Assembly: GCA_021324735.1 (NCBI GenBank)
Contig: JAJPIO010000009.1
Coordinates: forward strand, 248,001-312,000
From: Bacteroidota bacterium
Lineage (GTDB): Bacteria > Bacteroidota > Ignavibacteria > Palsa-1295
Reading direction: 5' to 3'
Length of the DNA stretch: 64,000 nt
The notes beneath the pieces were generated by a model that saw only the letters and a program-made list of their open reading frames with translations, did not search any database and was not told the origin of the DNA. The position numbers and the translations under genes are program-made. Below, one piece after another: positions 1-64,000 of this stretch. The first letter of the stretch is position 1; each line of letters begins with the position of its first letter.

Positions 1-1289
1 CCGATCATCCAATGGCTTCCGGGGAAGTAGGCCGGGTAGGTGTTGCGATCGATTCCATCGAGGACTTCGACGTTCTTTTCGATGGGATCGAGATGGGCAA
101 GATATCGACCTCGATGACGATCAATTCGACCGCCTCGATCTTGCTTGCTTTATACGTTGCGAAGGCTAAAAAGCAGGGAGCCGATCTCAAAAAATTATCG
201 GGGACGATACAGAACGACATCCTGAAAGAGTATGCTGCTCGTGGGACATATATCTATCCGCCGGAGCCCTCGATGCGCGTCGTTACAGATATATTTGCAT
301 GGTGTGGAGCGGAGTTGCCATCCTGGAATACGATCTCGATCAGTGGCTACCACATTCGGGAGGCCGGTGCAACGGCAGTTGAAGAGATCGCTCTGACGCT
401 TGCCAATGGTATTGCATACGTTGAAGCGGCGCTCAAGGCAGGACTCGATGTCGACCGCTTTGCACCACGACTGTCGTTCTTCTTTAACGCGCATTCGAAT
501 TTTTTCGAAGAGATCGCAAAATTCCGCGCGGCTCGAACGCTGTGGGCGAGAATAATGCGCGATCGTTTCCACTCAAAGAATCCCGATTCGATGAAGCTCC
601 GCTTTCATTCGCAAACGGCTGGATCTACTCTCACCGCGCAACAGATCGAGAATAATGTTGTCCGAACGACCATAGAAGCGATGGCTGCAGTTCTGGGCGG
701 AACACAATCGCTCCACACGAATGGTAAAGATGAAGCGCTCGCCCTGCCGACGGAAGAAGCAGCCCGTACTGCGCTTCGCACGCAGCAGGTCATTGCATAC
801 GAATCCGGCGTAGCCGATACGGTGGACCCGTTAGCGGGGAGCTATTACGTCGAATACCTCACTTCGGAGCTTATGCAACGCGCCCAAGAACTGATGTCAC
901 AAGTGGATGCGATGGGCGGAGCAGTACGCGCCATCGAGCGTGGGTTCTATCAGGAGCGGATCGCTGCCAGTGCCTACGACTGGCAAAAGAAAGTGGAGCG
1001 TAAAGAAGAGATCGTTGTCGGAGTTAACGAATTTGTGACGGAAGAGCTCAAAACGCCCGAGACTCTTCGCATCGATCCTAAACTGGAAGCGAAACAGACG
1101 GAGCGCGTTCGTGCCCTACGTGCGAAGCGAGATCGAAAGGCCACGGATACGGCCCTTATAGCTGTGGAAGAAGCTGCTCGCAGTGGTGATAACCTCATGC
1201 CGCATATTATTCGAGCCGTTGAAGCGTTTGCTACGTTGGGTGAGATATCTGACGCGATGAGGAGAGTGTTCGGGGAGTTTGCAGGATAA
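1..1289 (+). CDS. Acyl-CoA mutase (methylmalonyl-CoA mutase type), catalytic subunit, 5'-truncated
   Basis: This is the C-terminal part of the catalytic subunit of a B12-dependent acyl-CoA mutase, which interconverts a branched and a linear acyl-CoA (classically methylmalonyl-CoA and succinyl-CoA). The frame is open to the window edge and begins mid-domain with [18 protein letters not shown], a conserved barrel segment, so the true start lies upstream. Other family blocks are [37 protein letters not shown] and [18 protein letters not shown]. The protein stops soon after the linker, with no DxHxxG cobalamin-binding domain. The B12 domain must therefore be a separate small subunit, as in two-subunit mutases of archaea and many bacteria. 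Substrate choice (methylmalonyl versus isobutyryl type) cannot be settled from this fragment. The family call is firm. Confidence 0.93.
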
Positions 1290-1292
1290 GTT

Positions 1293-1790
1293 CTATTTTA
1301 TCGGAGGATGATAACCTTGTTGAGTTATGGCCTTCGCATTATTATCGTCACCCTCATCGAGCGTCATCGCTGGTTTTGAACGTGCGACTCGCGCGACTTT
1401 TTCACTCTTAAGCGGTTGCGGTTGTGCAGTCTGAGGAGCCGGTGTTTCGACTACCTTCGGTGACGTGGATTCTGTAGTTTGCGGAAGAGAAACGTGTGGT
1501 TGTGTTGCCGATTTCTTGAGAGGAGACTCGCTTGATCTTGGAAGAATATAGATCAATCCGCCGATCATTGCAGCAACACCAACGTACATGGCGAGCTTAG
1601 CGCCAAGCGATCGGAGCAATCCATGAGAAGCCGTTGTGATCGCAAGCTTAGCGGTAAGATTGCCGTTTGGAACGGCCTTAAACGTGGGAAGCGCTTCCGC
1701 ATCACGCAGGAGTGTACGGTTTATATAAGCATCCAACGAGCCGAGTGCTTCGCGTGCATCAATTCGGCTATCCTGTTCTTGATCTATCAT
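1293..1790 (-). CDS. One-TM protein coupled to an ECF sigma factor; candidate anti-sigma factor
   Basis: No family was recognised for this 165-residue protein. It has a cytoplasmic-looking N-terminus (residues 1-60), one hydrophobic segment at about 64-83 (AMYVGVAAMIGGLIYIL) and a periplasmic tail rich in Pro, Thr, Ser and Gln. The ATG at 1790 overlaps the TGA of the upstream sigma gene (ATGA, 1787-1790), so the two are probably translationally coupled. That arrangement and the topology are typical of a membrane anti-sigma factor. The HxxxCxxC zinc motif of common anti-sigma factors is absent, so the role is inferred from context only. A longer reading from 1907 is possible but would lie inside the sigma gene. 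Confidence 0.7.
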   Translation of the reverse strand: MIDQEQDSRIDAREALGSLDAYINRTLLRDAEALPTFKAVPNGNLTAKLAITTASHGLLRSLGAKLAMYVGVAAMIGGLIYILPRSSESPLKKSATQPHVSLPQTTESTSPKVVETPAPQTAQPQPLKSEKVARVARSKPAMTLDEGDDNNAKAITQQGYHPPIK

Positions 1791-2434
1791 ACTGTCTCCT
1801 TTTGCGAATTTGCGTTCGTAGCGATCGGCAGCGAAATACCAAGGCGAGCGGCATCGGCAATGACGATATTTCGAAGCCGCACTCGGGCCCGTGATGCGCG
1901 TGCCCAAACAGCATCTACGGACTTACCTTGCATTTCTGCGATCTCACCAAATTTGTATCCGCTGTAAATATTAAGGACCAAAACTTCCCGATCTTCGAAC
2001 GGCAATTTCTCGAGTCCTTCGAGTATCAGGCATTCGAGATCGGTTTCGCCGTTCGATGGACTTATCGTATGGTACTCGCTCAGCGGCTGAGAATCCACCG
2101 TTCGCCGAAAATGATCGACCGCAAGATTCTTGAGAGTCCTATAAAGAAATGCCAGTGGCGATTGAATATCCAGATCGCTAGCATGCCGCTTCGAACGAAG
2201 TGCGATAACTCGCTCCCACAATTCCTGCATTAGGTCTTCGGAATGACCGAGCACTAATTTATAGCAATAAGCGGAAAGCCTGGGGTTGAGCTCGCGATAT
2301 AATTCGCTAAAAGCTGCATCGTCGCCTCGAAGGAATGAATGGAATAACGCACGAAGATCGACTTCGTGTATGCCCGATCCGGGGACGCTTTTTATTCTCA
2401 TCATTCCTGGCTGGCAACCGAAGCTCTGTTGCAA
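1787..2434 (-). CDS. RNA polymerase sigma factor, ECF (sigma-70) family
   Basis: This protein should direct RNA polymerase to a set of target promoters, probably in response to an envelope or extracellular signal. Region 2 is seen in the segment around YRELNPRLSAYCYKL and DLMQELWERV. Region 4 is the helix-turn-helix LPFEDREVLVLNIYSGYKFGEIAE followed by VDAVWARASRARVRL (given here in two pieces). The length is normal for a compact ECF factor. The start chosen is TTG at 2434 because AAAAGGA lies four bases upstream; ATGs at 2404 and 2401 have an AGGA that sits too close. The gene overlaps its one-TM partner by four bases and is divergent from the propeller lipoprotein at 2568. Confidence 0.9.
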   Translation of the reverse strand: MQQSFGCQPGMMRIKSVPGSGIHEVDLRALFHSFLRGDDAAFSELYRELNPRLSAYCYKLVLGHSEDLMQELWERVIALRSKRHASDLDIQSPLAFLYRTLKNLAVDHFRRTVDSQPLSEYHTISPSNGETDLECLILEGLEKLPFEDREVLVLNIYSGYKFGEIAEMQGKSVDAVWARASRARVRLRNIVIADAARLGISLPIATNANSQKETV

Positions 2435-2474
2435 GAAATCCTTTTATTCTAACACCTGACGTAAATAGGGTTGA

Positions 2475-2516
2475 AATCCTGACATTGTTGAAAATCATTT
2501 TGCCGGTGTCAGGATT
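2475..2516. promoter_or_regulatory. 10-bp perfect inverted repeat in a divergent promoter region
   Basis: The arms AATCCTGACA (2475-2484) and TGTCAGGATT (2507-2516) are perfect inverted copies separated by 22 bases. They lie between the ECF sigma gene (start 2434) and the divergent lipoprotein (start 2568). The two-turn spacing suits a dimeric regulator, and no T-run follows on either strand, so a terminator is unlikely. The binding protein is unknown. Confidence 0.45.
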
Positions 2517-2545
2517 ACTTAAGGCGTTGCGTCTTGCTCTCGTCT

Positions 2546-2553
2546 TAACTTTG
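2546..2553 (+). promoter_or_regulatory. Possible Bacteroidota-type -7 promoter element (TAACTTTG)
   Basis: TAACTTTG matches the TAnnTTTG -7 consensus known for the primary sigma factor of Bacteroidota and lies 14 bases before the ATG at 2568. A TTG lies 16 bases further upstream, slightly closer than the usual -33 spacing. The match is sequence-based only. Confidence 0.35.
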
Positions 2554-2567
2554 TGTCGATCAGAATT

Positions 2568-4190
2568 ATGAAAGTATATCCTTTTTTACTGGCTTTTGCT
2601 TCAGTTCTTGCTCTTTCAAGTTGCAAGGACAAGTTGGTCGGTCCGCCGAATACCCCGACTTCCGATACCATTGCGTATTGGACTTTTGATGGGAATGCCC
2701 AGGACGTAAGTGGCAATGGACGTAATGCCACAATTACCGGCAATTCCCGCTATATCAAAGACCGTTTTACGACAGAACTGGGTATCGTTGATTCTCATAC
2801 GGCCATCGAGTTTGATGGCTCCGGCCAGATGAACGTTACGAATATGCCGGTTCTCAACGATAACGATTCGTATACGATCTCGGTCTGGGCGAGCTTTTCA
2901 CCCGGTGGAAGCCTGATATCGCAAACATATGGGTTTGCAGCGGATACACTTGGCTGGGGAGCAGATCTCGCAGGTAGCGGCCAAATCGAATCGAATACTT
3001 CTGTCGGTGCAAATCGATGGCACTTATTGACGCTGGCAGTCGCCGCTCATTCTTCGGCAACGCTTTATATCGATAGCGTTCAGGTAGCGCAAAAGCAATA
3101 TGGTAGTTACTCAGGTGACAATTCCAATCAGCCGCTCCAAATCCTATTTAATGCAACAGGTATTTCGAATATAGATAGTACCCGCCTCGATGACGCTCTC
3201 ATGCTGCATCGCTGCATGACAGGCAACGAGGTCGCCGTTCGTTTCCATGAAGGTGGCTGGTATTCCCACAAGGATGGTACTACAACGCGGATTACTGGGT
3301 GGGTAAAGGGAAGCTTTCAAACGCCGGATGATATTGAAGCCTTATGGTTTGCCTGGCACGACACTGTGTACGCCTGCGGCTTTAACGGAAGCATCCTGCG
3401 TTCAATTGATGGAGGTGCTAATTGGGTCAAGCAGGTTTCAGGAACCACTAACAATCTCTACCGCATCCGTTTTCTGAACTTTAATATGGGTTATGCCGGC
3501 GGTAATGCTGGTACCTTACTGTGGACGCAAAACGCGGGTATTAACTGGAATCCGGTTCCGGGTACATTACTTACCACTAACGATAATATCCGCGATCTCT
3601 ATTGTGGCGGGCATAGTATAATAGCGGTTGGTGGAAATAGTAATTCGGGCTTTATAATTACTTCAACAGACGATGGTAAAACATGGACGAAATCCGTTGT
3701 CACCGGTATTGCGTCGTTTTATGGAGTCGCAAAGATTACAAATGTTGGCTTTATAGCGGTTGGTAGTCAAGGACAGGTATACAAAACTACGGATCCATCG
3801 CTACAATCATGGACGCCGATAAGTGTTTCCGGCAATCCCAATTTTGAATCCATTTGCTGTTCTTCGGGCGGATTTATTTGGGCGGGGACATTTGATGGCG
3901 TAATCTATGGCTCGTCCGATGGTGGTATTACCTGGCCGCAACGAAATAGTATTACAACTGGACAGATCAGAACGCTTTATACGGTCAGCGATCAGAACGT
4001 ATGGGCTGCGGGTGACAATGGGGTTATTGTTCATTCTATTGACGGCGGTTTAACATGGCAACGGGAAGATAGAAGTGATTTTTCTGGCCAGTGGAATAAC
4101 ATCGAACTCCGAGAACCGGTACAGCAGGGTGAAAAACGGATGATCGGACTCGCTGGGCAGAGCGGTGAATATTATTATTACTTATTTTAA
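2568..4190 (+). CDS. Lipoprotein with LamG-like domain and Ycf48-like beta-propeller
   Basis: This is an exported lipoprotein that is probably surface-associated; its ligand is unknown. The N-terminus is a lipoprotein signal ending in ALSSC (lipobox Cys near residue 19). Residues of about 30-240 resemble a concanavalin/LamG jelly roll, with IAYWTFDGNAQDVSGNGRNA near its start. The remainder is a propeller with DGG-type turns repeated about every 45-60 residues: SIDGGANW, TDDGKTW, SSDGGITW and SIDGGLTW. Such WD/Ycf48-like propellers are common in secreted Bacteroidota proteins. Unlike other propellers in this window it lacks a T9SS sorting tail and relies on the lipid anchor. The ATG at 2568 is preferred over an in-frame GTG at 2553. 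Confidence 0.85.
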   Translation: MKVYPFLLAFASVLALSSCKDKLVGPPNTPTSDTIAYWTFDGNAQDVSGNGRNATITGNSRYIKDRFTTELGIVDSHTAIEFDGSGQMNVTNMPVLNDNDSYTISVWASFSPGGSLISQTYGFAADTLGWGADLAGSGQIESNTSVGANRWHLLTLAVAAHSSATLYIDSVQVAQKQYGSYSGDNSNQPLQILFNATGISNIDSTRLDDALMLHRCMTGNEVAVRFHEGGWYSHKDGTTTRITGWVKGSFQTPDDIEALWFAWHDTVYACGFNGSILRSIDGGANWVKQVSGTTNNLYRIRFLNFNMGYAGGNAGTLLWTQNAGINWNPVPGTLLTTNDNIRDLYCGGHSIIAVGGNSNSGFIITSTDDGKTWTKSVVTGIASFYGVAKITNVGFIAVGSQGQVYKTTDPSLQSWTPISVSGNPNFESICCSSGGFIWAGTFDGVIYGSSDGGITWPQRNSITTGQIRTLYTVSDQNVWAAGDNGVIVHSIDGGLTWQREDRSDFSGQWNNIELREPVQQGEKRMIGLAGQSGEYYYYLF

Positions 4191-4229
4191 CGTCGTACGA
4201 ATTACCCTATAAGATACACGTTAGGTTCT

Positions 4230-4263
4230 AAGGCCCATGCATTTAATTGCATGGGCCTTTGGT
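4230..4263 (+). terminator. Rho-independent terminator with 12-bp stem
   Basis: A perfect 12-bp stem (4230-4241 with 4248-4259) around a six-base loop is followed by a short T-run. It lies 40 bases after the propeller lipoprotein stop and before the next gene, so it probably ends that transcript. Confidence 0.75.
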
Positions 4264-4283
4264 ATTATATTGCATAATAAATT

Positions 4284-5741
4284 TTGGACTGCTTGTTCGA
4301 CGCTCGTTATAAGATAGTAACTCTAATATTCTTTCTATTCCTGCCGCTTGCCGCTCGTGGGCAACGCCAGGGATGGCTTGCTCCGTTAGTTTTATTCGAT
4401 TACGGTTCGCCATTATTTATGAACCGAGATCCGGGTGTCCTGAACCGATTTGGTATCTCCGGCACAGGGACAAGTCATGCCCTTTCTTACGGTGTTGGGG
4501 AAGAATGGGCGTCGCCATCGCTCTTTTCGAACGACCTGGGACTTCTGGTCCGCCTGGAAGGAATATACACGAGCGGAGCCTTCGATCTTGATTCCGGTTA
4601 CACCGTTTCGGGCATTGAACGCAAGATCGTCTTAGAGCCACGAGTATTGTGGAGTTCAAACCGGCTGTTCGTTTCTGGCGGACCGTGGGCCGCATTTCGG
4701 ATCACAGCGAACGCATCGGAGAATACCTCGTCTGGTCTTGACATCACACCACCGAATTCCACTTCTTCGTCCAACCACTTTGGTGTAGGAGCTTCAATAG
4801 GATGGGCGCTTCTAAATACTCCAATTAGGCCAGAGCTTTCTGCTCGTCTCGATCTCACCGAGTTAGGGAATGCAGGCGTAAATGCCTGGAGCTTTGGTGC
4901 AATGGTTTCCTTTCCTCTCTTTACGTACGGTACAAATTCTTCTGACGGTGCGGAGCCTGAATTTACTACAAGTGAAGTACGCAATACTATCGTACCACCG
5001 CGTGTGCGCTTTTTGGTCAACCGGTCAGAACTTAACAGGAATGTGCCGCTGGAACGAGATGAATTGCGTGTGAAGGAATACCGAATGGTCGATTCGGCGA
5101 ACAAAGCTCCGATCGTTAATCAGTGGGTGGTGCAATCGTATCATCTGCCACATCTTGCTGTTTCGTGTGAGTTCGATCGAGATGTACGCGCCGAACTTAC
5201 GATCGCAAAAGATTCGCAGGTCATGGATCGTGTGACGATAGACCGTGGAACGACCGATCGTGAGGCAAAGAAGCGGCTCACCGTCGATACTGTCATAGAA
5301 ATGCAGGATCGAATTTCCTGGCAAGATGCCTTCAGCCGCCTCGATATTGATAAGAGCAACGAGATCAGGGCGACGCTTGCTGTAATAAGCACTGTCGATA
5401 GCAGTGTGACGTATGCGCGTGATAGTTTAATCTTGCCACCGGTCAGCGCCGCAAATATAGGACAAACGATCGTAAGGAAGCAATACCGATTCTTCTTGTC
5501 GCAGAATTTTTCATCGATAGAAGGTGGTGAGGAAGCCCTCCGGCTATTGCTCGAACGGATCCGTGAATTAGCAGATACCGCTCACCATATTTCGGTGCTT
5601 TATCCTGCGACCATTTCCGAAAGTAACTTCTCCGCTCTTACCGCCCGACTAAAAACGGCGCTGGGGCGGCAGAATTCTTCTGCACTGTATCGTAAAGAAG
5701 ATAATATTTTAAATGGTATGCTGGTCGTTCTTGAGTTATAG
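4284..5741 (+). CDS. Outer-membrane protein with OmpA-like C-terminal region
   Basis: This is an exported protein of unrecognised specific function. A signal peptide (hydrophobic IVTLIFFLFLPLAARG) is followed by about 190 residues rich in aromatic and Gly beta-strand patterns, as in small outer-membrane barrels. After a linker come segments such as PRVRFLVNRSELN and FFLSQNFSSIEGGEEALRLLLERIRELAD, here quoted as patterns of an OmpA-like fold: a strand, 'S.I...', then a helix. The usual peptidoglycan-binding NxxLSxxRA motif is not visible, so the OmpA assignment is tentative. The start is TTG at 4284; TTG at 4293 is an alternative and no ATG fits. It converges on the amidase gene with one base between the stops. 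Confidence 0.72.
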   Translation: MDCLFDARYKIVTLIFFLFLPLAARGQRQGWLAPLVLFDYGSPLFMNRDPGVLNRFGISGTGTSHALSYGVGEEWASPSLFSNDLGLLVRLEGIYTSGAFDLDSGYTVSGIERKIVLEPRVLWSSNRLFVSGGPWAAFRITANASENTSSGLDITPPNSTSSSNHFGVGASIGWALLNTPIRPELSARLDLTELGNAGVNAWSFGAMVSFPLFTYGTNSSDGAEPEFTTSEVRNTIVPPRVRFLVNRSELNRNVPLERDELRVKEYRMVDSANKAPIVNQWVVQSYHLPHLAVSCEFDRDVRAELTIAKDSQVMDRVTIDRGTTDREAKKRLTVDTVIEMQDRISWQDAFSRLDIDKSNEIRATLAVISTVDSSVTYARDSLILPPVSAANIGQTIVRKQYRFFLSQNFSSIEGGEEALRLLLERIRELADTAHHISVLYPATISESNFSALTARLKTALGRQNSSALYRKEDNILNGMLVVLEL

Positions 5742-5742
5742 A

Positions 5743-7320
5743 TCACGGCGCATTCTCTCTCAGGAAATTTTCGATCCCTCGCACATGTGCGGCAGCGAGT
5801 TTGTCTAAGAATGCCGGATCGCGCAAAGCTGCTTCCTGATCCGGAAACATCATGTAGAGTGACTCTGTAAGCGCACACGGCATCCATGTGGGACGGCAAA
5901 TAGCAAGGCTCTTTTGCATCGAGCCGAGATTTGGTATTCCCGTAACATTCGCGATCTCATGGTCGAGCTCGGCCGCAAGGTTTGCTGAAAATGGATGGTA
6001 ATAATAGGTCGACGTTCCATAATTGAGGAATGGGTCCGTGCCGTCAGGGAAGGCATTATTATGAATGCTTACCATCAGGTCGACATTATCACGCACCGCT
6101 AATGCCGACCGAGCATCCAATTCTTCTACTTGGTCGACATCGCTCACTAACCCATCGAGTGTCGAGTGGGTCATAAGGACCGTTGCTCCTTTAGCCGCGA
6201 GCTGATCGCGGATCTTCATCGCTTCGGCAAGGTTAGCTTCGCGCTCTGTTAAGCCCGTCGGACCGATAGCTCCTCCGGGGGGATGTCCCGGATCGAGCAT
6301 AATGCGAATACCTTTTAAAGGATTATCACGGTCGATCGTTGGTGGTCTTCGTACGCGCAAGTCGAGCGAGCCATCGGAGGTGTAAAATGCTTTATATCCC
6401 CAGACGGGCTTGCTTAAAAGGATCGTGTATTCAGTGGCTCGGCTTGTCGAATCGTAGCCGACATTGTTAATAAGCGGATCGGTATTCGCAGTGCTAAAAC
6501 CACCGGGCTCTGTCGAGCCATAAAGCCGAATTCGTATGGATGTTCCTTCCGGCGTAATTAAGAACGGATTGAAATTGCAGGGGAAGACGACATCGATATA
6601 TCCACTCGAAGGATATAACCCGCCGGTTTCACGGCCATGCGAACCGCTGTTTGCATGAAGGTCGAAATTCGTATCGGCCACCCAGGCCTCGACGCCCCGT
6701 TCCAGCTCGACCTTGTAATATTTTCCTTCTCCGCCAACGACATTAAGTTTTGCGCCCCTTGGGAAAAACCACTTCCGATTTCCGTCGGGCTCGGGAGCGC
6801 CGGGAGCTACGTCATTACCGGTTTGAAGCGTATCGCTGCCTTTATCAATCACGGCAATTCCCTCGAATTTTTTGTATTCATGGGAAACAGGCGGTGATGT
6901 ATGCCCCACACTAACGGATGACGTTCGATACGATACGGTCGCAGAGTCGACCTGATCGTTTCGCTGCGCTACCAAGTGGTAGGTGCCGTCATGTGGCATC
7001 GGCAGGAATGCGAGGAACGCGCCATTTTTTGCAAGCGGCACGGGATAGCCATTGATATCGAGCGTCGCGTTACCATTTCCGACCGTTCCGAAGATGAAGT
7101 TCGAATCAACATTGGGGCGATACTGCCCCGGTACCGGGTAGGCAACCGAAATGTGAACCGGTGCTTCCGGCGCTGCCGGCGGTGGTTGCGGGATCGAAGG
7201 AGAAGAAGGCCTTGGCGGTGGCGGTGCAGGCCTTTGGGTTGTTGTTTTCTTTGAAGGTGCGCAACTGGCAAGGATGAGCAATATTGCCGCAAAAGCTGGT
7301 ATGTAATTCTTCCGGGTCAT
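5743..7320 (-). CDS. N-acetylmuramoyl-L-alanine amidase (Amidase_3), lipoprotein
   Basis: This is a zinc amidase that cuts the bond between N-acetylmuramate and the peptide stem of peptidoglycan, acting in the periplasm. From the ATG at 7320 there is a lipoprotein signal with lipobox LASC, a Pro-rich linker, and beta domains including an SH3-like segment near GKYYKVELERGVEAWV. The catalytic domain starts near residue 335. Expected residues are present: zinc His in LDPGH (about 341), zinc Glu in GLTEREANL, zinc His in SIHNNA (about 417) and the catalytic Glu in ALTESLY (about 485). Lipid anchoring is unusual compared with soluble AmiA/B/C. The EnvC-like protein at 16256-17539 is a plausible activator. 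An in-frame TTG at 7338 is less likely. Confidence 0.92.
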   Translation of the reverse strand: MTRKNYIPAFAAILLILASCAPSKKTTTQRPAPPPPRPSSPSIPQPPPAAPEAPVHISVAYPVPGQYRPNVDSNFIFGTVGNGNATLDINGYPVPLAKNGAFLAFLPMPHDGTYHLVAQRNDQVDSATVSYRTSSVSVGHTSPPVSHEYKKFEGIAVIDKGSDTLQTGNDVAPGAPEPDGNRKWFFPRGAKLNVVGGEGKYYKVELERGVEAWVADTNFDLHANSGSHGRETGGLYPSSGYIDVVFPCNFNPFLITPEGTSIRIRLYGSTEPGGFSTANTDPLINNVGYDSTSRATEYTILLSKPVWGYKAFYTSDGSLDLRVRRPPTIDRDNPLKGIRIMLDPGHPPGGAIGPTGLTEREANLAEAMKIRDQLAAKGATVLMTHSTLDGLVSDVDQVEELDARSALAVRDNVDLMVSIHNNAFPDGTDPFLNYGTSTYYYHPFSANLAAELDHEIANVTGIPNLGSMQKSLAICRPTWMPCALTESLYMMFPDQEAALRDPAFLDKLAAAHVRGIENFLRENAP

Positions 7321-7420
7321 CGAGTTTGCACTAAGCAATTAATCAACCAACTTGATGGGGCAAATGCGCCCTCAAAAACGATCGGGAACCTACCGCTTCG
7401 AATGCGCCTAAATCGCTGGA

Positions 7421-8317
7421 ATGTCTGAAGTCCATATCCATTCAGGTGAAGGCACGAATGCGAGTTTTAAGATCGCCATCGGCCTTAATATTCTCATCGT
7501 TATTATTCAGGCGGTCTATGGCTTTCTCAGTCATTCGGTCGCACTGATAGCGGATGCGGGGCATAATCTTACGGATGTGCTCAGCTTACTCTTTGCGCTG
7601 GGTGCAAATATATTAGCGGCTCGTCCGCCGACGCAAAAGAGGACCTATGGCTTTCGCCGTACGACGATCCTGGCAGCTCTGCTGAACGGCGTCATCCTTC
7701 TACTCACAACCGGCGCAATTCTCTTTGGTGCAATAGAACGGTTGAGAGAGCCAGTCGCTGTCGATGGGGGGACGGTTTCTATTATTGCAGCGATCGGCAT
7801 TGTGCTTAACTCCGTCTCCGCATGGCTTTTCATGCGGGGTAGCAAACATGACCTGAATGTCAGAGCAGCATTTCTGCACATGGCGGGCGATGCCGCCGTT
7901 TCGGCAGGCGTCGTTCTCGCCGGACTAATTATTTTATGGACGGGGGTGCTTTGGGTCGATTCAGCGATGAGTATTGTGATCTCGATCGTTATCACTATCA
8001 GCACCTGGAAATTGCTCCGGGAATCATTCAATCTTGCCGCCGATGCTGTACCGGAGCATGTCGATCCGACGGCGATCGAACGGTATCTTCGAAGCATTAC
8101 CGGCGTGCAAAATGTACACGACCTGCATATATGGGGGATGAGTACGACGCACGTCGTACTCACCGCGCATCTTGTTATGCCGGAAAAACCGGCGGACGAT
8201 GCGCTGCTCTTCAACGTATGCCAGGAGTTACGCTCCAAATATAATGTCGAACATGCAACGCTCCAGATCGAACGGGGAGTGCTATCCTGCGAATTAGAGC
8301 CAAGCCACATAATTTAG
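7421..8317 (+). CDS. Cation diffusion facilitator (CzcD/ZitB-type zinc exporter)
   Basis: This is an inner-membrane antiporter that exports Zn2+ or a similar divalent cation in exchange for protons. Six hydrophobic segments fill residues of about 17-200. The metal site is intact: ADAGHNLTD in TM2 and HMAGDAAVS in TM5 supply the two HxxxD pairs of zinc-type CDFs. The last 90 residues form the cytoplasmic ferredoxin-like domain (VQNVHDLHIWGM). The His-containing N-terminus (VHIHSGEG) is usual. The length of 298 residues is typical. The gene is divergent from the amidase and is followed by yebC on the same strand after about 60 bases. Confidence 0.93.
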   Translation: MSEVHIHSGEGTNASFKIAIGLNILIVIIQAVYGFLSHSVALIADAGHNLTDVLSLLFALGANILAARPPTQKRTYGFRRTTILAALLNGVILLLTTGAILFGAIERLREPVAVDGGTVSIIAAIGIVLNSVSAWLFMRGSKHDLNVRAAFLHMAGDAAVSAGVVLAGLIILWTGVLWVDSAMSIVISIVITISTWKLLRESFNLAADAVPEHVDPTAIERYLRSITGVQNVHDLHIWGMSTTHVVLTAHLVMPEKPADDALLFNVCQELRSKYNVEHATLQIERGVLSCELEPSHII

Positions 8318-8376
8318 GAGCCAGGAAAGCGGCTGGCGTGTTACTCGTCACTCGCAAATAATTACTGTTACTTTCT

Positions 8377-9084
8377 ATGGGACGCGCATTCGAATTTCGT
8401 AAAGCTCGCAAGTTTAAGCGCTGGGACAAGATGTCCAAAGCGTTTACCAAAATCGGTCGTGAGATCGCTATCGCCGTGAGGCTGGGCGGCCCGGATCCCG
8501 AAGGAAACTCTCGCCTTCGTGTTGCGATCGCGAACGCTAAGGGCGTGAACATGCCGAAGGACCGAGTCGAATCAGCGATCAAGCGGGCGTCGTCGAAGGA
8601 TCAGGAAGCCTTCCAGGAAGTTGTTTACGAGGGGTACGGTCCCTCCGGTGTGCCTATTGTAGTGGAATGTGCCACGGATAATCCAACACGCACAGTAGCG
8701 AATGTTCGCAGCGCATTTACTCGCGCTGGCGGCACACTCGCGACGAGCGGTTCTCTTGATTTTATGTTCGAGCGCAAAGGAGTGTTCAAATTCCCAAAAG
8801 AGGGATTGGATATTGATGAGCTCGAGCTTGAACTTATTGATTTTGGCGCGGAAGAGCTGGAAGTAGAAGGCGATGAAGTAACGCTGTATACGTCATTCGC
8901 TGATTTCGCACCGATGGCAAAAGCTTTGGAAGAGCGGAAGATTAACGTCACCAGTGCAGAGATACAGCGAATCCCGACTACCTTTAAGGAGTTATCCGAA
9001 GAGGCGGAAGAGCCCGTTCTCGAACTGATCGATAAGCTCGAAGAGGACGACGATGTTCAGGCGGTTTATCATAACCTGAAATAA
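8377..9084 (+). CDS. yebC: YebC/PmpR/TACO1 family protein
   Basis: This is a conserved cytoplasmic three-domain protein, annotated historically as a transcriptional regulator and more recently tied to translation in studies of the YebC/TACO1 family. The N-terminus MGRAFEFRKARKFKRW and the blocks AFTKIGREI, NMPKDRVESAIKRA, YEGYGPSGVP and ECATDNPTRTVANVR are family hallmarks. The C-terminal part is unusually rich in Asp and Glu (EELEVEGDEV and EEDDDVQAVYHNL). The length of 235 residues is normal. It lies between the CDF transporter and a GNAT gene on the same strand; a shared transcript is possible but not shown. Confidence 0.95.
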   Translation: MGRAFEFRKARKFKRWDKMSKAFTKIGREIAIAVRLGGPDPEGNSRLRVAIANAKGVNMPKDRVESAIKRASSKDQEAFQEVVYEGYGPSGVPIVVECATDNPTRTVANVRSAFTRAGGTLATSGSLDFMFERKGVFKFPKEGLDIDELELELIDFGAEELEVEGDEVTLYTSFADFAPMAKALEERKINVTSAEIQRIPTTFKELSEEAEEPVLELIDKLEEDDDVQAVYHNLK

Positions 9085-9126
9085 AACCTGGATTACGAGG
9101 ATCGGATGGATTATCCGGATTGAGAA

Positions 9127-9564
9127 TTGCCATCCCATAACATTATTATTCGAGAAGCGCGCGAAGCAGATGTGGAAGCTCTTGTTCTTCTACTGACCCA
9201 ACTCGGCTATCCGCAGGATCCCTTATTTGTGTTGCGTAAGCTTGAAGAATTCCATGAACGGAGTAGCTCAAAAGTCTTTGTGGCAGAAATAGGAGATAGA
9301 GTTGTTGGCTTTTTAAGCTTCGATTCAGAACCCGCGTTTCATAAAGAGGGAAGAATAGGCACGATCATGGCTCTCTGCGTGCTTGAAGAATGCCGCGGAC
9401 AAGGGATTGGCCACAAATTGGTCGCTGAAGCGGAGGCCGAAGCGATCCGGCAGGGCTGTGTAAGGCTTGCGGTTTCCAGCGGTGTTCAGCGAATCAACAC
9501 ACACCAATTCTATCGTAATCTCGGTTACGAAGAAAAGACCAAGCGGTTTGTAAAAGATTTTTAG
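9127..9564 (+). CDS. GNAT family N-acetyltransferase
   Basis: This is a single-domain acetyl-CoA-dependent acetyltransferase of 145 residues; the acceptor substrate cannot be told. The acetyl-CoA loop is clear in LCVLEECRGQGIGHKLV (RxxGxG). The fold ends with a FYRNLGYEEKTKRFVKDF-type strand, common in GNATs with small-molecule substrates. The only reasonable start is TTG at 9127, because there is no nearby in-frame ATG. The gene converges on the aminotransferase at 9614. Confidence 0.88.
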   Translation: MPSHNIIIREAREADVEALVLLLTQLGYPQDPLFVLRKLEEFHERSSSKVFVAEIGDRVVGFLSFDSEPAFHKEGRIGTIMALCVLEECRGQGIGHKLVAEAEAEAIRQGCVRLAVSSGVQRINTHQFYRNLGYEEKTKRFVKDF

Positions 9565-9565
9565 G

Positions 9566-9588
9566 TACGCAGACAGATCGCCTGCGTA
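9566..9588. terminator. Weak hairpin between convergent genes
   Basis: The 7-bp stem TACGCAG/CTGCGTA has a nine-base loop and sits directly after the GNAT stop, 25 bases before the convergent aminotransferase stop. No real T-run follows, so intrinsic termination is only possible, not clear. Confidence 0.3.
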
Positions 9589-9613
9589 ATCTATTCGATC
9601 GCGTAATCCAGGT

Positions 9614-10795
9614 TTAGTCCATCGTTTCGACGGCTTCCCGAATTCCGTCCAAGAGATCGTCGGTGTGCTTGCGTTCGAAAATGAGTGGTGGCAGCATGCG
9701 CAATACCTCTCCAGCCGTAACATTGGTAATAATATTGCGCTCGAACAGTCTTTGCTGGACCTGGCGGGCATTAGCCGTAAACTCCACTCCGGCCATTAGC
9801 CCCTTGCCCCTTACGTCTCGAATAGAATTCGGATGTTTCTCACGAAGTGCTTCGAGGCTCTTCATCAGGTACTCACCCTGATGAGCCGCATTGTCCATGT
9901 AGGTTTTTTCGATGAGATCGATCACAACGCTGCCAGCCGCGCACGCCAGTGCGTTACCACCGAAGGTGGTACCGTGGACGCCGGATTTAAGAGCATCAGC
10001 CGTTTCTTTCTTAGTAAGAATAGCACCGAGCGGAAGTCCGCCTCCGATCGCTTTCGCACAAACGACGACATCGGGTTTCAATCCATAATGCTCATACGCG
10101 AAGAAGCGGCCCGTTCGGCCGATACCCGATTGAATTTCGTCGGCGACGATCAGGAAGTTGTGCCGTTCGCGAAGTTCATGCAATGCATCAACGAAATCCT
10201 CGGGAATTTCTATAATACCACCTTCACCTTGAATAGGCTCGACAAACACGGCGGCGGTGCGTGAGGAGACTGCTTCCGCAACTACATTCGGATCGTAACT
10301 TGCTATTACGCCTGCATCTGAAACGAACGGACCAAAGTGCTCGCGATACTTTGGCTTATCCATGATCGATAGAGCGCCGTACGTACGCCCGTGGAAGCCA
10401 TTCGCTATACCGAGTACTTCGGTTTTCGATTCGCTCGAAAAAAATTTTCGTACCAGTTTAATTGCGCCTTCGTTTGCCTCGGTACCGGAATTAGTGAAGA
10501 AGGTGCGCTCCCATCCTGAAACGCGTTCTAACTTCTCAGCAAGAACAACCTGCGGCTCCTGTAGATAAAGGTTGGAAAGATGCAAATACTTACTTGCTTG
10601 CTCGCGAATCGCTTCGATGATAGCAGGATGCGAATGCCCGAGAGCATTTACTCCAAGGCCTGCTATGGCATCCAAGTAGGATTTACCGGTATCGGTTGTG
10701 ATGTAAACGCCTTCTGCTTTCGTGACGGCTCCGATAGGCAGGCGATCGTAGGTAGGAAATAGTGCGCTTTTTTCGCGCTCTACAAGCTTGGTCAT
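9614..10795 (-). CDS. argD: Acetylornithine/ornithine-type aminotransferase (class III, PLP)
   Basis: This is a PLP-dependent transaminase that moves the terminal amino group of acetylornithine, ornithine or a related omega-amine to 2-oxoglutarate; in arginine synthesis this is ArgD. Visible blocks are NALGHSHPAI, FFTNSGTEANEGAIKL (phosphate-binding GTEA), FHGRTYGAL, EPIQGEGG, ADEIQSGIGRTG with the PLP-binding Asp, and CAKAIGGGLPLGA with the Schiff-base Lys. The start is ATG at 10795; the frame continues to a TTG at 10831 with no better ribosome site. No other arginine gene is adjacent, so ArgD cannot be separated from ornithine or 4-aminobutyrate transaminase by context. Confidence 0.88.
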   Translation of the reverse strand: MTKLVEREKSALFPTYDRLPIGAVTKAEGVYITTDTGKSYLDAIAGLGVNALGHSHPAIIEAIREQASKYLHLSNLYLQEPQVVLAEKLERVSGWERTFFTNSGTEANEGAIKLVRKFFSSESKTEVLGIANGFHGRTYGALSIMDKPKYREHFGPFVSDAGVIASYDPNVVAEAVSSRTAAVFVEPIQGEGGIIEIPEDFVDALHELRERHNFLIVADEIQSGIGRTGRFFAYEHYGLKPDVVVCAKAIGGGLPLGAILTKKETADALKSGVHGTTFGGNALACAAGSVVIDLIEKTYMDNAAHQGEYLMKSLEALREKHPNSIRDVRGKGLMAGVEFTANARQVQQRLFERNIITNVTAGEVLRMLPPLIFERKHTDDLLDGIREAVETMD

Positions 10796-10888
10796 GGTCG
10801 AACTACCAAAACGAGAAAAGTTAAGCAACAAAAACGGAGCGCATTAAACACGGTTTCGTTACTATATATCCCATAAGGCTGAGCTTAT

Positions 10889-12256
10889 TTAATCGAAACG
10901 ATAACCTAGGGTCACAAAACCGAAAAGCTCAAAGCCATTAAGGTCCAGAGGACTCCGGCGCAGAGATTCGTCATTAACGATTACATCAATATTCAAACGA
11001 TCAATTTTGAACCCCGCGCCCACCGTAAGGCCACTCGGCGAAACACCATATAGTGGTGAATAGAGGTCCGATCGTGGTATCGTTACTGTGGCGACGCCCG
11101 AGTTTGAAACGAGTATCGTGCGTTCTTCTGTCGCTGTGGAAGCAAAATATCCGAGACGCGCCGTGAGCCAGCGAAGGATCGGCCACTCCGCGCCAATAGT
11201 AAAACGGGGTCCGATCGTTTGTGTTTTTGTAAGTGAAGGTTGATTGATGGTACTGACAGCGGGGATGGTCTGCTCGTAATGTGAAAAACTTACGCCACTC
11301 ATAATGTGTACCCCGGACTGCCAAAAGTTTACGCCAAGTCCAGCATCATAATTGGTGCTCGAAGGAAGATCTTTGGGAGTTGCCAGGATCGTGGAAGAGC
11401 CGCTCTCCGTATAGAGATTTGCAAAGGGCACCAGATAAAACTCTGTTCTCAACGGAATAAACAGTCGTGTATTGATCCCTAAAGCGGATACCGAAAGATC
11501 GCCGGTGCTTGTCGATGTTCCGGCAAAAGCGGACGATACTGATAGTTTAGGTAATAGCAATGAACCCCCAACATCGAATAGCAGGTTGTTGCCAAAGTCG
11601 GCCAGTACACCCGCAGTGATGCCGAGTTGGTGGAAATCTGATTTGTGAGCTGTGGAATCGACCGATGGGCTGCCTGTACTTCCTTGTGACGTGGAGACAT
11701 ACGCAACTCCGACTCCAGCATCGATCGCGCCCAAGTGATAGGAAGCCAGTGCCTCCCACGTATTGGTAGGTTCTGCAAAGGTAAGTGTTCGCGACAACGA
11801 AGTGATCGCAGGAAAAATATTCGGATCGATCAGCGAAAAGCCAACTGCGTCAGGACGCGCAAGAAACAAACCCATAGTCAGCGAATGATCGTCGCCGACC
11901 GAAAACGTACCACCGAAGGATTGTCCGAATCCTCCATCCTGCGAGCCGTTTGTGCCGCCGGCATCGAACCAGAGATATCCAGGATAATGTGACGCATACG
12001 CTGGATTTTGAAGCATAAAAAGCGGATCGACACTAAAGGGATTAACGGCAAGCGTTCTTAGTCCGGTATCGGCAAGCATACCAAATCCCCCAGCCCCCAA
12101 AGCTAACTCGCGAGCGAAACCGCCGGAATTTGACCAAAAGCGATCCTTATGCGACATGGAATCAGCCCAATTCTGAGATCGGGCATCGTTCGCAATTACG
12201 AGCTGTATCACTAAGAGGAAGGGACGAATTACTGATTTCAATTCAATTTTAGACAT
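10889..12256 (-). CDS. Outer-membrane beta-barrel protein, function unknown
   Basis: This exported protein of 455 residues has a signal peptide (hydrophobic PFLLVIQLVIANDARSQ) and then alternating aromatic/Gly-rich strands to the end. It finishes with FVTLGYRFD, a strand ending near an aromatic residue as in outer-membrane barrels recognised by BamA. The early region SVDPLFMLQNPAYAS resembles the NPA motif of FadL/PorV-like barrels. No transport specificity can be read. The ATG at 12256 gives the best signal peptide; a TTG-led extension to 12328 would bury it. Confidence 0.75.
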   Translation of the reverse strand: MSKIELKSVIRPFLLVIQLVIANDARSQNWADSMSHKDRFWSNSGGFARELALGAGGFGMLADTGLRTLAVNPFSVDPLFMLQNPAYASHYPGYLWFDAGGTNGSQDGGFGQSFGGTFSVGDDHSLTMGLFLARPDAVGFSLIDPNIFPAITSLSRTLTFAEPTNTWEALASYHLGAIDAGVGVAYVSTSQGSTGSPSVDSTAHKSDFHQLGITAGVLADFGNNLLFDVGGSLLLPKLSVSSAFAGTSTSTGDLSVSALGINTRLFIPLRTEFYLVPFANLYTESGSSTILATPKDLPSSTNYDAGLGVNFWQSGVHIMSGVSFSHYEQTIPAVSTINQPSLTKTQTIGPRFTIGAEWPILRWLTARLGYFASTATEERTILVSNSGVATVTIPRSDLYSPLYGVSPSGLTVGAGFKIDRLNIDVIVNDESLRRSPLDLNGFELFGFVTLGYRFD

Positions 12257-12313
12257 TTTTAGGCGAGTTATTTTGAAGCACATTCGTGCAAGAGAATAAT
12301 GCTCTTTTTCGCA

Positions 12314-12321
12314 CAAAGTTA
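12314..12321 (-). promoter_or_regulatory. Possible -7 element (TAACTTTG) before the beta-barrel gene
   Basis: On the minus strand an exact TAACTTTG lies 58 bases upstream of the ATG at 12256 and matches TAnnTTTG. No convincing -33 TTG sits at the expected distance. The rest of the 267-base divergent gap (12257-12523) holds no gene that I can support; a plus-strand TAACTTTT at 12362-12369 may serve the peroxidase. Confidence 0.3.
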
Positions 12322-12523
12322 CATCCAAAAATAGTTGACCAGATTTCGGGGGCGAGGGCTGTAACTTTTCGAGTCACGGCGAGTTATCTTCTCAAGGAAG
12401 TTAATTGTCGGCCGCCTTCCTTCGAGGGTTGTAGCTCATCGTCTTCGCGGCTCATGGTGTAACGCAGGTTATGCCGGTTGTCTTCACAGTGGGCCCCTAG
12501 CTCACACTTGTCGTTCTACGTGT

Positions 12524-13594
12524 ATGGCACATTCAGGTTGGTTCACGCAGCGTTTCCTGATCGGTGGTCTCTCTGTTATATCGGTGCTGACGTTGGCATC
12601 GTGCCAAGTCAGCCAGACCGAATTAAACATGCCTCCGCTTTCGCAAGCGGATCCGATGGTAATTCCCGCAGGCTTTCCAAAGCCGGCGATTCCTACGAAT
12701 AATCCGGTAACGCCCGCAAAAGTGGAATTGGGACGCCAGCTTTTTTATGAAGTACAGCTTAGCCGCGATAATTCAAAATCATGTGCGAGTTGCCACTCGG
12801 AGGCGGCCAGCTTTAGCGATGCAGGCAATACTGTAAGCATGGGTGTTTTTAATCAGCGTGGAAGCCGTAATGCACCGGCGCTTGTCAATCTTGCGTATGA
12901 TACCACCTTCTTTTGGGATGGCCGTGCTTCGACGCTGGAAGATCAGGCCGTTCTGCCGATCCTCAATCCGGTCGAACTTTCCAGCGACAGTATTTCCGTT
13001 GTGGCAAAGCTTTCTTCCAATACCTTTTATAAGGCACTGTTCGGTCAGGCTTTCGGTGACGAGCAGATCACCATGCAGCGGATCGGTATGGCGCTCGCAA
13101 GCTTTGAACGCACGATGATCAGCGGTTCCAGCGATTACGATCGCTTTATGGCCGGCGATTCTTCGGCGCTTTCAAAATCGGCATTACATGGCATGCAGCT
13201 ATTCAATAGCAAGCAGGTCAACTGTGTGGGTTGCCACAGTGGCGTCAATTTTACCGATAATAATTACCATTCGACCGGTCTTGCACAGTTTTACGAGGAT
13301 CAGGGGCGACAGGATGTTACTCGCAATCCACAGGATAATGGTAAATTCCGGACGCCATCCCTTCGAAACGTTGGTCTTACGGCGCCCTACATGCACGATG
13401 GCAGTTTCGCAACGTTGGATACCGTTCTGGGACACTACCGTGAGGGTGGAAAGCATAATCAAACCCAGGATCAGCTCATTCAGAGGTTAAATATTTCCGA
13501 TCAGGATGTGAAAGACATTATCGCATTCTTAAATAGCTTGACCGATAAGAATTTCACCCAACGGAAGGAATTTTCGAAGCCGGCCAATCAGTAA
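12524..13594 (+). CDS. Di-haem cytochrome c peroxidase (CcpA/MauG family), lipoprotein
   Basis: This is a periplasmic lipoprotein that reduces H2O2 with electrons from c-type cytochromes, or a MauG-like relative. The signal ends in the lipobox LASC (Cys27). Two haem-binding motifs are present, CASCH at 87-91 and CVGCH at 234-238. Family blocks include ELGRQLFYE, FWDGRASTLEDQA, FERTMISGSS, KFRTPSLRNV and TAPYMHDGSF, with the Met ligand in PYMHDG. The length is normal. Membrane anchoring by lipid differs from the soluble CcpA enzymes. It stands alone between a divergent barrel gene and the convergent lysS cluster. Confidence 0.93.
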   Translation: MAHSGWFTQRFLIGGLSVISVLTLASCQVSQTELNMPPLSQADPMVIPAGFPKPAIPTNNPVTPAKVELGRQLFYEVQLSRDNSKSCASCHSEAASFSDAGNTVSMGVFNQRGSRNAPALVNLAYDTTFFWDGRASTLEDQAVLPILNPVELSSDSISVVAKLSSNTFYKALFGQAFGDEQITMQRIGMALASFERTMISGSSDYDRFMAGDSSALSKSALHGMQLFNSKQVNCVGCHSGVNFTDNNYHSTGLAQFYEDQGRQDVTRNPQDNGKFRTPSLRNVGLTAPYMHDGSFATLDTVLGHYREGGKHNQTQDQLIQRLNISDQDVKDIIAFLNSLTDKNFTQRKEFSKPANQ

Positions 13595-13615
13595 CTCATA
13601 CGCAATCTGTACAAA

Positions 13616-13644
13616 AAAACCGCAGGGAGCACCTGCGGTTTTTA
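13616..13644. terminator. Bidirectional rho-independent terminator
   Basis: The stem AAACCGCAGG/CCTGCGGTTT has a five-base loop (13627-13631), an A-run on the left and a T-run on the right, so it can work in both directions. It lies between the convergent peroxidase and lysS genes. Confidence 0.9.
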
Positions 13645-13667
13645 TTTTAGTATTCTATTGGAGCCTT

Positions 13668-15260
13668 TTACTTTCGCTCTGGCCGCATGGCAGGGAAGAG
13701 TACGACATCACGAATGGATTCTTCACCGGTCATGATCATGGTGAGCCGGTCAACGCCAAAGCCTAAACCAGCCATGGGCGGCATGCCGTATTCCATCGCT
13801 CGAAGATAGTCTTCGTCGAGGACCATTGCTTCTTCATCGCCTTTCGAGCGAAGCCGTGCCTGCTCCTCGAAACGGGTGCGTTGATCGAGGGGATCATTGA
13901 GTTCGCTGAATGCATTGGCGACTTCCTGGCCATTGACATACAACTCGAAACGTTCGACCAACCCTGCCTTCGAACGGTGGCTTTTCGCTAGTGGCGACAT
14001 CGAAAGCGGGTAATCTGTAATAAATGTAGGTCGAATAAGGTGATGCTCTACCTTTGCCGAGAAAATTTCGTCGATGATCTTACCAGCGCCCGAACCCGGT
14101 TCCAGATCGACGCCTAACTTTTTGGCTGTAATGCGTAGCTCGTCCTCATTCATGCCGCTGACATCGACATCAGCATATTCGCGGATCGAATCATACATGG
14201 AAAGGCGGCGAAACGGAGGAGTAAAGTCGATCGTATCTCCGGGCACGTTCGAGATCACCATAGAACCGCCCGTTACTTCACGAGCGATCTCAGCGAACAT
14301 CTCTTCCGTGAAGGCCATCATCCATTCGTAATCGTGATAGGCGATGTAAATTTCCGCCATCGTGAACTCAGGACTATGGTTCTTATCCATCCCCTCGTTG
14401 CGGAAATCTTTAGATATCTCGTAGACGCCTTCGGCGAGTCCGCCAACGATCAGCCGCTTTAAGTATAGCTCGTCTGCAATGCGGAGGAAGAGATCAAAAT
14501 CGAGTGCGTTGTGGTGTGTAATGAAGGGGCGCGCGTAGGCTCCGCCGTAGATCGGCTGCAAGACGGGAGTTTCAACTTCCAAATATCCGCGAGAATCGAA
14601 ATATCGGCGAATGGTCGAGATGATCTTCGCGCGGGTCCGAAACGTCTTGCGAATCTCGGAATTCACAATGAGATCGACATACCGACGGCGATATCGTAAT
14701 TCTTTATCCGAAAAGGCATCGTGAACGATCTTTTCACCAGTTACTGGATCTGTTTCTTCCTTAACGACGGGAAGTGGGCGAATGGCTTTTGCCAGAATCT
14801 CGAAGGACTCGACATGCAATGAGATCTCACCCGTGCGGGTCCGGAAAATATAACCGGTCGCGCCGACAATATCACCGATGTCGAGTAAGCGCAGTACATC
14901 ATATCGCTCGGCAAGGTCGTTCGATTTGAAGTAAAGCTGAATTTTACCCGCCTCGTCCTGGATGTGGGCGAATGTCGCTTTGCCCATGCGGCGAATGCCC
15001 ATAATACGCCCAGCCAAAGAGGCGATAGGATGAGCATCCGGATTCGATTCATCGAACAGAGCCATTGCCTCATCCGAAAAGCGGGTACGCTCGAACGAGT
15101 AAGCATACGGCTCAATGCCAAGAGTCCGCAATTCCTCGAGAGAATTTCGGCGTTCTCGTTCCTGATCGGTGAGTGCGTCGGGGCGCTCGCCCTCTTCAAT
15201 ATGGCGAAGCGCGTCCTTTATTTCCTCAGAATGTTCGGTTGGCGGCGTATGGGTCGTCAT
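13668..15260 (-). CDS. lysS: Lysine--tRNA ligase, class II
   Basis: This enzyme charges tRNA-Lys with lysine using ATP, in the cytoplasm. The N-terminal OB fold spans about residues 65-180 (LAGRIMGIRRMGKATFAHI). The class II core follows with motif 1 near GYLEVETPVLQPI, motif 2 in FRNEGMDKNHSPEFT and motif 3 in GLGFGVDRLTMIMTG. The length of 530 residues is typical, with a charged leader of about 45 residues before the OB fold. The start is ATG at 15260, because the open frame beyond it runs into the VWA gene. It is the last gene of a same-strand run after the EnvC-like and VWA genes, about 100 bases downstream of the latter. Confidence 0.97.
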   Translation of the reverse strand: MTTHTPPTEHSEEIKDALRHIEEGERPDALTDQERERRNSLEELRTLGIEPYAYSFERTRFSDEAMALFDESNPDAHPIASLAGRIMGIRRMGKATFAHIQDEAGKIQLYFKSNDLAERYDVLRLLDIGDIVGATGYIFRTRTGEISLHVESFEILAKAIRPLPVVKEETDPVTGEKIVHDAFSDKELRYRRRYVDLIVNSEIRKTFRTRAKIISTIRRYFDSRGYLEVETPVLQPIYGGAYARPFITHHNALDFDLFLRIADELYLKRLIVGGLAEGVYEISKDFRNEGMDKNHSPEFTMAEIYIAYHDYEWMMAFTEEMFAEIAREVTGGSMVISNVPGDTIDFTPPFRRLSMYDSIREYADVDVSGMNEDELRITAKKLGVDLEPGSGAGKIIDEIFSAKVEHHLIRPTFITDYPLSMSPLAKSHRSKAGLVERFELYVNGQEVANAFSELNDPLDQRTRFEEQARLRSKGDEEAMVLDEDYLRAMEYGMPPMAGLGFGVDRLTMIMTGEESIRDVVLFPAMRPERK

Positions 15261-15358
15261 GGACCTGCAAAAATACGAACTGAACGCGAGGGGAAGGGAG
15301 AATAAGAAATAACAATTTTCGGAGGCCAACCCATGCACTTGGGTTGAGCAAGGCGGAA

Positions 15359-16252
15359 TTAATGGGGTGAAATTGGCCCGGACGAGGGAAACAGGTAGCG
15401 TATGTGGTATTGCCTTGCTAAAGAATGCCTTATCTCTCCGAGTATAACTCGCAGATCTTTCAGGTCGTCGGCCAGGAAATAGGCGCCGCCGGATTGCCGC
15501 GCCAGCCACTCCAACCGTGCGTCTTCTTCGGTCCTGTAGTTAATGGCAAATAGCCGAAGGCGATTGTTGGAAATGAGATCGCGTACATCTTCGATGGATG
15601 CCCGGCTGGCATTATCTTCGCCATCCGTAACAACGATCACAACGTCGTTCCACAGTGTGTCACTATGCAGACGCCGTTCGTCGATATTCTGTACTGCAGC
15701 AGCGATCGCATCGTAGAGAGGTGTGTACTGAGTACGGATGGTATCGTAGTAATGCCAAAACTTACGCAGGCGATTCAAGCTGTCGGTAAATGCGAATTCA
15801 GCGATAAATATGGAAGAACGTTTTGTATATAAGTGGGACTCGCTCCGAAAGCGATTATCAAAAGTCACCGCTTGTGCGATGCATCCTGCCGGAAGTGAGT
15901 CTGCTATTGAATCGCAATACCGGGTAAGTGAATCGTAGGAGTGAAACATCGATCCGGAATTATCCAGCACAAAGCTAAGGGCGAGATAACTTTTGGATCG
16001 TAATGGAATGGAATCAACCGAAAGGACTTGCGCGGTCCTGCTACCATCGCTTACTCGAAAGTCTTCCTTTGTTATCGTTGAGGCATTGGGCTTAGTACCG
16101 TCCACTTCTATCCATGCTTCATTCCAATTTGAGCTATCCAGCGTTAGTAAGGCCTTCGTGGAGTCTTTGAGAGAGAGCTTTATTGTTTGCGCGGATGCAC
16201 CACAAGCGAGTGTGAGAGCGATCAGGGCGAACCCAAAAGGCCGGTATTTCAT
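15359..16252 (-). CDS. Secreted von Willebrand factor A domain protein
   Basis: This is an exported protein of 297 residues with a signal peptide ending near GASAQ. A short beta domain (to about residue 90) is followed by a VWA domain. The metal site (MIDAS) is seen as DNSGS at its start, with a later Thr region near YTPLYDAI and Asp in VVTDGEDN, so metal-dependent protein binding is likely. The partner is unknown. The ATG lies three bases after the stop of the EnvC-like gene, so the two are very probably cotranscribed. The protein ends shortly after the VWA fold with no sorting domain. Confidence 0.88.
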   Translation of the reverse strand: MKYRPFGFALIALTLACGASAQTIKLSLKDSTKALLTLDSSNWNEAWIEVDGTKPNASTITKEDFRVSDGSRTAQVLSVDSIPLRSKSYLALSFVLDNSGSMFHSYDSLTRYCDSIADSLPAGCIAQAVTFDNRFRSESHLYTKRSSIFIAEFAFTDSLNRLRKFWHYYDTIRTQYTPLYDAIAAAVQNIDERRLHSDTLWNDVVIVVTDGEDNASRASIEDVRDLISNNRLRLFAINYRTEEDARLEWLARQSGGAYFLADDLKDLRVILGEIRHSLARQYHIRYLFPSSGPISPH

Positions 16253-16255
16253 ATT

Positions 16256-17539
16256 TTATCGCAACCATCCCATTGGGTTTTGCTTCGCTTTACCTTTCCA
16301 GACCTCAAAATGCAGAACGGCTCCATTCTCCTCGTTCGATCCGCTCCTGCCTATCTGTTGGCCGGTATGCACGTGGGTACCTTGCCGAACGCTGGCACCG
16401 GTAAGGTCGGCATAGACCGTATGCAAACCGCCGGAATGCCGGACTACGACGATCGTGCCATAGCTGGGTAAGGAAGATACTAATGCAACCTCGCCCTCGG
16501 CCGCTGCTTTTACAGCAGAGCCTTCGGGAGAAGCAATGTCGATACCGAGATTCATCGTAATCGTGTTAAGCTCGGCATTACGATGCTCGCCATAACCTTG
16601 CACAATATGGTGGGATGTACACGGCCATTGCAAGGAATGTGGCCCCGGCGTGGGACCGATGGCGCGATCGCTTACAATATCGGGCTCTCGGGAGTGCGTT
16701 CTATTTCTATTCCTACTTTTCGTAGATCGTTTGGCAGATTCCTCTTTGAGAACGAGATTGGCAATAATGCCTTCGAGCCGTTTCGCGCTTGCCGTGCGCT
16801 CTTTTAGCAGCTTTCGTAACCGTTCTTGGCGAGCTTGAATTTGTGCTAATTGTTTGGCTTCCTGCGCTTTGCGTGCCTCCAGCGTGTTGGCCTGCTCTCG
16901 CTGCTGGCCGATCACCTGATGTTCGGACTCGATCGACGAGGCTAATTCCTGGCTCGATTCACTAAGCGAACGTTTCGCGGAATCGAGACGCTCGCGGTTC
17001 ATTGCATGGGTGCGGCCGATCACTTCCGCATAGTAGGACATCCGTTCAGCGTCCGATGGCTTTGCACCTAACAGGATCTCATCAGCATTCGACCTGTTGA
17101 GAGTGCCCTGCATGTAGAGCAGTGCACTGCTCTTTGCATAGGCCGACTTTAAGGTATCGAGGGTGGAAGCCGTCGCATGATATTCGCGGTCCACTTCGGA
17201 CTTCTGGCCTTTTAGATCCGCAACCTCTTGTTCCAGGGAAGCGATCTTTGCCTTCAGTTGCCGCGTCTTTTTCTCGTAGACCTGAATGGTCTCTTTCGAG
17301 TGCTTTTCGAGTTTTTCATGCTCTTTTAGCTCGAACTCATATCGCGCGATCTCCTGTTGCAATTTACGAAGCGCCTGCTCCTTACTGGTACGCTCTCGTT
17401 TGAGCGCTCGGGAGGTGGTCCGGTTCGACGTCTTCTTTCGTGGCCGCCGGTGAGCAGCCATTGCCACATCACTACCCAGAACCGCTACACACAGCAGTGC
17501 GGACGTTGTAACTTTTATGAGTGTGCGGAGTTCAGTCAA
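16256..17539 (-). CDS. EnvC-like murein hydrolase activator with degenerate M23/LytM domain
   Basis: This is a periplasmic coiled-coil protein with a LytM fold that probably activates cell-wall amidases rather than cutting murein itself. A signal-like N-terminus leads to a long Lys/Glu/Gln-rich coiled coil (about 45-265), a basic linker, and a C-terminal LytM domain (about 310-427). The normal HxGxD motif reads NLGID, YaHL reads YADL, and HLHFE reads VLHFE. One zinc His and both catalytic His residues are therefore missing, as in E. coli EnvC where loss of catalysis goes with amidase activation. The amidase at 5743-7320 is a candidate partner. The start is TTG at 17539 with AGAGG just upstream. 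It leads a run with the VWA gene and lysS. Confidence 0.9.
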   Translation of the reverse strand: MTELRTLIKVTTSALLCVAVLGSDVAMAAHRRPRKKTSNRTTSRALKRERTSKEQALRKLQQEIARYEFELKEHEKLEKHSKETIQVYEKKTRQLKAKIASLEQEVADLKGQKSEVDREYHATASTLDTLKSAYAKSSALLYMQGTLNRSNADEILLGAKPSDAERMSYYAEVIGRTHAMNRERLDSAKRSLSESSQELASSIESEHQVIGQQREQANTLEARKAQEAKQLAQIQARQERLRKLLKERTASAKRLEGIIANLVLKEESAKRSTKSRNRNRTHSREPDIVSDRAIGPTPGPHSLQWPCTSHHIVQGYGEHRNAELNTITMNLGIDIASPEGSAVKAAAEGEVALVSSLPSYGTIVVVRHSGGLHTVYADLTGASVRQGTHVHTGQQIGRSGSNEENGAVLHFEVWKGKAKQNPMGWLR

Positions 17540-17601
17540 AGCCTCTAATGTCTCGTATGGCGTGTGCTAATGGCTGAGATTATCTATTTTCTAACGCTCC
17601 G

Positions 17602-20600
17602 ATGAGCGAAGTTGTCTCGAAATTTCTAACGGGGCGGATAGGGAAACACAGGCACGCAGGAAGCCTGCTCATTCTCACGTTTGCGGCATTGTATGCTCTT
17701 ACGGTAACTCAACCGTCTTACGCTCAGCAAAATACATGGAAGCGTATCAAGCAGTTCGATCGCTCGATCGACTGCGGTTATTTTATTGATAAGGACCATG
17801 GGTTGATCGGATCGGGTGATCGGTGGGAGCTCGGTGACCTGGGATACATCTGTGCCATCTTCAAAACGACCGATGGAGGCCTTTCCTGGACTGCATCTAA
17901 AATCCCAACGCTTATTTACGGTGCTGTTACATCCATATCGATGCAGGATTCGCTTATCGGCTATGCAAGTATATTCCCATCGGTTGACTATAGCTGGGAT
18001 AGTACCTGGGGACATTCTTCTTTATGGATGACGACCGATGGAGGCTCCTCCTGGTTTGACCCGTTCCATCTGGACCACGTGATTACGAGCGTATACGCGC
18101 AGAAGGGATTACTCCTTTTCACTAAGTGGGACATGGTCGAGTATTCCGACACTCTCGTTATGCCGCCCGATCTGCTGGGAGGCAATTACTCGTTCAATGA
18201 CGGTCAAAGTTGGATCGGCAATTTCCGGCGAGGCAACGGTATCGGATTTTCCGATAGCCTGAACGGGGTAGTAACCGAAATGAACTCGAACAAACCGGGA
18301 GGCAATTTTTGGGTTACGACAGATGCAGGTCGTTCGTGGCTGCGAAGCGTTACCAATCAATATGAAGCATGGTCCGTTTATGCTGTGCCTCAGCGGCATA
18401 TTTATTTCTGCGCCAATGAATCGCAGTGGGATATTCCTCACACGTCGGTAAACTGGTCGACCGATGGCGGTTTTTCGTGGCAGGAGCGAGCAAGATTTCC
18501 CAGTATGCATTTTACCGGTACTATCGCTGGGGTAGGTAATACACTCTATGTACAGACCGATTCTGGCAGCTTGTACTTCTGGCCCGATGCTAATTTATAT
18601 CAGCACGGATTATATCGTTCTGATGATCTGGGTGTAAACTGGCATTATGTAGGCGGTCCATCGAACGCCCGCGATACTCGGTTTGTCGTTACAGGCTGTG
18701 AGGGAGAAGTCGTCTATGCATTCGACGGTTTCGGGGGTGTATGGAAGACAGAAGATGGAGGGGATGGTACCTTAGGACCATCGTTCACCTTCAATACGGA
18801 TTCCTTGACATTTAATCCAAGCTTGTGTGGAGACACAATTGCCTTTGATGTTGTCGGAGCGAGCTGCATTCCAGTGACGGTCGATTCAACTTTTATCCTT
18901 TTCGGAAAAAGTTTGTCTTCTCTCTCTACAAATAGTGGCTTGCCGCAGTATCTGTCGAAGGATCAACATGCCCAAGTCCGCTTATTATATTCTCCAACTA
19001 GTCCGTCCGATAGTATTTCCCTGGTCCGCGTTTGGGGCCACTCGGGTACAAAGCTGGTGAAGCGAGATATCACCATTCGTTTACGTACAGGAGTATCAAC
19101 GAGCATGTACCTTTCGCGGGATTCGTCCCACCTTGAAGCTGGCGCATGTGGTATTTCGATCGATACGATCTTTCTCAGAAATTTGGGGTGCCCCGGAATG
19201 ATGGTCGATTCGGTCGTCCTGCCTAAAGGGGAAGTTCTAAGTTCGACATCGTTTCCACTTGCTGTTCCCAGGAATGATTCGGTCCCTCTCTATTTCGTAT
19301 TCGAGCCAGATAGTGCGGGAAATAGTGTAATAACCGCTCGTCTGTATGCTCACAACATTGCTGGGCCGTATGATACCCTCATTACGATTAGGACCAAGTC
19401 GATATGGGTACCTCTGAATTTTAAGGTGGATAGTACCTCTCTTCATTTTACGACGAAGTACTGCCAACCACGAACATATAACCTTAATATATCGACCACA
19501 AGCTGCGATAGTGTTATCATTGATTCGATAGTTTCTTCTAACAATAGTTTTTCTATATCTCGGTTGAACACAATCCCGGCAAGAGAGAATGATAGCTTGA
19601 GAGTAGTATGGCAACCCGATTTTAGCGGCCTTATGTCGGGCTCTATTCATATTTTTGCCCACGATCGCTTGCGTAAACTCGATACGATCATTGCGGTATC
19701 TGGTGTGAATTATAGTTTACCGCAGGCTATCACTGTTTCTCGAACGACGGTCAGTTTGAGCACCAAAGCGTGTCAACCGATAAGCGATAGTCTCTGGCTA
19801 TCGGATCAAGGTTGTGAGAAGTTGTATTTGGATTCGGTTGTGCTTGCTACGGGTGAACTTGTTGTAAATTTCGATAGCGCAAAGAACCTATTATTTTCCG
19901 ATGACTCGCTCTTACTAAGATTTTTATATTTCCCTTCCGATGGTAGGCCAAAGATGAAATCGGTGCATCTCTTCATGCACACAGCCTCGCGGGCAATTGA
20001 TACTACGATTAGTGTAGGTCTTTCTAACTCCATACCAGTACGACCGCTTGTGCTTTCCGCCGATTCGTTCTATCTTTTTACGAAGTATTGTCAACCTGTT
20101 GCGATGCCGCTTCAAATCTCTAATTTAGGCTGTTCGGATTTCGCGCTCGATTCGATGGTTGTAGAAGGAGATGCGAGGCATGAGTTTAACATCACGCGAG
20201 CGAGCGATTCCATAAGATCTCAGGGAGAGGCTAATGCTACACTCTCCTTCACGCCCGATACTTCTGGAACGCGCTCCGCTAAAGTGAAACTTTACGGTCA
20301 TTTCGGATCCACAGCGATCGATACGACTCTGAGCCTTGTCGGAAACAATCTTTCGGCACCCGTACCCTATGTTGGTTCTATTACAAGCTCACCCGCAGGA
20401 GGAATCGTCCAAATACCAATTCTACTCGAGCCAACAACGGACACATTCTCTATTCGCAGTTACAGCTTCCATCTTTCATTTAATACCAATTTACTGACTC
20501 CGATGGGGCTGCAATTTTCCGGCACCGGTTCACAGCTTGCCCTATCTTCTTCCTGGTCTTTGGAAGCGGGTGGTGTGTCGGGCCATGTCGTATTGGGCAA

Positions 20601-21090
20601 TGTAATTTCTGAAGCTTCTTCGCTTTCAGAACCGCTGGTCTATGTCTTAGCTAAAGTGTCACTCACTACGGACACGCTTACCCAGGTTACCCTCGATACG
20701 TTCGTCACCGATGTGACGGGTCAGTTGCCGATCCGGCCGCTTTGTTCGATCCCATCTCAACCATTTTATGTCACCCTTGCCTGTGGCGATCCACTTTTAT
20801 TACAGGTGTTGCGGTCACAATCGGTGAGCATCGACTTTATCTCTCTTGCGCCTAATCCCATCAATACCGATAGTTGGACAATCGGCTATGTGTTAAAGAA
20901 GCCACTCGATGCCCTTATTCTTCATGTGTACTCTTCATCCGGACGGGAAGTCTATCATGAGGCACAACTTCCATCTGCGGCAGGAGCGCAGCAGGTTCAG
21001 ATACCAGCGCCTGAGGCAGGAGGAGATTATTTTATTGTGTTGGAAGCACCCGGTGAAGTATGTGCTCGAAAGGGGAGTGTGGTCCGCTAA
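17602..21090 (+). CDS. Large T9SS-exported protein: propeller, five Cys-paired repeats, cohesin-like domain
   Basis: This secreted protein of 1162 residues is likely exported by the type IX system. After a signal peptide (to about 42) there is a propeller with TTDGGLSW, TTDGGSSW, STDGGFSW and TEDGGDG turns (to about 390). Next come five tandem modules whose first Cys falls at residues 409, 516, 621, 724 and 830; a second Cys follows after 12 residues in the first and 13 in the others. Each module also carries 'DS(V/I)' strands like Ig/ASH-type folds. A cohesin-like segment covers about 935-1070. The end (LAPNPINTDSWTIGYVL to the C-terminus) is a T9SS type A sorting domain. Its function is unknown; adhesion or surface structure is a guess. 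It converges on holA with three bases between the stops. Confidence 0.85.
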   Translation: MSEVVSKFLTGRIGKHRHAGSLLILTFAALYALTVTQPSYAQQNTWKRIKQFDRSIDCGYFIDKDHGLIGSGDRWELGDLGYICAIFKTTDGGLSWTASKIPTLIYGAVTSISMQDSLIGYASIFPSVDYSWDSTWGHSSLWMTTDGGSSWFDPFHLDHVITSVYAQKGLLLFTKWDMVEYSDTLVMPPDLLGGNYSFNDGQSWIGNFRRGNGIGFSDSLNGVVTEMNSNKPGGNFWVTTDAGRSWLRSVTNQYEAWSVYAVPQRHIYFCANESQWDIPHTSVNWSTDGGFSWQERARFPSMHFTGTIAGVGNTLYVQTDSGSLYFWPDANLYQHGLYRSDDLGVNWHYVGGPSNARDTRFVVTGCEGEVVYAFDGFGGVWKTEDGGDGTLGPSFTFNTDSLTFNPSLCGDTIAFDVVGASCIPVTVDSTFILFGKSLSSLSTNSGLPQYLSKDQHAQVRLLYSPTSPSDSISLVRVWGHSGTKLVKRDITIRLRTGVSTSMYLSRDSSHLEAGACGISIDTIFLRNLGCPGMMVDSVVLPKGEVLSSTSFPLAVPRNDSVPLYFVFEPDSAGNSVITARLYAHNIAGPYDTLITIRTKSIWVPLNFKVDSTSLHFTTKYCQPRTYNLNISTTSCDSVIIDSIVSSNNSFSISRLNTIPARENDSLRVVWQPDFSGLMSGSIHIFAHDRLRKLDTIIAVSGVNYSLPQAITVSRTTVSLSTKACQPISDSLWLSDQGCEKLYLDSVVLATGELVVNFDSAKNLLFSDDSLLLRFLYFPSDGRPKMKSVHLFMHTASRAIDTTISVGLSNSIPVRPLVLSADSFYLFTKYCQPVAMPLQISNLGCSDFALDSMVVEGDARHEFNITRASDSIRSQGEANATLSFTPDTSGTRSAKVKLYGHFGSTAIDTTLSLVGNNLSAPVPYVGSITSSPAGGIVQIPILLEPTTDTFSIRSYSFHLSFNTNLLTPMGLQFSGTGSQLALSSSWSLEAGGVSGHVVLGNVISEASSLSEPLVYVLAKVSLTTDTLTQVTLDTFVTDVTGQLPIRPLCSIPSQPFYVTLACGDPLLLQVLRSQSVSIDFISLAPNPINTDSWTIGYVLKKPLDALILHVYSSSGREVYHEAQLPSAAGAQQVQIPAPEAGGDYFIVLEAPGEVCARKGSVVR

Positions 21091-21093
21091 AGG

Positions 21094-22167
21094 TTATGCG
21101 GAGGGCATAACGTTCAGCACCAGTGATTCGACGATCAACTCATCATTCACATTGGGTCCTCGGGTGGCAAGTTCTGCATTCACCAAAGCCTGCAGCGCAT
21201 GATCCAACCGCTCTTTGGGATATCGGCGCGCCTGCTGAATGATCTCTTTTGCAAAATAGGCCGCTCCGCCGCGTAACTCCAATGCTTCTGCGATCGCACG
21301 CTCATTTTCGCCTTTGGCTGCCAGTTCTCGTGCTATTGTTAATTGCTCCAAAAAACGAGCGACCATAATAAACAGAAATTGTCGCTGGTCTTTACCCTGG
21401 CCTAATAATTTTAATGCTATGGAAACAGCACTGACCTTATTTCCGGAGCCGATCGCTTTGGTTAGTTCAAAGACGTTATTTTCCCGCGAAACACCGACCA
21501 CCTGTTCGACATCGTTGGGAGTAATATTATTCGCACCGGCTCCGGATTTCCCAGCCGTAAAGCTTATAAGCTTTTCAAGTTCATTAGCATGAGTGCGGAG
21601 TGCAGTACCTAAATAGGCGGTCATAAGCCGTGCTGCTTCTGCCGAAAGATTTTTTCCAAGATGAGATGCCCGTTCACGAAGCCATTCCACTACGTCCCCT
21701 TCCTTGAAGATCGCGAATTCAACGACCGTTGCTTTTTCAGCAAGCTCTTTGAATGGCGATTGATTTTTAGGACCGAATTTTTCAAGATCGAAGATAAGAA
21801 TGCAATCCGGATTGGGATTGTCGAGATATTGAAGTAGTGGGTCTTCGTTTGCCCCGGATTTTTTTCTGCTTTTCCCAGAACCCGCCGGTTTCGCTCGAAG
21901 AATTCGCTCCGCTTCACGAACGACGACCAGTCGGCGTTCTGCCATCATAGGGTATGAGCGGGCTAAGGAAAGTACCTGTTCCAGCGTTGTTTCCGGTCCG
22001 TAAAGTACATCACAATTAAAAGATCGGGTGGCTTCGTCGGGTACGAAAATGGCTGGAGCCTCGTGAAGTAATTCACTTCGTAGAAATTCTTCTTCGCCGA
22101 AGAGGACCCACACGGGATCGACTTTCCGTTTCTTCCAGGCGCTTAAAATTTGATCGGAACCGGGCAT
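21094..22167 (-). CDS. holA: DNA polymerase III subunit delta
   Basis: This is the clamp-loader subunit that opens the sliding clamp during DNA replication. The N-terminal part VDPVWVLFGEEEFLRSELL is the family's P-loop-derived start, followed by VVVREAERIL and CILIFDLEKFGPK in the AAA-like domain. The segment LGTALRTHANELEKLISF and DVEQVVGVSRENNVFELTKAI belong to domain II/III. The length of 357 residues is normal for the family. The ATG at 22167 is clear. The 258-base gap on its upstream side (22168-22425) holds no gene that I can support. Confidence 0.93.
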   Translation of the reverse strand: MPGSDQILSAWKKRKVDPVWVLFGEEEFLRSELLHEAPAIFVPDEATRSFNCDVLYGPETTLEQVLSLARSYPMMAERRLVVVREAERILRAKPAGSGKSRKKSGANEDPLLQYLDNPNPDCILIFDLEKFGPKNQSPFKELAEKATVVEFAIFKEGDVVEWLRERASHLGKNLSAEAARLMTAYLGTALRTHANELEKLISFTAGKSGAGANNITPNDVEQVVGVSRENNVFELTKAIGSGNKVSAVSIALKLLGQGKDQRQFLFIMVARFLEQLTIARELAAKGENERAIAEALELRGGAAYFAKEIIQQARRYPKERLDHALQALVNAELATRGPNVNDELIVESLVLNVMPSA

Positions 22168-22425
22168 TCGGCTAATTTATCGGGAATATACGATTTCCCA
22201 AATCACTCAGCTACAAATTGAGTTCGCTTTCACATACCGTTTTATGATGGCCGGAAAGTTTTTTATTAGTTTCGTAGAAAGAAATCCGTGCAAATGTTAC
22301 CAGTCGTCCGTTCAAGCAGAATTTCTTTGGCGGGCGGGCACAGGATACGTTTCGGCATAGTTTGAGCAACGCAGATTCAAACTCAGTTGCTTTTTTAACA
22401 TCTGGCAAAGTTCGCAGGACACGTA

Positions 22426-23208
22426 ATGCACTTTACGACCGACCAGCAAGACGCTACGACGATCTTCCGCTTAAAAGAAGAGCGGCTGGACTCGCGCAAT
22501 GCCGGGCAATTAAAAGCTGAGTTCTTAATACTCGCTCAACCGGATGTCGAAACCCTGATAATCGATCTGAGCGATGTTCGCCATGTTGATAGTGCCGGGC
22601 TTTCAGCATTGTTATTGGCACAACGGCAAATGCGTATTCACAGCGGGGAAGTCCGTTTAGTAGGACTGAATGATAATGTTCGCTCGCTGCTTGCCGTGAC
22701 CCAACTGGATCGGATTTTCCCAATTTTTGGCACCGTTAACGACGCGCTCGATGCCGAGCCTTCCCTCGGAGATGATGAAGATGATGAAGAGATCACTCCG
22801 AGTGAAAAGCCAGGCACCGATCCGCGGCAGTCTACTGCACCGCTTGCTCCGGGCGCCCCGAGTGCGAAGGATATTCGCGCTGGTGCGATCGCTGCCGGAG
22901 GTTCGCTGGGTGCCGCAGCCTTAGCAGAAATTATGATGACCCCTTACGAAGAAGATATCGACCGCATGGACCTCGCCGCCTACGGCGATGATGAAGACTA
23001 CGAAGAGGAAGAGGATAACGATCTCGACGAATTCGACGATGACCTCGAGGAAGAGGATGACCTCACCGAGAACCTCGATGAAGAGGATGACGCCGAAGAC
23101 GAAGATGTCGAGGATGTAGAAGACGAAGACCTGATCGAAGACGACGATTTCGAAGACGACGATTGGGACGACGAAGAGCTCGAGGAGGACGAGGAAGAGG
23201 ATTATTAA
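22426..23208 (+). CDS. STAS-domain protein with long acidic C-terminal tail
   Basis: This is a cytoplasmic protein whose first 105 residues form a STAS domain of the anti-anti-sigma type. The regulatory Ser is in VDSAGLSALLLAQ (Ser56), the place phosphorylated in SpoIIAA-like proteins. A linker and an Ala/Gly-rich stretch (IRAGAIAAGGSLGAAAL) follow. The last 75 residues or so are almost all Asp and Glu with scattered aromatics. No partner kinase, phosphatase or sigma factor is adjacent. The tail might mimic nucleic acid or bind metal or basic proteins, but this is inference. AGGA six bases before the ATG supports the start. Confidence 0.85.
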   Translation: MHFTTDQQDATTIFRLKEERLDSRNAGQLKAEFLILAQPDVETLIIDLSDVRHVDSAGLSALLLAQRQMRIHSGEVRLVGLNDNVRSLLAVTQLDRIFPIFGTVNDALDAEPSLGDDEDDEEITPSEKPGTDPRQSTAPLAPGAPSAKDIRAGAIAAGGSLGAAALAEIMMTPYEEDIDRMDLAAYGDDEDYEEEEDNDLDEFDDDLEEEDDLTENLDEEDDAEDEDVEDVEDEDLIEDDDFEDDDWDDEELEEDEEEDY

Positions 23209-23286
23209 AATCCTTCTTTATATTCTTCCTCACGCCCCTCAACGCCGTCGCTTCTATAGCTTTCCTGTGATCATTCGAGTTTTACG

Positions 23287-23309
23287 CAGCCGAGCCAGGT
23301 GCTCGGCTG
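23287..23309. other. GC-rich intergenic hairpin
   Basis: The perfect 9-bp stem CAGCCGAGC/GCTCGGCTG has a five-base loop and lies between the STAS gene and the pgpH-like gene. On the plus strand a TTTT occurs eight bases after the stem, so it may be a weak terminator; it could also be a leader structure of the downstream mRNA. No known riboswitch was recognised. Confidence 0.4.
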
Positions 23310-23375
23310 TTGGCGCTTTTCTGAAATCTAGACCAGTGGAATAGCAAAGACCTTTTTTCCTCGAAGTTGAGTTGG

Positions 23376-25685
23376 ATGCCCATGATGAAGCAGTGGGTAA
23401 AACGAATGTTAAGCAGGCTTCGAGAAGCCATTGGCCGACCAGCCTGGCGGCGATCGAAGACTGTTCGCTGGTCCATTGGGATCACGCTCACACTCATCAT
23501 AGCCGTTCTATTTCCGAGCGCCCACACCGTCGCCTTGGCCGGCTACTCGGTCGGCTCCTTATGGACGAGTGAAGATATTTCAGCGCCGTTCACCTTTCCA
23601 GTCTATAAAGACGGTGTTCGGTATGGCCAGGATGTTCGCAAAGCACTCGATGGGTTGTACCCCGTCTATCTTCCGGATTCAACCGCGGGAAAAATAACGG
23701 TGAAGAACCTCGAAAACTCGTGGGAAGCACTCAACCGATGGTTAAGTGCTGCTCATCAAGATTCGCTGCCCGATTTTCAACTGATCGATTCGGCGAAGCA
23801 CTTAGGACTCTCTAAAGACGACTGGACAGCGCTGGTCTCGTTCGCTCACTCGAAGAACGAGCGGCAATTTGGACATTTCGAGACAGACCTTAGTGATCTT
23901 GAGTCCTATCTGTTGAAAGACGCGGCCAATATGGAAGCGGCGCGACTTATTACGGCAGGCAGTAGTGAAGAGAAATCCGTAAGCAACTCAAAACTGTTCG
24001 CGTTACGTCAGCATCCGAACGAAGAGATAGTGCTTTCGCGCGATTCTCTTCTTACCCTTGAAGCCGTCGTTAATCGGATGTTTGCTAAGCTCGAAGAGCG
24101 ATCAAAATATGATCCTGCCATTCTTCATCCGTTGTCGAAGATCGCTCTTAGCTCGATCGAGCCCAATGTAGCGTTTAACGACTCCCTCACGCTGGAAAGC
24201 CGGCAGGCGATCATCGATCGTGTACCTCGTACCGACGGCATCATCATCGAAGGTCAAAAGCTTATTGCCAAAGGTGAGCTTATTACCCCCCAGATCCATT
24301 CACAGTTAGAGAGCCTCTCGAGAGCCCGGCTCGAACGCGGCGGCATCGTTGCCGAGTTGGCCCGCTTTGCCGGCACGATCGGGCATGCGGGACTTATCAT
24401 TCTTCTCTTAGTACTCTATCTTAAGTTCATCCGTCGCAAGATCTATAATGATAATGCGCAGCTATTGTTGCTTGCGCTGGTAGTGTTATTTCCCGCGATC
24501 CTCGCCTACATCTCAGTTCGGATTCAAGTCGATTTCCCATTCCAATACTTTATTCTCGTTCCAGTAGCTTCCATGTTGCTTACGATCCTCTTCGATAGCC
24601 GCACCGGATTCTATGGGACTGTTGTCGTTTCTCTCGCCGTAGCGGGCATTCGCGGTAATGATTATTCTGTGGCACTTGCGGGACTGTGCGCGGGAGCCTT
24701 TGCCGCCTATACGGTCCGTGATCTTCGAAACAGAACGCAGCTTTTCACGAGTATAGGATACATTTTTATCGGTTACCTGGTCTCGATCGCCGCGTTGTCG
24801 TTGGAGGATGGCACGCCGATGCAGGAAGCCGGATACGAGTTGATCTCTTCACTCGGTAATGCTCTTATTTCGCCGGTCATTACTCTGGTAGTGCTATATG
24901 TTTTTGAAACGATCTTCGACACAGTCAGCGATCTTCGCCTGAGCGATCTGGATAACATCAACCATCCGTTGCTACGAGAGCTTGCGCTTCGCGCTCCAGG
25001 GACCTATCAGCATACCATGATGGTAGCACAGCTTTCGGAGAATGCCGCTATTGCTATTGGCGCCAATCCGTTACTCGCCAAAGTGGGCGCCTACTTTCAT
25101 GATGTTGGTAAACTTCTGGAACCGCAAACATTTGTCGAAAATCAAGCGCAGGATGGAAATGTACACGAGTCGTTAAGCCCTTATGAAAGCGCTCACCGAG
25201 TACGAAGCCATGTGGAGCAAGGAATTGCTCTTGCGCGTGCACATGGGCTCCCTCAAAAGGTGATAGATTTTATTCCGATGCATCACGGCACACTTCCGAT
25301 CTCGTTCTTTTATCAACTTGCTGTCATGGAAGCTGCGGGTGGTGGGACGGTGAATGAGGAAGAATTTCGTTATCCGGGGCCCATTCCTAATTCTAAGGAA
25401 ACGGCTATTGTAATGTTAGCAGATGCGTCGGAAGCTATCGCAAGGACGCTGGCTCAAAAGGGCGAAGATATGTCCCCCGATGCGATCGAGTCGTCGATCG
25501 AGCAACTCGTTCGCACTCGCTTTGAACAGCACCAGTTTGACCGGTGTGATATTACGGCGCACGATCTTACGATGATCCGTTCTGTCTTTGCACGATTGCT
25601 TTCCGGTTTGCATCATCCACGAGTACCGTATCCAGCGCTGCAGGCAGAGCCGGAGAATCCAACACCGGCGCTCGCACCAGCATAA
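23376..25685 (+). CDS. pgpH: 7TM-HD family cyclic-di-AMP phosphodiesterase (PgpH-like)
   Basis: This is an inner-membrane phosphodiesterase that hydrolyses the second messenger c-di-AMP. An N-terminal TM segment (SIGITLTLIIAVLFP) leads to an extracytoplasmic domain (about 60-330). A block of about seven TM helices (about 335-545) and a cytoplasmic HD domain follow. HD residues are visible: APGTYQHTMMVA, YFHDVGKLLEP, and HVEQGIALAR with PMHHGT. The length of about 770 residues is normal. The start is uncertain: ATG at 23376 is used, with TTG at 23367 and ATGs at 23382 and 23385 as alternatives. The next gene, xerD, begins nine bases after the stop, so they probably share a transcript. Confidence 0.94.
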   Translation: MPMMKQWVKRMLSRLREAIGRPAWRRSKTVRWSIGITLTLIIAVLFPSAHTVALAGYSVGSLWTSEDISAPFTFPVYKDGVRYGQDVRKALDGLYPVYLPDSTAGKITVKNLENSWEALNRWLSAAHQDSLPDFQLIDSAKHLGLSKDDWTALVSFAHSKNERQFGHFETDLSDLESYLLKDAANMEAARLITAGSSEEKSVSNSKLFALRQHPNEEIVLSRDSLLTLEAVVNRMFAKLEERSKYDPAILHPLSKIALSSIEPNVAFNDSLTLESRQAIIDRVPRTDGIIIEGQKLIAKGELITPQIHSQLESLSRARLERGGIVAELARFAGTIGHAGLIILLLVLYLKFIRRKIYNDNAQLLLLALVVLFPAILAYISVRIQVDFPFQYFILVPVASMLLTILFDSRTGFYGTVVVSLAVAGIRGNDYSVALAGLCAGAFAAYTVRDLRNRTQLFTSIGYIFIGYLVSIAALSLEDGTPMQEAGYELISSLGNALISPVITLVVLYVFETIFDTVSDLRLSDLDNINHPLLRELALRAPGTYQHTMMVAQLSENAAIAIGANPLLAKVGAYFHDVGKLLEPQTFVENQAQDGNVHESLSPYESAHRVRSHVEQGIALARAHGLPQKVIDFIPMHHGTLPISFFYQLAVMEAAGGGTVNEEEFRYPGPIPNSKETAIVMLADASEAIARTLAQKGEDMSPDAIESSIEQLVRTRFEQHQFDRCDITAHDLTMIRSVFARLLSGLHHPRVPYPALQAEPENPTPALAPA

Positions 25686-25694
25686 CAACCGAGC

Positions 25695-26675
25695 GTGACC
25701 GTCACATCTACTCGCCCCAGACGCACAAAGCGAACGCTCGAAGGCCTTACACAAGAGGGTACGCCAGCCGTTCGAGAACATCATTCCCGTAAGCCGGTCG
25801 ATCAATACCTTAATTATTTACGGTTGGAGCGAGGGCTTGCTGCAAACTCGCTCGAAGCGTACGCGAGAGATATTCAAAAGTTTGAAGCGTTCGTTGCAGC
25901 GGGCAAAATTTCTCTCGTTCGAGCATCCTCGGCTCATCTGCAGCAATTTCTGCGGATGCTTGGAGAAATGGGACTTGCGCGTACAAGCATCGTGCGCATC
26001 ATCAGTGGGTTACGCGGCTTTTATCGGTTTCTTTTGACGGAGAAGATCATTCTGAGCGATCCGACAGAGAACCTCGATATTAAGTCAATACGGCGAAAAT
26101 TACCAGAAGTGCTTTCTATCGCCGAGGTAGAAGCGATTCTCGCTCAACCTGACCTTAATACATCAAAAGGAATTCGCGATAAAGCTCTCTTAGAGTTTTT
26201 ATACGCTTCTGGGGCGCGAGTTTCGGAAGCCACCGGCCTTACATTGCGGCAACTATTTTTAAAAGAAGGATTGGTAAAGTTGTTCGGAAAGGGAAGTAAA
26301 GAGCGAGTTGTGCCGCTGGGCCGAATAGCCTGCGATGCGATGGATGATTATCTATCCAAAGTTCGTCCGCTTTTTCTTCGAAGCGGCAAGCGTACAGATT
26401 CTGTCTTCCTTAATCAGGAACGTGGTGCTGCTATTTCTCGAATGACGGTCTGGAATCTCGTCCGGGAATACGCCGCAATGGCGAAGGTCGACAAGCCGCT
26501 TTCACCGCATACATTTCGGCATTCGTTTGCGACGCATCTGATCGAAGGAGGCGCTGATCTCCGTATTGTTCAGGAAATGCTCGGTCATGCCGATATTTCA
26601 ACGACCGAAATTTATACCCATGTGGACCGTTCCTATTTGCAGGAAGTTCATCGTACATTCCACCCGCGCGGATGA
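25695..26675 (+). CDS. xerD: Site-specific tyrosine recombinase XerC/XerD
   Basis: This recombinase resolves chromosome dimers at a dif-like site near cell division. The N-terminal SAM-like domain (about 33-120) includes YLRLERGLAANSLEAYARDI. The catalytic domain has all six residues: Arg175 (GARVSEATG), Lys202 (GKGSKERVVP), His272 and Arg275 (HTFRHSFATHL), His298 (LGHADISTTEIY) and nucleophile Tyr307. About 30 extra residues precede the usual start. The start codon is GTG at 25695. The TGA stop overlaps the ATG of the glycosyltransferase gene (ATGA, 26672-26675). XerC and XerD cannot be told apart here with certainty. Confidence 0.95.
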   Translation: MTVTSTRPRRTKRTLEGLTQEGTPAVREHHSRKPVDQYLNYLRLERGLAANSLEAYARDIQKFEAFVAAGKISLVRASSAHLQQFLRMLGEMGLARTSIVRIISGLRGFYRFLLTEKIILSDPTENLDIKSIRRKLPEVLSIAEVEAILAQPDLNTSKGIRDKALLEFLYASGARVSEATGLTLRQLFLKEGLVKLFGKGSKERVVPLGRIACDAMDDYLSKVRPLFLRSGKRTDSVFLNQERGAAISRMTVWNLVREYAAMAKVDKPLSPHTFRHSFATHLIEGGADLRIVQEMLGHADISTTEIYTHVDRSYLQEVHRTFHPRG

Positions 26676-28189
26676 GAAAATATTCCTGGCTCATTTGGAT
26701 CGTGATCGCTGGGTTTGCTGTGCGACTCGGTGCGTGGCTCTATTTCTATTTCGATACGTCTGCGCTTGTTGTTTCCCGCTTACCAGATGACGCACTTTAT
26801 TATTTTGCTATCGCAAAAAATTTAGCTTCCGGGATCGGCATCTCGTTCGATGGGGTCCATCCCACGAATGGAATGCATCCTTTATGGCTGTTTGTGATAT
26901 CGCCTATCTTTTTGCTCGGATTATCGAAGTGGGGTGCAATATATGGTGTTCTACTTTTGCAAAGCATCATTGATGCTGTAATTATTTGGTTTATTGGCAA
27001 AACCGTTTACGATGCGTTAGCAAATACGTCAGAAAGCACGCGCCGACGAGCGGCTGGGGCATCAGCGTTACTCTACGCATTAAGTTTTCTTGCCACGGTG
27101 CGCGCGATCAATGGACTGGAAACCACTATTGTCTCCTTACTGACTGTATTTTGGATCCGTGCTTTTTTAAAGCGGAATGAATTCGATACTCCGCTTTGGA
27201 TCGCTTTTGGTCTTTTGACGGGCCTGCTACTTCTGGCGCGCACGGATACGTTTATTCTTCTGGTGCCTCTTGCCGTTTCGTTTGGTGCCAGTGAGCTTAA
27301 GAGGCATTGGCGCGAATATTTTACAGCGTTTTGCGCAACAATTCTTACGATCCTACCATGGATCTGGTGGAATTGGGCGACATTCGGAACGCCATTGCAA
27401 TCAAGTGCAGAGGCGGTGCCAATCCTCGCCATGAGAAAGTATGCTGCGATCTATGGCTCCGGTGTGCCAACATATTGGCACTTATTGCTCGAAGCAATAC
27501 GGAATGTGTTTAAGCCATTCTGGTATTCGACACTTGGATTTTCTATCCTGACACTTGCCTTCACCCTTGGAGTTCGAAGAAAAAGCATTGGTTCAAATCA
27601 CAAAGCCATCATATTATTTGCCATTGGAGGATTACTTCTTCTTGTGGTTCACTCACTCTTTCGTGGATTTATTCGCGACTGGTATGTTGAAGAGTTGACG
27701 CCTATATTCCTAATCGTATATGGTGTTAGCATTGGAATAAATGCTGGTCAAGCAGGGCTTTCCAAAGGTGTGTGGCGACTGGCAGTAGTTATTCTTGTGC
27801 TTCAGGCCATAATTTTTTTCCGTGCACCCTATCGGTCCCAATTGGTTGTTGTCGAGCGCGGAGTGCCATTAATCCGCGACCTAACGGCACGAACAACAGT
27901 AGCATCTCTCAACTCTGGGTTTTATGGATACTTCTCGTCTCGGCCAGGAAGTGTAGTAAATCTGGACGGCGTCGTGAATGCTGATGCGGTGCATGCCCTG
28001 GAGGCGTCAGATCTTCATGGCCTACTCGATCGGGATTCCGTTCGATACCTAATTGAATTTCAAGGAGATCTAGGGGGCTATATTAATCTCATCGATCACC
28101 ATATGCTGGATGATTTTGTGGTAGATAGCATCGTTACCAGTGGCCATCCCGGCGTTGATCCGCTTTATCTTTATCGCAGAAAAAGCTAA
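26672..28189 (+). CDS. GT-C fold membrane glycosyltransferase-like protein
   Basis: This is a polytopic inner-membrane protein of 505 residues, resembling GT39/GT83-type lipid-linked sugar transferases. About ten hydrophobic segments are present. The first extracytoplasmic loop contains LPDDALYYFAIAKNLASG, the acidic motif where such enzymes carry their catalytic base, and then THGMHPLW-like HPTNGMHPLW. A soluble C-terminal domain of about 110 residues follows. Donor and acceptor are unknown. The ATG overlaps the xerD stop by four bases, which implies translational coupling. An unrelated second GT-C protein is found at 42538-44142. Confidence 0.8.
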   Translation: MRKYSWLIWIVIAGFAVRLGAWLYFYFDTSALVVSRLPDDALYYFAIAKNLASGIGISFDGVHPTNGMHPLWLFVISPIFLLGLSKWGAIYGVLLLQSIIDAVIIWFIGKTVYDALANTSESTRRRAAGASALLYALSFLATVRAINGLETTIVSLLTVFWIRAFLKRNEFDTPLWIAFGLLTGLLLLARTDTFILLVPLAVSFGASELKRHWREYFTAFCATILTILPWIWWNWATFGTPLQSSAEAVPILAMRKYAAIYGSGVPTYWHLLLEAIRNVFKPFWYSTLGFSILTLAFTLGVRRKSIGSNHKAIILFAIGGLLLLVVHSLFRGFIRDWYVEELTPIFLIVYGVSIGINAGQAGLSKGVWRLAVVILVLQAIIFFRAPYRSQLVVVERGVPLIRDLTARTTVASLNSGFYGYFSSRPGSVVNLDGVVNADAVHALEASDLHGLLDRDSVRYLIEFQGDLGGYINLIDHHMLDDFVVDSIVTSGHPGVDPLYLYRRKS

Positions 28190-28281
28190 ATTGTAATCAC
28201 GAAAAAGCTAAAATTACTGGTCAAATCTAAATGCCCAGTTTGAATTGAAACTTGAGACCCGACGGTTCTGTAATAGTGAGA

Positions 28282-28289
28282 TAACTTTT
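28282..28289 (+). promoter_or_regulatory. Possible -7-like element (TAACTTTT) before porQ
   Basis: TAACTTTT ends 24 bases before the porQ ATG and differs from TAnnTTTG in the last base. The same heptamer precedes several other exported-protein genes in this window. No fitting -33 element was found. Confidence 0.25.
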
Positions 28290-28312
28290 ATGCAGGGTAC
28301 TCTACAGCGAGG

Positions 28313-29350
28313 ATGAATTGCTCTCGTAATAAACACGTATTAGCGTCGGCCCTACTGGTTATTGCCTTCGTATTGCATTTTTCGGAAGCAATATTCGCAC
28401 AGGATCTCGACCCTTCTGCTCGTACCCATCTATCGGACGTTCTGAATAAGCCGCTAAGCCCGCGCGCGGCTGCGCTGGGTAACGCCTTCGTTGCCATGAA
28501 GGACGATCCGAATACACTCTTCAGCAATCCAGCGGCGATATCGAGCGTCGTCATAGATTCGGAACGGGAGAATGAGATAGCCGTCAGCTATTCACATTAC
28601 GTGCTCGACATTAACGAAGGAGCGGTCGTCTACGAACACCCCGTACCAGAGAGTTTTTTATTTGCCGGTGATTTTGCGGCTGGCGTTCAATACTTCTCGG
28701 GTGGTACTTCCACCGAAGCTACTTCGACGGGAGAACAACTGGGGACCTTCAGTACTGGTGATGTTGCACTACTTTTGGCATATTCAAGTACTGCATCGAA
28801 TGGCCTGCACTATGGTGTAGGCGCAAAGATCGTTAGTTCAAGCCTCGTTTCCGGGTCGTCCGTGCAAGATTATAGTGCGACCTGGATGGCGGCTGACCTG
28901 GGCCTTTATTATGAATGGACAAAGCAACTCATGACGTTCGGCATTTCGGCCTTAAACATAGGTACAGAGCTTTCGACGTATGCAGGTGTGCACGAAGCGG
29001 TTGGCCCCAACGTGCAATTTGGTGCCTCCAAAAAATTGGAACATATGCCGCTTACGCTTAGTCTCGCATTTCATAATATCACACGCGATCGTGAAGGCCA
29101 TAGCATTCTATATGCGTTGAATGATTTTTCAGTGGGCGCCGAATTTGTGATGGGCAAAGTAATTCGGTTACGATTCGGCTATGAGAACGAATTGCGCCAT
29201 GCATTGAATGTACCGACCGGTACTGGTTTTGCCGGATTCTCCGGAGGTGTTGGCCTGCATATCAAGCGTTACGATATTGACTTTGCAGTTAACGATCAAG
29301 GCCCTGATTTCCCATCTTTTATACGATTTGGATTGAGGACCGCATTTTAA
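28313..29350 (+). CDS. porQ: Type IX secretion system outer-membrane protein, PorQ/PorV family
   Basis: This outer-membrane barrel belongs to the FadL-like PorV/PorQ family; PorQ works in the T9SS attachment complex that processes and anchors cargo. A signal peptide (to about residue 30) is followed by the family signature RAAALGNAFVAMKDDPNTLF with SNPA (GNAF..M.DD.N..F.NPA). Alternating beta strands continue to the terminal FGLRTAF. The 345-residue length fits PorQ better than the longer PorV. It is not next to other T9SS genes, but the window encodes at least five proteins with T9SS sorting tails that would use this machinery. Confidence 0.87.
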   Translation: MNCSRNKHVLASALLVIAFVLHFSEAIFAQDLDPSARTHLSDVLNKPLSPRAAALGNAFVAMKDDPNTLFSNPAAISSVVIDSERENEIAVSYSHYVLDINEGAVVYEHPVPESFLFAGDFAAGVQYFSGGTSTEATSTGEQLGTFSTGDVALLLAYSSTASNGLHYGVGAKIVSSSLVSGSSVQDYSATWMAADLGLYYEWTKQLMTFGISALNIGTELSTYAGVHEAVGPNVQFGASKKLEHMPLTLSLAFHNITRDREGHSILYALNDFSVGAEFVMGKVIRLRFGYENELRHALNVPTGTGFAGFSGGVGLHIKRYDIDFAVNDQGPDFPSFIRFGLRTAF

Positions 29351-29378
29351 GACAGATCTCCGATTCTTCGTCCCGGCG

Positions 29379-30212
29379 ATGTCTTCTCTATATGATCCTG
29401 CATATTTAAGCGATTTTTACGATCGGTATGGAGGCGAAGAATGGCTTCGCCTGATGCGTTCAGCATCCGCACGCATCAATTATGAGGTACATCTTCACAT
29501 TTTGCGCAAGTATCTTCGATCTGACCAGGAGATACTCGAGATTGGTCCAGGTCCGGGACGCTTTACCATCCCTATGGCACAGGCCGGCGCCAATCTTACA
29601 CTTCTCGACATTTCACGTGAGCAACTTCGATTAAATGAAGAGAAGACCCTTTCAGCGGGTATCGATCAACGCGTTATAGCGAGGCATCAGGGAGATATTG
29701 TCGATCTTTCGAGATTTGGGAATGAGACGTTTGATCTGGTCACAGCCTATGGCGGGCCTCTCAGTTATGTATATGATGCCGCGCCGAAAGCACTGCAGGA
29801 AATGGTGCGTGTGACCAAGCATGGAGGCTATGTTCTGTTTAGCGTAATGTGCAAGTGGGGTTCGACCCGCATGCTTCTTTCACCGATCTTATCGCTTATC
29901 CCCATTCACGGTATCGATACGATAGAAGAGACGTTATTCAAAGGCGATATCCACGATCAGTTAGGAAGCGCCCACCGGTTCCACATGTACAGTGCGAAGG
30001 AATTAAAAGCACTTCTTGCGATGTCGCGATGCGAAACGGTCGAGCTTTCGGCTTCCGGTGTTATAGCCAATCAAAATGAGGAGGTACTCGAAGGGAAGTG
30101 GTGCGATGCTGCATTCTGGAAGCGATTTATTATGTGGGAGATCGAAGCCTCTCGGCAACCGGGTCTTCTCGATGCCGGGAGCCACATCATCGCAGCACTT
30201 CGAAAGCCCTAA
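29379..30212 (+). CDS. Class I SAM-dependent methyltransferase
   Basis: This is a soluble methyltransferase of 277 residues with an unknown acceptor. Motif I is LEIGPGPGRFTIPMAQAG, followed by an acidic residue at the end of strand 2 (LLDIS) for the SAM ribose, then FDLVTAYGGPLSYV and MVRVTKHGGYVLFSVM typical of the Methyltransf_11/25 group. It starts 29 bases after porQ on the same strand. The initiator tRNA gene follows 75 bases after its stop. Confidence 0.88.
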   Translation: MSSLYDPAYLSDFYDRYGGEEWLRLMRSASARINYEVHLHILRKYLRSDQEILEIGPGPGRFTIPMAQAGANLTLLDISREQLRLNEEKTLSAGIDQRVIARHQGDIVDLSRFGNETFDLVTAYGGPLSYVYDAAPKALQEMVRVTKHGGYVLFSVMCKWGSTRMLLSPILSLIPIHGIDTIEETLFKGDIHDQLGSAHRFHMYSAKELKALLAMSRCETVELSASGVIANQNEEVLEGKWCDAAFWKRFIMWEIEASRQPGLLDAGSHIIAALRKP

Positions 30213-30286
30213 TGCTTCTGTAACAGCATGAAATGAACCTCACGGAACCATGACCACTGGCTACCAGTTAGAGGCGCACAATTGAT

Positions 30287-30358
<72 letters not shown>

Positions 30359-30362
30359 CTTT

Positions 30363-30392
30363 CAAAAAGCTCGGCAAAAGCCGAGCTTTTTG
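30363..30392. terminator. Bidirectional rho-independent terminator after tRNA-fMet
   Basis: The 12-bp stem AAAAAGCTCGGC/GCCGAGCTTTTT has an AAAA loop and ends in T5 on the plus strand and T5 on the minus strand. It can end the tRNA transcript and that of the convergent gene at 30425-30994. Confidence 0.92.
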
Positions 30393-30424
30393 CATTATTA
30401 AACCTCTCTTTGAATCGTATAAAC

Positions 30425-30994
30425 CTATTTAAACAAATGTAGCTGATCGAGTGCTTTCCCGAGTTGAGTGGGCTGAACGTTCGCTTGTTGAAGCGCTTGG
30501 TTTACGATTGCTGCCTTCTGTTGAACGGTTTTGGTATCGGCATCCGAGGTAGGAATTGCCGGTACTGCAGAAATATTCTTGGAGGCGGCAGAACTCACCG
30601 CTGCGTCCTTCGAACGTGAAGCATGATTCAATGCCTCGAGAGCAGTGATTCGCTCTTCGGGTGGTGCAACGGAGGCATACGCCGTTACAAGGTTCACCAA
30701 TTGAACATCAAATTGTGCCGAGTCCAGCGTCATGATATGTAATGCAAGCTGGCGCTCCATAGCATTAGTACTCGCAAGATGCTTAATGTAGGACTCGATC
30801 AGCTCGCTTTTTCGCTGCTGGTCCGCCTGCTTTTGCTCGAGTTGCCGCTGTTTCTCTTGATTGCTGCTCTGCGCCCAGTTGAACCATGTGCCCAGCACCA
30901 GGAGTAATACCGGCATTAGCACTTTCGAAATAACTTCCAGGACCTTTTCGGTGTCGCGTTTGAGGAGGCTCATTGGTTTGGGTGTCTCTTCCAT
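30425..30994 (-). CDS. Single-TM coiled-coil protein of unknown function
   Basis: No family was recognised for this 189-residue protein. One TM helix (VLMPVLLLVLGTWFNWA, about 26-42) is followed by a Gln/Lys/Glu-rich coiled coil (about 44-70). Helical segments next contain short repeats resembling single HEAT-like turns (AMERQLALHIMTLD and ERITALEALNHAS). The C-terminus is Ala/Gln-rich. The topology suggests a membrane-tethered protein with a soluble helical domain. The start ATG at 30994 is clear. A perfect inverted repeat lies 36-72 bases upstream. Confidence 0.65.
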   Translation of the reverse strand: MEETPKPMSLLKRDTEKVLEVISKVLMPVLLLVLGTWFNWAQSSNQEKQRQLEQKQADQQRKSELIESYIKHLASTNAMERQLALHIMTLDSAQFDVQLVNLVTAYASVAPPEERITALEALNHASRSKDAAVSSAASKNISAVPAIPTSDADTKTVQQKAAIVNQALQQANVQPTQLGKALDQLHLFK

Positions 30995-31029
30995 AAATGA
31001 ACAAATAAAAATGAATGGTGCGATTTGAA

Positions 31030-31066
31030 CTCAGGCAGTGAAAATGGCGCAAACGATATGCCTGAG
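31030..31066. promoter_or_regulatory. 8-bp perfect inverted repeat upstream of the one-TM gene
   Basis: CTCAGGCA (31030-31037) and TGCCTGAG (31059-31066) are perfect inverted arms 21 bases apart. They lie upstream of the minus-strand start at 30994. No T-run follows on either strand. The two-turn spacing is similar to that of the repeat at 2475-2516, although the arm sequences differ. Confidence 0.4.
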
Positions 31067-31122
31067 GTGTCCCCAAAATGAAAAGTTTGAGCGGAAAGCT
31101 GGAAAGTTGCCTTATCTAATTT

Positions 31123-31764
31123 CTAAGGTAGACTTTCTGCTTTAGTAATAGCAGCCTTCAATTGAGCGGTGGTGGCGTAGCCTTCAAAGGTATCGGAGAT
31201 CTTTCGGCGGCGGGTGATAACGAACGTGGTCGGTACGACGTCGATACCGCCATAGGTGAAACCGAAATCGCGGCTGCCTACAAGTATTTGATACGGAATA
31301 GAGTGTGCCCGAGCAAACGAATCGAGTGGAGGAATGGCGTTGCCTTCGGTCTGCTTCTCCCGCATGGCTACAGCAATGATCAGGTAGTTCGTATCGCCCA
31401 GAGAACGGATACTATCGAGAACAGCAAGCTGGGACACCGCAGGTGCTGACCACGTACCAAAAAAGTTTAGAATTACCACTTTATTCCAGTACTCGTACAT
31501 TTCATGGACGGTACCAGTAGAATCCCACCAGGCAAAATTTGTTGCGCGGCTTGCCTGCGAAATACGATCCCAATATTTGATTCGAGAAATATTATGAAAA
31601 TAATTCGGACCGCCGCTATCAACGGCGACATTCGGAGGTACGAAGATCTGCTTCATCGTGCTGCTGGAGCACGAAGTAAGAGAGACGGTCAGCAGTAGAA
31701 CGATGCCGAATGTACTAAGCGAAGCGAGCTTAGCATAAAAGGTCCAGCACCATTTTCGCCCCAA
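31123..31764 (-). CDS. TlpA/thioredoxin-like lipoprotein lacking the catalytic cysteines
   Basis: This is a periplasm-facing lipoprotein with a TlpA-type thioredoxin fold but no redox active site. The signal ends in the lipobox LTSC (Cys32). The strand and active-site helix read VVILNFFGTWSAPA at about 96-109; the normal WCxxC has become WSAPA, so both Cys residues are lost. The cis-Pro loop is kept (DVVPTTFVI, Pro178). It is therefore likely a binding or sensing domain rather than a thiol reductase. The start is TTG at 31764, supported by GAGGAG six bases upstream inside the end of the anti-sigma gene. It is the third gene after an ECF sigma factor and its anti-sigma factor. Confidence 0.87.
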   Translation of the reverse strand: MGRKWCWTFYAKLASLSTFGIVLLLTVSLTSCSSSTMKQIFVPPNVAVDSGGPNYFHNISRIKYWDRISQASRATNFAWWDSTGTVHEMYEYWNKVVILNFFGTWSAPAVSQLAVLDSIRSLGDTNYLIIAVAMREKQTEGNAIPPLDSFARAHSIPYQILVGSRDFGFTYGGIDVVPTTFVITRRRKISDTFEGYATTAQLKAAITKAESLP

Positions 31765-31767
31765 GTG

Positions 31768-31995
31768 TTACTCCTCTTCGATGGCAGTAATGATCGAACG
31801 ATACGTGTCGAACGGTGTCTGAACGATCGGAACACGCGTTCGTACGATGCGGGATGTGAGTCGATCCATTTCGTATTCATATTGACACGTTGGGCAACTC
31901 GACAAATGATCTTCCACTTCGACCAACTCAACCGGACCAAGCTGCTCGTGATCGATCAGTGCAGCGGCGAGATCCTGAACTTGATTGCAATTCAC
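31768..31995 (-). CDS. Small zinc-finger anti-sigma factor (ZAS/zf-HC2)
   Basis: This 75-residue cytoplasmic protein probably binds and inhibits the ECF sigma factor encoded just upstream. The N-terminus MNCNQVQDLAAALIDHE and the zinc motif His30-x3-Cys34-x2-Cys37 (HLSSCPTC) are typical of the ZAS domain, in which zinc or thiol chemistry can control release of sigma. No TM segment follows, so it is soluble, like RsrA-type factors. The start codon is GTG at 31995. It overlaps nothing but ends three bases before the TTG of the thioredoxin-like lipoprotein gene. Confidence 0.9.
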   Translation of the reverse strand: MNCNQVQDLAAALIDHEQLGPVELVEVEDHLSSCPTCQYEYEMDRLTSRIVRTRVPIVQTPFDTYRSIITAIEEE

Positions 31996-32085
31996 AATAG
32001 TGTTACTATAAGTAGCTAAGCATCAGCCTCATTGGAACGGCGCTAAGTGAGAAAAAAGTGCTCCGAAAAGCGATGGAAATATCGG

Positions 32086-32817
32086 TTAAATTTTTCCTTC
32101 GAGCATGCGAGCAAGTGCGGCCCTAGCGCGATGCAAATGAACTTTTACCGTTCCCATCGGTAATTTAAGAACGCGAGCGATCTCTTCATACTCCATGTCC
32201 TCATTATGGCGCAAACGGATAATACGCCGATAATTCTCGGGCAAGTTCTCGATCGCCTGTTCGATGAGCATCGTTCGCTCGTCGGATAGCAATACATCGT
32301 CCGGCACCCAGGAGTTATCGCTGATCTCGTATTCTTTACCTTCATCTTCATGTCGCGCATTCGTCGATGCCGGCGGAGCGCTGATCGAGAACGCATTTAA
32401 TTTCCGTCGGCGAAGATAATCGATCGCATGGTTCGTCGCAATGCGATACAGCCAGGTCGAGAAGGCATAATCCTCGGAGTACGAATTGAGATGCAGCATT
32501 GCTTTCGTGAGCGCCTCCTGCACGAGGTCTTCGATCTCGTCAGAAGATGCGCTCCGCACCATAGGGCGAATCAACCGCTCTACACCGTGGCGATGACGCC
32601 GGATCAGTTCGTTGTATGCTAATTGATCGCCCGCGCGTGCTCGCTGGACCAGCAACTTGTCTTCCTGCTGCTTCTGCGACGAAGGCTTAGCTTCGGCTTT
32701 TTGTCCCGAAGCAGGGGAATCGGCAGAAGGCGAAGCGGCCGTCTCGCGATCCGATACCGTTTCGGGCGACTGCTTGGTAGATTCGTTACTGTTCGTCCTG
32801 CTGGCTTTGGGACTCAC
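32086..32817 (-). CDS. RNA polymerase sigma factor, ECF (sigma-70) family
   Basis: This is a group 4 sigma factor. An N-terminal extension of about 50 residues rich in Ser, Lys, Gln and Glu precedes region 2 (DEIEDLVQEALTKAMLHL and FSTWLYRIATNHAIDYLRRR) and region 4 (LPENYRRIIRLRHNEDMEY with EEIARVLKLPMGTVKVHLHRA). The start is GTG at 32817; the extension could also be read as starting later. The ZAS anti-sigma gene begins 90 bases after the stop. The aldolase gene ends only 20 bases upstream on the same strand, so read-through from central-metabolism genes is possible. Confidence 0.94.
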   Translation of the reverse strand: MSPKASRTNSNESTKQSPETVSDRETAASPSADSPASGQKAEAKPSSQKQQEDKLLVQRARAGDQLAYNELIRRHRHGVERLIRPMVRSASSDEIEDLVQEALTKAMLHLNSYSEDYAFSTWLYRIATNHAIDYLRRRKLNAFSISAPPASTNARHEDEGKEYEISDNSWVPDDVLLSDERTMLIEQAIENLPENYRRIIRLRHNEDMEYEEIARVLKLPMGTVKVHLHRARAALARMLEGKI

Positions 32818-32837
32818 AAGGATTATTCGTTCAAAAC

Positions 32838-33857
32838 TTAAATGACATCAATATTTTCTAAACCACTGTAGATGTCGTACCACGGTTTTGCATACCGGTC
32901 GATGACGGCGTTCAGCATTTCGATATTTTTAACACCGCGATCGGAGAGCCATGCTTCAAGTGCCGCCTGTCCCTTACTTCCGAATACAGGAACGCCATCC
33001 TGCCAGGTGGCACGGCCGCATAACACGCCGGAGAATGTGACACCGGATTGTCCCGCCAGCTCAAGCGTCTCGCGGAATACTTCGTCCGTAACACCCGCGC
33101 TGAGGTAAATAAATGGCTTCGAAGCAGCCTTTGAAGCAGTACGAAAATGCTCCATGGCCTCTTCCTTGGTATACGCCGATTCGGAGCCTCCAAATGATGA
33201 GGTGCCGGAAACATACTTCATGTTGATCGGTACTTCGACCTTCAACACATCGACGCCATATCGATCGTTCGAAAATTCTTTCATGTATGCCGCGACGTAT
33301 TTCGGTTTGAGCTTCGCGAATTCTACGCCTTTCTCGTCATACTTGTCGTCGTACGCAAGTACCTCGAGGAAGAACGGCCGGTCGATGGCGCGGCATTCCG
33401 CTCCTATTCTCTCGACAAAGGCATGCTTGATGCGATTAATGTGCTCTTCATCAAAGGGATTGTAGTAGAGCAGGATCTTAATGGCATCAGCGCCACTTTC
33501 CGCAAGCCGAAGAACGCTCCATTCTTCAAGCAGGTCCGGCAACCGGCCAGGTACCGTAGCATCATAACCGGTCTTCTCATACGAAAGAAGTACGCCCGTG
33601 CCTGGCGCACGAACCTCGAGAGAAGGCAAGCCATACTCGGGGTCCATTAACAAGGCAGTCGCATGCGGCGTCAGGATCTTTGTAACAGAAATTTTAAATT
33701 GGGTGAGATCTTCATTCGTGGCATCATGGCCCATCGCTTTGCCGATGCTCTTTTTTAGTGAACCGCGCTGGTCCATTGCCGCCGCCGCAATAACACCGCG
33801 CGAGTTCGCACATGCTTGAATGCCCTGAAATTTTCCTTTTGTGATTTTAACCTTCAT
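32838..33857 (-). CDS. lacD: Tagatose 1,6-diphosphate aldolase (LacD family, class I)
   Basis: This is a Schiff-base aldolase that splits ketohexose 1,6-bisphosphates into glyceraldehyde 3-phosphate and dihydroxyacetone phosphate. LacD-family enzymes act on tagatose 1,6-bisphosphate and can also take fructose 1,6-bisphosphate. Family blocks are IAAAAMDQRGSLKKS, LLMDPEYGLP, KILLYYNP, and DVLKVEVPINM with the Schiff-base Lys. Later blocks are FIYLSAGVTDEVF and FSGVLCGRATWQ. The start ATG at 33857 is chosen over an ORF extension to 33881. The neighbour rpe suggests use in core sugar-phosphate metabolism rather than lactose breakdown; that is inference. Confidence 0.9.
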   Translation of the reverse strand: MKVKITKGKFQGIQACANSRGVIAAAAMDQRGSLKKSIGKAMGHDATNEDLTQFKISVTKILTPHATALLMDPEYGLPSLEVRAPGTGVLLSYEKTGYDATVPGRLPDLLEEWSVLRLAESGADAIKILLYYNPFDEEHINRIKHAFVERIGAECRAIDRPFFLEVLAYDDKYDEKGVEFAKLKPKYVAAYMKEFSNDRYGVDVLKVEVPINMKYVSGTSSFGGSESAYTKEEAMEHFRTASKAASKPFIYLSAGVTDEVFRETLELAGQSGVTFSGVLCGRATWQDGVPVFGSKGQAALEAWLSDRGVKNIEMLNAVIDRYAKPWYDIYSGLENIDVI

Positions 33858-33908
33858 TCGTTTATGTTTGCCTAAATTCAATACAAGGGAGGAACGGTCA
33901 CCAAACGA

Positions 33909-34619
33909 TCATACTTCGACCAACTGAGTTGCGTCACAACGCTTGCGCATTTCACGCAAGGTCTTTACCGGATCATTCGACTCAAAAACTCCTGAGCCGG
34001 AAACGATCACATCCACTCCGGCTTCATATACGTTCGCGATATTATCGAGCTTGATCCCGCCATCTGCTTCGATCATACAATCCAGGCCTTCACGATCGAT
34101 CCAACCACGCAGTGTTTTCGCACGGCGGAAAAGAGACGGAATGAACGACTGCCCCCCAAAGCCCGGATTAACGCTCATCAATAGCACCATATCGACATCC
34201 ACTAATATCTCTTCGAGTAATCCCAGTGGTGTCGCCGGATTGATCGCAACACCTGCTTTTACGCCTAATGACTTGATATGAGATACTGTCCGATTCAGAT
34301 GTGGACAAGCTTCCATATGTACCGTGATTATATCAGCCCCGGCATTAACGAATTGCGGGATATAGGAATCCGGGTTCTCGATCATAAGGTGAGTGTCGAG
34401 CGTAAGCTTTGTGATCGGTCGGATCGCTTCCACGATGAGTGGTCCGACGGTAATATTCGGCACAAAATGTCCGTCCATCACGTCAAGATGCAGCCAGTCA
34501 GCTCCGCCATTTTCCATCTCTCGAACGCTCTCTTCCAAGCGAGCAAAATTGGAAGAAAGCAGGGATGGCGAAAGCTTCACCCGCGCCCGAGTGCTATCGT
34601 TGGTCCCATGCGGATTCAT
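33909..34619 (-). CDS. rpe: Ribulose-phosphate 3-epimerase
   Basis: This TIM-barrel enzyme interconverts ribulose 5-phosphate and xylulose 5-phosphate in the pentose phosphate pathway. Family motifs are clear: LSPSLLSSNFARLEESV at the start, LHLDVMDGHFVPNITVG with metal-binding His and Asp, LDTHLMIENPD, LLMSVNPGFGGQSFIP, and EADGGIKLDNI followed by IVSGSGVF for phosphate binding. About 15 residues precede the usual start. ATG at 34619 with AGGA about 14 bases upstream is preferred to TTG at 34649. It probably heads the run rpe, aldolase, sigma factor, anti-sigma factor and thioredoxin-like lipoprotein. Confidence 0.95.
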   Translation of the reverse strand: MNPHGTNDSTRARVKLSPSLLSSNFARLEESVREMENGGADWLHLDVMDGHFVPNITVGPLIVEAIRPITKLTLDTHLMIENPDSYIPQFVNAGADIITVHMEACPHLNRTVSHIKSLGVKAGVAINPATPLGLLEEILVDVDMVLLMSVNPGFGGQSFIPSLFRRAKTLRGWIDREGLDCMIEADGGIKLDNIANVYEAGVDVIVSGSGVFESNDPVKTLREMRKRCDATQLVEV

Positions 34620-34654
34620 AAAATATCGTATTCCTGGCTCTCCTGCCAAATAGT

Positions 34655-34694
34655 AAAAAGCAGCCGGGGATGAAGATCATCCGATTCCGGCTGC
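34655..34694 (-). terminator. Rho-independent terminator after the thioredoxin-TPR gene
   Basis: Read on the minus strand, GCAGCCGG (34694-34687) pairs with CCGGCTGC (34667-34660) with an inner GGATGA/TCATCC extension, and T5 follows. It lies 36 bases after the stop at 34730 and separates that operon from rpe. Confidence 0.85.
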
Positions 34695-34729
34695 CTGTAA
34701 CAATCGTCGTGGGTGAAAAGACTCAGAAT

Positions 34730-35833
34730 TTATTTCGGATTACTGGCTGAGTTAGCCGTTTCCCCGGCTGCTTTATCGAATTTTGCCTTTTGTCCTGCGA
34801 GTTCGTTATATAGCTTTTTGTCCCGGCCCGGGTCGAGCATAGCCAATGCGTCAGATTCCGTTTTGGAGGCTTCTGCCGTTTTTCCGCTCTTGAACAGAAC
34901 TTCCGCCTGTGTATCCATCACGCTTGCCTTTTCCTGCGGTGTCGGCGCGATCGCAAGAGCCCGCTTTGCGTATTCCGCAGCTTTATCAAGCACGGCCGAG
35001 TTTTCCGCGGCGGTCCATGCAAAGAAATTGAACATTTGGCCATCATCAGGATGGGCCATAGCCCAGCGGTCCATTCGACGTGCGGCGCTTTCTGGCTGTT
35101 TCTGTTCAAAATCATGTCGAACAAGAATCATGGTCGCTTGCTGGGCCTCTGCTCGCTTGGGAAATTCCTGGAGTGCGGTTTCCAACGTCTTCCATTGTGA
35201 GCCATCCGAAGTAAGGAAACCAACGTCGTATATGGCCTCTTCTTTTTGACCATGCTTATTACTGGGGTCGAGCTCCAGCACTTGTTTAAAAGCCGATAGC
35301 GCTCCAGCATTATCACCGTGCTCAGCAAGATAATTACCGGCGATCAACCACTTTTCCGGATCTTTGGTCGGGTTCGCGCCCTGCGTTGCATCTACGGCCG
35401 CTTTTGCTCCTCCGGCGGCCGCGGTTTCTAAAGAGCGTGCAAAACGATCGGCATCCTCATATCCAACGACCCGGTCTACTTCTTTTCCATCCGCACTGAA
35501 AAATATGATCGTCGGATAGCCGGTAATGCCGTAGGTATGGGCGAGGCCTACTCCTTCACCATGTTCAGCATCGAGCTTGATGGAGATAAATTTTGCATCG
35601 GCGATCTTGCCGACGTTCTCATCCGTATACGTTTTGCGATCGAGGACTTTACACCAGCCACACCAGGAAGTATAAAAATCCACCATGATCAGTTTGTGCT
35701 CTTTCGCAGCCAATTTCTTGGCATCATCAAACGAGACTGTTTTGAAGTGAACTTCTGCACGACCAACGGAAGTAGCGATAAGTGCAATAGCCACTCCTCC
35801 GATAAGACCCCACATTCGTGATCTTCCTGCCAT
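34730..35833 (-). CDS. Exported thioredoxin-fold protein with TPR-like C-terminus
   Basis: This is a periplasmic thiol-disulfide protein. A signal peptide (to about residue 26) leads to a Thioredoxin_7/DsbD-gamma-like domain with the active site SWCGWCK (Cys58 and Cys61) and the cis-Pro loop TGYPTIIFF. Residues of about 155-340 contain helical TPR-like repeats (WLIAGNYLAEHGDNAGALSA and AAEYAKRALAIAPTPQEKA, for example). Its ATG is three bases after the stop of the M1 aminopeptidase gene, and a GGAGA lies inside that stop region, so the pair is an operon. It may keep cysteines of exported proteins in the right state; the target is unknown. Confidence 0.88.
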   Translation of the reverse strand: MAGRSRMWGLIGGVAIALIATSVGRAEVHFKTVSFDDAKKLAAKEHKLIMVDFYTSWCGWCKVLDRKTYTDENVGKIADAKFISIKLDAEHGEGVGLAHTYGITGYPTIIFFSADGKEVDRVVGYEDADRFARSLETAAAGGAKAAVDATQGANPTKDPEKWLIAGNYLAEHGDNAGALSAFKQVLELDPSNKHGQKEEAIYDVGFLTSDGSQWKTLETALQEFPKRAEAQQATMILVRHDFEQKQPESAARRMDRWAMAHPDDGQMFNFFAWTAAENSAVLDKAAEYAKRALAIAPTPQEKASVMDTQAEVLFKSGKTAEASKTESDALAMLDPGRDKKLYNELAGQKAKFDKAAGETANSASNPK

Positions 35834-35836
35834 AAC

Positions 35837-37810
35837 TTATTTCTCCACGTGAAATTTAGTGGTTTGGGTACGCGAGCCGTCTGTTAATGTGGCGAAAAAG
35901 TCGCCACTGCTTAAAGTAGAGTACGAAACAGAACTCACCGTACTACCAATAACGAGAGGCCGCTCGACGACCGTTCGGCCCAGTACATCAACAATTTTTA
36001 ATAATGCTCCTTCACTAACGATGGCGTCATAGCTAAGTTTCACTGAACCATGGGCTTGCATTACTCGCAATGGTTCTTCTAAAGGGACATTTCCATTAAC
36101 AACAAGAGTAGGGTCATCCTGCAAATTAAATTCGGAAATGATCACGCCGTCCTGATCGAAAACAAGTGTATCGAAACCGTGTGGTACGTTAACCCGAAAC
36201 GTTTGATTGCGAAGACTATCAATGACAGTGAACTGGATCGTATCCTGTCCTCGAATACCCCAGAAATGCAACGGCATGATGTAGTGATCGGTGGAATCCT
36301 GGATCTGGTTAACTCGAAGGCGTACTTCATTGCCAACGAGCGCCCAGCCCATATCATAAATGGGATAATCAGGCCGGAAAATCCACTCATCGATGAACGT
36401 CTTTATATCGATCGGAGAGCGTGAGCCAATGCGGTTCGCAATGAAGTCGCGGAATTGGAAGGTGTTCGCCGTGGAATAAGCAAAGGCGTTCGAATAATCG
36501 CGAAGCGTATTAAAAAATAACGTGTCATCATTCAGCATGGCCCTTAGCATATGCAGTACACAGCCAGGCTTCCAATATACCGTTGGCACGTACGAATCGA
36601 ACATGTGGGCCACAGGCGGGTCATAGATCGGGGCCAGGAAATTGCGCTGAAGATAATCGTTTGCAATACCTTCCGCATAGCGCAAATAATTGGGATGCCC
36701 CCCGCGTACCTCCGCCCATAGCATCTCGCCATACGTTGCGAAGCCTTCGTTGAGCCAAATATCAGCCCAGGTTTCGCACGTCGTTTTATCGCCGAACCAT
36801 TGATGAAATAGCTCGTGTGCGATCACATACTCTTCTTTCCCCGTAAGGACCGGCCGGTACAATGCCGTGATCGTTTGATGTTCCATTCCTCCAAATCCGA
36901 AAGGCTCGAGAGGTACCTGGCTGTAATCCACAAACGGATATTCTCCGAAGAGCTTCGAATCATTTTCGAGCATCTTAGGAGTGTTACGAAACGCAAATCG
37001 GGCTGAGAATCGGCGACCGGAAGTGTCCGGTGCGTTATCGCTTGGCCACACGTAATAGATCACGGGGACGCTATCCTGTGGATTTGTAATGCGATGATAA
37101 TAGCTGCGTCCCGTTACCCATGTACTGGCATACGCGGCCATTAAATATGTTGCGATGGGCCGATCGCTTTTCCAACGATACGTGTGCGAGCCATCCTCCG
37201 TATTCGTATCAACGCTTTGCAACGTGCCATTACTTTGTGCGCTAATGCCGCTCGGTACCGTTACGCTAATTTCGGAATTCGCTTTATTGTAAGGCTCGTC
37301 ATTGCAGGGCATCCATTTATGAGCGTCGAGCGGCTCGCTCATCGTGTAGGCGACGTCCTCGGTTGTAGTATCGGTAATCCCGTAATAGGTTGCAAGAGAC
37401 CCTTTGGGATAAAAGTAAATTCCATCGTCAAAAGCCGCTGTCCTGGTGTAGGAAACCAATAGCGTAAGTTGAGTACCTTTTGCCCGCTCCGGAAGTGTCA
37501 GAGGGATCGAAACGGTATCCCCCATGATGGTAGGAGTAGCGATGAGTTGACCGTTGATACTTACCGAATCGATATTCATTTCAGCGGCATCGAGTACGAT
37601 GGCGCTGGTCGTATCGATAAGCGTAACCGTGATCTGATTTCGGCCATGGAATAATTGTGTCTTTTGATTAAAGATTGGCCGCCAATCCATGAGGAGCTTA
37701 TAGCTTAATACTCGATAGGGACGCTTTGGGGAAGGGGCGGGCATTTGAGCAGCCGCCTGAACTGCCACAGCTCCCAGCAGAATGGAAAAAACGAGGCTTT
37801 TAAGGGTCAT
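35837..37810 (-). CDS. M1 family metallopeptidase with T9SS sorting domain
   Basis: This secreted zinc aminopeptidase has 657 residues. A signal peptide (to about 21) precedes the M1 N-terminal beta domain. The exopeptidase motif reads GGMEHQT, a variant of GxMEN. The zinc site is HELFHQWFGD with the third ligand Glu 18 residues later (LNEGFATY), giving HExxH-x18-E near residue 330. The C-terminal 85 residues (from about 570) form a T9SS type A-like sorting domain ending in TTKFHVEK. It should therefore be exported across the outer membrane and lacks the long helical domain of cytosolic M1 enzymes. The thioredoxin-TPR gene follows three bases later. Confidence 0.93.
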   Translation of the reverse strand: MTLKSLVFSILLGAVAVQAAAQMPAPSPKRPYRVLSYKLLMDWRPIFNQKTQLFHGRNQITVTLIDTTSAIVLDAAEMNIDSVSINGQLIATPTIMGDTVSIPLTLPERAKGTQLTLLVSYTRTAAFDDGIYFYPKGSLATYYGITDTTTEDVAYTMSEPLDAHKWMPCNDEPYNKANSEISVTVPSGISAQSNGTLQSVDTNTEDGSHTYRWKSDRPIATYLMAAYASTWVTGRSYYHRITNPQDSVPVIYYVWPSDNAPDTSGRRFSARFAFRNTPKMLENDSKLFGEYPFVDYSQVPLEPFGFGGMEHQTITALYRPVLTGKEEYVIAHELFHQWFGDKTTCETWADIWLNEGFATYGEMLWAEVRGGHPNYLRYAEGIANDYLQRNFLAPIYDPPVAHMFDSYVPTVYWKPGCVLHMLRAMLNDDTLFFNTLRDYSNAFAYSTANTFQFRDFIANRIGSRSPIDIKTFIDEWIFRPDYPIYDMGWALVGNEVRLRVNQIQDSTDHYIMPLHFWGIRGQDTIQFTVIDSLRNQTFRVNVPHGFDTLVFDQDGVIISEFNLQDDPTLVVNGNVPLEEPLRVMQAHGSVKLSYDAIVSEGALLKIVDVLGRTVVERPLVIGSTVSSVSYSTLSSGDFFATLTDGSRTQTTKFHVEK

Positions 37811-37867
37811 GAAAGGAGAACAGGCAAACTGGAGGAAAGGAGTTCAATCCAGAACTTTAAAAATTGA

Positions 37868-37895
37868 AAGCGCCGGGTTTGCCCTCCCGGCGCTT
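37868..37895 (-). terminator. Rho-independent terminator between a T9SS cargo gene and the peptidase
   Basis: The perfect 10-bp stem AAGCGCCGGG/CCCGGCGCTT has an eight-base loop; on the minus strand CAATTTTT follows. It lies about 180 bases after the cargo gene stop (38075) and 58 bases before the peptidase start. A smaller GAAGCT/AGCTTC hairpin sits beside it. No gene was seen in the remaining gap (37811-38074). Confidence 0.75.
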
Positions 37896-38074
37896 ATTGT
37901 GAGAAGCTTTTTTGAGCTTCAGGTGAGTCTCTAGTTTAGTTTGCCAATTCGAAAACTTAATAAAGATTATGCCAATTTTAAAACCGCCCTAATTTACTCG
38001 GATTTAACATGTGGATAATCAAATTTGTCCATTTCTGAGAAAGCTATAGTCCTTGAATCCCAAAATCGGACATA

Positions 38075-39508
38075 TCAATGAATTATGTTAAGAGGTACGC
38101 ACTGGTTTAATGATCTAACGAAATATAGTCCAGCCGGAAGTGAGGCGACATTGATCTCTCCCTCACCGTTCTTGATAATCTCATCAGCAATTCTTTGGCC
38201 GAGCACGTTGAATATCTCCACTCGATCCCCAGGATTTTGAATGAATAATCGATTGCTTGCAGGATTAGGGTAAACCACGATGTTAGAATTCGCTTGCGGC
38301 CCCTCATGAACTGGAAGTTGATATAGATTGCCTGCAAGGAAATGACTGTAGATCGTACGGGCTTCATTCAGCATCGCACCGGAATCAGCCGGGCTCAGTG
38401 CCGGCCCGGTTGTCGGTCGTACGAAAAAAGCGTAATTAAAGAAAACAGTATCGCCATGAACGAGGGGAACGTGGCTCAGGCTCGAAAGTATCATTCGTGC
38501 ATCGCCGACACCGCTGAGAGCTGTATCGTGATGCACTTCCGTCAAAAAAGCATAGCGATCGGAATCGGTGATCGGATCGTCCAGAATATTCCAGTAGCGA
38601 AGAGAGGTTACGCCGGCATTCGGTCGATTCGGGCCATGCTGGGCTTCCAAGACCATAGCGCCCAATAGCGGATCGGTCGAGCTTTGATCGGTGAAGAAGA
38701 CCGTCGCCTGAATTCCTTCATTCTGCACGCCCTTAGTCCGGTCGTCACCTGGATAGTTGATATCGCCATCCACGACCATCGCAACGACAGGATTGAACAC
38801 CGTATCCTCGCCAGTGTAAATGATCTCGTTCTGAACGATCGCGACATCCTTAAGCAGACCGTGGTCCCAAAAGCTGATCCTCGATCGTACCTCGAGCGAG
38901 AACGGATCGACTAAGGTATCATAAATTGCCGTGGGATCGGAATCCTTATAGATCGTAAATAGATCTTCGTCGCCAAGGGTAGAAGGGGGACCGGCTGTTG
39001 TTCGAAGCGGTACGCTGTCGATATAAGCCGGTTGGCCATTAACAATTCGAAGCGGCCATGCCGGACCAACAAGATCGGTCGAACGATACAGCCGATACTT
39101 ATCCCGCGCCTGCTGCGATGAATCGATCGGACCGCCATCATAAATAATACTTCCGGGGACAAAGATCGAATGGCCGTCATTCGGATTATAAGAATATTCC
39201 GTATGCGGCATCAATACACCGTTTCGTCTGCGCAATCCACCGATCCATAGTCCAGCGCCATAAATAACGGTATCTGATACGCTGCCGCCGTTCTGCCACA
39301 ACGCTCCGCCGGGCGTTACTGTCAGGCTAAAAATATCCGACTGTGTAAAGAGCGCGCCGTTGTTGGTCATATAAGCTGTCCAATGCCCCAGGCTATTGGA
39401 CCGCCGCATAAATAGATCCTGCGCTTGTGCAGAAAGTGCGAAGTACGATACGTGAACCGCAAAAAGAACAAAGAGGCGTACTACAACTCGAGTTGAGGCC
39501 TGTTTCAT
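38075..39508 (-). CDS. Secreted protein with T9SS sorting domain, function unknown
   Basis: This exported protein of 477 residues has a signal peptide ending near SAQAQ. The central region (about 35-390) matches no catalytic family I know; it starts with a GHWTAYMTNNGALF segment and has many beta strands and Asp-rich loops (MVVDGDINYPGDD). The C-terminus is a clear T9SS type A sorting domain: NIVVYPNPASNRLFIQNP, VEIFNVLGQRI, then LPAGLYFVR. It is probably surface-exposed or released. It stands alone between terminators and an epimerase gene 28 bases upstream on the same strand. Confidence 0.82.
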   Translation of the reverse strand: MKQASTRVVVRLFVLFAVHVSYFALSAQAQDLFMRRSNSLGHWTAYMTNNGALFTQSDIFSLTVTPGGALWQNGGSVSDTVIYGAGLWIGGLRRRNGVLMPHTEYSYNPNDGHSIFVPGSIIYDGGPIDSSQQARDKYRLYRSTDLVGPAWPLRIVNGQPAYIDSVPLRTTAGPPSTLGDEDLFTIYKDSDPTAIYDTLVDPFSLEVRSRISFWDHGLLKDVAIVQNEIIYTGEDTVFNPVVAMVVDGDINYPGDDRTKGVQNEGIQATVFFTDQSSTDPLLGAMVLEAQHGPNRPNAGVTSLRYWNILDDPITDSDRYAFLTEVHHDTALSGVGDARMILSSLSHVPLVHGDTVFFNYAFFVRPTTGPALSPADSGAMLNEARTIYSHFLAGNLYQLPVHEGPQANSNIVVYPNPASNRLFIQNPGDRVEIFNVLGQRIADEIIKNGEGEINVASLPAGLYFVRSLNQCVPLNIIH

Positions 39509-39536
39509 AATTTACACCTCATGATTTATCGTGACC

Positions 39537-40517
39537 TTACATCCAGCCCATCTTTCTATACCAAGCGGTAGTATCTTTAATGCCATCTTCGAGAGAGACT
39601 TGCTGGCGATAACCAAGCTCACGCATCGCTTTATCGACACTGCAGGTCCAATTCGCCTGGACCATATCGCGGCCCTTCTCCCAATTTAGAACGCTCGGCT
39701 TTTTTCGGAACATCGAAAAGAATTCGGAAAGTCCGGCAACCGTATAGACCAGGGCGTGGGGTAACTTCACGGTTAACCCGCCGCGTCTCAAAATTTCGCC
39801 GGTCAGATTACTCACTTCCCGCCACGTGTAATGCCGTTCGCTGCCAACAAAATAAGTCTCGTTCTTTGCCGAATCCTTATCCAGCGCAAGCTGCACCGCA
39901 TGACCGACATCCGACACATGCGATAGGTTAACCCACTTATCGCGCATGCCAATAAGCGGTTTTAACCGTTTATCGACCGTTTGAAAAAACGTAAGGATCG
40001 CCGTGTCGCGCGGACCATAAATAGCAGGCAAGCGCAGGATCGTCACCGGAAGATCGTTGCGGGAGCGTTCGCATTCTTCCTCGGCGGCCCGCTTCGATTT
40101 ACCATACGTAGTGATCGGGTGGGGTGGCGTTAACTCTGTCACCGGCTGCCCATCCAGCGAAGGACCCACTGCCGTTTGGCTCGAGCAGAAAATAAAACGA
40201 TCGAGGTTCGGATTGTACCGCTTCGAAGCTTCGAGCAAAGCGCGCGTCGGCAGAACGTTGCCATCGAAAAAGCCCTGCTTATTCTTAGCAGCCGTAACTC
40301 CCGCGACGTGCACGATCGCATCGACATTCTCTACCACTGGCTTCAGCGATTCCGGATCGGTCATATCGGCGGAGACGACCTCGATCGGCTTATCGTTCAG
40401 CCACGTCAGGCTCGAAGATTTCCGAACGACCGCGCGGACCTCATGCCCGGCATCGAGCAGCGAATCTGCGATATGCGAGCCGACAAAGCCGGACGCGCCA
40501 GTTACTAATACTTTCAT
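39537..40517 (-). CDS. NAD-dependent epimerase/dehydratase (extended SDR)
   Basis: This is an extended short-chain dehydrogenase/reductase of 326 residues acting on a nucleotide sugar or related substrate. The Rossmann motif is VLVTGASGFVGSH (GxxGxxG). The acidic step for NADP/NAD choice is not obvious (RAVVRKSS suggests NADP). The catalytic YGKSK (YxxxK) is present, with Ser in FCSSQTAVG. The domain IRLP-like RLPAIYGPRD follows. The exact reaction is unknown. It lies between a T9SS cargo gene and a bacilliredoxin gene, all on the minus strand. Confidence 0.9.
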   Translation of the reverse strand: MKVLVTGASGFVGSHIADSLLDAGHEVRAVVRKSSSLTWLNDKPIEVVSADMTDPESLKPVVENVDAIVHVAGVTAAKNKQGFFDGNVLPTRALLEASKRYNPNLDRFIFCSSQTAVGPSLDGQPVTELTPPHPITTYGKSKRAAEEECERSRNDLPVTILRLPAIYGPRDTAILTFFQTVDKRLKPLIGMRDKWVNLSHVSDVGHAVQLALDKDSAKNETYFVGSERHYTWREVSNLTGEILRRGGLTVKLPHALVYTVAGLSEFFSMFRKKPSVLNWEKGRDMVQANWTCSVDKAMRELGYRQQVSLEDGIKDTTAWYRKMGWM

Positions 40518-40537
40518 TTTGAAAAATAGAGAAAGAG

Positions 40538-40562
40538 CCGACTTGAGAGACGTTCAAGCCGG
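40538..40562 (-). terminator. Possible intrinsic terminator after the bacilliredoxin gene
   Basis: On the minus strand CCGGCTTGA pairs with TCAAGTCGG (one mismatch) around a seven-base loop, followed by a pyrimidine-rich tract that includes TTTTT about 12 bases later. It lies 27 bases after the bacilliredoxin stop. The T-run is distant, so the call is tentative. Confidence 0.45.
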
Positions 40563-40588
40563 AGGTTGCATTCCCTTAAACCGTAGGC

Positions 40589-41017
40589 TTAGGCAGCTAC
40601 TTTCGAGGTGCAGTGCTCGTTAAAAGCGTCCTTGATGATCTCGGCGAGCATCGGGGCGGGGCGGCCTTCGATCTGCCAGCGCTCGAGCATCCAGACGAGC
40701 TCGCCATCGCGGAGCAGGCCCATCGAGGGTGAACTGGGCGCAAAACCGGCGAAATAGCCACGCGCGCGGGCTACCGCTTCCACATCATTACCGGCAAAAG
40801 CGCTGATCATACGGTCCGGGAGGACGGCATTCTGGACGGCCATACCAAGGGCCGGGCGGGCGCTTCCGGCGGCGCAACCGCAGACCGAATTAATAAAAAT
40901 CAGTGCGGTCCCGGGCTGTTTGACCGCCGCATCGACATCCGCAGCGGTGCGGGCTTCCCCAATTCCCATACTCGTCACTTCCTCACGCATCGGCCGAATC
41001 ATATTCTCGTCGTACAT
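40589..41017 (-). CDS. Bacilliredoxin, BrxA/BrxB (YphP/YqiW) family
   Basis: This is a small cytoplasmic thioredoxin-fold protein that removes bacillithiol from oxidised protein cysteines in organisms that make bacillithiol. The family motif CGC is present at residues 46-48 in FINSVCGCAAGSARPAL, with MIRPMREEVTSMG at the N-terminus and the block APSSPSMGLLRDGELVWMLER. The length of 142 residues is normal. AAGGAG lies five bases before the ATG at 41017. Three short repeats occur in its upstream region (41027-41077). This suggests that the organism uses bacillithiol, as many Bacteroidota do. Confidence 0.92.
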   Translation of the reverse strand: MYDENMIRPMREEVTSMGIGEARTAADVDAAVKQPGTALIFINSVCGCAAGSARPALGMAVQNAVLPDRMISAFAGNDVEAVARARGYFAGFAPSSPSMGLLRDGELVWMLERWQIEGRPAPMLAEIIKDAFNEHCTSKVAA

Positions 41018-41026
41018 TCTCGCTCC

Positions 41027-41077
41027 TTGATAAAAAACTAAGCCCGTGATAAAAACAAAGCTTTGATAAAAACTAAC
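41027..41077 (-). repeat. Three near-identical 15-bp repeats in the bacilliredoxin leader
   Basis: Plus-strand copies TTGATAAAAAACTAA (41027-41041), GTGATAAAAACAAAG (41046-41060) and TTGATAAAAACTAAC (41063-41077) are spaced 19 and 17 bases apart. The first copy ends next to the gene's Shine-Dalgarno site. The palindrome CAAAGCTTTG joins copies two and three. Such phasing suggests a multi-site operator or promoter array, but no known regulator site was recognised. Confidence 0.55.
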
Positions 41078-41394
41078 TTCGCGCTTCTAACACGTTGAAT
41101 GGAGAAATTTGTTGCGACACACGCCAGGCTTTCAGCAGAGAGAATTGAGTTCTGTTTTCATACTTCGCTTCTTTTGGAAAGAAATGCTATAGAAATTTGC
41201 TTTGTGTTTTGCGTTGTAATTTCATGAAAGCAGCAAAACCGAGTTCCCGAAATTCCAGAATTTTGTCTGAACTGGGATGTGTGGGATTTGGGGATGGCTG
41301 GGATTTGGGGATGGCTGGGGATGCGTGCTGCCGCCAACGTAGGCATCGGCACTCTTGGTGAAAACATTCTACTATAGAATGCCGAGCGCACGCC
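41078..41394. other. Intergenic stretch without a supported gene
   Basis: This 317-base stretch separates the bacilliredoxin promoter region from the lipoprotein stop at 41395. A minus-strand open frame of 77 codons at 41158-41391 is rich in Ser, Arg and Ile with no domain, and looks spurious. The only clear structure is the G-rich tandem repeat at 41283-41320. Confidence 0.5.
41283..41320 (+). repeat. Tandem 17-bp G-rich repeat with G-quadruplex potential
   Basis: Two perfect copies of GGGATTTGGGGATGGCT (41283-41299 and 41300-41316) run into a partial third copy (GGGG). G-tracts at 83-85, 90-93, 300-302, 307-310 and 317-320 (last digits of 41,xxx) are joined by loops of four, six, four and six bases, which fits the G3+N1-7 quadruplex rule. 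Confidence 0.7.
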
Positions 41395-42399
41395 TCAATA
41401 AATCCCGTAGTGCATGTTTGCGATCGAGCCGTTGGTGATCGTGAAGACGCGTCCCGTTGTAATGTCCTTGCCCGAGAAATTGAACGTGCCGGAGATGCGC
41501 TTCGCTGTTGCGTCGAAGGCGGTGATCGTTAGGGTGCCGCTTCCCACGGGGTAGGTACTGAATCCGGATGAGGCGCCGCTGGTGATCTCCATGTACGAAC
41601 CTATAGCCGCGGCTTTGCTGGCTCCGAAGTTATAGGTCCCGACGCCGGGATTTTTGATATCGACTTCGAGCGAGCGAACCGTGCCGGCGGCGTCAGTGGC
41701 GTCATATTTTAATTGGAGCGTCGAGTCGAATGCAAGGACGTCGCCTTCGGCCGTCACACTTCCGGTATCCGGTGATTGAAAGAGCGTGCCGTTCACGACC
41801 GCGCTCAGCGTTCCCTGCGAGAAAGCTCCGCGTCCGATCGGAACGTCGCTAAAGTAACCGGATAGGATCGAGTCGGTACTTGTCGCGCCTCTGAACGGCT
41901 TCGCGACGCACCAAAATGTGCCCGAGAGCAGATTATTGACCGTGTCGAACTTTAGGATATGAACGGCGCCTGACTGCGCGCCTTTTTGTGTACTGTCATA
42001 GTCGAGGTCGATCATCGCGCCGATGGTGTCGGTCCCCGGGATGGCATAGATGGCGGGCGTCGGCGTGAGATAATCGATGAAGATGGTCATCCCATGGGGA
42101 AGCCCCGGCCCTTGCGAACCGTTGAGTGTCATGTCGATCTGCAGAAAGTATGCGTTCGGGGGAAGCGGACCATACCGCTTTGTACGTACCGCATAAACGA
42201 AAGAGCCTTTGGCGTGCTCGCGGCGCAGCACCGGCTGGCCATTCACCCGAAATCCAATTTCGCCCGCGGTGACACCTGCGGGGAGCGTATCGGTGTTAAC
42301 GTGTGGTGTGGTATTGTTTTGCGGTGGCGCATCGGGGTGGCTGCAGCCAACAAACGCGAGCAGCATTACGGTAAGGACGAAAGAACGTGTGCGAGTCAT
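41395..42399 (-). CDS. Lipoprotein with an apparent internal duplication (DUF6252-like)
   Basis: This is an exported lipoprotein of unknown function, 334 residues from the ATG at 42399, with signal and lipobox FVGC. Two copies of a beta domain can be seen. The first begins at GEIGFRVNGQPV and ends LLSGTFWCVAKPFRG with SGYFSDV. The second begins LSAVVNGTLFQ and ends RISGTFNFSGKDITTGRVF with TITNGSIANMHY. This resembles DUF6252-like domains of Bacteroidota lipoproteins. A TTG at 42405 is in frame but less likely. Its upstream region carries paired palindromic repeats (42440-42501). Confidence 0.75.
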   Translation of the reverse strand: MTRTRSFVLTVMLLAFVGCSHPDAPPQNNTTPHVNTDTLPAGVTAGEIGFRVNGQPVLRREHAKGSFVYAVRTKRYGPLPPNAYFLQIDMTLNGSQGPGLPHGMTIFIDYLTPTPAIYAIPGTDTIGAMIDLDYDSTQKGAQSGAVHILKFDTVNNLLSGTFWCVAKPFRGATSTDSILSGYFSDVPIGRGAFSQGTLSAVVNGTLFQSPDTGSVTAEGDVLAFDSTLQLKYDATDAAGTVRSLEVDIKNPGVGTYNFGASKAAAIGSYMEITSGASSGFSTYPVGSGTLTITAFDATAKRISGTFNFSGKDITTGRVFTITNGSIANMHYGIY

Positions 42400-42439
42400 A
42401 CTCAATTAAACGATGAAGGCACAAGAGAACTGACAACCT

Positions 42440-42501
42440 TTGAAGTTCAAAAAAGGGATTGGTTTGGAATATAGGGATTGGTTCGAATTGAAGTTCAAAA
42501 A
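42440..42501. repeat. Nested direct repeats built on the palindrome TTGAAGTTCAA
   Basis: TTGAAGTTCAAAAA occurs at 42440-42453 and 42488-42501, exactly 48 bases apart, and its core TTGAA-G-TTCAA is an inverted repeat. Between the copies, AGGGATTGGTT occurs at 42454-42464 and 42473-42483. The array lies just upstream of the lipoprotein start at 42399 and downstream of the GT-C gene, so it may be an operator. Confidence 0.55.
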
Positions 42502-42537
42502 CAGTCCATCTACGGAAGATTCATCGCGTAAATCGTC

Positions 42538-44142
42538 CTATTGGCCCCGTCTGTCCGACTTGTAAACCACGAAATTCTCGCACAGCGTATCCGCTGCCCG
42601 GTACTTCTCTGCGAGTAGGTTTTTTAGCGGCGACCACAAAGTATCGGTTGCCACGATCGACTCACTCGTTTCTGGTTTGCCACGGAAGCGCAGGGTGTCG
42701 AACCGCTCGATCACGATCAGCGCAGGTTGCTTTTTTACCAGCGTATCATTCAACGCTCGAATCTCGTCGGGCGGGATCACTCCGCTGGTAAACAGCAACG
42801 CATAGACATACCGCGTTGCCGGCATTCGATTGGCCTTCCAGTAGGCGCCCGGTTCTTCGCCAAAAATAAAGATCTCATCGTTGGCCGCGGAATGCAAGCG
42901 TAAGTACTGCGCCAACGAATCAGTGCAAGCGGGATAATAAAGGCTATGTCTCGATCCGAGCGATGCCACATACGCTGCATGATGTCGTAGTGAGAGCAAT
43001 GCGTCGGAAGTGTAATGTATTCGCCGACGCTGGCTTGGGGCCACTATTATGATTACGAGGATGACAGTCAAACCAGCAATCGCCGCCCATGTCCTCGATC
43101 TCTTTCTAATTACTTTAAAAAGATAAACGCAAGATATTGCGACTAACGGAACGAGCCCCGGCAAGAAAACAACATATTGATATCCCCACCCTTTGTTTTG
43201 AAGGAGAACGGCAAGCATGCCGGCAAGGAATAGCATAAAAGGAAGCCGAATAGACGCGAAAAATAACTTATTACGCCCCAGGAACGCACACACGATCGCA
43301 GCAATGGTGAGGACGGACCAGACATCCAAATATCTCCATGGAACGAGCAGAAAGTCGATCGGCTGTAGCGAAGAAACTTCATTCGGATGATTCTGAAAAA
43401 CACTCACTGCAATATGGAAGTATTCGGCGAGGCTTCCCTCAAGTGCGAGCACGATGACCTGGACGGCGCACCACCCGATAAATCCAAGCACAAGAAAAAG
43501 GAATTCTTTTCGAGCCCGCTCCTGATGTCGTAATAGTATCTCCGTCGCTATCGGCAGAAGGAAGATCGCATTGGTGGTCTTAAAAAAAGTGGCGCAACCG
43601 ATCAGTGCTCCTGCGATAAGAAGCCGCTTATTACTCGGACGATAAATTAAGTATGCCGCGCCAATGATCAAGACAAGGGAATACGATTCTGTTTGTGCGG
43701 TATCAGCGAGTCCGAGCGATAAAAGGGTAAGAGCAAGTAAGATGGTCGCAAGCGGTGGAATAATGCGCGGATATGGATCGTGCAGTTGGTCATCTACAGA
43801 CATCCATGCGTAGAGTGCTGCGCAAGCACAGAGAGCAAATATGTAATCGGAGAGCCGGACGGCAAATCCGTTCGGTCCAAACACCGATTCGAATAAAGCA
43901 TACACGTAGAAAACGTTGGGCGGCTTCACATCCCAGGCGTCGACGTAGAGCTTTTTGCCATGAAGCAGTAGCGATGCGATCTCTCCAAAGATGTTTTGGT
44001 CGAGCCCCAGGCCCCACGCGAGCGATGGCAGGTAAATAACGGCGCAAAGCGCGATCGTTATCCAGAACCGCAGGTCGAACAGGGTAGGCCTGGCGTGCAG
44101 GTCAGCGGGTTCTGGGCGAATGGACGAATTGCGGGCGGTCAC
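42538..44142 (-). CDS. GT-C fold membrane glycosyltransferase-like protein (PMT_2/ArnT type)
   Basis: This is a polytopic inner-membrane protein of 534 residues with about eleven TM segments. The first loop after TM1 reads LGLDQNIFGEIASLLLHGKKL, an acidic motif (D-x-N-x-F-x-E-x-A) in the place of the catalytic base of ArnT/PMT-like enzymes, with DAWDVKPPNVFYVYAL soon after. The C-terminal 150 residues are soluble and periplasmic. It probably moves a sugar from a polyprenyl-phosphate carrier; substrates are unknown. The start is GTG at 44142. It is divergent from rsgA. Confidence 0.82.
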   Translation of the reverse strand: MTARNSSIRPEPADLHARPTLFDLRFWITIALCAVIYLPSLAWGLGLDQNIFGEIASLLLHGKKLYVDAWDVKPPNVFYVYALFESVFGPNGFAVRLSDYIFALCACAALYAWMSVDDQLHDPYPRIIPPLATILLALTLLSLGLADTAQTESYSLVLIIGAAYLIYRPSNKRLLIAGALIGCATFFKTTNAIFLLPIATEILLRHQERARKEFLFLVLGFIGWCAVQVIVLALEGSLAEYFHIAVSVFQNHPNEVSSLQPIDFLLVPWRYLDVWSVLTIAAIVCAFLGRNKLFFASIRLPFMLFLAGMLAVLLQNKGWGYQYVVFLPGLVPLVAISCVYLFKVIRKRSRTWAAIAGLTVILVIIIVAPSQRRRIHYTSDALLSLRHHAAYVASLGSRHSLYYPACTDSLAQYLRLHSAANDEIFIFGEEPGAYWKANRMPATRYVYALLFTSGVIPPDEIRALNDTLVKKQPALIVIERFDTLRFRGKPETSESIVATDTLWSPLKNLLAEKYRAADTLCENFVVYKSDRRGQ

Positions 44143-44194
44143 TGTTAGTGGTGCGAAGATACACGCATATCACGCGCCTTAAGCAAAAATAGTT

Positions 44195-45337
44195 TTGGCG
44201 AAAAAGCCAACCCGGTCTCAAACCACGATTTCCGAAGAGGAGTATTCGGAGCACGAAAGCTCTCGCACGCACGAGCAGATCCGTCGCGCCCATGAGGACC
44301 GCAGCCGCGAGCGCCGCAAACTGACAAAAAAGCCGGAGCGGCAAACGAATGCAAGATCGCTTAGCCCAACGCCTCTTCTCGAGGGAGAAGAGAATGTCGG
44401 TCGCATCATTGCTACAGAAGGCGCTTTCTTTGTGCTGCGCCTGGAGGATGGCTCCGAGGTCCGGGCCAAAACCTACAAAGGTACTCGCACTGGTAACCCC
44501 AATGCAACACTCGTTGCCGTTGGTGATGAGGTCCGCGTTACGATCAACGAGCCGGGACACTCGATGATCGAGGAAGTCGTCACTCGCCGGACGAAACTCT
44601 CGCGGCATGCCGCAGGAAGACGCGATGCATTCGAACAAGTGGTCGTCGCTAATGTCGATGTCCTCGTTATCGTAGCAAGCGTTGGTGAGCCGAAGTTGCG
44701 TTCGGGTATTATCGACCGGTATGTTGTTGCCGGCCTGGAAGGTGGACTCGAAGTAGTTATTGCGATCAATAAGATCGATCTTGCTTCGCCCGAAGAAATG
44801 GATGAAGCATTATACTATCGGGACCTCTATCGGGAGATCGGTCACACCGTGGTGTTAGTCTCCGCCGAGGAGGGAACGGGCATGGCTCCGCTAAAAGAAG
44901 CGATCGAAGGAAAGACGAGCGTGTTCGCAGGGCATTCCGGTGTTGGCAAAAGCTCGCTGGTGAATGCGGTGATAGGCCGCGAGGTGGCGCGTGCCGGCAT
45001 CCTGCAAAAGAAATTTCGGCGCGGCGCCCACACGACCGCTTCCAGCACGCTCATCGAAGTGGACGGTATGCCGGGCACGTTCATCGCGGATACCCCGGGC
45101 GTTCGGGAGTTCTCGAACTACGAACTCGATTCCCATAATTTGAAGTTTGCATTCCACGAATTCTTACGCTTTGCGAATCAGTGTGCGATCACGAATTGCT
45201 CGCACATACACGAGCCGGGCTGCGCCGTTCGCGAGGCGGTGGAAGACGATAAGATCGCCATCGAACGGTACGCAAGTTACGAGAAACTGTTCGAAGAAGC
45301 AAAGCGGAGCGAGGTCAAACGTCTCGAAAAAAAATAA
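44195..45337 (+). CDS. rsgA: Ribosome small subunit-dependent GTPase A
   Basis: This is a circularly permuted GTPase that helps mature the 30S ribosomal subunit. An OB fold (about 65-125) is followed by the permuted G motifs: NKIDLA (G4) comes before GHSGVGKSSLVNAV (G1), HTTAS for G2 and DTPGVREF (G3). The zinc knuckle CAITNCSHIHEPGC follows near the end. The N-terminal 60 residues are an unusual highly charged extension rich in Glu, Arg and Lys. The TTG at 44195 is the first start in the frame; a later start would trim the extension. The FKBP gene begins 28 bases after the stop. Confidence 0.95.
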   Translation: MAKKPTRSQTTISEEEYSEHESSRTHEQIRRAHEDRSRERRKLTKKPERQTNARSLSPTPLLEGEENVGRIIATEGAFFVLRLEDGSEVRAKTYKGTRTGNPNATLVAVGDEVRVTINEPGHSMIEEVVTRRTKLSRHAAGRRDAFEQVVVANVDVLVIVASVGEPKLRSGIIDRYVVAGLEGGLEVVIAINKIDLASPEEMDEALYYRDLYREIGHTVVLVSAEEGTGMAPLKEAIEGKTSVFAGHSGVGKSSLVNAVIGREVARAGILQKKFRRGAHTTASSTLIEVDGMPGTFIADTPGVREFSNYELDSHNLKFAFHEFLRFANQCAITNCSHIHEPGCAVREAVEDDKIAIERYASYEKLFEEAKRSEVKRLEKK

Positions 45338-45364
45338 CCAAGTGTTTTCACTTAACTTAACTGT

Positions 45365-45931
45365 ATGAACGTTCTATATTTAGCAATCACAACTCTTGGA
45401 CTGGCCTTTGCAGGCTGCTCGTCGAAGTCGCAGAATGCAGCAACGGATACCTCCGTATCGCAGGCGACGTCGCAGCAGACCGAACAGACGGCTCAGCCGC
45501 AAACAACACAAACTAATCCCCAAGCTATGAATACTCAAGCGGGCGAGAATACTATGCCAGCGCCGGAAAAACACGGCGATACCGTGGTGTCACCATCCGG
45601 CCTGAAATATATCGACCTCGAAGTTGGCAAAGGACCTTCCCCGATGAAGGGACAAACGATCGTTGTAAACTATACGGGTAAATTAATGGATGGCACCACG
45701 TTCGATTCGAATGTGGATCCGAAATTTCATCATGTCCAGCCGTTCTCGACGGTGATCGGTGTCGGGCAGGTCATTCCAGGTTGGGATGAAGGAATGCTGA
45801 CGATGAAAGTCGGTGGCAAGCGCCGCCTTATCATTCCGGGCAACATGGCGTATGGTCCTCGCGGTATGCCGCCGGTCATTCCGCCGAATGCGACGCTCAT
45901 TTTTGACGTCGAGCTACTGAAGGTTCAGTGA
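45365..45931 (+). CDS. FKBP-type peptidyl-prolyl isomerase, lipoprotein
   Basis: This is an envelope foldase that catalyses cis-trans isomerisation of proline bonds. The signal ends in the lipobox FAGC (Cys18). A Gln/Thr-rich linker (about 20-70) reaches a single FKBP domain (about 78-188) with [48 protein letters not shown] and [12 protein letters not shown]. Active-site residues such as Tyr, Asp and Trp are kept. It follows rsgA on the same strand. Its last seven bases overlap the end of the convergent lipoprotein gene. Confidence 0.95.
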
Positions 45932-46554
45932 GCGACTGAATATTCTCTATAGTTTATGCATTGACCGCGGTTAAGGACAGCAGCCTGGCCGCGGTCATTG
46001 TTCCAATAATAGTACGTCCCATTTGCGGAGCTATCCATAGGTGCTCCGAACCGCTCCGTGGCGATCCGAAATTGAGATTCAAAGCCAGTTGTGAGAGGTG
46101 TTGACGATGGTGGCCCGCCATCGAATTCAAACCGAGTAACATTTCCGTTTTGGTCGAAAAACGCCTGAAGAAATACCCGCAGATCACCGAATCGGGTGAC
46201 GGCAAATACCTGAATATTATCGAATACTGTATCTATTAGATTAGAGCCCTGTAATAGCTGCAAAAGACTATCGCGTGTCATTCCTATATATGGCTCCGGG
46301 CGATCGGATCTTGTATCGTCGATGGAATCCGGTTTTGCGCGGCAAAAGTTGGTGGCAAACAATGCAGACTTTAATAACTCTAATTGACGTTCGTTTCTGC
46401 GTTTCTCTGCCAATAAGTACGCTGCATGGATAGAATCCATAGAGAGGTTGAGTTGCTGGAGTTGCGTGTGAATGGAAGGTTGGCGTTCTTTAGGAGGTGG
46501 AACACATCCCACGATCAGCAGCAATAATAGGATTGCGATCCCTCGTCGGTTCAT
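45925..46554 (-). CDS. Lipoprotein coupled to the PorE-like gene, function unknown
   Basis: No family was recognised for this 209-residue lipoprotein (lipobox IVGC, Cys17). A helical region (about 30-70) precedes an alpha/beta part with [20 protein letters not shown], a segment that resembles the short 'GMTxxxV' motif of BamE/SmpA-like outer-membrane proteins, but the match is weak. The ATG overlaps the TGA of the OmpA-family gene (46551-46554), so the two are translationally coupled and may work together. Its stop overlaps the end of the convergent FKBP gene by seven bases. Confidence 0.72.
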
Positions 46555-48059
46555 TTCTGTAGAAGTATCAACTCGACTCTCCGGTTTTGTGCGCGTCCTT
46601 CTTCGGTGGAGTTATCCGCGACCGGTTTTGAAGAACCGTAGGACTTTGTTTCGAGCCGCTTTGCATCCACACCATGTTGCGTGAGATACGAGACCACGGC
46701 ATCAGCACGGTCCTTCGCAAGGTGAAGATTATGCTGTTCGCTGCCGGTGTTATCCGTATGGCCGTCCACTTCGAGCTTGTATTCCGGGTGGCTGGCGAGT
46801 AATTCTTTTACGCGATCTAATTCCGGGAAAGAAGCAGGCAATAGGACCGATCTATCGGTCTCGAAAAAGACATTCTTCAATGTAATTGCAGCGCCGCTCT
46901 CGATGCGATTTAATTTCAGGTTACGCTCTAACGATTGATAATCGTTAAGCGCGGTAAGATCGATATGTTCGCTGGTCGGGAAATATCCATCTCGTTCGGC
47001 ATGGATCGCATAACTCTCACCGGCGGGCAACGTGACCTGGTATTCGCCTGTCTGTGGATCGGAGCGGGCGCTGCCGAGCGTGGTGCCATCCGAAAGCCGT
47101 TCGTAATAGATGTGCGCACTCAGCGGCTTATCTTTGGCATCCGAAACAATGCCGTGAACGAGAGCGACCGCCCGCTTCTGCTCGACACGGACGCGGTAAA
47201 TATCGCTCTGGTCATTGACCGATCTGCGCCAGGAGAAATAGGCGTATTTGCCAGAAGCATCTTCCACATAAAACGTCGTGCGTCCCGGACGATTGACCGA
47301 CGGCCCGAGATCTTCCGGCTTGGACCAATGCTGCCACGAGTTATCGAGACGAGTTGAGCGATACACATCTACTTCCCCAAGCCCTCCGGGACGTTCACTC
47401 GAGAAATAGAGCGTCTTATTATCCGAGGCGAGGTACGGTGTCATCTCCGCCCATTGACTATTGATGTCCGGCCCAAGCCATAGCGGCGTATTCCATGACT
47501 GGGTCGAATCGTTAAAGAAGCTGACATAGAGATCGCGGTCGCCGAGCGTAGAATCACGCTCTACCGCCAGCAGTAGCGTTCGCTGGTTCGGCCCGAATGC
47601 GTAATCGGTATTAATCCCATGCGCATTCAAATTCTGGATGTGCTGTGCTTCGGGTATTGACCATCCGTTGGACGTTTTATGCGAGACGTATACTCGATCT
47701 TCCGGTGGTGAATCTTCATGGAGTTTACCGATCAGATAGAGCGTGTTATTATCCGGCGCGATCGAGGTTACGGCGATGCCATAAGAACTGGCGAGGTTTC
47801 CGCCAACGAATTCCGGTGGCGAGAAAGAAGAGTCGCCGCGAACGTGGCTGCGCCAAATATCAAAAACGGGGGAGTTATCCAGGCCTTTTCTCGTGCGCGT
47901 GAAGTAAAGCAGCTTACCATCGGCAGAAACAACGGGCAAAAGCTCGCTGCGGTCCGGCGTATTAATGGAAAGCGGCAGCTTCACTGGCCTGGACTGCGCC
48001 AAAACAAGCGCAGGGCCACACAGGACGAGTAAGATGGCGATACGAAAGAGGAGAGACAT
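46551..48059 (-). CDS. PD40 propeller-CRD-OmpA protein (PorE-like peptidoglycan anchor)
   Basis: This is a periplasmic protein that likely links a membrane machine to the cell wall. From ATG 48059 a signal peptide (to about 22) leads to PD40/WD40-like propeller blades (LLPVVSADGKLLYFTR, MTPYLASDNKTLYFSSERP). A carboxypeptidase-regulatory-like domain follows (VHGIVSDAKDKPL to YAIHAERDGYF). The OmpA C-terminal domain comes last, with VFFETDRSVLLP, VDGHTDNTGSEQHNLHLAKDRA and NRRVEL; peptidoglycan-binding Asp and Arg residues are present. This is the order known for T9SS PorE, except that the N-terminal TPR part is missing. A T9SS role is therefore inferred. The coupled lipoprotein follows. Confidence 0.9.
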   Translation of the reverse strand: MSLLFRIAILLVLCGPALVLAQSRPVKLPLSINTPDRSELLPVVSADGKLLYFTRTRKGLDNSPVFDIWRSHVRGDSSFSPPEFVGGNLASSYGIAVTSIAPDNNTLYLIGKLHEDSPPEDRVYVSHKTSNGWSIPEAQHIQNLNAHGINTDYAFGPNQRTLLLAVERDSTLGDRDLYVSFFNDSTQSWNTPLWLGPDINSQWAEMTPYLASDNKTLYFSSERPGGLGEVDVYRSTRLDNSWQHWSKPEDLGPSVNRPGRTTFYVEDASGKYAYFSWRRSVNDQSDIYRVRVEQKRAVALVHGIVSDAKDKPLSAHIYYERLSDGTTLGSARSDPQTGEYQVTLPAGESYAIHAERDGYFPTSEHIDLTALNDYQSLERNLKLNRIESGAAITLKNVFFETDRSVLLPASFPELDRVKELLASHPEYKLEVDGHTDNTGSEQHNLHLAKDRADAVVSYLTQHGVDAKRLETKSYGSSKPVADNSTEEGRAQNRRVELILLQK

Positions 48060-48163
48060 ACATCTATTTAACGGCCTGGATTTCGAGGGGGTTCGGCGTT
48101 CCTCCATTCAAACTTTTATCCCTATTCAATGAGTTTGGGTTGGAAACCCGCCATTCGCTTTAT

Positions 48164-51100
48164 ATGATAAATAATCCGGTTCTGCGTCCTCGTTCTTATA
48201 CCAACGTTTGGGTCACCTCTCTGGTAGCTGTTCTGTCGTTCGCTCTCACAGTAAGTGCTCAAGCGCACAAGCCGAAGCACCATCGGCATCATAGCGTCGT
48301 ACGCAAAACGGCAGTAACCGACACTGCGAAAAAACCAGGCCGTATCGAGACGCAAGTGAAGGTCGAGCATCGAATGCCGCCGCCCGGCCACGAAGGCGAA
48401 GAGCGCAATAACTGGTTCATGATGCGGCGTGCGTGGCCGAACATGGAGGTCGATCCGACCGCCTATCCCACCGCATTGGCGGAAGCAGCACGAATGCCGG
48501 TAATGTACCCCCGTGCGGGTAAATACTCGTCCTTTACGAGTTCAGATTGGCAGGGCATTGGGCCCTATTCGATCGACGGACGTATTACTTGTATTGCAAC
48601 ACATCCGACAGACTCGAATACATTATATATCGGCGCCGCTGCCGGCGGCCTTTGGAAAACGACCGATCACGGCACGAGCTGGCGATGCGTTACCGATACG
48701 TTCGGCAGTCTTTCGATCGGCTGCGTAACGATCGACCCGGTTCAACCGCAAACATTGTATATCGGGCTTGGCGAGTGTAACGGAAGTTCGGATTCGTATC
48801 CCGGTAACGGACTGTGGAAGTCGAATGACGGTGGGAATACGTGGTCGTATCTCGGCTTTTCGAAGTCGCAGTATATCGCGAAGGTATTGCTCGATCCGGC
48901 AAACCACAACAATATATTCCTGGCAGTACTCGGTCCAAACTCCTTAACCGATACGAATCGTGGCGTCTTTCGATCGACCGATGCGGGTGCAACGTGGACG
49001 CGGCTATTGTATGCGGTCAATGCAAGTAAGTACAGCGTTGGGTTCATCGATATTGCGATCGATCCGCTCAACTCCGCGCAGCTTGTAGCCTTTGCGAACG
49101 ATAAATCCATTACGGTTGCCAGCGACTTTGGTCCCGGTGGACCGGGTGGCCCCGGAACGGGTATATACCGTACGATCGACACAGGCCATTCGTGGGTGAG
49201 AGTCGATACAATGGCTGGAAGCGGTCTTCCTAACGGAGTTAAGCAAGTGGTCCTTGGCCGCGGTGCGTTACTATGGATGAATAGCGGTGGAGACAAGAAG
49301 GCGCAAGATTATTTATTCGCAGCGTACGTTCGCGCCGATACGAATCCGGTCACGCATTATTTAACGGATGAGAATTTTGAAGGCCTGTATCGCTCCACGA
49401 ATCAGGGTCTTACCTGGAGTAAGATCCTCGATTCGACGATCAAGATCCCAATGGGTGGCGTACAAGGGAAAGACAGTGCCAATATTACCAATGCCCAGGG
49501 CGGATATGATTTTTATATGGTCGCGGGACCGATGCCTACCTTGGGTTATCCGGATATTTATCTTGGTGGCATCGACGTATTTCGCTCGACCGATCTTGGC
49601 GCAACGTGGAAGGATATCACAAACTCCTATAGCGATTACTATGTGAAGGGAAGTCGCAAACAGCATTCCGATCAACACGGTCTTGCGTTCACAGCGGCAA
49701 AGGCCGGCAACGACCTGTTCGTCGTTTCGGATGGCGGCATCTTCCACACGACCGACTACGGCACGCATTGGTCTCAAACGACCGGCTTACCGATCACGAT
49801 GTTCTATGCTATCGAACCGTGGCGCGGTGGAATGGCAAATACACCATCCACCATTTCGGCCAGCGATCTAAAAGTATTCGGCGGTACGCAGGATAACGGT
49901 ACGGTCGGTCATGGGCTCACACCGGACGCCGATTTTGCATGGATCAATCATGGCGATGGCGAAGTTGCCGTGTCGCATCCAACCGATCCGAACAAGCTTA
50001 TTACGTCTCTGCAATTCGGTGTCATCTTTGCGCGTAATGCTATCGATTCGCTCGTTCCGGATCCGCTCAGTATGCGCGATACCACGCACGACTCGCGTCC
50101 GCGCTGGCACACGCTAACGTATCGACTGCTCAAAGCCCCGCATCCGCTCACCGATACCGAAGAAGCGGTAGCCTGGACGGCACCGATCGCGCTCGATGAG
50201 AATAATACATCGTCCTTCTATACCGGGCGTTGCCGTGTCTATCGTGCGTTCCTCGACTGGAATGATCTCGAAAACACGACGTGGAAAACGTGGTCGCCGG
50301 CCATCGAAGGTGATACGGCGCAGGATTCAAGATGGTATCTGGGCGATATCGAATCTATTGCGATCGGACCTCGTGATGGGTCAGGAAATCCCATGTTGTG
50401 GGCCGGAGGCTACGGTGTCATACCGAATGTAAGGACCGTACCCAATATTTGGCGGACAACGGTCGATCCGACGCGCAACGATACAACACCGCCTCATTGG
50501 ATCCCTGTGCGCAATAATTTACCATCCTATACGGTCTCTAGTATCGTACCCGATCGTAGTGACTCCTTGACAGCGTTTGTAACGCTGGCTGCCGCAGCCA
50601 GTACGGGCCATGTATGGCGTACTACAACGGGCGGCAAAAAGTGGATCAATATTTCCAGCAATCTTCCATCGACGGCCCCGGTGAGCGTGCTCGTTATCGA
50701 TACATTGAACGAGCACGGCGATCCGCGTCTCAAAAATCAAGTGCTGATCATTGCTACTGATGTGGGAGTCTTTGCAACGACGAATGGTGGTGCACAGTGG
50801 GCACAGCTCGGTACGGTTTTGCCGCACGTTATCATTAGCGATCTTAAGATCTATAAGAACATGCTTATTGCCGCTACGCACGGGCGTTCGTTGTATGCTA
50901 TTGATATCAGCGGCTTGCAAGGTGTGCCGGCAAGCGTATCAAACGCTTCCGCGAACGCTGCACAGAGTGTGATCGCGTATCCAAATCCGATAGTGCCTGG
51001 TACGAAATTCACTGTGCGAATGACAAACGGTCTTGCTGCCTCCGGCGAATGCCGATGTATCAATGAAGCATCTGGCATAGTTACACCACTACCGTTCGAA

Positions 51101-51223
51101 CGAGTGAGCGATGAAGAGTGTACTATAATGGCACCGCGATCCCTTTCAGCGGGTGCTTACATCATCCAATTCCTGGATCGTGATGGAATTCATGCGGAGG
51201 GCCGCCTTTCCATCGTTCGGTAG
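48164..51223 (+). CDS. Large Asp-box beta-propeller protein with T9SS sorting domain
   Basis: This secreted protein of 1019 residues from ATG 48164 has a signal peptide ending near SAQA and a His/Lys/Pro-rich stretch (about 35-90). The rest is one or two propellers with about nine Asp-box turns, for example TTDHGTSW, SNDGGNTW, STDAGATW, STNQGLTW, STDLGATW, TTDYGTHW and TTNGGAQW, like VPS10/sortilin and xyloglucanase propellers. The C-terminal 85 residues (AYPNPIVPGTKFTVRM to SIVR) form a T9SS sorting domain. No glycosidase residues could be named. Divergent from the PorE-like gene. A TTG at 48140 would only lengthen the signal peptide. Confidence 0.87.
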   Translation: MINNPVLRPRSYTNVWVTSLVAVLSFALTVSAQAHKPKHHRHHSVVRKTAVTDTAKKPGRIETQVKVEHRMPPPGHEGEERNNWFMMRRAWPNMEVDPTAYPTALAEAARMPVMYPRAGKYSSFTSSDWQGIGPYSIDGRITCIATHPTDSNTLYIGAAAGGLWKTTDHGTSWRCVTDTFGSLSIGCVTIDPVQPQTLYIGLGECNGSSDSYPGNGLWKSNDGGNTWSYLGFSKSQYIAKVLLDPANHNNIFLAVLGPNSLTDTNRGVFRSTDAGATWTRLLYAVNASKYSVGFIDIAIDPLNSAQLVAFANDKSITVASDFGPGGPGGPGTGIYRTIDTGHSWVRVDTMAGSGLPNGVKQVVLGRGALLWMNSGGDKKAQDYLFAAYVRADTNPVTHYLTDENFEGLYRSTNQGLTWSKILDSTIKIPMGGVQGKDSANITNAQGGYDFYMVAGPMPTLGYPDIYLGGIDVFRSTDLGATWKDITNSYSDYYVKGSRKQHSDQHGLAFTAAKAGNDLFVVSDGGIFHTTDYGTHWSQTTGLPITMFYAIEPWRGGMANTPSTISASDLKVFGGTQDNGTVGHGLTPDADFAWINHGDGEVAVSHPTDPNKLITSLQFGVIFARNAIDSLVPDPLSMRDTTHDSRPRWHTLTYRLLKAPHPLTDTEEAVAWTAPIALDENNTSSFYTGRCRVYRAFLDWNDLENTTWKTWSPAIEGDTAQDSRWYLGDIESIAIGPRDGSGNPMLWAGGYGVIPNVRTVPNIWRTTVDPTRNDTTPPHWIPVRNNLPSYTVSSIVPDRSDSLTAFVTLAAAASTGHVWRTTTGGKKWINISSNLPSTAPVSVLVIDTLNEHGDPRLKNQVLIIATDVGVFATTNGGAQWAQLGTVLPHVIISDLKIYKNMLIAATHGRSLYAIDISGLQGVPASVSNASANAAQSVIAYPNPIVPGTKFTVRMTNGLAASGECRCINEASGIVTPLPFERVSDEECTIMAPRSLSAGAYIIQFLDRDGIHAEGRLSIVR

Positions 51224-51242
51224 TGGATGGCATCCTGCATTG

Positions 51243-52253
51243 ATGATATTTAAAAAACAGTTTTGCCTCGCCGCTGTCATGCTGGCGGGCACGATCGCTC
51301 TTTTTATAGCCCCGGCAGCGGCTCAACGGCGGCATACGCCACCGGAGCCGCATGTGGTAAAGATCAAGCCGGATATCCTTACCTTGCGATATAAGCCGCA
51401 AGCAGGGACTCTGCTCTATGACGTCCACACTCAGATCGATCAGCATATTCGGACGGACCGCGATGAGCTACGGGGATTTCTTTCGAGTTCGGCGCAACTG
51501 GCATTTCATAATATTTCCATCGATTACAAAAAGGGCTTGTGGTCGTTCGAACAGTATTTTACTAAGTTCGAGGTTGCCGGTCACGAGCTGTCGGGCGATT
51601 CTCTGCTCTTGCATGAGAATATGGCTGTTAATCGAATCACCCAGTTAACATATGATATGCGGGGCCAGGAGCTGGCCAAGACGATCAAGGATACGCTTAA
51701 GCTTTTAAATGCCGAAGCACAAACGAACGCATACTTTTTCGAACCGCCACGCATGTTGATCCCGCTGCCCGAAAAATCGGTCACGTATGGCACCTCGTGG
51801 TCCGAGCATGGTCTCGATACGATCTATGTTCGCGATACGGTGAATATTGGTGTTACGACCGGACGGTATGTCTACGATGTCACACATATGTACTCGTTCG
51901 CTAAATTACTCGATACCGAGAACCAGTATTTTGCGATGATCGTAGCTACGGATACCGGTTCGTTTCAAGGGTATCAAAGTAATTCGGTCACCAACGTTTC
52001 GACGAAAACCTCGGGGCCGATCAGCGGGCGCGATACAACACTCCTCGATCTCTTTTCTGGGCGAGTGGTTAAACGAATGCTCGATATGAGAATACCGGCG
52101 CGGGTCGAGGTCTCATCGGCAACTCCGTTCATGGATTTGCTCGAAGTGCATTCATCCGTAGTACTGAACGAATCGAACGCCGCTCAATTACCGACCGATA
52201 GACAAGTACCGGACGAAAAAAAGGACCAGCCGGCTACTGAGGCAAAACCGTAA
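51243..52253 (+). CDS. Exported protein of unknown function
   Basis: This 336-residue protein has a signal peptide (KKQFCLAAVMLAGTIALF, cleaved near PAAAQ) and then a mainly beta domain with no recognised family. Segments such as LRYKPQAGTLLYDVHTQID and YGTSWSEHGLDTIYVRD recall lipid-binding or DUF6263-like periplasmic proteins, but only loosely. The C-terminus is charged and disordered. The ATG at 51243 is preferred to the upstream GTG/TTG options because it gives a proper signal peptide. It follows the T9SS propeller gene by 19 bases, so cotranscription is likely. Its end overlaps the convergent gene by 20 bases. Confidence 0.72.
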   Translation: MIFKKQFCLAAVMLAGTIALFIAPAAAQRRHTPPEPHVVKIKPDILTLRYKPQAGTLLYDVHTQIDQHIRTDRDELRGFLSSSAQLAFHNISIDYKKGLWSFEQYFTKFEVAGHELSGDSLLLHENMAVNRITQLTYDMRGQELAKTIKDTLKLLNAEAQTNAYFFEPPRMLIPLPEKSVTYGTSWSEHGLDTIYVRDTVNIGVTTGRYVYDVTHMYSFAKLLDTENQYFAMIVATDTGSFQGYQSNSVTNVSTKTSGPISGRDTTLLDLFSGRVVKRMLDMRIPARVEVSSATPFMDLLEVHSSVVLNESNAAQLPTDRQVPDEKKDQPATEAKP

Positions 52254-54258
52254 GTTTGCCTGTAACCTCTTTTATTACCGGTCCTGCATATTCGCGAACG
52301 AGGTAGAACCATGTGCCGGCAACGTTCGGAGTTGCGCAAATAGTGTGTTCGTTGCCGGTAACGCCGTCCGTAATATTGGTGAGCAATGCACGCCCCAATT
52401 CATCATAGAACGTAACAGCCACGCGAGAATCTTCTTTCGTTCGAACGGTGAGCGTTTCTGCGTGTCCAACGCGAGCAGGCGACGCTCCAATGCTGATCGT
52501 TATACCGCCATTCTCATACGGGCTTACACTATTCTTCACGCCGATCGAATCCGTTATGCTTCGGTATCGCCCCGCGAGCACCGTAACGTGATATTCATGC
52601 GCGGAAATATTCGTGTCGACAATGTGAAGGGTACTACCTGATAATAACGCAACCGTGGATGTGTCCTTCGTTACGAGGAATTGATAGTCCGAAGAGAGTG
52701 GATATCCGAATGTCGTTGCTGGATCGTAATTCCAGGAAAGGACGAACGACGGTTTTCCGTTTATGACCGTATCGTGTAAGGTAAGGTTTGTAACTGGCAG
52801 CGGCGCGAATGGTTGAACGATCGAGGTGTATATCTCCGCATCGCCGCTACGTGCATCGCACCAGACCGGATACCAGGTGCTATCCGTTGTCGCAAGGCCT
52901 ATATAATCGCCAAAGAACCACAGAATACTATTCTCGACGGGCCGGAATGCTTCTCCTGTAAGAGGGTCGAACGTTGCATTCGAAATACGTCGCGTGTGGA
53001 ATGTTGCGCCGTTGTCTGTCGAATGCGCCATGAAGAGATCCGCTTGCAGGAGATGATCGTCTCCCGTCGGTTTGGGCGCTACCGTGTTCATTGTTGAAGC
53101 GTAGTATGCGATCGCTACCTCGCCACGAGAGCCCGTTGCGATCCACGGGAAAAAACGAGCGGATGCTGTGCTAACAGAATCCGTTTCGATCGGCTGCGGA
53201 GTGCTCCATGTTTGTCCGACATCGCTACTGGTGGTAAGCCAGACATGAGGGTGATCATCTGCCCCGCGAGCGCACCAGGTAATATAAGCATGGATATTAA
53301 AGCGATCGATAGCAATAGAAGGGAAGCTGTTGACCGCTAACGCACTATCCGGCGTGCCGATATTTTGGTAACCAAGACTATCATCGGGAAGCAACGGCCC
53401 AAGATTTACATAGGTACCGACAATCTGTGGAGTGGCATAGGTCGCTCCACCATCGGTCGAGCGCGATACAAATATCCGATTATTTCGGAAATAATCGACA
53501 AACGTAACGAGCACTGTACCATCCGGTGCAACGGCAGGAATAGGACAGGTGAAATGACCGAGACCCGTGATATGCTTTCGTGCCGCCCAGCTTTCCCCTC
53601 CGTTCGTTGAGCAGGAAGAGACGATGCTTGTGTAACCTTCACCCGCTTGTTCCACCCACGTTACATAGATTCGATCTCTTACGGAATCTACGGCGATGTA
53701 ATATTTATCACTCGACGTATCACTGCCCTGGAGGTTTTGATAGACGTCTGTAAGTTGCGTCCAATTATTTCCAAAATCGGATGAGTGGAAGCATCCTATG
53801 ACATTCGGAAGTCCGCTACTGTAACCATTTACGTAGTAGGCATTCGAATAACCATCGGTTGTGTGGCCGAGCGCGAGCGAAGGGTCAGTGGCTTCATCGA
53901 ATGTTTCGTTCGTCCGTTGTGGCATTAATGCCCGTTCGAAGGAGAGCCCTCCATCGGTACTAGTGCAAATAGAAAGATTTGCAAGATCGCTGTCGTCGAT
54001 CAGTCCGATAAGTACATGTTTGTTATAAGCAACCACAGAGGGTTCGTACTGCCCGTATGTTTCGGAACGTGTGACGTTAATGTTTGGAAAAAGCCAGTGG
54101 GAGATCTCAGATGCAGGAGTGCGGGATTGCGGTGCTGCTTGAGTGCGAAGAAGATCGGGGCGCGAGAAGGTAAGGGTATGCGGGTTCTCGAGCCATTGAG
54201 CCGTAGCTGCCCGAGCGATGAAGACCAAAACAACCGAGAGGAATATCGCGACCCGCAT
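52234..54258 (-). CDS. Sialidase-like Asp-box propeller with FN3-like and T9SS sorting domains
   Basis: This is a secreted protein of 674 residues. A signal peptide (to about 21) precedes a six-bladed propeller with Asp boxes STDGGLSF, SSDFGNNW, STNGGESW, STDGGATY, SSDVGQTW and STDNGATF. These are the sialidase-superfamily turns, but the Arg triad of true sialidases could not be assigned. A fibronectin III-like segment (about 475-570) follows. The end (ASPARVGHAETLTVRTKED to LTVLPQ) looks like a T9SS sorting domain. A carbohydrate-binding or hydrolase role is possible. The asparaginase gene ends 13 bases downstream on the other side of its start region, on the same strand and upstream. Confidence 0.84.
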   Translation of the reverse strand: MRVAIFLSVVLVFIARAATAQWLENPHTLTFSRPDLLRTQAAPQSRTPASEISHWLFPNINVTRSETYGQYEPSVVAYNKHVLIGLIDDSDLANLSICTSTDGGLSFERALMPQRTNETFDEATDPSLALGHTTDGYSNAYYVNGYSSGLPNVIGCFHSSDFGNNWTQLTDVYQNLQGSDTSSDKYYIAVDSVRDRIYVTWVEQAGEGYTSIVSSCSTNGGESWAARKHITGLGHFTCPIPAVAPDGTVLVTFVDYFRNNRIFVSRSTDGGATYATPQIVGTYVNLGPLLPDDSLGYQNIGTPDSALAVNSFPSIAIDRFNIHAYITWCARGADDHPHVWLTTSSDVGQTWSTPQPIETDSVSTASARFFPWIATGSRGEVAIAYYASTMNTVAPKPTGDDHLLQADLFMAHSTDNGATFHTRRISNATFDPLTGEAFRPVENSILWFFGDYIGLATTDSTWYPVWCDARSGDAEIYTSIVQPFAPLPVTNLTLHDTVINGKPSFVLSWNYDPATTFGYPLSSDYQFLVTKDTSTVALLSGSTLHIVDTNISAHEYHVTVLAGRYRSITDSIGVKNSVSPYENGGITISIGASPARVGHAETLTVRTKEDSRVAVTFYDELGRALLTNITDGVTGNEHTICATPNVAGTWFYLVREYAGPVIKEVTGKLTVLPQ

Positions 54259-54270
54259 AATAATAGTATG

Positions 54271-55344
54271 CTATCCGCTCGGGAAAAGCTCCCGAAGCGC
54301 ATCTGGCGAGTGACCGGCTGCGAGTGCTACCATCAGTTTAATGCGTGCTTTCGCACTATTTAAGTAAGGCGAAAAAATGCAGCCCAGCTTTTCGAGTTCT
54401 CGGCCAGCGCCTTCATACGCATAATAGGGGCGCACCGGACCCGATAAACACCGCGACGTGATCACCACGGGTACTTTCATTTCGCGTGCGCGAGCAATAC
54501 CATTGACCACGCCTGGCGGGACATTCCCTTGTCCCATTGCTTCGACGACGATGCCGGCAGCGCCTGCTTTCAGGGCTGCGATAAAAAGCATATCGTCCAT
54601 GCCGGAATATACTTTGAGCGACTCGACATAGGGAAGGTCGGCATTGGATGGAAGGTGAATATTCATGCGAGCATGCGGGTCTCGGCGCCTGCGGGGTGCA
54701 TCCATCGCAAGCGTATTGACGGTGCCGAGAGCCCCAAAATCAGGAGAGCGGAAGGTATCCGCATGCATCGTATGCGTTTTCGTCACTTCGGACGCGGCAT
54801 AAATATGTCCGTTCATGACGACCAGCGTACCCATACTGCGAAATGCGGGATTCGCAGCGACGGCAAATGCATCGATCAGGTTGCGACCGCCATCCCACGC
54901 AGCGTCGGTCGAAGTGTGCATGGAACCGGTAAAGATCACCGGTATTTTATCGCCAACGACGAGATTGAGAAAGTAAGCCGATTCTTCCATGGAGTCGGTA
55001 CCATGCGTGACGATGACACCGTCCGTGTGTTCCCGTAAGGCCAGCACAAATTCGGAAAGCGTTAACATCATTTCTGGCGACATGTGCGGCCCCGGAAGGG
55101 TCGCAAAGTCGTGGACCTCGATCGTTACGGAAGGCAAGTACTGTGCGATCTCAGGTACACGCTCCAGTATTTCTCGGCCGGAAAGCACCGGAACGACATT
55201 CGACGCCTTGTTCGCACTTACTGCGATGGTGCCGCCGGTAAAAACTGCCGCCACCGTTGCTTTATCATGATTGTGCGAGGCCGCTCGCGTTCGGCCTTGG
55301 GAGGACCGTTCACCGGTGCGCGGTTCTTCGGTAACAAAACTCAT
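54271..55344 (-). CDS. L-asparaginase (AnsA/type I-II family)
   Basis: This enzyme hydrolyses L-asparagine to aspartate and ammonia. Both catalytic Thr motifs are present: FTGGTIAVS and VTHGTDSMEESAYF, with substrate loop residues in GSMHTSTDAAWDGGRNLIDAF. The C-terminal domain has VVEAMGQGNVPPGV. No signal peptide is visible; instead there is a polar N-terminal extension of about 28 residues, so it is probably cytoplasmic. The length of 357 residues is typical. The gene lies 12 bases upstream of the Asp-box protein gene on the same strand, so a shared transcript is possible though no functional link is evident. Confidence 0.93.
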   Translation of the reverse strand: MSFVTEEPRTGERSSQGRTRAASHNHDKATVAAVFTGGTIAVSANKASNVVPVLSGREILERVPEIAQYLPSVTIEVHDFATLPGPHMSPEMMLTLSEFVLALREHTDGVIVTHGTDSMEESAYFLNLVVGDKIPVIFTGSMHTSTDAAWDGGRNLIDAFAVAANPAFRSMGTLVVMNGHIYAASEVTKTHTMHADTFRSPDFGALGTVNTLAMDAPRRRRDPHARMNIHLPSNADLPYVESLKVYSGMDDMLFIAALKAGAAGIVVEAMGQGNVPPGVVNGIARAREMKVPVVITSRCLSGPVRPYYAYEGAGRELEKLGCIFSPYLNSAKARIKLMVALAAGHSPDALRELFPSG

Positions 55345-55528
55345 GGAGAGTATTTATTAGGAGTAAATCAGCTAATGTTCGATCAACCGGTCACTAAACT
55401 TTCCGGCGCGGAATGAGATTCCGATTTTCCAAATAGTGAATTGCATGAGGGAGGAGCAACGGTTCATTCAAGTGTACCGTTTGATTGCCACTCGTTTGGT
55501 TGGTACTATTTAACAATGGAAATGGCCA

Positions 55529-55867
55529 ATGTGGCTTGTAACGGTATTACTCCTTTTAATTTCGAACACGTTCATGACGTTTGCCTGGTATGGGCACTTG
55601 AAATATACCGGTAAGCCGTTATGGGTGGTTATCCTCGCAAGCTGGGGGCTTGCGTTCTTTGAGTATTGCTTTCAGGTACCTGCTAATCGGTTCGGCTTCG
55701 AACATGGCATGGATCCGGCGAAGCTGAAGATCGTTGCGGAGGCGATCGCTCTTACGGTCTTCATCGTGTTTGCCCGCTATTATTTCGGCCAACCACTGAA
55801 GTGGAATTATGCTGTCAGCTTAGCGCTCGTGTTCGGTGCAGTGTTTTTTGCGTTCGCATTTAAGTGA
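55529..55867 (+). CDS. DMT-like small membrane protein (DUF486)
   Basis: This 112-residue inner-membrane protein has four hydrophobic segments and matches the DUF486 family of drug/metabolite-transporter-like proteins. Family features are SNTFMTFAWYGHLKY, LASWGLAFFEYCFQVPANR (both family blocks) and the final FGAVFFAFAFK. The substrate is unknown. The next gene starts eight bases after its stop, which suggests coexpression. The 184-base gap upstream (55345-55528) holds no gene that I can support. Confidence 0.9.
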   Translation: MWLVTVLLLLISNTFMTFAWYGHLKYTGKPLWVVILASWGLAFFEYCFQVPANRFGFEHGMDPAKLKIVAEAIALTVFIVFARYYFGQPLKWNYAVSLALVFGAVFFAFAFK

Positions 55868-55874
55868 TTTGAAA

Positions 55875-56417
55875 ATGCGCGTTATCGTAATATTGATCGT
55901 GCTTCTCCCGTCGTTCGTGCTGGCCCAGCCCGGCAAACGACCGAAACATAAGCCGAAACCACATGCCACCGTGGCTGCGCCTCCGGAACGACCGCTCGAA
56001 ATTTTTGGAATTCGACCGGGCATTAGCCGCGACAGCATTCAGCGCATTATGACCGATGCCGGAGTACATCTGCGAGAGGTGAGAGAAGATACACTCTCGC
56101 ACACATACAGCGATCCAACCGTACATGTTCTTGTCGTGGATTCTATTATTTGCAGGCTCACGTATATGCGGATGACGTTTCTCGTCGATGCGTCGAATCG
56201 CTTACGCCGGCTTACGATCACGCCGAGGGAAAGCTCCATCATGATCGGCGCTACGGACGATATCGAGAATGTACTGCTCCTTTACTTCGGTCAGAAGTGG
56301 GGGAAACCCGAACTCAATCTTGACCCGCCCCTTCCGAATTTCCGCTGGAGAACTGGCAATATTCAAATGCGAGGCTTTATTCGTCGAGGTTATCCAATGT
56401 GGGTCCTGGAAGGATAG
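55875..56417 (+). CDS. Small exported protein of unknown function
   Basis: This 180-residue protein has a signal peptide (VIVILIVLLPSFVLAQ) and a basic Lys/His/Pro-rich linker. The folded part (about 50-180) contains LEIFGIRPGISRDSIQRIM and later FGQKWGKPE, a pattern like repeats that recur in BamE-like or DUF4845-like small envelope proteins, but I could not assign a family. The ATG at 55875 is chosen because the frame's earlier start at 55836 lies inside the DUF486 gene. RuvB follows after about 80 bases. Confidence 0.7.
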   Translation: MRVIVILIVLLPSFVLAQPGKRPKHKPKPHATVAAPPERPLEIFGIRPGISRDSIQRIMTDAGVHLREVREDTLSHTYSDPTVHVLVVDSIICRLTYMRMTFLVDASNRLRRLTITPRESSIMIGATDDIENVLLLYFGQKWGKPELNLDPPLPNFRWRTGNIQMRGFIRRGYPMWVLEG

Positions 56418-56495
56418 TATTGGGGAATCATAGCATAGCACGCGGTTATTGCTAATCATAGTATTTCAGTTCACAGAGTTTATTAAGTTCACGGA

Positions 56496-57524
56496 ATGGC
56501 GAAGCGAAATGATGCGGTGAGTCCCGAACGTACCGAAGCGGAGTACGAGCGTTCGCTTCGCCCTAAAGGATTTACCGAATTCACGGGGCAGCCGAGTATT
56601 ATTGAGAACCTCCGCATTTTTATACAAGCAGCGCGTGCTCGGGGTGAGGCGTTGGACCACGTACTGTTTACGGGGCCTCCCGGTCTTGGCAAGACGACAC
56701 TCGCCCATATTATTTCGAATGAGATGGGAGCACAGATCCGAACGACCTCCGGACCGGTGCTCGAACGGGCCGCCGATCTTGCCGGTCTGTTAACATCCCT
56801 CGAAGAACGCGACGTCCTTTTTATCGACGAGATTCATCGGTTGTCTCCGGTTGTCGAAGAATATCTCTATTCGGCGATGGAGGACTATCGGCTGGACATT
56901 ATGATCGATTCTGGTCCCAGTGCCCGCTCGATACAGATAGAACTGAAGCCGTTCACGCTCATTGGTGCTACGACGCGTGCCGGTTTGCTTTCTGCACCGC
57001 TCCGATCGCGCTTTGGTATTTCCAACCGCCTCGATTACTATCCGGCATCCTCGCTTAAGTCGATCGTCGAGCGAAGCGCGCGGCTGCTTCAGATCGCGAT
57101 CGATGAAGAGGGTGCTCTCGAGATCGCGCGCCGCTCTCGCGGCACGCCTCGCATTGCGAATCGATTACTGCACCGGACGAGAGATTTCGCCCAGGTAAAA
57201 GGCAGCGGGAAGATCACCCGAGAGATCGCTCTCATGGCGCTCAAAGCGCTCGAAGTCGATGAGCATGGCCTGGATGAAATGGATAAACGTATTCTTCTTA
57301 CGATCATTGAGAAGTTTGGCGGCGGGCCGGTGGGATTGAATACGATTGCGGTCGCAGTCGGAGAAGAAGGTGGCACGATCGAAGAAGTGTACGAGCCGTT
57401 CCTGATACAAGAGGGATTTCTGGTTCGAACGCCACGTGGCCGCGAAGCGACCAAGTTAGCCTATAAGCATTTTAATATCGAGTCGCGCGTGAGCGACGAA
57501 AGTTTGTTTGCAGAGTCGTCATAA
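56496..57524 (+). CDS. ruvB: Holliday junction branch migration helicase RuvB
   Basis: This AAA+ motor drives branch migration of Holliday junctions with RuvA during recombination repair. Walker A is [13 protein letters not shown], Walker B is LFIDEIHRL, sensor 1 is LIGATTRAG and the arginine-finger/lid region is APLRSRFGI. The winged-helix DNA-binding domain near the end has [16 protein letters not shown]. The length of 342 residues is normal. ruvA and ruvC are not adjacent, which is common outside gammaproteobacteria. The O-methyltransferase gene follows after 33 bases. Confidence 0.98.
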
Positions 57525-57557
57525 CACAAGTAGTCAAAGCGCAGAGCCGTCATAATT

Positions 57558-58217
57558 ATGAAGGGAACACCTCTCACCGAAGAGATCTACGAATATATTG
57601 TCCAGCATTTTGCTCTGGACGAACGAGCGTTGCTCGGCCGCATGAGCGCTCGCGCGGAGAAAGCCGGAATACCGATGATCATGATCGGCGAAGACCAGGC
57701 TAAGTTCATCGCGTTCTTTCTACGGGCGATCGGCGCCAAGCGCGTACTCGATGTAGGGACGCTCTTCGGATACAGTGCTGCGATCATGGCGCGCTCGGTC
57801 GGCGATTCCGGTGAAGTCGTTAGCCTGGAATATAGTGAACTGCACGCGAAAGTCGCCAAGGACAATCTGGCTCAGGAAGGAATAAAGAACGTCTCTGTGG
57901 AAGTCGGCCCAGCGCTCGAAGCAATGAAACGAATGCCAGGCAACACGTTCGATTTCATCCTTATCGATGCCGATAAACCAAATTATATAAATTATCTTCG
58001 GGAGGCACTTCGCCTTATCCGTAACGGCGGAGTCATCGCCGGTGATAATGCGATCGCATGGGGTAAGGTCGCACAGCAGGTCGAACCCGATGACCCCGAT
58101 TATGCCAGCGTAACCGCTATTCAGGCATTTAACGAGGAGTTTGCTCGGGAGAAGAAGTTGTTCGGTATTATTATTCCCATTGGGGATGGCATGGCCATGG
58201 GCGTCGTACAAAAATGA
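57558..58217 (+). CDS. O-methyltransferase (class I, COMT/CCoAOMT-like)
   Basis: This is a SAM-dependent methyltransferase of 219 residues of the metal-dependent catechol/caffeoyl-CoA type. The SAM motif is VLDVGTLFGYSAAIMA. The strand FILIDADKPNY gives the metal-binding Asp residues, and NGGVIAGDNAIAWGKV follows where the second metal contact (DN) lies. The acceptor is unknown; small catechol-like or peptide substrates are usual for bacterial members. It is on the same strand as ruvB and 33 bases after it. Confidence 0.92.
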   Translation: MKGTPLTEEIYEYIVQHFALDERALLGRMSARAEKAGIPMIMIGEDQAKFIAFFLRAIGAKRVLDVGTLFGYSAAIMARSVGDSGEVVSLEYSELHAKVAKDNLAQEGIKNVSVEVGPALEAMKRMPGNTFDFILIDADKPNYINYLREALRLIRNGGVIAGDNAIAWGKVAQQVEPDDPDYASVTAIQAFNEEFAREKKLFGIIIPIGDGMAMGVVQK

Positions 58218-58239
58218 GCAGCCTGTCAGGCGAGCGGTG

Positions 58240-58247
58240 TAACTTTC
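58240..58247 (+). promoter_or_regulatory. Possible -7-like element (TAACTTTC) before the OmpA-like gene
   Basis: TAACTTTC ends 69 bases before the ATG at 58316. It shares the TAACTTT core with elements before other exported-protein genes here. No matching -33 element was found. Confidence 0.2.
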
Positions 58248-58315
58248 GTCCTTAACCGATGTTATTTCACGACAAATAAGCCGATTGTCCGGCCCATCAA
58301 CTATTTATTCGCCGC

Positions 58316-59077
58316 ATGAGACGTTTTGTTCTTCATTTCGCCACGTTATTCTGTATCATTGTTTCCATCGTACCCAGTGCTCGTGCTCAGATCTCTAAAA
58401 CCGTTGGGTTGTTAAAGGCCCAGGTAACTCTGAACAATGGTGCGCCAGCGACAGGAGTGAACTTCACGATCTTTAAGGGTACGGAAAAGCTCACATCCAC
58501 AAAGTCGAACTCCGAAGGTAAGCTTACGAGTATTTTGCAGCCGGATGCAATGTACCGAATTGCAGTGACTTCGACCGGTTACATGTATCACGAGGATACG
58601 TTGCGTGTTCCGGCGCTCGAGCAGTATCAGGAGTTTCCGCTGCACATCGTTCTTACTCCGCTTGCTGATGGTCAGATGTTCGATCTTTCGCAGCCGGTCT
58701 TTCGCCCAAAATCACGCGATATCGACCCCGCGGCTATGGCCGACCTCGATCGTATTGCCAATGAGCTAAAGCATAATTCAAAGTTGAGCGTCAGCGTGAA
58801 GGTCTATCCCGACGCGCCGGTACGTTCGAAAAAAGACGCGGCTCAGCAGAAGTTGGTGGCTGGCCGGGAAACATCCATCCGTTCCTTTTTCTTAGGAAAG
58901 AGTATTGCTGCCTCGCGCTTTAGTGTAGAGAGTATTACGTCGGAAATCCCTCCGGGGCGTTTTCCTACTGGCGCATCCGCAGCTCCGGTGGAGTCGAAAA
59001 AGAAAAAGAAAAAAGTCCCCGCTGAGCCTGCTCTGTTTCCGCAATACGTGGAGATCACAGCGCATCTTGTTTCGTAG
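58316..59077 (+). CDS. Exported CRD-like and OmpA-like domain protein
   Basis: This is an exported protein of 253 residues with a signal peptide ending in SARAQ. A carboxypeptidase-regulatory-like beta domain (about 32-115, GLLKAQVTLNNGAPATGV to FPLHIVLTPL) precedes an OmpA-like segment (about 120-250). In the latter, FDLSQPVFRPKSRDIDPAAM takes the place of the usual F.. S. L.P strand, and AAQQKLVAGRETSIRSFFL the place of the NxxLSxxRA helix. A Lys-rich insert (KKKKKK) interrupts the last part. The peptidoglycan-binding residues are not clearly kept. It stands alone between terminator-free gaps. Confidence 0.7.
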   Translation: MRRFVLHFATLFCIIVSIVPSARAQISKTVGLLKAQVTLNNGAPATGVNFTIFKGTEKLTSTKSNSEGKLTSILQPDAMYRIAVTSTGYMYHEDTLRVPALEQYQEFPLHIVLTPLADGQMFDLSQPVFRPKSRDIDPAAMADLDRIANELKHNSKLSVSVKVYPDAPVRSKKDAAQQKLVAGRETSIRSFFLGKSIAASRFSVESITSEIPPGRFPTGASAAPVESKKKKKKVPAEPALFPQYVEITAHLVS

Positions 59078-59132
59078 CATTGTGCGTTGTAGGGAACTTC
59101 GATGAACGTTAAGCGGTACTGCTTGCCTCAAT

Positions 59133-60614
59133 TTGCAGTTACCGCCCGTTCACGATATCATCCGCGATGACCACTGGCTGCGCTCCAGGAGCGATGGCCG
59201 GTATTTACTATTACGCGGTGTCTGTTTCGGTCCTTCTGCCAAATTGCCTCCGAACCTTCCCTTCAAATCGCAGAGCGATTGGACTCGATTTGAAACATAC
59301 ATCGACCTGCTCAAGGCATGCGGCTTTACGACGCTCCGCCTGCCGTTTTTTTGGTCGGCCTTCGAACCGATGTGCGATCCAACCCAACCGCAGTATAACG
59401 AGGAGTATATAAATGACTTCTTCGAGTACATCCGGCTTTTTGGAAGCAAAGGCTTTCTTGTCATTATCGACGTTCATCAGGACCTCGTAGGAACGGCGTT
59501 TGGTGGATCCGGTATGCCGGAGTGGGTCTTTTCGGAAGGAGTGCGGTCTAAGGCTTTCTTGCGCGATACACCTCTGTGGGGCGCAAATTATGCGTTCAAT
59601 GCCAATCTTCGCAAGACGTTTACAGATTTCTGGAATAACGATCTCACCAATCGTTCGGCCGGCCTCGAGCACTTCAAAGTTCGTGACCGATTCCTCGAAA
59701 TGATCGACCGGCTTGCGGAACGAGCAGCCACGATCGATCGGGTGATCGGCATTGAGGTCCTGAACGAGCCGCATCCGGCTATGCTCGATCCTAAAAAATT
59801 TGAAGAAGAGATATTGCCTGAATTTTATGCCGGCGCTATTGCTCGCATTCGTAAGCATTCGCCATATCTCTTCGCATTGCTCTCCCCACAATCGGATTGG
59901 AATGTCAATCTCAGGTCGGAGAAGGACTATGACTCGCTCTTAAAAATGCCACGCGAGGATGACCGGGTGATCTTCGCCTATCATTATTACGATTCTCAAC
60001 TCACTGCTCTTTCGGGCCGGCTCTTCCACGATGCAAAGCGCGATGAATATATCGAAGCTCAGTTCATCGGTGCAGAACGGGCGCGCGAAAAGAACATGGT
60101 ACCATTCCTTACCGAGTTTGGCACTCGCCAAAATTGGCGAAGTGCTGTCGTCCGCAAACACATGGACTGGCAATTCGAGGCTGTCGAGCAAGCACTTGTC
60201 AATGCGACCTATTGGAATATCAATCTCTATAATACTCGCGAGCGGCTCGATGGATTTATGCGAGAAGACTTTTCATTGATCGGCTACAATAAAAAAATTC
60301 GCAATCTCGATGTAGCCACCAGGCCCTATGTGATGGCTGCGAGCGCCGAGCCCGTGCACATGCACTTTAATCTTCGGACAAAAGAGTTTAAATTGGTGCT
60401 TCGCGGCAAGCCGGTGGACGCCCCTACGATCATTTATGTGCCGCGCGTTCAAGAGCACCCGTTCCAACCGGTACATTACGAGAGCGGAATGGAGATCACG
60501 TATGCCCCGAACTCCCGGATCGAGATACATGGCAACACGCTCTCCATTCAACTTAACGGTGATCTCGATCTTCACGAGATCACCATTCAGCCCCGTGGCC
60601 TTACCGTAATGTGA
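59133..60614 (+). CDS. Endoglycoceramidase-like glycoside hydrolase, family 5
   Basis: This is a retaining glycoside hydrolase related to endoglycosylceramidases, which release the sugar from glycosphingolipids. The TIM barrel has RLPFFWSAFEP, VIIDVHQD, the acid/base Glu212 in VLNEPHP and the nucleophile Glu328 in LTEFGTR. A beta domain (about 400-493) follows, as in endoglycoceramidases. The first start in frame is TTG at 59133, just after a stop at 59103-59105, and the protein begins QLPPVHDIIRDDHWLRS with no signal peptide, so it may be cytoplasmic. True substrate is not proven. Its end overlaps the convergent gene by 14 bases. Confidence 0.85.
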   Translation: MQLPPVHDIIRDDHWLRSRSDGRYLLLRGVCFGPSAKLPPNLPFKSQSDWTRFETYIDLLKACGFTTLRLPFFWSAFEPMCDPTQPQYNEEYINDFFEYIRLFGSKGFLVIIDVHQDLVGTAFGGSGMPEWVFSEGVRSKAFLRDTPLWGANYAFNANLRKTFTDFWNNDLTNRSAGLEHFKVRDRFLEMIDRLAERAATIDRVIGIEVLNEPHPAMLDPKKFEEEILPEFYAGAIARIRKHSPYLFALLSPQSDWNVNLRSEKDYDSLLKMPREDDRVIFAYHYYDSQLTALSGRLFHDAKRDEYIEAQFIGAERAREKNMVPFLTEFGTRQNWRSAVVRKHMDWQFEAVEQALVNATYWNINLYNTRERLDGFMREDFSLIGYNKKIRNLDVATRPYVMAASAEPVHMHFNLRTKEFKLVLRGKPVDAPTIIYVPRVQEHPFQPVHYESGMEITYAPNSRIEIHGNTLSIQLNGDLDLHEITIQPRGLTVM

Positions 60615-61659
60615 TCTTTCCAAATACACCGTCGGCGCCGTTGTTAGGACCGGCAGTGTAGTACAGCGTATTATTATATACGAGAAGCGCCCACAATCCC
60701 TGGATAACGATCGGATTGCCGGAAGCGTCGTTCAATGTACCGATAAACGACCCGGTCGACCGGTCGAACACATTGATCTTGCCATCCCCAAAATTTCCGA
60801 CCAGCAGTTTGCCACTAAAACTTCCGAACGTCGTGGGAGCGATCGCAAGGCCCCACGGAGAATTAAGTTGTGCACCGGTCGGAATAAGAGTCTTCTCGTA
60901 ATTACCATTCAGATCGTAAATGTCGACAGAGCCAAGGCCTGCTCCCGCCACGCCTACTTGTACGAAGTTGGCGCTTTTGAATGCATGAGTAACGAATAGT
61001 TGAGTGTCGATCACGACGGCATTGAACGGAGTATATCCCTGAGCAAAATTTCGGTCGATGATCTGGGGAAGTGGTGCAAAATTCTGGTCGATCGGATCGA
61101 GCGACTGATTCTTAATATTCGGCGCATATAAGCGTGGGCCGGTCGAAGTCGACGCGAGTGCTAATCCGGTATAACTGGAACTGCTCGAGCGATCGAGGAC
61201 GATACGAGTGCTGTCACTCGTACCAATAAAGCTCGGCAGTGCTGAGATCGTACCGTTTAAGCTGGAAAAGATGAAGGTGGAGGCCCCAAGAATTCCGACC
61301 GGAAACGAACCAAGAGTATTTGCGACGATACCCGTCGGGCTACCCTTTGTCCTACCGGGCCCATTGACACGATAAAAAACTCCGGCTGGTATTCCATTAG
61401 AGTCGTACAGCGATGTTCCGCCACTCGCACGGTCAGCGATCCAAAATCCTCCTCCCAATCCAACAGCTAACCCCCAGGCATCTTGCAAATTGGAATCGAC
61501 GTGTGCAGCGCCATAGGTCGATTCATTGGCCGTAAGAGGCGTTACGAGAAAACCTTGTGATGGAGGAGCGGCAGTCGTCGGTGTGGAATTCTGACAACCG
61601 GCGAAAACGATCGAAATAAGAAGACCGGCAATGAGGAAGAGGCGGTTAGCACTGAGCAT
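60601..61659 (-). CDS. TIGR03118-like beta-propeller lipoprotein
   Basis: This is an exported lipoprotein of 352 residues with lipobox FAGC. The repeated strands resemble the TIGR03118 family: LQDAWGLAVGLGGGFWIAD, SPTGIVAN, LNSPWGLAIAP and GKLLVGNFGDGKINVFD, and the end GLWALLVYNNTLYYTAGPN. The family has no known enzyme activity; it is a predicted six-bladed propeller. The ATG at 61659 has AAGGGA eight bases upstream. Its stop end overlaps the convergent GH5 gene. Confidence 0.88.
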   Translation of the reverse strand: MLSANRLFLIAGLLISIVFAGCQNSTPTTAAPPSQGFLVTPLTANESTYGAAHVDSNLQDAWGLAVGLGGGFWIADRASGGTSLYDSNGIPAGVFYRVNGPGRTKGSPTGIVANTLGSFPVGILGASTFIFSSLNGTISALPSFIGTSDSTRIVLDRSSSSSYTGLALASTSTGPRLYAPNIKNQSLDPIDQNFAPLPQIIDRNFAQGYTPFNAVVIDTQLFVTHAFKSANFVQVGVAGAGLGSVDIYDLNGNYEKTLIPTGAQLNSPWGLAIAPTTFGSFSGKLLVGNFGDGKINVFDRSTGSFIGTLNDASGNPIVIQGLWALLVYNNTLYYTAGPNNGADGVFGKITLR

Positions 61660-61795
61660 AATATCCCTTGAAAAATTATTTCTCATGAGCCATGCAACAT
61701 GAATGCCTTTTCGGGAGCGATAGGGATGAGTGGGGTGTCCTTGTGCGACCTTGTAAAAGGGTTAGAAAATAGTTATCACATATTCACTCGCTCTA

Positions 61796-62920
61796 ATGAG
61801 AAAAGAAAAAGAATCACGCAAGCTCAGCCGTATTGCTTGCGGAGGTATTGCAACGATGGTGTTTGCCCTCGGCCTCGCGGCATGTAATCAACAAACAAAT
61901 CCAACGGAGCCATCCAGCTCATCGTTAGCGACAGTCGACGTGAAAGGCGCAATGCCGTTTGCACCGGACCAGCGACTCGAACAAGCAGCGGATGCTCTCC
62001 AAAAATCCAATGAGGCAACGCTACAAAGCGGTGTTCCGCAGGACCAGATGCTCGCTGCTAAAGTGGCGCACACGAAGGACGTGCAGGAACGTCATACAGC
62101 AGAGCTGCTAAAACATGAAGGAGTCATGGGAACAGGCGTTGGTCTGGAGGCCGATGGCTCGACGAGTCTTGTGGTCTTCGCCCGCCATGCGAAGCCCAGC
62201 AATGTGCCTGCAACGGTAGAAGATCAACAGGTGCACGTCGAAGTAGTTGGAGATATTAAGCCCTTTAGCGGAGTATATACTGGATCCTACCGACCGGTAC
62301 CGGCAGGCGTCAGCATCGGTAACAATAACGAGAACGCTGCCGGTACGCTGGGCTGCGCCGTCAATGTTGGCGGCTATGCTTACATTCTTAGCAATAACCA
62401 TGTGCTTGCACGGCAGAATGCGGCTTCGATCGGGGAATCGATCGGCCAGCCAGGTCCGTACGATAATGGTGGTTATGTGGCTCCGCAGTGCGCGGTTCTC
62501 AGCGCGTTCAAACCGATCTCCTTCACGTCGAACAATACGTTCGATGCCGCATTGGCCGGATACACGACAAATGGTTATGCGTCCGAGGTTAGCGGATATA
62601 CGCCGAGCCATTACACTATGACACCGCAAGTTGGAATGTACGTAAAGAAAACGGGCCGCACGACCGGCTTAACGCACGGACAGATCGCTGCGGTTAACGT
62701 AACGATACAAGTATCGTATAATCAAGGTACTGCGACATTCGTTAATCAGATCTATATTCCGGGTGCTTTCATTCAGCCCGGCGATAGCGGATCGCTGCTC
62801 GTTACGGAATCTGGTAATTATCCAGTAGGACTTTGCTTTGCAGGATCGAGCACTGCATCGTTCGCGAATCCGATCCAGCCAATACTTTCGTATTGGGGAG
62901 CCACGATCATTGGTTCATAA
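61796..62920 (+). CDS. Trypsin-like serine protease, lipoprotein
   Basis: This is an envelope serine peptidase of the chymotrypsin fold. The signal ends in lipobox LAAC (Cys30). A helical segment (about 55-110) leads to the protease fold. The catalytic triad can be placed: His202 in LSNNHVLA, Asp250 in NTFDAALAG and Ser331 in QPGDSGSLLV. Gly-rich strands include CAVNVGGYAY and GRTTGLTHGQI. The region before the fold may act as a pro-segment. Substrate and target are unknown. It faces the convergent RND pump gene across a shared terminator. The 136 bases upstream (61660-61795) are a divergent promoter region. Confidence 0.87.
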   Translation: MRKEKESRKLSRIACGGIATMVFALGLAACNQQTNPTEPSSSSLATVDVKGAMPFAPDQRLEQAADALQKSNEATLQSGVPQDQMLAAKVAHTKDVQERHTAELLKHEGVMGTGVGLEADGSTSLVVFARHAKPSNVPATVEDQQVHVEVVGDIKPFSGVYTGSYRPVPAGVSIGNNNENAAGTLGCAVNVGGYAYILSNNHVLARQNAASIGESIGQPGPYDNGGYVAPQCAVLSAFKPISFTSNNTFDAALAGYTTNGYASEVSGYTPSHYTMTPQVGMYVKKTGRTTGLTHGQIAAVNVTIQVSYNQGTATFVNQIYIPGAFIQPGDSGSLLVTESGNYPVGLCFAGSSTASFANPIQPILSYWGATIIGS

Positions 62921-62937
62921 CCAAAGAAGCGTAAGAC

Positions 62938-62969
62938 TAAAAGGGACATGCACCGCATGTCCCTTTTTT
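62938..62969. terminator. Bidirectional rho-independent terminator
   Basis: The stem AAAAGGGACATGC/GCATGTCCCTTTT has a three-base loop and is followed by a T7 run on the plus strand and a T-run on the minus strand. It separates the convergent protease and efflux-pump genes. Confidence 0.93.
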
Positions 62970-62971
62970 TA

Positions 62972-64000
62972 TTAATGTGTTTCAGAATGCTCGGCAGGCC
63001 CGAGGAGCTGATCCCGCGAACTGCCGCCTAATACCGGATCGGTCTCGAGGTTGAGTTTACGACGGAAGCGCTCTTCGAAGATCGTGTAGATCGTTGGTAC
63101 GAAGAAGAGCGTGAGCAGCGTAGAAAGTGAAAGGCCGCCAATAACCGCAATAGCCAATGGTGCTTGTGTCTTTTCACCGCCAATTCCGACCGCCATGGGG
63201 ATAAGTCCGAGTACGGTAGCAAGTGATGTCATGAGGATGGGCTTTAATCGCGTGCGTCCACCATCGATAACAGCATCTTTTAAGCTCTCGCCACGCATTC
63301 GCAAGTGATTTGTGTAGTCGATAAGAAGAATACCGTTGCTGACTACAATACCGACCATAACGATGATGCCCTGGAAGCTTGTGACCGAAAGCGTAGTATC
63401 GGTTAGAAAGAGCGCCCACAGTACACCGACAATTCCAAATGGTACCGTAAACATGATAATAAACGGATCGAGCAGCGATTGGAATTGCGAAGCCATGACG
63501 ACATAGACAAGAAGGATCGCCAAACCAAAAGCCATGGTAAGATCGCCAAACGTCTTTTGCTGCTGCTCGACGTTTCCACCGACCTTCACCTCGAATCCCG
63601 GAGGAATAGCGATCTGATCGAGCTTGGCCTGAATATCTTTTGCAACGCTGCCAAGATCGCGACCGCTTACTTCCGCCGTGACATCGATGATACGCTGCTG
63701 ATATTTACGATCTATTTGTACCGGCGATGCATCTTGTGTGATATCAGCTATGGAGCCGAGCAGTACTTGTTCTCCGCTCGGTGTCGTTAGCAGAAGCTTC
63801 TTTAGGTCGTCGATATTCTGCCTGTAATTTTCGCTTAACCGGACAAGGATATTGTATTGATTTCCCGTTACCGGATCTGTATAGAGTGACGCTACGGCGC
63901 CATTGATACCAGCATTGATGGTGTTCGAGATCTGCGCAACATCGATTCCCAGTATTCCGGCCTTATCTCGGTCGATATTCACTCGTAATTCAGGCAGGTT
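62972..64000 (-). CDS. RND efflux transporter permease (AcrB/MdtB type), 5'-truncated by the window
   Basis: This is the C-terminal part of an inner-membrane proton-driven pump of the HAE1/MdtB type that exports drugs or other compounds with an adaptor and outer-membrane channel. The frame stays open past the window edge (the first codons read NLPELRVNIDRDKAGILG). Porter-domain segments (DAGINGAVASLYTDP-like and DITQDASPVQIDRKYQQR) are followed by TM helices. The TM blocks are LVYVVMASQFQSLLDPFII, FGIVGVLWAL, NGILLIDYTNHLR (equivalent to the family's 'GIVVNNAILLVD') and LIPMAVGIGGEKTQAPLAIA. The end is normal. Partner genes would be upstream, outside the window. Confidence 0.95.
   Translation of the reverse strand, partial: NLPELRVNIDRDKAGILGIDVAQISNTINAGINGAVASLYTDPVTGNQYNILVRLSENYRQNIDDLKKLLLTTPSGEQVLLGSIADITQDASPVQIDRKYQQRIIDVTAEVSGRDLGSVAKDIQAKLDQIAIPPGFEVKVGGNVEQQQKTFGDLTMAFGLAILLVYVVMASQFQSLLDPFIIMFTVPFGIVGVLWALFLTDTTLSVTSFQGIIVMVGIVVSNGILLIDYTNHLRMRGESLKDAVIDGGRTRLKPILMTSLATVLGLIPMAVGIGGEKTQAPLAIAVIGGLSLSTLLTLFFVPTIYTIFEERFRRKLNLETDPVLGGSSRDQLLGPAEHSETH

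Follow-up and report, generated by a model that had tools for sequence, protein, structure and literature searches.

The small anti-sigma gene and the lipoprotein gene coupled to it within the 64,000-nucleotide stretch of Bacteroidota DNA analyzed here (herein referred to as the window) are probably the relocated, reduced remnant of an operon, in which the anti-sigma factor, a soluble ZAS protein, would be the truncated orphan anti-sigma of a distant SigH-like sigma factor. The window belongs to a 3.55-Mb assembly of 19 contigs (G000), from a lineage of environmental bacteria. A preliminary description had placed an ECF sigma factor, a ZAS anti-sigma factor and a TlpA-like lipoprotein at 31123-32817 as a single module, and the three genes do lie there, on the minus strand (coordinates are those of the window):

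32086-32817, minus strand: ECF sigma factor, RpoE/SigW-like, with an N-terminal extension of ~45 residues
31768-31995, minus strand: soluble ZAS anti-sigma factor, 75 aa, GTG start at 31995 and stop ending at 31768
31771-31777, minus strand: Shine-Dalgarno AGAGGAG, within the final ZAS codons
31123-31764, minus strand: Cys-free TlpA/ResA-fold lipoprotein, TTG start
31669-31680, minus strand: lipobox LTS-C, with C32 the sole cysteine of the predicted mature protein and Ser at +2
31438-31452, minus strand: WSAPA replacing the WCxxC active site, residues 105-109
31231-31233, minus strand: cis-Pro codon (P178), in the invariant loop GG(I/V)D(A/V)(V/I)P
44195-45931, plus strand: rsgA-like GTPase and FKBP-like lipoprotein genes, ~12 kb off and on the opposite strand from the three genes

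The window sigma passes the Pfam models Sigma70_r2 (8.9e-16) and r4_2 (3.1e-17), matches RpoE at 5e-31 and is separated from ZAS by 90 nt, with no overlap. The spacing between ZAS and TlpA is much as first described, namely a strong Shine-Dalgarno inside the end of the anti-sigma gene and a start three bases on: AGAGGAG is present there and the TTG start of TlpA lies 3 nt past the ZAS stop, while in the congeners G001 and G002 a TAATG overlaps the ZAS stop. Consensus promoters and terminators within the window occur in numbers near the shuffled expectation.

Comparison of gene order among relatives divides the proposed module. ZAS and TlpA are tightly coupled in every genome of the genus that has ZAS, and as a conserved pair they stand; the link to the sigma does not. 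The order sigma–ZAS–TlpA is found in G000, G005 and G006, but in three other genomes of the genus (G001, G002 and G003) and in one of the sister genus (G009; this genome and G010 are only 67% complete) the immediate upstream neighbors of the pair are rsgA and FKBP. These four genomes have precisely what the preliminary description had named as contrary to a module, a lipoprotein gene unlinked from the sigma gene, and the linkage expected of a cis-encoded sigma/anti-sigma/sensor module is not conserved. In G001–G003 the sigma orthologue is on another contig without ZAS, flanked by the aldolase gene upstream and a glycosyltransferase-like gene downstream. In G004, also of the same genus, TlpA comes straight after the sigma, with a 6-nt gap (L040:9758-11200), and a search across that genome found no ZAS orthologue. 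The far neighbor of the locus (the homologue of window positions 28313-29350) is the same in G001, G002, G003, G005, G006 and the window, and a single change in gene order suffices on the genus tree, which is weakly resolved. Across the class the window-type sigma is an orphan that adjoins ZAS–TlpA only in the window's subclade. No conserved promoter shared by the two gene arrangements was seen upstream of ZAS.

Two further genes of the window deserve mention. A tagatose-1,6-bisphosphate aldolase-like gene (32838-33881) is a conserved neighbor of the RpoE/SigW-like sigma, also in G001–G003 and G008, and a bacilliredoxin-like small protein with a CGC motif (40589-41017; named by eye) is encoded close to the rsgA–FKBP block.

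The ZAS protein passes the zf-HC2 model (1.1e-7; 32.3 bits, cut-off 22.2), and its Hx3Cx2C motif, N-terminal Cys ligand and four helices place it among the class I zinc anti-sigma domains (ASDs). Its Zn ligands (C3, H30, C34 and C37) and D15 are invariant among orthologues, which within the genus share 53–79% identity with the window protein. In a single-sequence model (pLDDT 72.6) the predicted helices span residues 3-14, 21-33, 35-52 and 62-74; the chain stops at anti-sigma helix 4 and has no membrane segment. ZAS thus keeps the inhibitory domain and could hold a sigma, and cannot itself sense the envelope. We infer that it works like RsrA, and withhold the name because neither the score against the RsrA equivalog TIGR03988 (26.8 bits, below the cut-off of 62.5) nor gene linkage warrants it. 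In a PDB profile search RsiW (1.1e-4) came slightly ahead of RsrA (6.6e-4), so the ZAS sequence alone cannot name its sigma. The soluble ZAS of G007 (L120) was considered as an orthologue and rejected, as it has its own, different sigma.

The genomic context of related ASDs elsewhere in the class points to a candidate. Other families encode a different sigma (~196–250 aa) followed by a 270–300-aa anti-sigma made up of an N-terminal ASD, a single hydrophobic segment and a C-terminal extracytoplasmic domain, and a TlpA with intact WCxxC is third in that operon in 16 genomes of 7 families, several with 4-nt overlaps. The sigma most resembles actinobacterial SigH/SigR, the ECF12 type, and is here called SigH-like: TIGR02947 is the best of all models at 198 bits (cut-off 251.6), and SigH of M. 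tuberculosis is matched in the PDB at 4.9e-49. When 61 genomes were searched reciprocally with a profile (A4) built from the soluble ZASs, the top match outside the family lay directly behind the SigH-like sigma in all 21 genomes at E <= 2e-7 and in 25 of 29 at E <= 1e-4; the best matches were never beside the window-type sigma, which is elsewhere in those genomes.

The window genome has its own SigH-like sigma (G000:C13:23994-24539, L087), on another contig than ZAS–TlpA. Throughout the window's family this sigma is an orphan, with no ASD beside it in any of 13 genomes (L087 and L084–L096, from 5 genera), and it is nearly invariant. The seven genomes with ZAS all share one core sequence; there are 3 changes in the core in ZAS-less G004, and in the remaining five family members without ZAS an N-to-T change falls at a mapped ASD-contact position (contact positions between sigma and ASD were mapped from PMC7406223). 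That the presence of ZAS tracks the core sequence of this sigma is suggestive only, as the changes are few and the link is confounded by phylogeny except in G004.

At other loci the SigH-like sigma has other neighbors. In family f2 (L166, L174, L181 and L188) it precedes an 85–113-aa ASD-like ORF without Zn ligands, possibly a second, independent soluble anti-sigma. In family f13 (L170, L177, L185 and L190) a membrane ASD-like protein lacking Zn ligands comes next, then a TlpA with CPPC, and that lineage can seemingly do without the zinc site. In family f18 (L225 and L228) and at L163 (G017) TlpA follows the sigma directly, with no ASD between them.

The sigma gene next to ZAS must also be weighed as a partner. 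ZAS may have been recruited to control the adjacent RpoE/SigW-like sigma, as a new cis pair in G000, G005 and G006; the genes share a strand, their gaps are about 66–90 nt and their order is kept in three diverged species, and the ZAS profile also resembles RsiW, the partner of SigW. We nevertheless judge such recruitment unlikely: at none of its anti-sigma-contact positions does the window sigma distinguish genomes with the link from those without it, G004 kept the sigma and lost ZAS, and elsewhere in the class no orthologue of this sigma adjoins a ZAS-profile match. D15 of the ASD would face an Arg in the neighboring sigma, which accords with recruitment; as a means of telling the two sigmas apart the mapped contacts failed for helix 1, and the D15/Arg pairing fits both. 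The most likely client of ZAS would be the orphan SigH-like sigma, bound in trans. Counting against this partner, five ZAS-less family members conserve the SigH-like sigma, which can therefore live without ZAS.

The lipoprotein matches AhpC-TSA (9.4e-6) and NCBIfam ResA (3.4e-10, below its cut-off); its sequence matches in the PDB are ResA (3.6e-6), as are the top Foldseek matches (1.5e-10) of its AlphaFold model (pLDDT 77.6). With these matches, the LTSC lipobox and an intact cis-Pro loop (VPTTF), the TlpA fold marks first read from the sequence are borne out, as is WSAPA in place of WCxxC: of the features of TlpA/ResA oxidoreductases, the protein has the thioredoxin fold with cis-Pro and lacks the active-site motif. 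Whether this loss is conserved had been put forward as a check, and all eight orthologues (seven from the genus, the window included, and one from the sister genus) are Cys-less. The six other orthologues of the genus are 55–62% identical to the window protein, with WSSTS, WSPPS, WSVPA, WSPPA, WSPVA or WSPPS at the active site, and that of G009 is 29% identical, with SSVPA. None of the eight mature proteins has a cysteine beyond the lipidated one (signal peptides may hold others). This recurrence in eight of eight rules out sequencing or assembly error, or decay in a single genome, as the source of the loss. Among 391 genomes of the class the eight proteins are set apart (E <= 3e-67 vs 6e-28 for the next), and the next-nearest TlpAs keep CxxC in all 21 readable cases. 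In the TlpA tree the Cys-less proteins form one clade (95/94), nested in a part (99/91) that holds sigma-linked TlpAs.

Both genes of the pair are under purifying selection where dS is measurable. For the genome pair G001/G002, dN is 0.165 and dS 2.99 in TlpA, and dN is 0.121 and dS 0.86 in ZAS; dS of other genome pairs is largely saturated, and selection is readable only where dS can be estimated. These values bear on the idea that ZAS and TlpA are both relics in decay, without any part in regulation. In its favor, it can be said that the TM/periplasmic domain and the active site are both gone and that ZAS was lost outright in G004 and was not found in other genera of the family. Given the low dN/dS, the invariance of the Zn ligands, D15 and the cis-Pro loop, and the identity to the window that both proteins retain within the genus, we consider this quite improbable.

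Less probable still is that the redox-dead TlpA, as a sensor in the envelope or as a binding partner, signals via ZAS to the neighboring sigma, as the preliminary description had suggested. The idea draws on the conserved loss of cysteines and on the tight coupling in each ZAS-bearing genome of the genus, but is mechanically weak: a 75-residue soluble ZAS without a membrane segment and a predicted exported lipoprotein are in different compartments, which makes direct signaling between them unlikely. Moreover, the sigma link is missing in half of the genomes, and G004 retains sigma–TlpA without ZAS. We regard TlpA, predicted to be exported and non-catalytic, as an output made by co-translation, and its conserved cis-Pro face suggests a binding or chaperoning role.

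We therefore return to the displaced operon remnant, whose history may have been as follows. The ancestor would have been an operon, widespread in the class, of a SigH/SigR-like (ECF12-like) sigma, a membrane-anchored zinc anti-sigma and a TlpA with CxxC, and comparison shows all three genes in relatives, with the 270–300-aa anti-sigma and an intact WCxxC TlpA. In two genera the anti-sigma is down to its ASD (helices 1–4 and all four Zn ligands) and TlpA to its lipidated cysteine, with purifying selection maintained on both genes. The pair has parted from the SigH-like sigma, itself an orphan in the family, its core identical where ZAS is present. In the window's subclade, gene order suggests a rearrangement that brought the pair to its place after a class-wide, unrelated ECF sigma, most simply one inversion in which sigma–aldolase replaced FKBP–rsgA beside ZAS. 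In the cytoplasm the soluble ZAS would now control the SigH-like sigma in trans, in the manner of an RsrA-like Zn/thiol switch, and would no longer receive an envelope signal; the translationally coupled TlpA would be a non-catalytic envelope protein that makes no contact with ZAS and whose cis-Pro face may serve as a binding or holdase surface. We advance more tentatively, at somewhat less than even chances, the broader proposal that in one lineage an envelope-sensing ECF12-like system turned cytosolic, in which the anti-sigma shed its membrane part together with the cysteines of TlpA, an unlinked, near-invariant SigH-like sigma came to be controlled in trans and TlpA took on a new non-catalytic envelope role.

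According to a published survey, Bacteroidetes ECF12s have no ASDI beside them and may rely on orphan ASDIs (PMC7406223, from which the ASD domain layout used here is also taken), and soluble anti-sigmas are thought to have been truncated from membrane-bound ones (PMC8103513). The locus fits both the truncation and the orphan ASDs; to these it adds that TlpA lost its cysteines as well, and a literature search found no paper that connects TlpA with operons of ECF anti-sigmas in this group. In ZAS there is a specific candidate for such an orphan ASD, together with its probable sigma, for Bacteroidota ECF12s that lack a linked anti-sigma, and the locus maps a route from membrane-bound to soluble anti-sigma, for which G004, with its ASD lost, is a natural experiment. 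It also warns that gene neighborhood can point to the wrong sigma, and provides a clean case of a TlpA without any redox chemistry that is nevertheless kept under selection.

Among known systems, SigR/SigH–RsrA of Actinobacteria (ECF12) resembles the proposed one in its soluble ZAS-type anti-sigma with C, H, C and C as Zn ligands and in its sigma, the sigma proposed here being closest to M. tuberculosis SigH and TIGR02947. It differs in that here the genes for sigma and anti-sigma are unlinked (C13 carries the SigH-like sigma, and no ASD adjoins it), ZAS stops at helix 4 and falls below the RsrA equivalog cut-off, and a Cys-free lipoprotein is co-translated with ZAS. The operons of sigma, membrane ZAS and TlpA(CxxC) in other families of the class (for example L045, L047 and L048) share with the window a homologous ASD, near-zero ZAS–TlpA spacing and a TlpA subfamily with an N-V-S segment; in the window, however, the sigma is elsewhere, the anti-sigma is without its membrane and periplasmic part and TlpA is without redox cysteines. 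RsiW–SigW has a class I ASD with the Zn motif, and RsiW is the nearest PDB profile match of ZAS, but RsiW is membrane-bound and cis-linked whereas ZAS is soluble. Finally, the ResA/TlpA thiol-disulfide oxidoreductases have the same fold, lipoprotein or membrane anchor and cis-Pro loop as the window TlpA, which, unlike them, has no catalytic cysteine and is the natural counterpart of the engineered ResA C74A/C77A (PDB 2h1g).
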